DNA of 15,804 bases, taken from Lentimicrobium sp. (GTDB lineage: Bacteria; Bacteroidota; Bacteroidia; Bacteroidales; Lentimicrobiaceae). The stretch is from assembly GCA_013336205.1 (NCBI GenBank), contig JAAXUD010000013.1, forward strand, positions 1 through 15,804. The letters are read 5' to 3'. The notes below the pieces were generated by a model. It was not told the origin of the DNA and did not search any database. It saw nothing but the letters and a program-made list of their open reading frames with translations. This document shows, piece after piece, positions 1 through 15,804 of this stretch (within the stretch, counting starts at the first letter, position 1; each line of letters starts with the position of its first letter). Position numbers and translations under genes: made by a program.

Positions 1-132
1 GTAAATATTTTTTACACTTATATCTAATTATATGCATCTAATATATAGTATTGATTTACAATATTTTAATGAATTTGTATCATAGAATAATAAATTATTT
101 TTGGTCCAGAGTAAATATTTCTTCATTTTTAC

Positions 133-164
133 TTGACTTTCGTATTTCAAATACCTTACATTTA
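133..164 (+). promoter_or_regulatory. Candidate Bacteroidota promoter for the small secreted protein gene
   Basis: A TTG at 133-135 and TACATTTA at 157-164 are 21 bases apart. This resembles the Bacteroidota arrangement of a -33 TTTG and a -7 TAnnTTTG, though the last base of the -7 element is A instead of G. Transcription would start near 170, giving a leader of about 28 bases before the ATG at 199. The whole 1-198 stretch is very AT-rich and holds no other recognisable gene. GTAAATATTT occurs twice in it (1-10 and 111-120), which may be chance at this base composition. Confidence 0.45.
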
Positions 165-198
165 AAAAAATCGTCAGGATTGATATAATTTTTTTACA

Positions 199-618
199 AT
201 GAAAGCCACCCGTTTAATCACCGTTACTCTTCTTCTGACCTTGTCGGGATTGTGGTGTTGTGGTCAGGTTAGGGTTATCGGACATGTAAGTGCTGAAGTA
301 GTTGAGTCGGTTTCGGCCAGAAGCAATGGAAGTATGAGCATGAATTTTAACGGGCAGCAATTGAAAAAATTCAATCTTGGCAATTTCAGTATTTCAGGAA
401 CGGCATCATCAACCTGTACTTTGGTACTCGACAATGCCAGCATCAAAAATAGTAAGGGTGAATCCTTTACTATTCAAACTGCCACTCCTAACAGAGAAAA
501 ATCGCTGGTTGCCGACCAAAAAGGAAATCAGTCACTTGATTTGGTAGCCGGCACATCTGAAATACTCGCAAACGGCCAATATCAAGGCAACTACGGGGTT
601 ACATTTGCCTATAACTAG
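199..618 (+). CDS. Small secreted DUF4402-like protein
   Basis: The 139-residue product starts with a positively charged end (MKATR) and a hydrophobic stretch at about residues 6-20, then CCGQ near residues 20-23. This is a typical Sec signal peptide, probably cut before or after Q23. The two cysteines do not make a good lipobox, because W precedes them, so secretion is more likely than lipidation. The mature part is rich in Ser, Asn, Gly and Thr. It ends in a G-Q-Y-x-G-x-Y-x-V-T-F-x-Y-N strand pattern, like the last beta strand of DUF4402 proteins, which are small beta-sandwich, pilin- or adhesin-like exported proteins. Family membership is judged by pattern only. It has its own promoter and terminator and no visible link to the purine cluster downstream. 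Its function is unknown; a surface or periplasmic role is inferred. Confidence 0.7.
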   Translation: MKATRLITVTLLLTLSGLWCCGQVRVIGHVSAEVVESVSARSNGSMSMNFNGQQLKKFNLGNFSISGTASSTCTLVLDNASIKNSKGESFTIQTATPNREKSLVADQKGNQSLDLVAGTSEILANGQYQGNYGVTFAYN

Positions 619-638
619 TTTTGGCTTCCTTTTGAAAC

Positions 639-680
639 AATCAGCTGCTTTCCCATAATTTGGAGGCAGCTGATTTTTTT
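639..680 (+). terminator. Rho-independent terminator after the secreted protein gene
   Basis: A perfect 10-base inverted repeat (AATCAGCTGC at 639-648, GCAGCTGATT at 666-675) encloses a 17-base loop and runs into a T tract ending at 680. It lies 20 bases after the stop at 618. mocA converges from the other side and ends at 741. In that direction the hairpin has no good T tract, so it would end mocA transcription only weakly. Confidence 0.85.
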
Positions 681-740
681 ATAAAAGATGGTTTACTCTT
701 TTGCAAAGCGCTTATTTCAACTCTTTACTTAAACCGGATT

Positions 741-1346
741 TCAGGTGCCCTCTCTGAAATTCATATAATAATCGTATTCTGTATTGATATTAACCAGGAT
801 CCTTGCATCATTTGTTTCAACCTTACAGAGGGCAAACTGCTGAAGAAATAAATCGATTCGCTCTCCCTGAACTTTAGTGCTTCTGATTGATTTACAAACT
901 TCCGGACTCAAAAGAACCGGATGTCCGGATCTTCCGGAAAAAACCGGAAGAATTACACCGGCCAAGTCTCTGCTTTCGAATAATAGATTTAAGACATCCT
1001 CACTCACAAATGGATTATCCACATTCTGAAAGAACACACTGTCGCCTTCAGCAATACATTCCAACCCGGTTTTTAAAGAATGAAAACGGCCTGTTTCAGG
1101 GTGCCGGTTAACTATAACACTAACTTTTTCAGGAATATACAGTTTCTCGCTTTTCATTAAATTAAATAATTCCTGGTTAACTACAACAACTATTTGATTG
1201 ACGTTTGCTTCCATATAGACGTTCACTATTCTTTCCAGAAAAGTAACATTGTGGTCTCCGAAAGGAAGCAATGCCTTATGCCTTCCCATACGACCTGAAC
1301 TGCCGGCTGAAAGGATTACACAGGAAATACGGGCAAAAGCGCACAT
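741..1346 (-). CDS. mocA: Molybdenum cofactor cytidylyltransferase-like NTP transferase (MocA/YgfJ type)
   Basis: The 201-residue product is a MobA-like NTP transferase. The nucleotide-binding signature is at residues 12-28 (LSAGSSGRMGRHKALLP), and the likely metal-binding motif VDNPFV is at 109-114, around D110. A GRSGHPVLL stretch follows at 138-146 and NINTEYDY at 186-193, as in MocA/MobA proteins. Members transfer CMP or GMP to molybdopterin. In the ygfJ-ygfK-ssnA-xdhD neighbourhood the family member makes the cytosine-dinucleotide cofactor used by xanthine-dehydrogenase-type hydroxylases. The CTP preference here is inferred from context. It is divergent from ygfK with 52 bases between the starts, and a palindromic promoter region lies between them. 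The length is normal for the family. The start at 1346 is the first ATG before the nucleotide-binding loop; no clear ribosome-binding site is seen. Confidence 0.85.
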   Translation of the reverse strand: MCAFARISCVILSAGSSGRMGRHKALLPFGDHNVTFLERIVNVYMEANVNQIVVVVNQELFNLMKSEKLYIPEKVSVIVNRHPETGRFHSLKTGLECIAEGDSVFFQNVDNPFVSEDVLNLLFESRDLAGVILPVFSGRSGHPVLLSPEVCKSIRSTKVQGERIDLFLQQFALCKVETNDARILVNINTEYDYYMNFREGT

Positions 1347-1360
1347 ACTTGACTTAATTT

Positions 1361-1380
1361 TTTACTTTTACAAAAGTAAA
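1361..1380. promoter_or_regulatory. Palindromic operator/promoter between divergent mocA and ygfK
   Basis: A perfect 9-base inverted repeat (TTTACTTTT at 1361-1369, AAAAGTAAA at 1372-1380) with a 2-base spacer sits between the two starts (1346 minus, 1399 plus). On the minus strand it contains TACTTTTG (1374-1367), an exact TAnnTTTG -7 element with mocA starting about 20 bases on. On the plus strand it contains TACTTTTA (1363-1370), a one-mismatch -7 element about 28 bases before ygfK. No convincing -33 partner is seen on either strand. The symmetry could be a regulator site or simply two back-to-back -7 elements. Confidence 0.55.
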
Positions 1381-1398
1381 TATTTAAAACTGCAAGGC

Positions 1399-4300
1399 AT
1401 GGTCCATTCCACAGCATTTTCAACCATTCCAATCAACAAGCTCTACAGCCTGATAGAATCAGAATACAATACCAGAAGAGAAATATTTGGAATACCTGAG
1501 GCATTGTTCTTTAAACCCGGTTTGCATACCTGCATAGGTATGGAAATATTTGGTCATAAGCTGAATACGCCGGTTGGTGTGGCTGCAGGACCTCATTCGC
1601 AAATGGCCCAGAATATCATAACAGCATGGCTTTGCGGCGCCAGCTATATCGAGCTTAAAACCATTCAAACCCTCGACGAACTGGAAGTATCAAAGCCATG
1701 TATTGACATGCAGGACGAAGGCTACAATTGTGAATGGTCGCAGGAATTACGCATCAAGGAATCATTTGGGGAATACCTGAAAGCCTGGATAATAATCCAC
1801 CTGTTACAGCATAAATTCGAATGGAAGAACACACAAACCGGAGGTTTTATCTTTAATATGAGTGTCGGCTATAATTATGAAGGCATCCTGAAAGAGAATG
1901 TTCAGTGGTTCCTTAGTCATATGAAAGACTGCAGTACTGAAAAAAAGGCAATTGTTAACTCGCTGAAAAACCTCTATCCTGAAATTGAGAATATTACAAT
2001 CCCTGACCAGATTTCAGACAATATTACATTGAGCACTATGCATGGCTGCCCGCCCGATGAGATAGAGAAAATCGGGCATTATCTGCTCAGGGAAAAGAAA
2101 CTACACACTTTTGTGAAGCTCAACCCTACGCTTCTGGGAAGCGAGGAATTGCGGGAAATACTCAACAACAAGCTCAAATTTAAAACTACCGTTCCGGATT
2201 TAGCCTTTGAACACGACCTGAAATACAATGATGCGCTGGGAATTATCACCCGTCTGCAGCAAACCTCTGAGAATGAGGGCCTGGTTTTTGGTGTAAAACT
2301 GACCAATACGCTCGAAAGCCTGAACCACAAAAGCATTTTTCCGCCAAACGAGCAAATGATGTACATGAGCGGAAGAGCATTGCATCCCATCAGCATCAAT
2401 GTTGCGAAAAAACTTCAGAATGAATTCAATGGCAGCCTGATAACTTCTTTTTCGGCCGGCGCTGATTGTTTTAACATTAACGATATAGTCAACTGCGGAC
2501 TAAAACCTGTAACTGTTTGTTCTGATTTGCTGAAACCCGGCGGCTATGGACGGCTACATCAATACATTGAAAATCTTTCCGCAAACAGCAAGGAATCAAA
2601 TGGGAACGAGCTTCAGCACCTGAATGAATATGCCGATGCAGTGCTGGAAAACGAAGCTTATCAGTGCGATCCTTATACAACCAAAGACATAAAATCAGGC
2701 CGCAAGCTGGGGCTTTTAGACTGTATTCATGCACCTTGTGTGGATGAATGTCCGACCAACCAGGACATACCGGAATACCTATATTATACATCAACCGGTG
2801 ATCATCAGAAAGCTATTACCGCTGTTCTGGCAAAGAATCCATTCCCGAATGTACTTGGCTCGGCCTGCGATCATATTTGTCAGACAAAGTGCACCCGTAT
2901 TAATTATGACCAGCCGCTCAAAATCAGGGACATCAAGTTGTTTGTAGCAAAAAACGGCCGGGAAACTGAAATTTCAACCGCGCCGGACAATGGAAAGAAA
3001 GTTGCCATCATCGGCGGCGGTCCTTCTGGTTTATCCTGCGCTTACTTTCTGCGGCAGGCAGGATTTGCGGTTGAGCTCTTTGAGTCAAAGGCTGCGGTGG
3101 GCGGCATGGTGTATGATGCCATTCCGGGCTTCCGCATGAAGATGGAGTTGCTCGACAAAGACATTGAAAGAATCAAAAGGCTGGGTGTTATTATCCATTA
3201 CAATTCGTTTATTGACCGGCCGGCTTTTGAAAACATGCGCAAAAATTTTGACTTCGTTTACATCGCAGCCGGGGCACAGCGGTTTAAATCGCTACATATG
3301 CCCGGAGAAGATGCTGCCGGCGTGCTGAATGCCTTTGATTTTCTGAAGAATGCAAAAGCCGGCAAAGCCTCAGATTCCGGTCAAAATATTGTGGTGCTGG
3401 GTGGTGGCAATACAGCCATGGATGTGGCACGAACCGCCAGGCGACTGGCCGGAGCGACTGCTTCGGTTAAGGTTTTATATCGCCGCACCCGTGCCGAAAT
3501 GCCAGCTGACCGCGAAGAAATTGAAGCACTGTTGTCAGAAAATATAGAGTTGGTTGAACTGCGCTCCCCTGAAAAAATCAATGTGGCCGATGGCCGGATT
3601 GTTTCTTTATCCTGTTCCAAAATGAAGCTGGAAGCCGCGAAACCCGGTGAACGACCGGTTCCGGTTAAAACAGATGATGGACTGATTGATTTTCCGGTTG
3701 ATACCCTGATCCCTGCACTCGGCCAGGAAATTGACATAGACTTTGCCATCACCGAAGACCTTAAAACACGGAAGAACTCTTACGAAACAATGCTGGATAA
3801 TGTTTTTATCGGAGGCGATGCATTGCGTGGAGCAGCCACCATCGTAAAAGCGGTGGGCGACGGTCGAAAAACAGCCATTCAGATTGGCGCCAGGGCCGGC
3901 ATCATCCTTCCCTCAGAAGCCTTGCAATCAGAAAAAAACATCTCAAACAGGGAGTTGATTCTCCGTAAAGCGAAGCGAATCAACCTAAACCATGCTATTG
4001 CCGGATTTCAGGCTGAACTCAACAGTGAAACAGCCCGGGAAGAAGCTTCACGCTGCTTACTTTGTAACGAAGTTTGCAATATTTGCGTCAGTGTTTGTCC
4101 GAATCGTGCCAATATGTATTACGAGTCAGCGAAATCTGAAATCCCTGTATGGCAGATTAAAGTTACAGGAAAAGAAACCCACATCAGTCAAAGCGGCACT
4201 TTATCTGTCGAACAGAAAATTCAGGTACTGAATATTGCCGATTTCTGTAATGAGTGTGGCAATTGTACTACTTTTTGCCCGACTTCCGGTATGCCGTTCC

Positions 4301-4623
4301 GGGACAAACCAAGGTTTTGCCTGACCGAAAAAAGTTTTAAGCAGACCGATAATAGTTATCTGCTTACTCAGTCCCACTCACAAACAATCCTTCAACACAG
4401 AAGCGGAAATGAAGTAAGTAAACTTATAAAATCTACCTCGGGCTATCAATTCAGCAACAGCCGGCTTGAAGCAGATTTTTTTCTCAGTGACTTCAGACTT
4501 ACATCCTGCAAGATGCAGGACAATGCGACAACCCAGACTGATTTAATGCAGGCAGCTGTTATGAAATTTCTGATCGACAATGTAACAGCGCCTGGCTTAA
4601 ACCTGGTGGCAGAATCTGACTAA
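1399..4623 (+). CDS. ygfK: YgfK family Fe-S flavoprotein (putative selenate reductase / purine-pathway oxidoreductase subunit)
   Basis: The 1074-residue product has the YgfK layout. Residues 1-430 form a dihydroorotate-dehydrogenase-like barrel with the MHGCPPDEIE motif at 214-223. An Fe-S linker like that of GltD/DPYD follows, with cysteines 442, 447, 451, 490, 494 and 498. Next comes a glutamate-synthase-small-subunit-like module with an FAD loop (IIGGGPSG, 537-544) and an NAD(P) loop (VVLGGGNTAMD, 665-675). The ferredoxin region has cysteines 886, 889, 893, 896 and 900, then 950, 953, 956 and 960, enough for two 4Fe-4S clusters. About 105 cysteine-poor residues end the protein. E. coli YgfK is about 1032 residues. 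The open frame reaches back to 1249, but the ATG at 1399 is preferred: it gives the family N-terminus and does not overlap mocA. Its exact reaction is unproven. The architecture implies electron transfer between NAD(P)H, FAD and Fe-S centres, plausibly as redox partner of the downstream hydroxylase, which has no FAD domain. Confidence 0.92.
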   Translation: MVHSTAFSTIPINKLYSLIESEYNTRREIFGIPEALFFKPGLHTCIGMEIFGHKLNTPVGVAAGPHSQMAQNIITAWLCGASYIELKTIQTLDELEVSKPCIDMQDEGYNCEWSQELRIKESFGEYLKAWIIIHLLQHKFEWKNTQTGGFIFNMSVGYNYEGILKENVQWFLSHMKDCSTEKKAIVNSLKNLYPEIENITIPDQISDNITLSTMHGCPPDEIEKIGHYLLREKKLHTFVKLNPTLLGSEELREILNNKLKFKTTVPDLAFEHDLKYNDALGIITRLQQTSENEGLVFGVKLTNTLESLNHKSIFPPNEQMMYMSGRALHPISINVAKKLQNEFNGSLITSFSAGADCFNINDIVNCGLKPVTVCSDLLKPGGYGRLHQYIENLSANSKESNGNELQHLNEYADAVLENEAYQCDPYTTKDIKSGRKLGLLDCIHAPCVDECPTNQDIPEYLYYTSTGDHQKAITAVLAKNPFPNVLGSACDHICQTKCTRINYDQPLKIRDIKLFVAKNGRETEISTAPDNGKKVAIIGGGPSGLSCAYFLRQAGFAVELFESKAAVGGMVYDAIPGFRMKMELLDKDIERIKRLGVIIHYNSFIDRPAFENMRKNFDFVYIAAGAQRFKSLHMPGEDAAGVLNAFDFLKNAKAGKASDSGQNIVVLGGGNTAMDVARTARRLAGATASVKVLYRRTRAEMPADREEIEALLSENIELVELRSPEKINVADGRIVSLSCSKMKLEAAKPGERPVPVKTDDGLIDFPVDTLIPALGQEIDIDFAITEDLKTRKNSYETMLDNVFIGGDALRGAATIVKAVGDGRKTAIQIGARAGIILPSEALQSEKNISNRELILRKAKRINLNHAIAGFQAELNSETAREEASRCLLCNEVCNICVSVCPNRANMYYESAKSEIPVWQIKVTGKETHISQSGTLSVEQKIQVLNIADFCNECGNCTTFCPTSGMPFRDKPRFCLTEKSFKQTDNSYLLTQSHSQTILQHRSGNEVSKLIKSTSGYQFSNSRLEADFFLSDFRLTSCKMQDNATTQTDLMQAAVMKFLIDNVTAPGLNLVAESD

Positions 4624-4641
4624 TTTTTATTGAATCCAACC

Positions 4642-4649
4642 TATCTTTG
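4642..4649 (+). promoter_or_regulatory. Candidate -7 element before PLP enzyme 1
   Basis: TATCTTTG matches the Bacteroidota TAnnTTTG -7 consensus exactly. It lies in the 44-base gap after ygfK and 18 bases before the ATG at 4668. The -33 region is weak, with only a TTTT run (4624-4629) and a TTG (4630-4632), both closer than usual. If real, the genes from 4668 onward can be transcribed independently of ygfK. It also overlaps the alternative TTG start at 4647, which argues that the ATG at 4668 is the true start. Confidence 0.55.
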
Positions 4650-4667
4650 CTACATAAAATTTCTGAC

Positions 4668-6146
4668 ATGATTTCATTAACTGACCACATTGTTAATCCT
4701 GCTGCAAGGCAGAAAGCCATTGAGCGTTTCCGCGAAAAAGGAATTGTATTGCCCACCTTTGCCCAGATGAGAAATCCGGAACTGGTGCCCGAAAAAATTA
4801 AAGAAAGCCTTAAAAATATTGGCCTTTGGGACCTTCACCCGGCCAACCTTTTCAGGATTACCTGGAAAAATGAGCCTGTTGAAAAAGGCGGTTTGTTTGG
4901 AGGTGTAAATTATATTGAAATCCCGGAAGCGATTAGCGGTGTCAAAACCCGGATTATCATGCTCATTGGAAAATACTTCCCCACGGGTGCCCATAAAGTT
5001 GGAGCCGCTTATGGATGCCTTGCTCCGCGCATTATCAGCGGCGAGTTTGACCCATCATATCACAAAGCGGTGTGGCCTTCAACAGGAAATTATTGCCGGG
5101 GCGGAGCCTTCGATTCTTACCTGATGGGCGTTACAGCTGTTGCTATTCTTCCGGAGGAAATGAGCAAAGAGCGCTTTTCATGGCTCAGGGATATCGGCGC
5201 TGAAGTAATTGCAACGCCCGGCTGCGAATCAAACGTGAAGGAGATTTATGATAAATGCTGGGATATCCGTCGCAACCGACCCGATTGTGTAATTTTTAAC
5301 CAGTTTGACGAGTTTGGAAATCCCACCTGGCACTACAATGTTACCGCTCCTGCAATTGAAGAGGTATACAATTCCGTTAAATCGGCAAACAGCCAGCTGG
5401 CTGCCTATGTTTCAGCTACCGGGTCAGCCGGCACCATTGGCGCAGGAGATTATCTGAAGAAAATTCATCCACACATGAAGATTGTAGCTTCGGAAGCACT
5501 CCAGTGCCCAACCTTGCTTAACAACGGATTTGGCGGACACCGGATTGAAGGCATCGGCGACAAGCATGTCCCCTGGGTGCACAATGCCCGGAATACCGAT
5601 ATGATCACCGCCATTGACGACGAGGATTGCATGCGTATTTTCAGACTGTTCAATGAACCGGAAGGATTGGCTTACCTGAAATTGTGCGATGTAGACCCTT
5701 TGCTGGTTGACAGGCTTAACCTGCTGGGCATCTCCTGCATCGCCAATATGCTTTCAGCCATTAAAACCGCGAAATATTATGAAATGACCAGCGACGATGT
5801 GGTGATTACCATCGCAACCGACTCGGCTGAAATGTACACATCCCGTTTGTCAGAGCTTACGGAAGAAAAGGGGACTTATAGTGAGTTGCAGGCAGCCAAA
5901 GACATGGAAAAGTGCATACTGGGCCAAACCACCGACCACCTGAAGGAGTTGACCTATTATGATCGCAAAGCCATTCACAACCTGAAGTATTTTACCTGGG
6001 TTGAACAACAGGCCCGGGAAATCGAAGATCTGAACCAATTGTGGAATGACAGAAATATCTGGGAGCAACAGTTTAACCAGGCTGCGCGCTGGGATGAGAT
6101 GATAGAAGAGTTTAATGAGGAGACAGGGGTGTTGAAGAAGATGTAA
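4668..6146 (+). CDS. Fold-type-II PLP-dependent enzyme, TrpB/cysteine-synthase-like, reaction unknown
   Basis: The 492-residue product has the hallmarks of fold-type-II PLP enzymes. The candidate Schiff-base lysine is K110 in PTGAHKVGAA, the S-T-G-N loop is at 138-141 (STGNYCRGG), and a glycine-rich phosphate loop is at 252-261 (GSAGTIGAGD). Other conspicuous motifs are CPTLLNNGFGGHRIEGIGDK (280-299) and ATDSAEMYTSRL (383-394). A helical, aromatic-rich C-terminal extension of about 90 residues makes it longer than tryptophan synthase beta or cysteine synthase. I recall similar proteins from anaerobic Firmicutes annotated only as PLP-dependent protein, beta subunit. It is not YgeX-like: it lacks the roughly 400-residue layout and the motifs of diaminopropionate ammonia-lyase. 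Position between ygfK and xdh suggests a step acting on an amino acid released from the purine ring; this is inference. The track-style TTG start at 4647 is rejected because it overlaps the -7 element. Confidence 0.85.
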   Translation: MISLTDHIVNPAARQKAIERFREKGIVLPTFAQMRNPELVPEKIKESLKNIGLWDLHPANLFRITWKNEPVEKGGLFGGVNYIEIPEAISGVKTRIIMLIGKYFPTGAHKVGAAYGCLAPRIISGEFDPSYHKAVWPSTGNYCRGGAFDSYLMGVTAVAILPEEMSKERFSWLRDIGAEVIATPGCESNVKEIYDKCWDIRRNRPDCVIFNQFDEFGNPTWHYNVTAPAIEEVYNSVKSANSQLAAYVSATGSAGTIGAGDYLKKIHPHMKIVASEALQCPTLLNNGFGGHRIEGIGDKHVPWVHNARNTDMITAIDDEDCMRIFRLFNEPEGLAYLKLCDVDPLLVDRLNLLGISCIANMLSAIKTAKYYEMTSDDVVITIATDSAEMYTSRLSELTEEKGTYSELQAAKDMEKCILGQTTDHLKELTYYDRKAIHNLKYFTWVEQQAREIEDLNQLWNDRNIWEQQFNQAARWDEMIEEFNEETGVLKKM

Positions 6147-6223
6147 AGAATTTCTAATGTCTAATTTCTAATTTCCAAATTCCATTTTCCAATATTGGAT
6201 TGTGGATTTCAATTTCATTTCTT

Positions 6224-6272
6224 CATTCGTCATTCGTCATTCGTAATTCGTCATTTGTCAATCGTCATTCAT
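6224..6272 (+). repeat. Seven tandem heptamers (consensus CATTCGT) directly before a start codon
   Basis: Seven 7-base units lie in register from 6224 to 6272. The first three are CATTCGT exactly, and the other four differ by one base each (A at position 1; T at 5; A at 3; A at 6). The units end at TTTCACATG, where ATG is the start of the next gene. The preceding part of the 132-base gap (6150-6223) is also low-complexity, with repeated TCTAATT-like and TTCCA-like words, and no terminator is seen. The same family occurs in the opposite orientation at 10079-10309 and in this orientation at 10774-10801. Confidence 0.85.
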
Positions 6273-6278
6273 TTTCAC

Positions 6279-7523
6279 ATGGCAAACAAATTCACCTATC
6301 AATGCAGCGATTGCGGCAAGCAGATTCCGGCCGGCGGCATTGTTTATACCTGCCCGGATTGCAGAGCAAAACAACAACCGGATCAGCCTCCGCTGGGCAT
6401 ATTAAGGGTTGTTTATAATCGCGATTTAATCGGAAACCGGTCCTTCACTGCTTTACAGGGAAATCAGTTCCTTGAACTACTGCCATTGAATAACCTGCAA
6501 AGCCTGCCCAATCTGAGGACAGGAAATACGCCTCTGTATGAAATAGAAAAGCTGGATGGAATCCCTTTAGATCATTTGCTTTTCCTGAAAGACGATTCGC
6601 AAAATCCGACTTTTTCATTTAAAGACAGGGCTTCTGCAATTGTCTCGGCGTTTGCCAGAGAGAACGGTATTGACACCATTGTTACGGCCTCAACGGGAAA
6701 CGCGGGCTCTTCACTGGCAGGAATTTGCGCTGCCCAGCGTCAGAAGGCGGTGATTTTTGTTCCGGCAACGGCACCAAAAGCCAAGCTGACCCAGATTCTG
6801 ATGTATGGAGCCTTGCTGGTTCCGGTAGATGGAAATTACGACAAAGCCTTCGACCTCAGCATTGAAGCCACCGAAAAATATGGCTGGTATAACCGCAACA
6901 CAGCCTATAATCCTTTGACAATCGAAGGCAAAAAAACGGTCTCCTTTGAACTTTTTGGCCAGATGAATCAGCAACTTCCCGACAGAATCTTCGTTCCGGT
7001 TGGCGACGGCGTGATTATTTCAGGTGTTTATAAGGGATTTGAAGATTTGCTGAACCTGGGAATTATTGAACAGATGCCGGTTATTGTTGCTGTTCAGGCC
7101 GAAGGAAGTTCTAATATCATTGACAATCTGGACCAAAAAGTATTTCACACCTCCCCTTCTTCAACCATTGCCGACAGCATATCGGTTGACATACCCCGCA
7201 ACTTCCGGATGGCGGCTGATTATTTGATGAAATACAAGGGCGAAACGGTGAAAGTGTGTGACACTAAGATACTCGAAGCCTCTTCCATCCTGGCCAGGAA
7301 TACCGGAATATTTACCGAACCAGCGGCTGCGGCAGCCTTTGCGGGATACCTGTCATTCCGGCAAGCCAATCGTTTGCCGGATGACTCACGCAATGTGGTG
7401 CTACTTACCGGTAGCGGCCTGAAAGACCTGAACGCTGTGCAGACATTGCTGGATATTCCGGCAGCGGTAAAATCCGACATGGCTTCAGTGGAACTGTTTT
7501 TAAAAGGAAAAATACAGGCTTAA
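6279..7523 (+). CDS. Threonine-synthase-like PLP enzyme with N-terminal zinc ribbon
   Basis: The 414-residue product begins with a zinc-ribbon-like motif (C9, C12, C25, C28), as in one class of threonine synthases. A fold-type-II PLP domain follows: the candidate Schiff-base lysine K115 is in PTFSFKDRAS, the S-T-G-N loop is at 138-141 (STGNAGSS), VPVGDG at 239-244 lies in the phosphate-binding region, and LLTGSGLKD is at 375-383. It resembles ThrC, but no homoserine or threonine biosynthesis gene is nearby. Its stop codon directly abuts the xdh ATG (TAAATG), so the two are probably translationally coupled. A catabolic role on a small amino acid from the purine pathway, such as a beta-elimination or beta-replacement, is inferred; true threonine synthase activity cannot be excluded. 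An upstream ATG at 6195 would add 28 residues encoded mostly by the heptamer repeat, so the ATG at 6279, just before the zinc-ribbon, is chosen. Confidence 0.85.
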   Translation: MANKFTYQCSDCGKQIPAGGIVYTCPDCRAKQQPDQPPLGILRVVYNRDLIGNRSFTALQGNQFLELLPLNNLQSLPNLRTGNTPLYEIEKLDGIPLDHLLFLKDDSQNPTFSFKDRASAIVSAFARENGIDTIVTASTGNAGSSLAGICAAQRQKAVIFVPATAPKAKLTQILMYGALLVPVDGNYDKAFDLSIEATEKYGWYNRNTAYNPLTIEGKKTVSFELFGQMNQQLPDRIFVPVGDGVIISGVYKGFEDLLNLGIIEQMPVIVAVQAEGSSNIIDNLDQKVFHTSPSSTIADSISVDIPRNFRMAADYLMKYKGETVKVCDTKILEASSILARNTGIFTEPAAAAAFAGYLSFRQANRLPDDSRNVVLLTGSGLKDLNAVQTLLDIPAAVKSDMASVELFLKGKIQA

Positions 7524-10079
7524 ATGATACAATTCAGACTGAACGGCGAAACAATATATTTTGACGGCAAACCGGAAACCAGGCTGCTGCAATTTCTGAG
7601 ACTTGAAAAGAAGATCACCTCGGTAAAAGACGGATGTTCCTGCCAGGGAGCCTGCGGCGCCTGCATGGTTGAGATCAACGGGGAAGCAAAACTGTCGTGC
7701 ATGACTCCCCTTGCGAAACTTGAAAATGCCAATGTAAATACGCTCGAAGGAATTCCCGATGAAATCAGGGATGTGATTGCCACGGCTTTCGTGGAAAAAG
7801 GCTCCGTACAGTGTGGGTTTTGCACGCCCGGGTTCCTGATGCGGACAAAAATTCTATTGCAGAAAAACCCCAATCCTACCCGTGAAGAGATCAAACAGGC
7901 GCTCACTTTGAACCTCTGCCGGTGCACTGGTTATGTGAAAATTATTGACGGAATTGAAGAGGCCGCCATCCGGTTATCCTTGAAAAATGAGTCTGACAAG
8001 CCGGAAATTCCCGGACACGTCGGAACTTCCTACCCAAAATATGAAGCGTATGAGATGGCCGTTGGTCAACGAAAGTTTGTGAACGACCTGGAATTTAATG
8101 GAATGCTTTATGGCGCGTTGCTGTTTTCGGAACATCCGAGAGCCGTTGTAACTGAAATAGATACGAAAGTTGCAGCAGAACTACAAGGCGTTATCCGGAT
8201 ATTTACTGCCGATGATATTCCCGGCGATCGCTATGTCGGACTTATATATAAGGATTGGCCGCTGATGGTCGGCATAGGCGAAACCACCCGGTATATCGGC
8301 GATGTATTGGCCGGCGTTGTTGCTGAAACAGAAGAAATAGCGCGGCAGGCCGCCCGGCTGATCAAAGTTGTTTACGAAGTACTTGAACCTGTTACCGATC
8401 CGCACGAAGCAATCAAACCCGGCGCTTCACCGGTCCATTCCCATCATGACAACCTGCTGGAAACCTGCAAAGTATACAGAGGAGGCCATGCTGATGAGAT
8501 CATCACCGGTTCTGCTTTTGTAGCATCAGGAATTTACCAGACCCAACGCATCGAACATGCCTTTCTCGAAACAGAAGGTGCGATAGCAATGCCTGACAAG
8601 GACGGAATACATCTCTACTCCAATGGCCAGGGCATATACGTTGACCGCAAACAGGTTGCCTCCGTCCTCGGATTGCCGGATGAGAAAGTCAGGGTTACCC
8701 TGGTTTCAACCGGTGGTGGCTTCGGCGGCAAGGAAGATATGACCGTGCAGGGACATGCCTCCCTCTTTGCCTGGTTATTGAAATGTCCTGTCAAAGTGAT
8801 TCTCAACAGGGATGAATCCATCCGCATGCATCCCAAACGGCATCCGGTTTATATGGATATGAAAGTTGGCTGTGACGAAAACGGAATGCTGACCGGTTTG
8901 AAACTCTACGCGGTGGGTGATTCCGGCGCTTATGCTTCGGTCGGCACCAAGGTTATGGAGCGGGTGGCCGGACATGCAACAGGGGCCTATCATTTCCCCT
9001 GCGTAAACCTTGAAGCCCTCACGGTTTATACCAACAATATCCCCAGCGGAGCCATGCGCGGTTTTGGAGCCAACCAGGTCGGCTTTGCACTCGAAGGTTG
9101 TATCGACGACCTCTGCAAACAGGGAAATTTCGACCGCTGGCAATTCCGCTTCAACAATGCCCTGACTGAGGGCAAAATGACTGCGACAGGTCAGGTGTTG
9201 AAAGGAGGCGTAGGTGTCAGAGCATGCCTTGATGCCATAAAACCATACTATGATAATGCACGGATAAAAGGCCTGGCCTGTGGCATCAAAAACAGCGGCG
9301 TTGGCAATGGCATGGCCGATTTCAGCGATGTGATCATTGAAATTATTTCAGAAAACGAAGTGCACCTTCAACATGGCTGGACTGAAATGGGACAAGGCGT
9401 ACACACCATTGCCCAACAGGTGCTTTATCAGGAAACAGGCATCTCGCCAGCCATCGTTAAGGTTACGGTGGATTCCTCCGCTGGCATCCCAACCGGCATG
9501 ACCACCTCGTCCAGGGCAACCGCTTTGCTGGGCAATGCCATCCTCGATGCCTCAAAACAGATCCGGGAGGATCTGAAAAGTCATTCATTCAAAGAACTCG
9601 CCGGTAAAACCTATAAAGGAACTTATTCTTACGACCTGACAACAAAACCCGGCGCGGATGTGAAGGATATCATCACCCATTTTGCCTATGGCTATGCTAC
9701 GCAACTTGTAGTTCTGGACGAAAGCGGCAAAATAGAAACTGTTTACGCTGCCCACGATGCCGGAAAAATCATGAATCCGCTTATGTTTGAAGGTCAGGTA
9801 GAAGGCGCTGTGCACATGGGACTGGGATATGCCTTATCGGAAGACCTGCCGATGGTTGACGGGCACCTTGTTTCCACAAAAATGCGCGATCTAAAAATCT
9901 TACGGGCAAAGGATATGCCTGAAGTTGTGGTGTTGGGTGTGGAAGTCAAAGATCCGGTTGGCCCTTACGGCGCCAAAGGATTGGGCGAAATCGGACTGGT
10001 TCCGACTGCAGCAGCAGTGGCGAATGCGATGTGGGCGTGGGATGGAAAGAGGAGGTTTGAGTTACCCCTGAAGAAATGA
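7524..10079 (+). CDS. xdhD: Selenium-dependent-type xanthine dehydrogenase/molybdenum hydroxylase (fused Fe-S and Mo domains)
   Basis: The 851-residue product starts with a plant-type 2Fe-2S domain (cysteines 38, 40, 44, 47, 59) and the all-helical second 2Fe-2S domain (C97, C100, C132, C134 in QCGFCTPG and LCRCTGY). From about residue 170 it is a xanthine dehydrogenase/aldehyde oxidase molybdenum domain: GGGFGGKED at 397-405, MRGFGANQ at 511-518, EMGQGVHT at 621-628, and GAKGLGEIG at 816-824 carrying the probable catalytic glutamate E822. No FAD domain is present, and no FAD subunit gene (ygfM/coxM type) is nearby. The length and the ygfK/ssnA context fit the selenium-dependent xanthine dehydrogenase family. 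These enzymes hydroxylate purines such as xanthine or hypoxanthine at a Mo centre with a sulfur or selenium ligand; the substrate here is inferred. No in-frame UGA selenocysteine is expected, since the selenium is in the cofactor. Named xdhD by neighbourhood and layout. Confidence 0.9.
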   Translation: MIQFRLNGETIYFDGKPETRLLQFLRLEKKITSVKDGCSCQGACGACMVEINGEAKLSCMTPLAKLENANVNTLEGIPDEIRDVIATAFVEKGSVQCGFCTPGFLMRTKILLQKNPNPTREEIKQALTLNLCRCTGYVKIIDGIEEAAIRLSLKNESDKPEIPGHVGTSYPKYEAYEMAVGQRKFVNDLEFNGMLYGALLFSEHPRAVVTEIDTKVAAELQGVIRIFTADDIPGDRYVGLIYKDWPLMVGIGETTRYIGDVLAGVVAETEEIARQAARLIKVVYEVLEPVTDPHEAIKPGASPVHSHHDNLLETCKVYRGGHADEIITGSAFVASGIYQTQRIEHAFLETEGAIAMPDKDGIHLYSNGQGIYVDRKQVASVLGLPDEKVRVTLVSTGGGFGGKEDMTVQGHASLFAWLLKCPVKVILNRDESIRMHPKRHPVYMDMKVGCDENGMLTGLKLYAVGDSGAYASVGTKVMERVAGHATGAYHFPCVNLEALTVYTNNIPSGAMRGFGANQVGFALEGCIDDLCKQGNFDRWQFRFNNALTEGKMTATGQVLKGGVGVRACLDAIKPYYDNARIKGLACGIKNSGVGNGMADFSDVIIEIISENEVHLQHGWTEMGQGVHTIAQQVLYQETGISPAIVKVTVDSSAGIPTGMTTSSRATALLGNAILDASKQIREDLKSHSFKELAGKTYKGTYSYDLTTKPGADVKDIITHFAYGYATQLVVLDESGKIETVYAAHDAGKIMNPLMFEGQVEGAVHMGLGYALSEDLPMVDGHLVSTKMRDLKILRAKDMPEVVVLGVEVKDPVGPYGAKGLGEIGLVPTAAAVANAMWAWDGKRRFELPLKK

Positions 10080-10309
10080 AGTACGAATTACGAATGACGA
10101 ATTAAGTGCGAAGTACGAATGACGAATTAAGTGCGAAGTACGAATGACGAATGACGAATTAAGTACGAAGTACGAATGACGAATGACGAATAAAGTACAA
10201 ATGACGAATGGCGAATTAAGTACGAAGTGCAAATGACGAATGACGAATTAAATACGAAGTACGAATGACGAATAAAGTACGAATGACGAATGAGGAGTTA
10301 CAAATAATA
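10079..10309 (-). repeat. Array of heptamers (ATTCGTC family) with 25/32-base higher order
   Basis: From the last base of the xdh stop codon to about 10309 the plus strand is built of heptamers such as AATGACG, AATTAAG and AAGTACG. A 4-base unit (TGCG, TACG or TACA) follows each AATTAAG/AATAAAG-like block. These blocks start at 10100, 10125, 10157, 10189, 10214, 10246 and 10271, so the steps are 25, 32, 32, 25, 32 and 25 bases, i.e. 4+7n with n of 3 or 4. Read on the minus strand it is the same CATTCGT-like family as at 6224-6272. Together with 10310-10357 it makes up the 278-base gap between xdh and the next gene; no promoter or terminator is recognised there. Confidence 0.9.
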
Positions 10310-10357
10310 AAAATGAATAGTAATCAACCAGGACATTCATAATCAAACATTATTCTG

Positions 10358-10726
10358 ATGAGTATTGAGAAATTGAAGCAGCGGTATAAAGATTTTGCGA
10401 TTAAAGTTGCTGAATTGATTCGAGAATTGCCGGTGAACAATATCAATAACCCTTATTGCAACCAGCTCATTCGTTCGTCGAGTTCAGCGGCTGCAAATTA
10501 CCGGGCGGCATGCCGGGGAAAATCAACTTCGGATTTTATCAATAAACTTAAAATTGTTGAAGAAGAATTGGACGAGGCAATTTTTTTTCTTGAATTACTA
10601 GCCCACTTCAATTCCGGATTTAAGGAGAAAATCATACTTATGATAAATGAAGGCAATGAACTGCTTGCTATTACCGTTCAATCAATAAAGACCTCCAGAC
10701 TTAATCAAAATCCAAATAAAAAGTAA
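10358..10726 (+). CDS. Four-helix-bundle protein, 23S rRNA intervening-sequence (S23/IVP) family
   Basis: The 122-residue product is almost wholly helical. It carries the family signature NQLIRSSSSAAANYRAA at residues 35-51, then a charged helix KLKIVEEELDEAIFFLELL (63-81). This family was first seen encoded in intervening sequences of 23S rRNA genes, and it is related in fold to Avd, the accessory protein of diversity-generating retroelements. A nucleic-acid-binding, pentamer-like bundle role is known only for relatives; the function here is unknown. It interrupts the purine operon, and repeats of one family in opposite orientation flank it (10079-10309 and 10774-10801). That suggests insertion as a cassette. 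It is unlikely to act in purine breakdown. The start at 10358 is the first in-frame ATG and matches the usual beginning of the family. Confidence 0.88.
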   Translation: MSIEKLKQRYKDFAIKVAELIRELPVNNINNPYCNQLIRSSSSAAANYRAACRGKSTSDFINKLKIVEEELDEAIFFLELLAHFNSGFKEKIILMINEGNELLAITVQSIKTSRLNQNPNKK

Positions 10727-10773
10727 ACAATTGAATTGCAGGAAACCAATGCCGAGATTTGAAAAACAATCCC

Positions 10774-10801
10774 AATTCATCATTCGTCAATCGTAATTCG
10801 T
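10774..10801 (+). repeat. Four heptamers (CATTCGT family) before ssnA
   Basis: Four units in register (AATTCAT, CATTCGT, CAATCGT, AATTCGT) lead into an AT-rich stretch and TTTCACATG, the last three bases being the ssnA start. Positions 10782-10802 can pair with 10082-10102 in the large array with 20 of 21 bases complementary, enclosing the four-helix-bundle gene. Confidence 0.8.
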
Positions 10802-10818
10802 AATTAAATAAATTTCAC

Positions 10819-12081
10819 ATGTCAATCTTCTTAACCAACGGCACATACATCGATTCTGAAACACTGGAATTCACCAAAACGAATATTCTGGTTGAAGAAG
10901 GAATCGACGGAAAAATCATCCTGACTCAGGATACACAAACTGTCGCGGAAGACAAGGTGATCGACTGTTCAGGAAGATACATCACCCGTTCCTTCGCCAA
11001 CGGTCATCACCACGTTTATTCAGCATTGGCCCGCGGAATGGGAGCTCCAAAGAAAAACCCGGAGAACTTCGAAGAGATTCTGCAATATGTGTGGTGGACG
11101 CTCGATAAGGCCCTTGACCCGGCGATGATCCGCTCCAGCGCGCTGGTCACGGCCATGGCCTGCGCCAAAAACGGAGTCACTTTTGCCATCGATCACCATG
11201 CTTCTCCAAATTCAGTTAAAGGTAGCCTTGAAATTATTGCGCAAGCCTTTGATGAAGTTGGCGTCGGCCATTTACTGTGCTATGAGATTTCAGACCGCGA
11301 CGGACTGGATATCGCGCAAAAAGGCCTGGAGGAAACAGCTGACTATCTCTCAAAAAGACAAGGACTGGTTGGACTACACGCTTCTTTCACCGTTGGGGAT
11401 GAAAGCCTGAAACAAGCAGTAGCCCTGGCCAGAGAAACAAATTCCGGCATTCACATCCATGTGGCCGAAGATCTTTCGGATGAAGCCCATTGCCTGGAAA
11501 CCTATCATTCACGGGTTGTTGACCGCCTTGCAAAGGCCGGCGTACTCAACTTCCCGAAAACCATCCTCGGCCATTGCCTGCACCTGGACAACTACGAGCG
11601 TAAGCTGTTGGAGAATTCTCCGGTTTGGGTTGTGCAGAATATGGAAAGTAACCTGAACAATTCAGTAGGTCTTTTCAATTCTATGGGATTGAGCGAACGC
11701 ATTATGCTGGGTACCGATGGCATGCACAGCGACATGCTCCGGAGCGCCAAAGCAGCCTTCTTTGCAGGTCATACGTTCGATTCCATTGACTATGTAGAAT
11801 CTTACCGACGCTTCAGAAACGTTCACAATTACCTGAATTCCAATAACTTCAAAGGTGATGGCGATAACAACCTGGTGGTACTTGATTACGACACACCTAC
11901 CCCATTTAACAGCAGTAACTTTTTAGGTCATTTCCTTTTCGGGCTGGAGTCAAAACATTTACAGCATGTGATTGCCAGGGGCAAAATCATTGTAGAAAAC
12001 GGGAAGTTAACCACTGTCGATGAGGATAGAATTCTGAAAGAAGCGCGGGTTCAGGCGGAACGTCTCTGGTTAAAAATGTAA
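10819..12081 (+). CDS. ssnA: SsnA family amidohydrolase
   Basis: The 420-residue product is a metal-dependent amidohydrolase of the SsnA type, a family tied to ygfK and selenium-dependent hydroxylases. Metal ligands seen are H63 and H65 in NGHHHVYSALARG, H214 and E217 in IHIHVAEDLS, H252 in GHCLH, and D300 in MLGTDGMHSD. Substrate is not established for the family; deaminase or ring-hydrolase action on a purine product is likely from its relation to guanine and atrazine-type deaminases. E. coli SsnA is about 440 residues. Here the usual PG before the first metal motif is RSFA, and the G-x-L-x-x-G-x-x-A-D-L stretch before VVLDY is replaced by a short NNFKGDGDNNL (342-352), explaining the shorter length. 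It follows the repeat cassette by 17 bases and has no clear promoter of its own. Confidence 0.9.
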   Translation: MSIFLTNGTYIDSETLEFTKTNILVEEGIDGKIILTQDTQTVAEDKVIDCSGRYITRSFANGHHHVYSALARGMGAPKKNPENFEEILQYVWWTLDKALDPAMIRSSALVTAMACAKNGVTFAIDHHASPNSVKGSLEIIAQAFDEVGVGHLLCYEISDRDGLDIAQKGLEETADYLSKRQGLVGLHASFTVGDESLKQAVALARETNSGIHIHVAEDLSDEAHCLETYHSRVVDRLAKAGVLNFPKTILGHCLHLDNYERKLLENSPVWVVQNMESNLNNSVGLFNSMGLSERIMLGTDGMHSDMLRSAKAAFFAGHTFDSIDYVESYRRFRNVHNYLNSNNFKGDGDNNLVVLDYDTPTPFNSSNFLGHFLFGLESKHLQHVIARGKIIVENGKLTTVDEDRILKEARVQAERLWLKM

Positions 12082-12100
12082 CACCTTGCCTTCTTTAGTC

Positions 12101-12116
12101 TAACTTTGCAAAAGTT
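12101..12116 (+). promoter_or_regulatory. Candidate -7 element and small palindrome before the YgjV-GNAT gene
   Basis: TAACTTTG (12101-12108) fits the TAnnTTTG consensus exactly and lies 20 bases after the ssnA stop and 56 bases before the next ATG. It overlaps an inverted repeat, AACTTT (12102-12107) and AAAGTT (12111-12116). No good -33 box at normal spacing is seen; the TTG at 12086-12088 is too close. The gene group from 12164 to 14838 may therefore form its own transcript. Confidence 0.5.
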
Positions 12117-12163
12117 TTCAACCAAACCGGCTTGTCCAAGTCCGGATAAAAATCTGTTTCTTC

Positions 12164-12787
12164 ATGGATATCAGTATATTACAATGGGTAGGATACCTTG
12201 CCTCCGTTATCATCGCCGCCTCAATGACCATCAATTCCATCCTGAAATTCAGATGGATAAATCTTGCGGGGGCCGTCACGTTTTCAACTTATGGATTTCT
12301 AATCGGGGCACTTCCGGTTGGATTCCTCAATGGGTTTATCGCTTTTGTTGATATTTATTACCTCTATTCCATTTATTCGAAAAAAGAAGTTTTTGAGATC
12401 CTGGAAGTCAGGGCCGACAACCGTTACCTGATGCGTTTTCTGCAATTTCACGATAAGGATATTCAGAAGTTTTTCCCTGGGTTTGCCTATAAGCCTGAGA
12501 TGAATACCGTCAGTTTCTTTATTCTCCGCGATATGGCCGTTGCCGGGATTTTTCTGGCCCATCGTGAGAAAGAGCATTGCCTGGTGGTCGGACTGGATTA
12601 TGTTTTACCTGAATACCGCGACTTTAAAAACGGCAAATTTATCTACCTCAGGCTTCGGGACCGCTTTATTGGCGACGGTTTTAAAAAAGTAATTGCTGAA
12701 GGAAGCAGTGAAAAGTACACAACCTATCTTAAGAAACTCGGTTTTTCGCCCAATCAGGAGGGGTTATATGAAAGGGAACTTTATTAA
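12164..12787 (+). CDS. Membrane protein: YgjV-like N-terminus fused to a GNAT-like domain
   Basis: The 207-residue product has three hydrophobic segments (about residues 7-27, 31-50 and 53-69) in a pattern like the YgjV inner-membrane family, with I-L-x-F-R-W-I-N-L-A-G following the first. A soluble domain from about 75 to 207 looks like an acetyltransferase of the GNAT fold: strands around FFILRDMAVAGIFLA and CLVVGLDYVLPEYRDF, then a helix and TYLKKLGFSPNQEGLYERE at 187-205, the usual end of GNAT proteins. The acyl-CoA loop is not a clear Q/R-x-x-G-x-G/A, so activity is uncertain. It may be a sensor or transporter-associated protein. It sits between ssnA and hyuA on the same strand, probably cotranscribed with hyuA 48 bases on. 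No role in purine use is known. Confidence 0.75.
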   Translation: MDISILQWVGYLASVIIAASMTINSILKFRWINLAGAVTFSTYGFLIGALPVGFLNGFIAFVDIYYLYSIYSKKEVFEILEVRADNRYLMRFLQFHDKDIQKFFPGFAYKPEMNTVSFFILRDMAVAGIFLAHREKEHCLVVGLDYVLPEYRDFKNGKFIYLRLRDRFIGDGFKKVIAEGSSEKYTTYLKKLGFSPNQEGLYERELY

Positions 12788-12835
12788 CCGTATCATTCTG
12801 ACAAAAAATAGCCTTATTTGTATAAATTTACCTCT

Positions 12836-14158
12836 ATGGAGTCGAAATTAATCCTCAACGGCACCCTGATAAATGCCGGATTCATCCTAAAGGCTGACCT
12901 GCTGGTTACCGATGGAAAAATAGCAGCCATTGATGATAACCTTCAAAATCAGAATCCTGATTCTGATTTTATTGATGCTACCGGCAAGCTGATTTTCCCG
13001 GGGGGTATCGACCCGCATGTTCATTTTGCATTGCCCACGCCAGCTGGCCCTTCGTGCGATGATTTCCTCAGCGGAAGCCGGGCTGCCATTGCCGGTGGCA
13101 CTACTTTTTTTATGGATTTTGTAACACCCGGCAGAGGGCAATCCCTGCAGGAAGCACTTGAATACAGGCTGAAAGAAACCGCTGAAAGTCAGCTGGAATG
13201 TGGCCTTCACATGGGCATTACCTGGTATGATGAAACCATTCCGGAACAGATGTGCTGGTGCGTGAAAGAAGCCGGTATCAGCTCTTTTAAGGCATACCTG
13301 GCTTACAAAGGCAGCATCGGCATTGAATATTCCGAATTGGAACAGGTGATGAAAACCGCAGCAAGTCTGGGCGCTGTGGTTTTGGTGCACTGCGAGGAAG
13401 GAGATGACATCCTGACAAAGCAAAAGGAATTCCTGAAACAGGGGAAAACAGCTCCGGTTTATCATGCACTGTCACGTCCTGCTGAAACGGAAGCTGAATC
13501 AGTAAGGAAAGTGGTTGACCTTTGCCGGAAAACAGGCTGCCGCACCTACATCGTTCACACTTCTGCAGCTCAGTCGATTGAATATATCCGGCAAGGGAAA
13601 AAGGAAGGTCTGCCGCTCTATTGTGAGACCTGTCCCCAGTATCTGCTGCTCGATGAAAGCGTCTATCAAAAACCTGCTGCTGAGTCATTGAAATATGTAA
13701 TCAGCCCGCCCATCCGCAGCAAAGCGGATCAGGACTCCTTGTGGCTGGCCGTGCAGGATGGCACCATGGATGTAATCTCCACCGATCACTGCCCGTTCAA
13801 CACGCTTGGGCAGAAAAACCAGGGCATGCACGATTTTACGAAAATTCCCAATGGGGCCGGAGGCGTGGAGCACCGCTTGAAACTCATTTATACTTATGGT
13901 GTGCTGACAGGAAAAATTAGCCTGCAGCAGTTTGTCGCATTAACATCAACCAACGCTGCTAAGATTCTCGGGCTTTATCCCCGGAAAGGCGAAATAGCGG
14001 TAGGTTCTGATGCCGACCTGGTGATCTGGGACCCGGATTTCAGCTCCGTAATTTCTGCTGAAAACAATATACAGACGTGCGATGAGGATATATTTGAGGG
14101 GATGGATGTGAAAGGAAATGCCTGGAAAGTAATAATCAACAGGGACCCTTTACGATAA
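12836..14158 (+). CDS. hyuA: D-hydantoinase/dihydropyrimidinase family amidohydrolase (HyuA)
   Basis: The 440-residue product has all ligands of the dinuclear-metal cyclic amidohydrolases: H61 and H63 (DPHVHF), the lysine that becomes carboxylated K152 (SSFKAYLAY), H185 (VLVHCEEGD), H241 (YIVHTSAAQS) and D317 (VISTDHCPFN). These enzymes open five- or six-membered cyclic amide rings such as hydantoin and dihydropyrimidine; in the ygfK/ssnA set HyuA is linked to purine-ring breakdown. It is slightly shorter than the 460-residue E. coli HyuA, mainly at the C-terminus. The open frame begins at an earlier ATG (12818), but the ATG at 12836 gives MESKLILNGTLI, the family start. The phosphatase follows after 17 bases and is probably in the same transcript. 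The natural substrate is inferred. Confidence 0.92.
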   Translation: MESKLILNGTLINAGFILKADLLVTDGKIAAIDDNLQNQNPDSDFIDATGKLIFPGGIDPHVHFALPTPAGPSCDDFLSGSRAAIAGGTTFFMDFVTPGRGQSLQEALEYRLKETAESQLECGLHMGITWYDETIPEQMCWCVKEAGISSFKAYLAYKGSIGIEYSELEQVMKTAASLGAVVLVHCEEGDDILTKQKEFLKQGKTAPVYHALSRPAETEAESVRKVVDLCRKTGCRTYIVHTSAAQSIEYIRQGKKEGLPLYCETCPQYLLLDESVYQKPAAESLKYVISPPIRSKADQDSLWLAVQDGTMDVISTDHCPFNTLGQKNQGMHDFTKIPNGAGGVEHRLKLIYTYGVLTGKISLQQFVALTSTNAAKILGLYPRKGEIAVGSDADLVIWDPDFSSVISAENNIQTCDEDIFEGMDVKGNAWKVIINRDPLR

Positions 14159-14175
14159 CTGAATTCCAGAGAATT

Positions 14176-14838
14176 ATGAAGCAAAGAGTATTTGCCATCA
14201 GTGACATTCACGGGTGCTATGACCGGTTCAGAGAAATGGTTGAGCAGCATATTGTTCTCTCGAAATCCGACAAGTTGATTCTTTTGGGTGATTATATTGA
14301 CCGTGGGACCAACAGCAAAGAGGTAATTGATTACATCATAGCGCTTCAGAAATCCGGATATGACGTCATTCCGTTAATGGGCAACCATGAGGCCATGCTG
14401 CTGGACGCCCTGGCAGACCCTTCAGGTGTGACGTTATGGTTTGTAAACGGCGGTCATAAAACGATGCAGAGTTTTGGTATCAGCAGATTGATTGAATTTG
14501 ATCCCTATTACATTGATTTTTTTAGGAACCTAAACTATTATTATGCAGTTGAAAATTTCCTTTTTGTTCATGCAGGATTTAATGACTCTATAGAAGATCC
14601 ATTCAGTGACAGGAGAAGCATGCTCTGGGAAAGCAGACAGGAATATCAGCATCCACTGCTAAAAGGAAAGACCATTATCCATGGCCATCAGACGATAAAG
14701 CTGTCGTCACTTATAGACAGCATAGATAAACATGCCCGGGTTATCAACATTGATACAGGGTGTGTTTATGCACATCCTGAAGAATACGGGAGACTTACGG
14801 CATTTGAAATAAATTCTTTTTCAATTGTTTCAATTTGA
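14176..14838 (+). CDS. PPP-family serine/threonine phosphatase-like metallophosphoesterase
   Basis: The 220-residue product has the three PPP metal motifs: SDIHG (9-13; D10, H12), GDYIDRG (38-44; D39, D42, R43) and GNHE (69-72; N70, H71). FVHAGF (130-135) and IIHGHQT (167-173) supply the remaining metal ligands. It resembles the small lambda/PrpA-type phosphatases that act on proteins or on dinucleoside tetraphosphates. The start at 14176 is 17 bases after hyuA, so it belongs to the same transcript, though a link to purine metabolism is not established. The substrate is unknown; phosphoprotein and Ap4A are both possible. A stem-loop at 14846-14889 probably ends the transcript. Confidence 0.88.
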   Translation: MKQRVFAISDIHGCYDRFREMVEQHIVLSKSDKLILLGDYIDRGTNSKEVIDYIIALQKSGYDVIPLMGNHEAMLLDALADPSGVTLWFVNGGHKTMQSFGISRLIEFDPYYIDFFRNLNYYYAVENFLFVHAGFNDSIEDPFSDRRSMLWESRQEYQHPLLKGKTIIHGHQTIKLSSLIDSIDKHARVINIDTGCVYAHPEEYGRLTAFEINSFSIVSI

Positions 14839-14845
14839 AGTATAT

Positions 14846-14889
14846 ATAAAACAGAATTTGCGATTAGCGAATCTCGGAATCTGTTTTAT
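14846..14889 (+). terminator. Stem-loop, probable transcription end after the phosphatase gene
   Basis: A perfect 10-base inverted repeat (ATAAAACAGA at 14846-14855, TCTGTTTTAT at 14880-14889) with a 24-base interior lies 8 bases after the stop at 14838. The interior can form a second, weaker stem (TTTGC/GCGAA). The right arm itself supplies TTTT and an ATTTTTT run follows at 14900-14906, so it resembles a terminator without being a textbook one. Confidence 0.55.
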
Positions 14890-14923
14890 GGCCTCTTATA
14901 TTTTTTAGTTTAGGGTTCTCAGG

Positions 14924-15083
14924 GGTACGCGTCAGAAGCCTGCCCGACGAAATGAAATGCAGGCGGGATAAGACGCGCACCGACTTGCCGACCTTATTCT
15001 TTTCTTCGGTTCCAGTGGTATGCGTCATAAGGTAAGACGCGCACCGACTCTACTTACCCGAGAAGATAAGATGCGCAAGGACT
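14924..15083. repeat. Two tandem structured elements plus a degenerate third copy
   Basis: TAAGACGCGCACCGACT occurs at 14969-14985 and again, identical, at 15033-15049; a copy with three changes lies at 15067-15083. Each exact copy is the right arm of a stem: 14924-14933 pairs with 14972-14981, and 15017-15026 pairs with 15036-15045, each with one A-C mismatch at the same place. Inside the first, GCCTGC (14938-14943) pairs with GCAGGC (14959-14964). With the stem-loop at 14846-14889 this accounts for the 257-base gap between the convergent phosphatase and ygeW genes; no open frame is supported there. Confidence 0.8.
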
Positions 15084-15095
15084 ACCCCATATTTT

Positions 15096-15804
15096 TCAAA
15101 GTATTCTCCTTTTTCCTGAATTATAAAGACTCTCCAACACTTCCGCCGCATTGCTGAACTTATTGTTCAGAATCATTGCCGCAATTATGTATGGCTTGTA
15201 ACCGGCCTCCTTGTATGTTTCAATCCGGTAGCGCTCAAACACGCTGGCCGCGACTTCGCCCTCTTTGCACGAAATATCTGAAATATCGGCCGGCAGACAA
15301 TGCATATACAGCGCTTTACCGCTTTTGGTCAGTTTCATTTTCTCTTCGGTGCATTCCCAGTCTTTAAAACGGGCATTGTTGGCCAGACATTCCTGCTCCA
15401 GCGATTTCAGGCCCTCTTTGTCGCTGTTCTTAAGCAGATCGGTGCGGCGCTGCATCACGGCAAACGGTGCCCAGCTTTTGGGATAAACAATGTCTGCATT
15501 TTTAAAGGCTTCATCCATGCTGTTCACTACCCTGAATTTTCCGCCGGAAACAGCGGCCTGTTTGCCGGCCATTTCAACAACTTCAGGAATAAGCGTGTAA
15601 CCTTCCGGATAGGCCAGATCCACCTCCATCCCGAAACGGGTCATTAGTCCGATGATACCCTGCGGCACCGAAAGCGGTTTGCCATAACTTGGCGAATAGG
15701 CCCAGGTCATCGCGATCTTCTTTCCCTTCAGGTTTTCAAGTCCTCCGTAATAATTGACCAGGTGGAGCAGGTCGGCCATGGACTGGGTCGGATGGTCGAT
15801 GTCG
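15096..15804 (-). CDS. ygeW: Knotted carbamoyltransferase YgeW, C-terminal part (truncated by window edge)
   Basis: The visible 235 residues run off the right edge; the full family length is about 396, so about 160 N-terminal residues are missing. The visible part begins DIDHPTQSMADLL, the H-P-x-Q region that binds carbamoyl phosphate in aspartate/ornithine carbamoyltransferases. Y-x-x-S-Y-G-K-P-L follows within TWAYSPSYGKPLSVPQG. Further on, MHCLPADIS (159-167 counting from the Met at 15779) is the H-C-L-P motif. These and the context match YgeW, a carbamoyltransferase with unknown amino substrate that is tied to ygfK, ssnA and hyuA. It is on the opposite strand, so it is a separate transcription unit whose promoter is outside the window. 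In the purine scheme it may act in reverse to recover carbamoyl phosphate and hence ATP; this is inference. Confidence 0.9.
   Translation of the reverse strand, partial: DIDHPTQSMADLLHLVNYYGGLENLKGKKIAMTWAYSPSYGKPLSVPQGIIGLMTRFGMEVDLAYPEGYTLIPEVVEMAGKQAAVSGGKFRVVNSMDEAFKNADIVYPKSWAPFAVMQRRTDLLKNSDKEGLKSLEQECLANNARFKDWECTEEKMKLTKSGKALYMHCLPADISDISCKEGEVAASVFERYRIETYKEAGYKPYIIAAMILNNKFSNAAEVLESLYNSGKRRIL

Follow-up and report, generated by a model that had tools for sequence, protein, structure and literature searches.

Which enzymes complete the reductive uric-acid pathway at a locus that lacks ygeX and carries, between ygfK and xdh, two unrelated PLP enzymes instead? The pathway was elucidated as recently as 2025. 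According to the main text of Li et al. (2025, PMC12507026), YgfK dearomatizes yanthine in E. coli, HyuA is termed D-stereospecific, and E. coli YgeX, the diaminopropionate ammonia-lyase, has equal activity on the D and L isomers. The phyla that this main text names for its survey do not include Bacteroidota ('bacteroid' has 0 occurrences there), and the survey's YgeX call relied on PF00291, the PALP domain that is present in both PLP enzymes described here; since PF00291 cannot separate YgeX from either protein, both would count as YgeX in that survey. The order of ureido cleavage and the stereochemistry are named as open questions in a commentary (Percudani 2025, PMC12990295). Among the titles and abstract openings that we searched, a coverage that is not exhaustive, none was found that treats either enzyme in the reductive uric-acid pathway.

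A Bacteroidota form of the gene cluster

The window, that is, the whole stretch of 15,804 nucleotides that was analysed, contains the following features.

741–1346, minus strand: MocA-type molybdenum cofactor cytidylyltransferase-like protein, 201 aa (TIGR03310 109 bits, below the cut-off of 186; PF12804 99 bits)
1399–4623, plus strand: ygfK, flavin/Fe-S reductase, 1074 aa (TIGR03315 940 bits, above the cut-off of 835)
4668–6146, plus strand: PLP1, fold-type-II PLP protein, 492 aa, ATG start (PF00291)
4995–4997, plus strand: Lys110 of PLP1, presumed Schiff-base lysine in PTGxHKVG (invariant in 30 aligned sequences; aligns with the CysK lysine)
6279–7523, plus strand: PLP2, PLP protein of the threonine-synthase superfamily, 414 aa, ATG start, proposed to stand in for YgeX (PF00291; TIGR00260 181.6 bits, above the cut-off; tree, residues and co-occurrence)
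6621–6623, plus strand: Lys115 of PLP2, presumed Schiff-base lysine in FKDRAS (invariant in 32 aligned sequences)
7524–10079, plus strand: xdhAC, fused Fe-S/molybdenum hydroxylase, 851 aa, proposed uric acid to yanthine reductase (TIGR03311 885 bits, above the cut-off of 830)
10819–12081, plus strand: ssnA amidohydrolase, 420 aa (PRK07203/SsnA 379 bits, cut-off 444; TIGR03314 335 bits, cut-off 455.5)
12164–12787, plus strand: orf207, conserved cluster protein (no Pfam or NCBIfam match at E 0.001)
12833–14158, plus strand: hyuA, D-hydantoinase/dihydropyrimidinase, about 441 aa (TIGR02033 494 bits, above the cut-off of 393)
15096–15803, minus strand: ygeW carbamoyltransferase, truncated by the contig end (TIGR03316 402 bits, cut-off 500, over the C-terminal 233 of 391 positions)

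The open reading frames and their order bear out the preliminary description, which placed both PLP genes between ygfK and xdh and coupled the second to xdh: the PLP2 stop and the xdhAC start meet in TAAATG. The MocA-type gene is divergent from ygfK.

Of the genes by which the reductive uric-acid cluster is recognized, the window has YgfK, an Xdh homolog and SsnA (for which PRK07203 and TIGR03314 are the best families, yet the score lies below both cut-offs), together with HyuA and YgeW (below cut-off, in a gene truncated at the contig end). No ygeY is present in the window, whose contig ends within ygeW; in L008, among other close relatives, it comes after ygeW, a feature shared with the cluster of E. 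coli and C. difficile. As given in the main text of Li et al. (PMC12507026), that cluster has ygfK, xdh, ssnA, hyuA and ygeW in common with the window, whereas the window has no ygeX but PLP2 and PLP1 instead, a fused XdhAC without YgfM, and a host from Bacteroidota. By its predicted genes, the window is a version, in Bacteroidota, of the anaerobic reductive uric-acid gene cluster, and the cluster with PLP1 and PLP2 is a new version of a known pathway.

YgeX was not found elsewhere in the same genome, which is 89.75% complete; its best matches to TIGR03528, at 39 and 22 bits, do not come near the cut-off of 532. PLP2 reaches 39.4 bits on this model, below the cut-off, and PLP1 is not among the matches listed, in line with the early view that neither protein is YgeX-like.

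Families and residues of PLP1 and PLP2

In the tree, each of the two proteins has a clade of its own, distinct from biosynthetic ThrC, TrpB and CysK. PLP1 had been called TrpB-like, and HK at the PLP lysine is indeed the TrpB motif and is common to both, but this assignment is ruled out: the best families and best solved structures for PLP1 are of CysK/CBS type, and its separate clade adjoins CysK/CysM (support for the joint clade 100/95), with TrpB, a single sequence on a long branch, outside. With cysteine synthase and cystathionine beta-synthase it shares the fold and, as nearest branch, CysK/CysM. It misses the CysK model cut-off (119.1 against 350.95 bits), and it differs from CysK in its 492 residues, with N- and C-terminal extensions of its own, HK at the lysine, STGNYCRGG for TSGNTG and GIGDKH for GIGAGF. 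The homolog searches for PLP1 and PLP2 each cover the best 120 of 8000 scored sequences, all close relatives; the fold comparison pointed to no function, and YgeX structures were not among the 50 matches listed for either model, an absence to which we attach no evidential weight.

PLP2 passes the threonine synthase model TIGR00260, with a cut-off of 167.1 bits, and forms a separate clade adjoining threonine synthase. Its CxxC...CxxC pair (C9, C12, C25 and C28) is invariant in 32 aligned sequences including that of the window and is consistent with the zinc ribbon of the early reading, which had called PLP2 threonine-synthase-like. Compared with ThrC (TIGR00260; PDB 1uim, 6cgq, 2zsj, 2c2b), PLP2 adds this CxxC pair, reads GDG for GNAGN and ADSI for ATAI, has gained two Asp positions in 15 of 15 sequences, and lacks the Arg of NPxRxEGQKT. 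In a comparison that covers short-type ThrC, all 4 solved structures have this Arg, and it is missing from 15 of 15 PLP2. In threonine synthase, this Arg has a role in binding the substrate phosphate.

That PLP2 is the organism's own threonine synthase, merely sitting in a purine operon, is highly improbable. Its TIGR00260 score favours this reading, as does its being the sole ThrC match over the cut-off in 21 of 27 PLP2 genomes. A plain biosynthetic ThrC is nevertheless disfavoured by the separate ThrC of the window's own genome (295.7 bits, against 182 for PLP2), by the separate clade and lost Arg, and by 13 of those 21 genomes being without homoserine dehydrogenase as well. The other 8 have homoserine dehydrogenase, and there PLP2 might double as ThrC. 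This test is not clean, since 2 of the 6 PLP2 genomes with a separate ThrC (G243 and G300) show no homoserine dehydrogenase either. A separate ThrC here means a second match over the cut-off (that of G263, at 107.9 bits, falls below it), and the PLP2 matches of G232, G252, G260 and G305 contain in-frame stops.

With YgeX, PLP2 shares the PF00291 fold-type-II PLP family and, in some clusters, the same place. PLP2, however, sits in the ThrC branch and is without the Asp of TDGNHG, with Thr at the aligned position of YgeX Asp120. This residue and K77 are the catalytic residues of E. coli YgeX, and both are kept in 4 of 4 aligned YgeX proteins that accompany PLP1. A loss of the D-isomer base in PLP1-associated YgeX was considered and rejected, as every one of the 8 aligned YgeX, these 4 included, retains TDGNHG and the lysine.

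Co-occurrence with the pathway

Among 119 genomes of the same order, SsnA is present in 30 (38 matched at E 1e-50, of which 8 under 230 bits were dropped as paralogs, the next group starting from 302), and these 30 include 25 with PLP1, 26 with PLP2 and 3 with YgeX. Both proteins thus follow the pathway, and PLP2 occurs in 1 of the 89 other genomes, which further argues against a threonine synthase. PLP1 is not strictly needed, as it is missing from 4 of the 26 genomes with SsnA and PLP2 (G260, G273, G285 and G304); G304 has PLP2 and a YgeX-like protein together, and two SsnA genomes (G281 and G299) have neither PLP2 nor YgeX. The bins used for all counts are possibly incomplete or mixed, and PLP1 in a class-wide sample (1 of 217 genomes) is too thin for use.

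The co-occurrence of the pair was scored against the loss of ygeX in 50 hand-picked PLP1 genomes: 36 have PLP2 only, 10 YgeX only, 1 both and 3 neither, so that one or the other, not both, is found in 46 (Fisher 2.9e-7, with kinship ignored and the sample hand-picked). These 50 come from 80 loci, themselves the best 80 of 580, and leave out 30 that include the nearest relatives of the window, so the proportions are not those of a random sample; one genome entered both samples (G242 in the order, G375 in the 50; same contig, L076/L086). The result bears out a replacement in part. PLP2 fits the replacement of YgeX, but the pair does not behave as the two-enzyme substitute that the preliminary description had offered as a possibility: PLP1 accompanies YgeX in 11 of the 50 genomes (one match, in G354, is partial), and PLP2 does without PLP1 in the four genomes above.

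Gene order in relatives

At least one of YgfK, XdhAC, SsnA, HyuA, YgeW and YgeY lies within 12 kb of PLP1 in 76 of 99 distinct loci, and PLP2 is found in 61 of the 99 (window excluded, three repeated contigs dropped, many loci on short contigs; open reading frames and gaps are mechanical calls). In bins from several phyla, PLP1 adjoins ygeW, ygeY, hyuA, ssnA, ygeX or PLP2, and its arrangement with pathway genes is not due to chance. YgeX adjoins PLP1 in L070, L076 and L079, with the order ygfK-PLP1-ygeX in L076; the order is ygeY-PLP2-ygeW-PLP1 in UASB270 and ygeY-PLP2-amidohydrolase-ygeW in G367. G367 also has a canonical-type YgeX that coexists with PLP1 and PLP2, on a contig of different GC that is perhaps a binning error. 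In G288 the genes stand in the same order but PLP1 and PLP2 are missing, and a canonical-type YgeX is encoded at another place in the genome.

Could PLP1 serve the molybdenum hydroxylase, by mobilizing sulfur or selenium for the Xdh cofactor, rather than the carbon pathway? XdhAC is of the Se-dependent type by family match, and in G256, where SsnA, YgeW, PLP2 and YgeX were not found at the thresholds used, PLP1 is part of a molybdenum-hydroxylase operon, where it follows an accessory gene of the XdhC type. At six loci (L029, L041, L047, L057, L072 and L079), however, PLP1 is near ygeW, ygeY, hyuA or ygeX with no xdh match in the stretch examined, and we regard a cofactor role as distinctly improbable. 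A direct elimination of urea from albizziin (2-amino-3-ureidopropionate) by PLP1, skipping YgeY and the diaminopropionate lyase, is scarcely more probable: at L008, L049, L064, L079, L082, L083 and L119 the neighbourhood of PLP1 retains YgeY and a lyase, so no step appears to be bypassed.

A proposed ending of the pathway

Co-occurrence, the exchange among PLP1 genomes and the same-slot gene orders make it probable, though well short of certain, that in the Bacteroidota reductive uric-acid pathway PLP2 took over the YgeX step and PLP1 is a separate, additional enzyme. To judge from the genome exchange and the residues, PLP2 alone would fill the YgeX role, converting 2,3-diaminopropionate to pyruvate and ammonia by ammonia elimination, with its lysine probably the sole base. 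The data fit PLP1 as a very conserved additional enzyme, used with either PLP2 or YgeX, that would act at the pathway's amino-acid end. Our guess is that PLP1 either is a racemase or acts on albizziin, and that it prepares the substrate by D/L interconversion of diaminopropionate or albizziin or by another reaction on one of them. What is new here is a recurrent swap of the last lyase together with one very conserved extra enzyme, both of which bear on the cleavage order and stereochemistry raised in the commentary (PMC12990295).

A broader reading, which we rate as possible but less likely than not, is a widely spread second ending in which PLP1 is paired with either PLP2 or a YgeX group as exchangeable partners. 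The two would act in relay on diaminopropionate or albizziin, as in racemization followed by elimination, or would make some product in place of pyruvate. In its specific form, the pathway yields D-diaminopropionate and, after racemization by PLP1, the last step falls to a lyase specific for the L isomer (PLP2 or the second YgeX group), canonical YgeX, active on both isomers, needing no PLP1. The D-stereospecificity of HyuA and the equal activity of E. coli YgeX, both from the main text of Li et al. (PMC12507026), would fit, as would the configuration being an open issue (PMC12990295), the Thr of PLP2 and the gene content of G288. The tree, which holds 9 of the 11 YgeX matches, points the same way, setting eight PLP1-associated YgeX apart from those of E. 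coli, G288 and G367 (87/86, not starred), as do the PLP1 and PLP2 homologs of the apparently UacX-type cluster described below. Yet the retention of both catalytic residues in PLP1-associated YgeX weakens the racemase idea, PLP2 occurs without PLP1 in four genomes, G367 has canonical-type YgeX alongside PLP1, and PLP1 falls in the CysK branch (in a tree without serine racemase); we consider this specific form rather unlikely.

Around the two PLP genes, orf207 is kept between ssnA and hyuA in relatives, and an Lrp/AsnC-type regulator is divergent from PLP1 in 23 of the 99 loci. A cluster that is apparently of the UacX type has homologs of PLP1 and PLP2, of 39% identity, side by side.

A purine cluster without YgeX

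Li et al. 2025 (PMC12507026) show the E. coli pathway to run from XdhD, which converts uric acid to yanthine, through YgfK, SsnA, HyuA, YgeW, YgeY and YgeX, the last of which cleaves 2,3-diaminopropionate to pyruvate. Compared with this pathway, ygfK, xdh, ssnA, hyuA and ygeW are present in the window, whereas the YgeX step is absent. The order, rightward, is:

from 741, minus strand: MocA-type gene, leftmost listed
then: ygfK
4668–6146, plus strand: PLP1, fold-type-II PLP protein
6279–7523, plus strand: PLP2, threonine-synthase-superfamily PLP protein
then: xdhAC
10358–10726: 23S-rRNA-intervening-sequence-type protein (PF05635, 38.5 bits), between xdhAC and ssnA
then: ssnA
12164–12787: orf207, between ssnA and hyuA, no Pfam or NCBIfam match
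then: hyuA, calcineurin-type phosphatase
right end, minus strand: ygeW, truncated by the contig end

Relatives with longer contigs (for example, loci L008, L082 and L119) carry ygeY next to ygeW. The window is a single contig (C845) of a 4.1 Mb bin of 89.75% completeness. A search of this bin for YgeX gave no matches besides PLP2, at 39 bits, and a CysK, at 22 bits, against a cut-off of 532. Among the best 80 of 580 matches, PLP1 relatives from named genomes are headed by Bacteroidota MAGs, of which one named Lentimicrobium ranks first at 90% identity. The cluster is patchy: no match to PLP1, PLP2, SsnA or YgeW turned up in the sole same-genus genome sampled (G221, 96% complete).

The PLP2 stop and xdhAC start read TAAATG, confirming the coupling noted in the preliminary description; xdhAC adjoins PLP2 in 41 loci, the window counted, with a 4-nt overlap in 21. 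The gap between PLP1 and PLP2 (6150–6275) contains, by eye, short direct repeats of TCATTCG-like and TAATTTC-like units. Across many relatives orf207 keeps its ssnA–hyuA position at 62–85% identity, and its N-terminus looks membrane-bound by eye.

PLP2 as a candidate replacement for YgeX

Distribution, position and residues make a putative role of PLP2 as a recurrent non-orthologous replacement for YgeX well supported. First, among 119 same-order genomes (118 genera), PLP1 occurs in 27, PLP2 in 27, SsnA in 30 (after removal of 8 genomes with paralogs only), YgeW in 27 and YgeX in 4. PLP2 and SsnA occur together in 26 genomes, PLP2 alone in 1 and SsnA alone in 4 (Fisher 5.9e-21, kinship ignored); for PLP1 and SsnA the counts are 25, 2 and 5 (Fisher 1.4e-18, kinship ignored). 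The 30 SsnA genomes comprise 25 with PLP2 and no YgeX, 2 with YgeX and no PLP2 (G242, G288), 1 with both (G304) and 2 with neither (G281, G299). G288 has ygfK–xdhAC–ssnA–orf207–hyuA as in the window, minus both PLP genes, and encodes elsewhere a YgeX with 48% identity to that of E. coli.

In 50 hand-picked PLP1 genomes, we found PLP2 only in 36, YgeX only in 10, both in 1 (G367) and neither in 3; the YgeX of G354 is partial. Of the YgeX-only genomes, seven carry an Aminicenantes, Acidobacteriota, Spirochaetota or SAR324 label, one a Thermus/Deinococcus group label and two a Bacteroidota label (G336, labelled Marinifilum; G375). UASB270 has PLP2 as well, as do two bins, one called Aminicenantes (G356) and the other Spirochaetes (G367), so kinship alone seems insufficient to explain the exchange, although bin labels may be wrong.

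Second, gene position agrees with the exchange: G242 (locus L076) reads ygfK–PLP1–ygeX, with YgeX occupying the slot of PLP2, UASB270 reads ygeY–PLP2–ygeW–PLP1, and G367 reads ygfK–ssnA–ygeY–PLP2–amidohydrolase–ygeW.

Third, the Arg of NPxRxEGQKT, which presumably binds the substrate phosphate, is present in all four solved short-type threonine synthases (ThrC) compared and in none of 15 PLP2 sequences (14 Thr, 1 Leu). Unlike ThrC, all 15 read GDG for GNAGN and have Asp (ADSI) in place of the Thr of ATAI. The lost base and gained acids would suit a cationic substrate such as diaminopropionate over a phosphorylated one.

As the biosynthetic ThrC of the source genome, PLP2 was rejected: another ThrC scores 295.7 bits, against 182 for PLP2, on contig C618, which also carries a homoserine dehydrogenase match. 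That PLP2 serves generally as the threonine synthase of its host is very improbable. Against this judgement, 21 of 27 PLP2 genomes have no second ThrC over the cut-off; of these 21, homoserine dehydrogenase is lacking in 13 and present in 8, where PLP2 may also serve as ThrC. ThrC matches occur in 44 of 92 genomes without PLP2. Among chosen controls, the dehydrogenase is present in 10/10 ThrC-positive and 2/9 ThrC-negative genomes; the test is not clean, because G243 and G300 carry a separate ThrC yet have no homoserine dehydrogenase match.

PLP1 as an additional cluster member

Of the two-enzyme replacement proposed in the preliminary description, the PLP2 half is supported; PLP1 accompanies PLP2 and YgeX alike and is therefore not simply half of a substitute. 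PLP1 is a conserved additional cluster member. In 49 of 84 PLP1 loci with 1.5 kb of room, PLP2 comes next on the same strand inside that distance; some loci, with the operon otherwise arranged, have ygeW, ygeY, hyuA, ssnA or ygeX beside PLP1, and others have neighbours without a recognised pathway link. No core gene lies within 12 kb in 23/99 loci, several of them on short contigs. A regulator of Lrp/AsnC type, a family assignment checked on one member, stands divergent from PLP1 in 23/99 loci and would suit an amino-acid effector.

In a tree, eight PLP1-associated YgeX separate weakly (87/86) from those of E. coli, G288 and G367, the last of which carries PLP1 too. This split is roughly what would be expected if PLP1 racemized D-diaminopropionate and an L-specific lyase (PLP2 or the second YgeX group) finished the step, but both catalytic residues are kept in the four of the eight that were aligned. 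Such a relay is a tentative possibility; its rivals are a lyase acting on albizziin (2-amino-3-ureidopropionate), which is unlikely, and a part in cofactor sulfur supply, which is rather improbable.

Close to ygeX–PLP1, loci L070 and L079 share two conserved genes, one for a carbon-nitrogen hydrolase and one for an M20 amidase of hydantoinase/carbamoylase type; the hydrolase's top model is N-carbamoylputrescine amidase, under cut-off, and the amidase exceeds the TIGR01879 cut-off.

A diverged PLP2–PLP1 pair (L167, each 39% identity; G347, contig C37) closes a UacX-like purine cluster. This cluster holds xdh subunits, genes resembling those of HyuA and SsnA and, named by eye, a dihydroorotate-dehydrogenase-like gene of the kind seen in UacX clusters. 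The contig has 56% GC and the same bin holds a 40% GC contig, so the host is uncertain.

In G256, whose genome gave no SsnA, YgeW, PLP2 or YgeX at the thresholds used, PLP1 (59%; L087) lies within a molybdenum hydroxylase operon with a further subunit-like protein, a DUF4213/DUF364 protein, an XdhC-type protein and an 8-oxoguanine-deaminase-type amidohydrolase. In L019 and L021, a TRZ/ATZ-type amidohydrolase (441 aa) lies upstream of PLP1, with one gene intervening in L021, and an uncharacterised protein of 675–682 aa follows PLP1.
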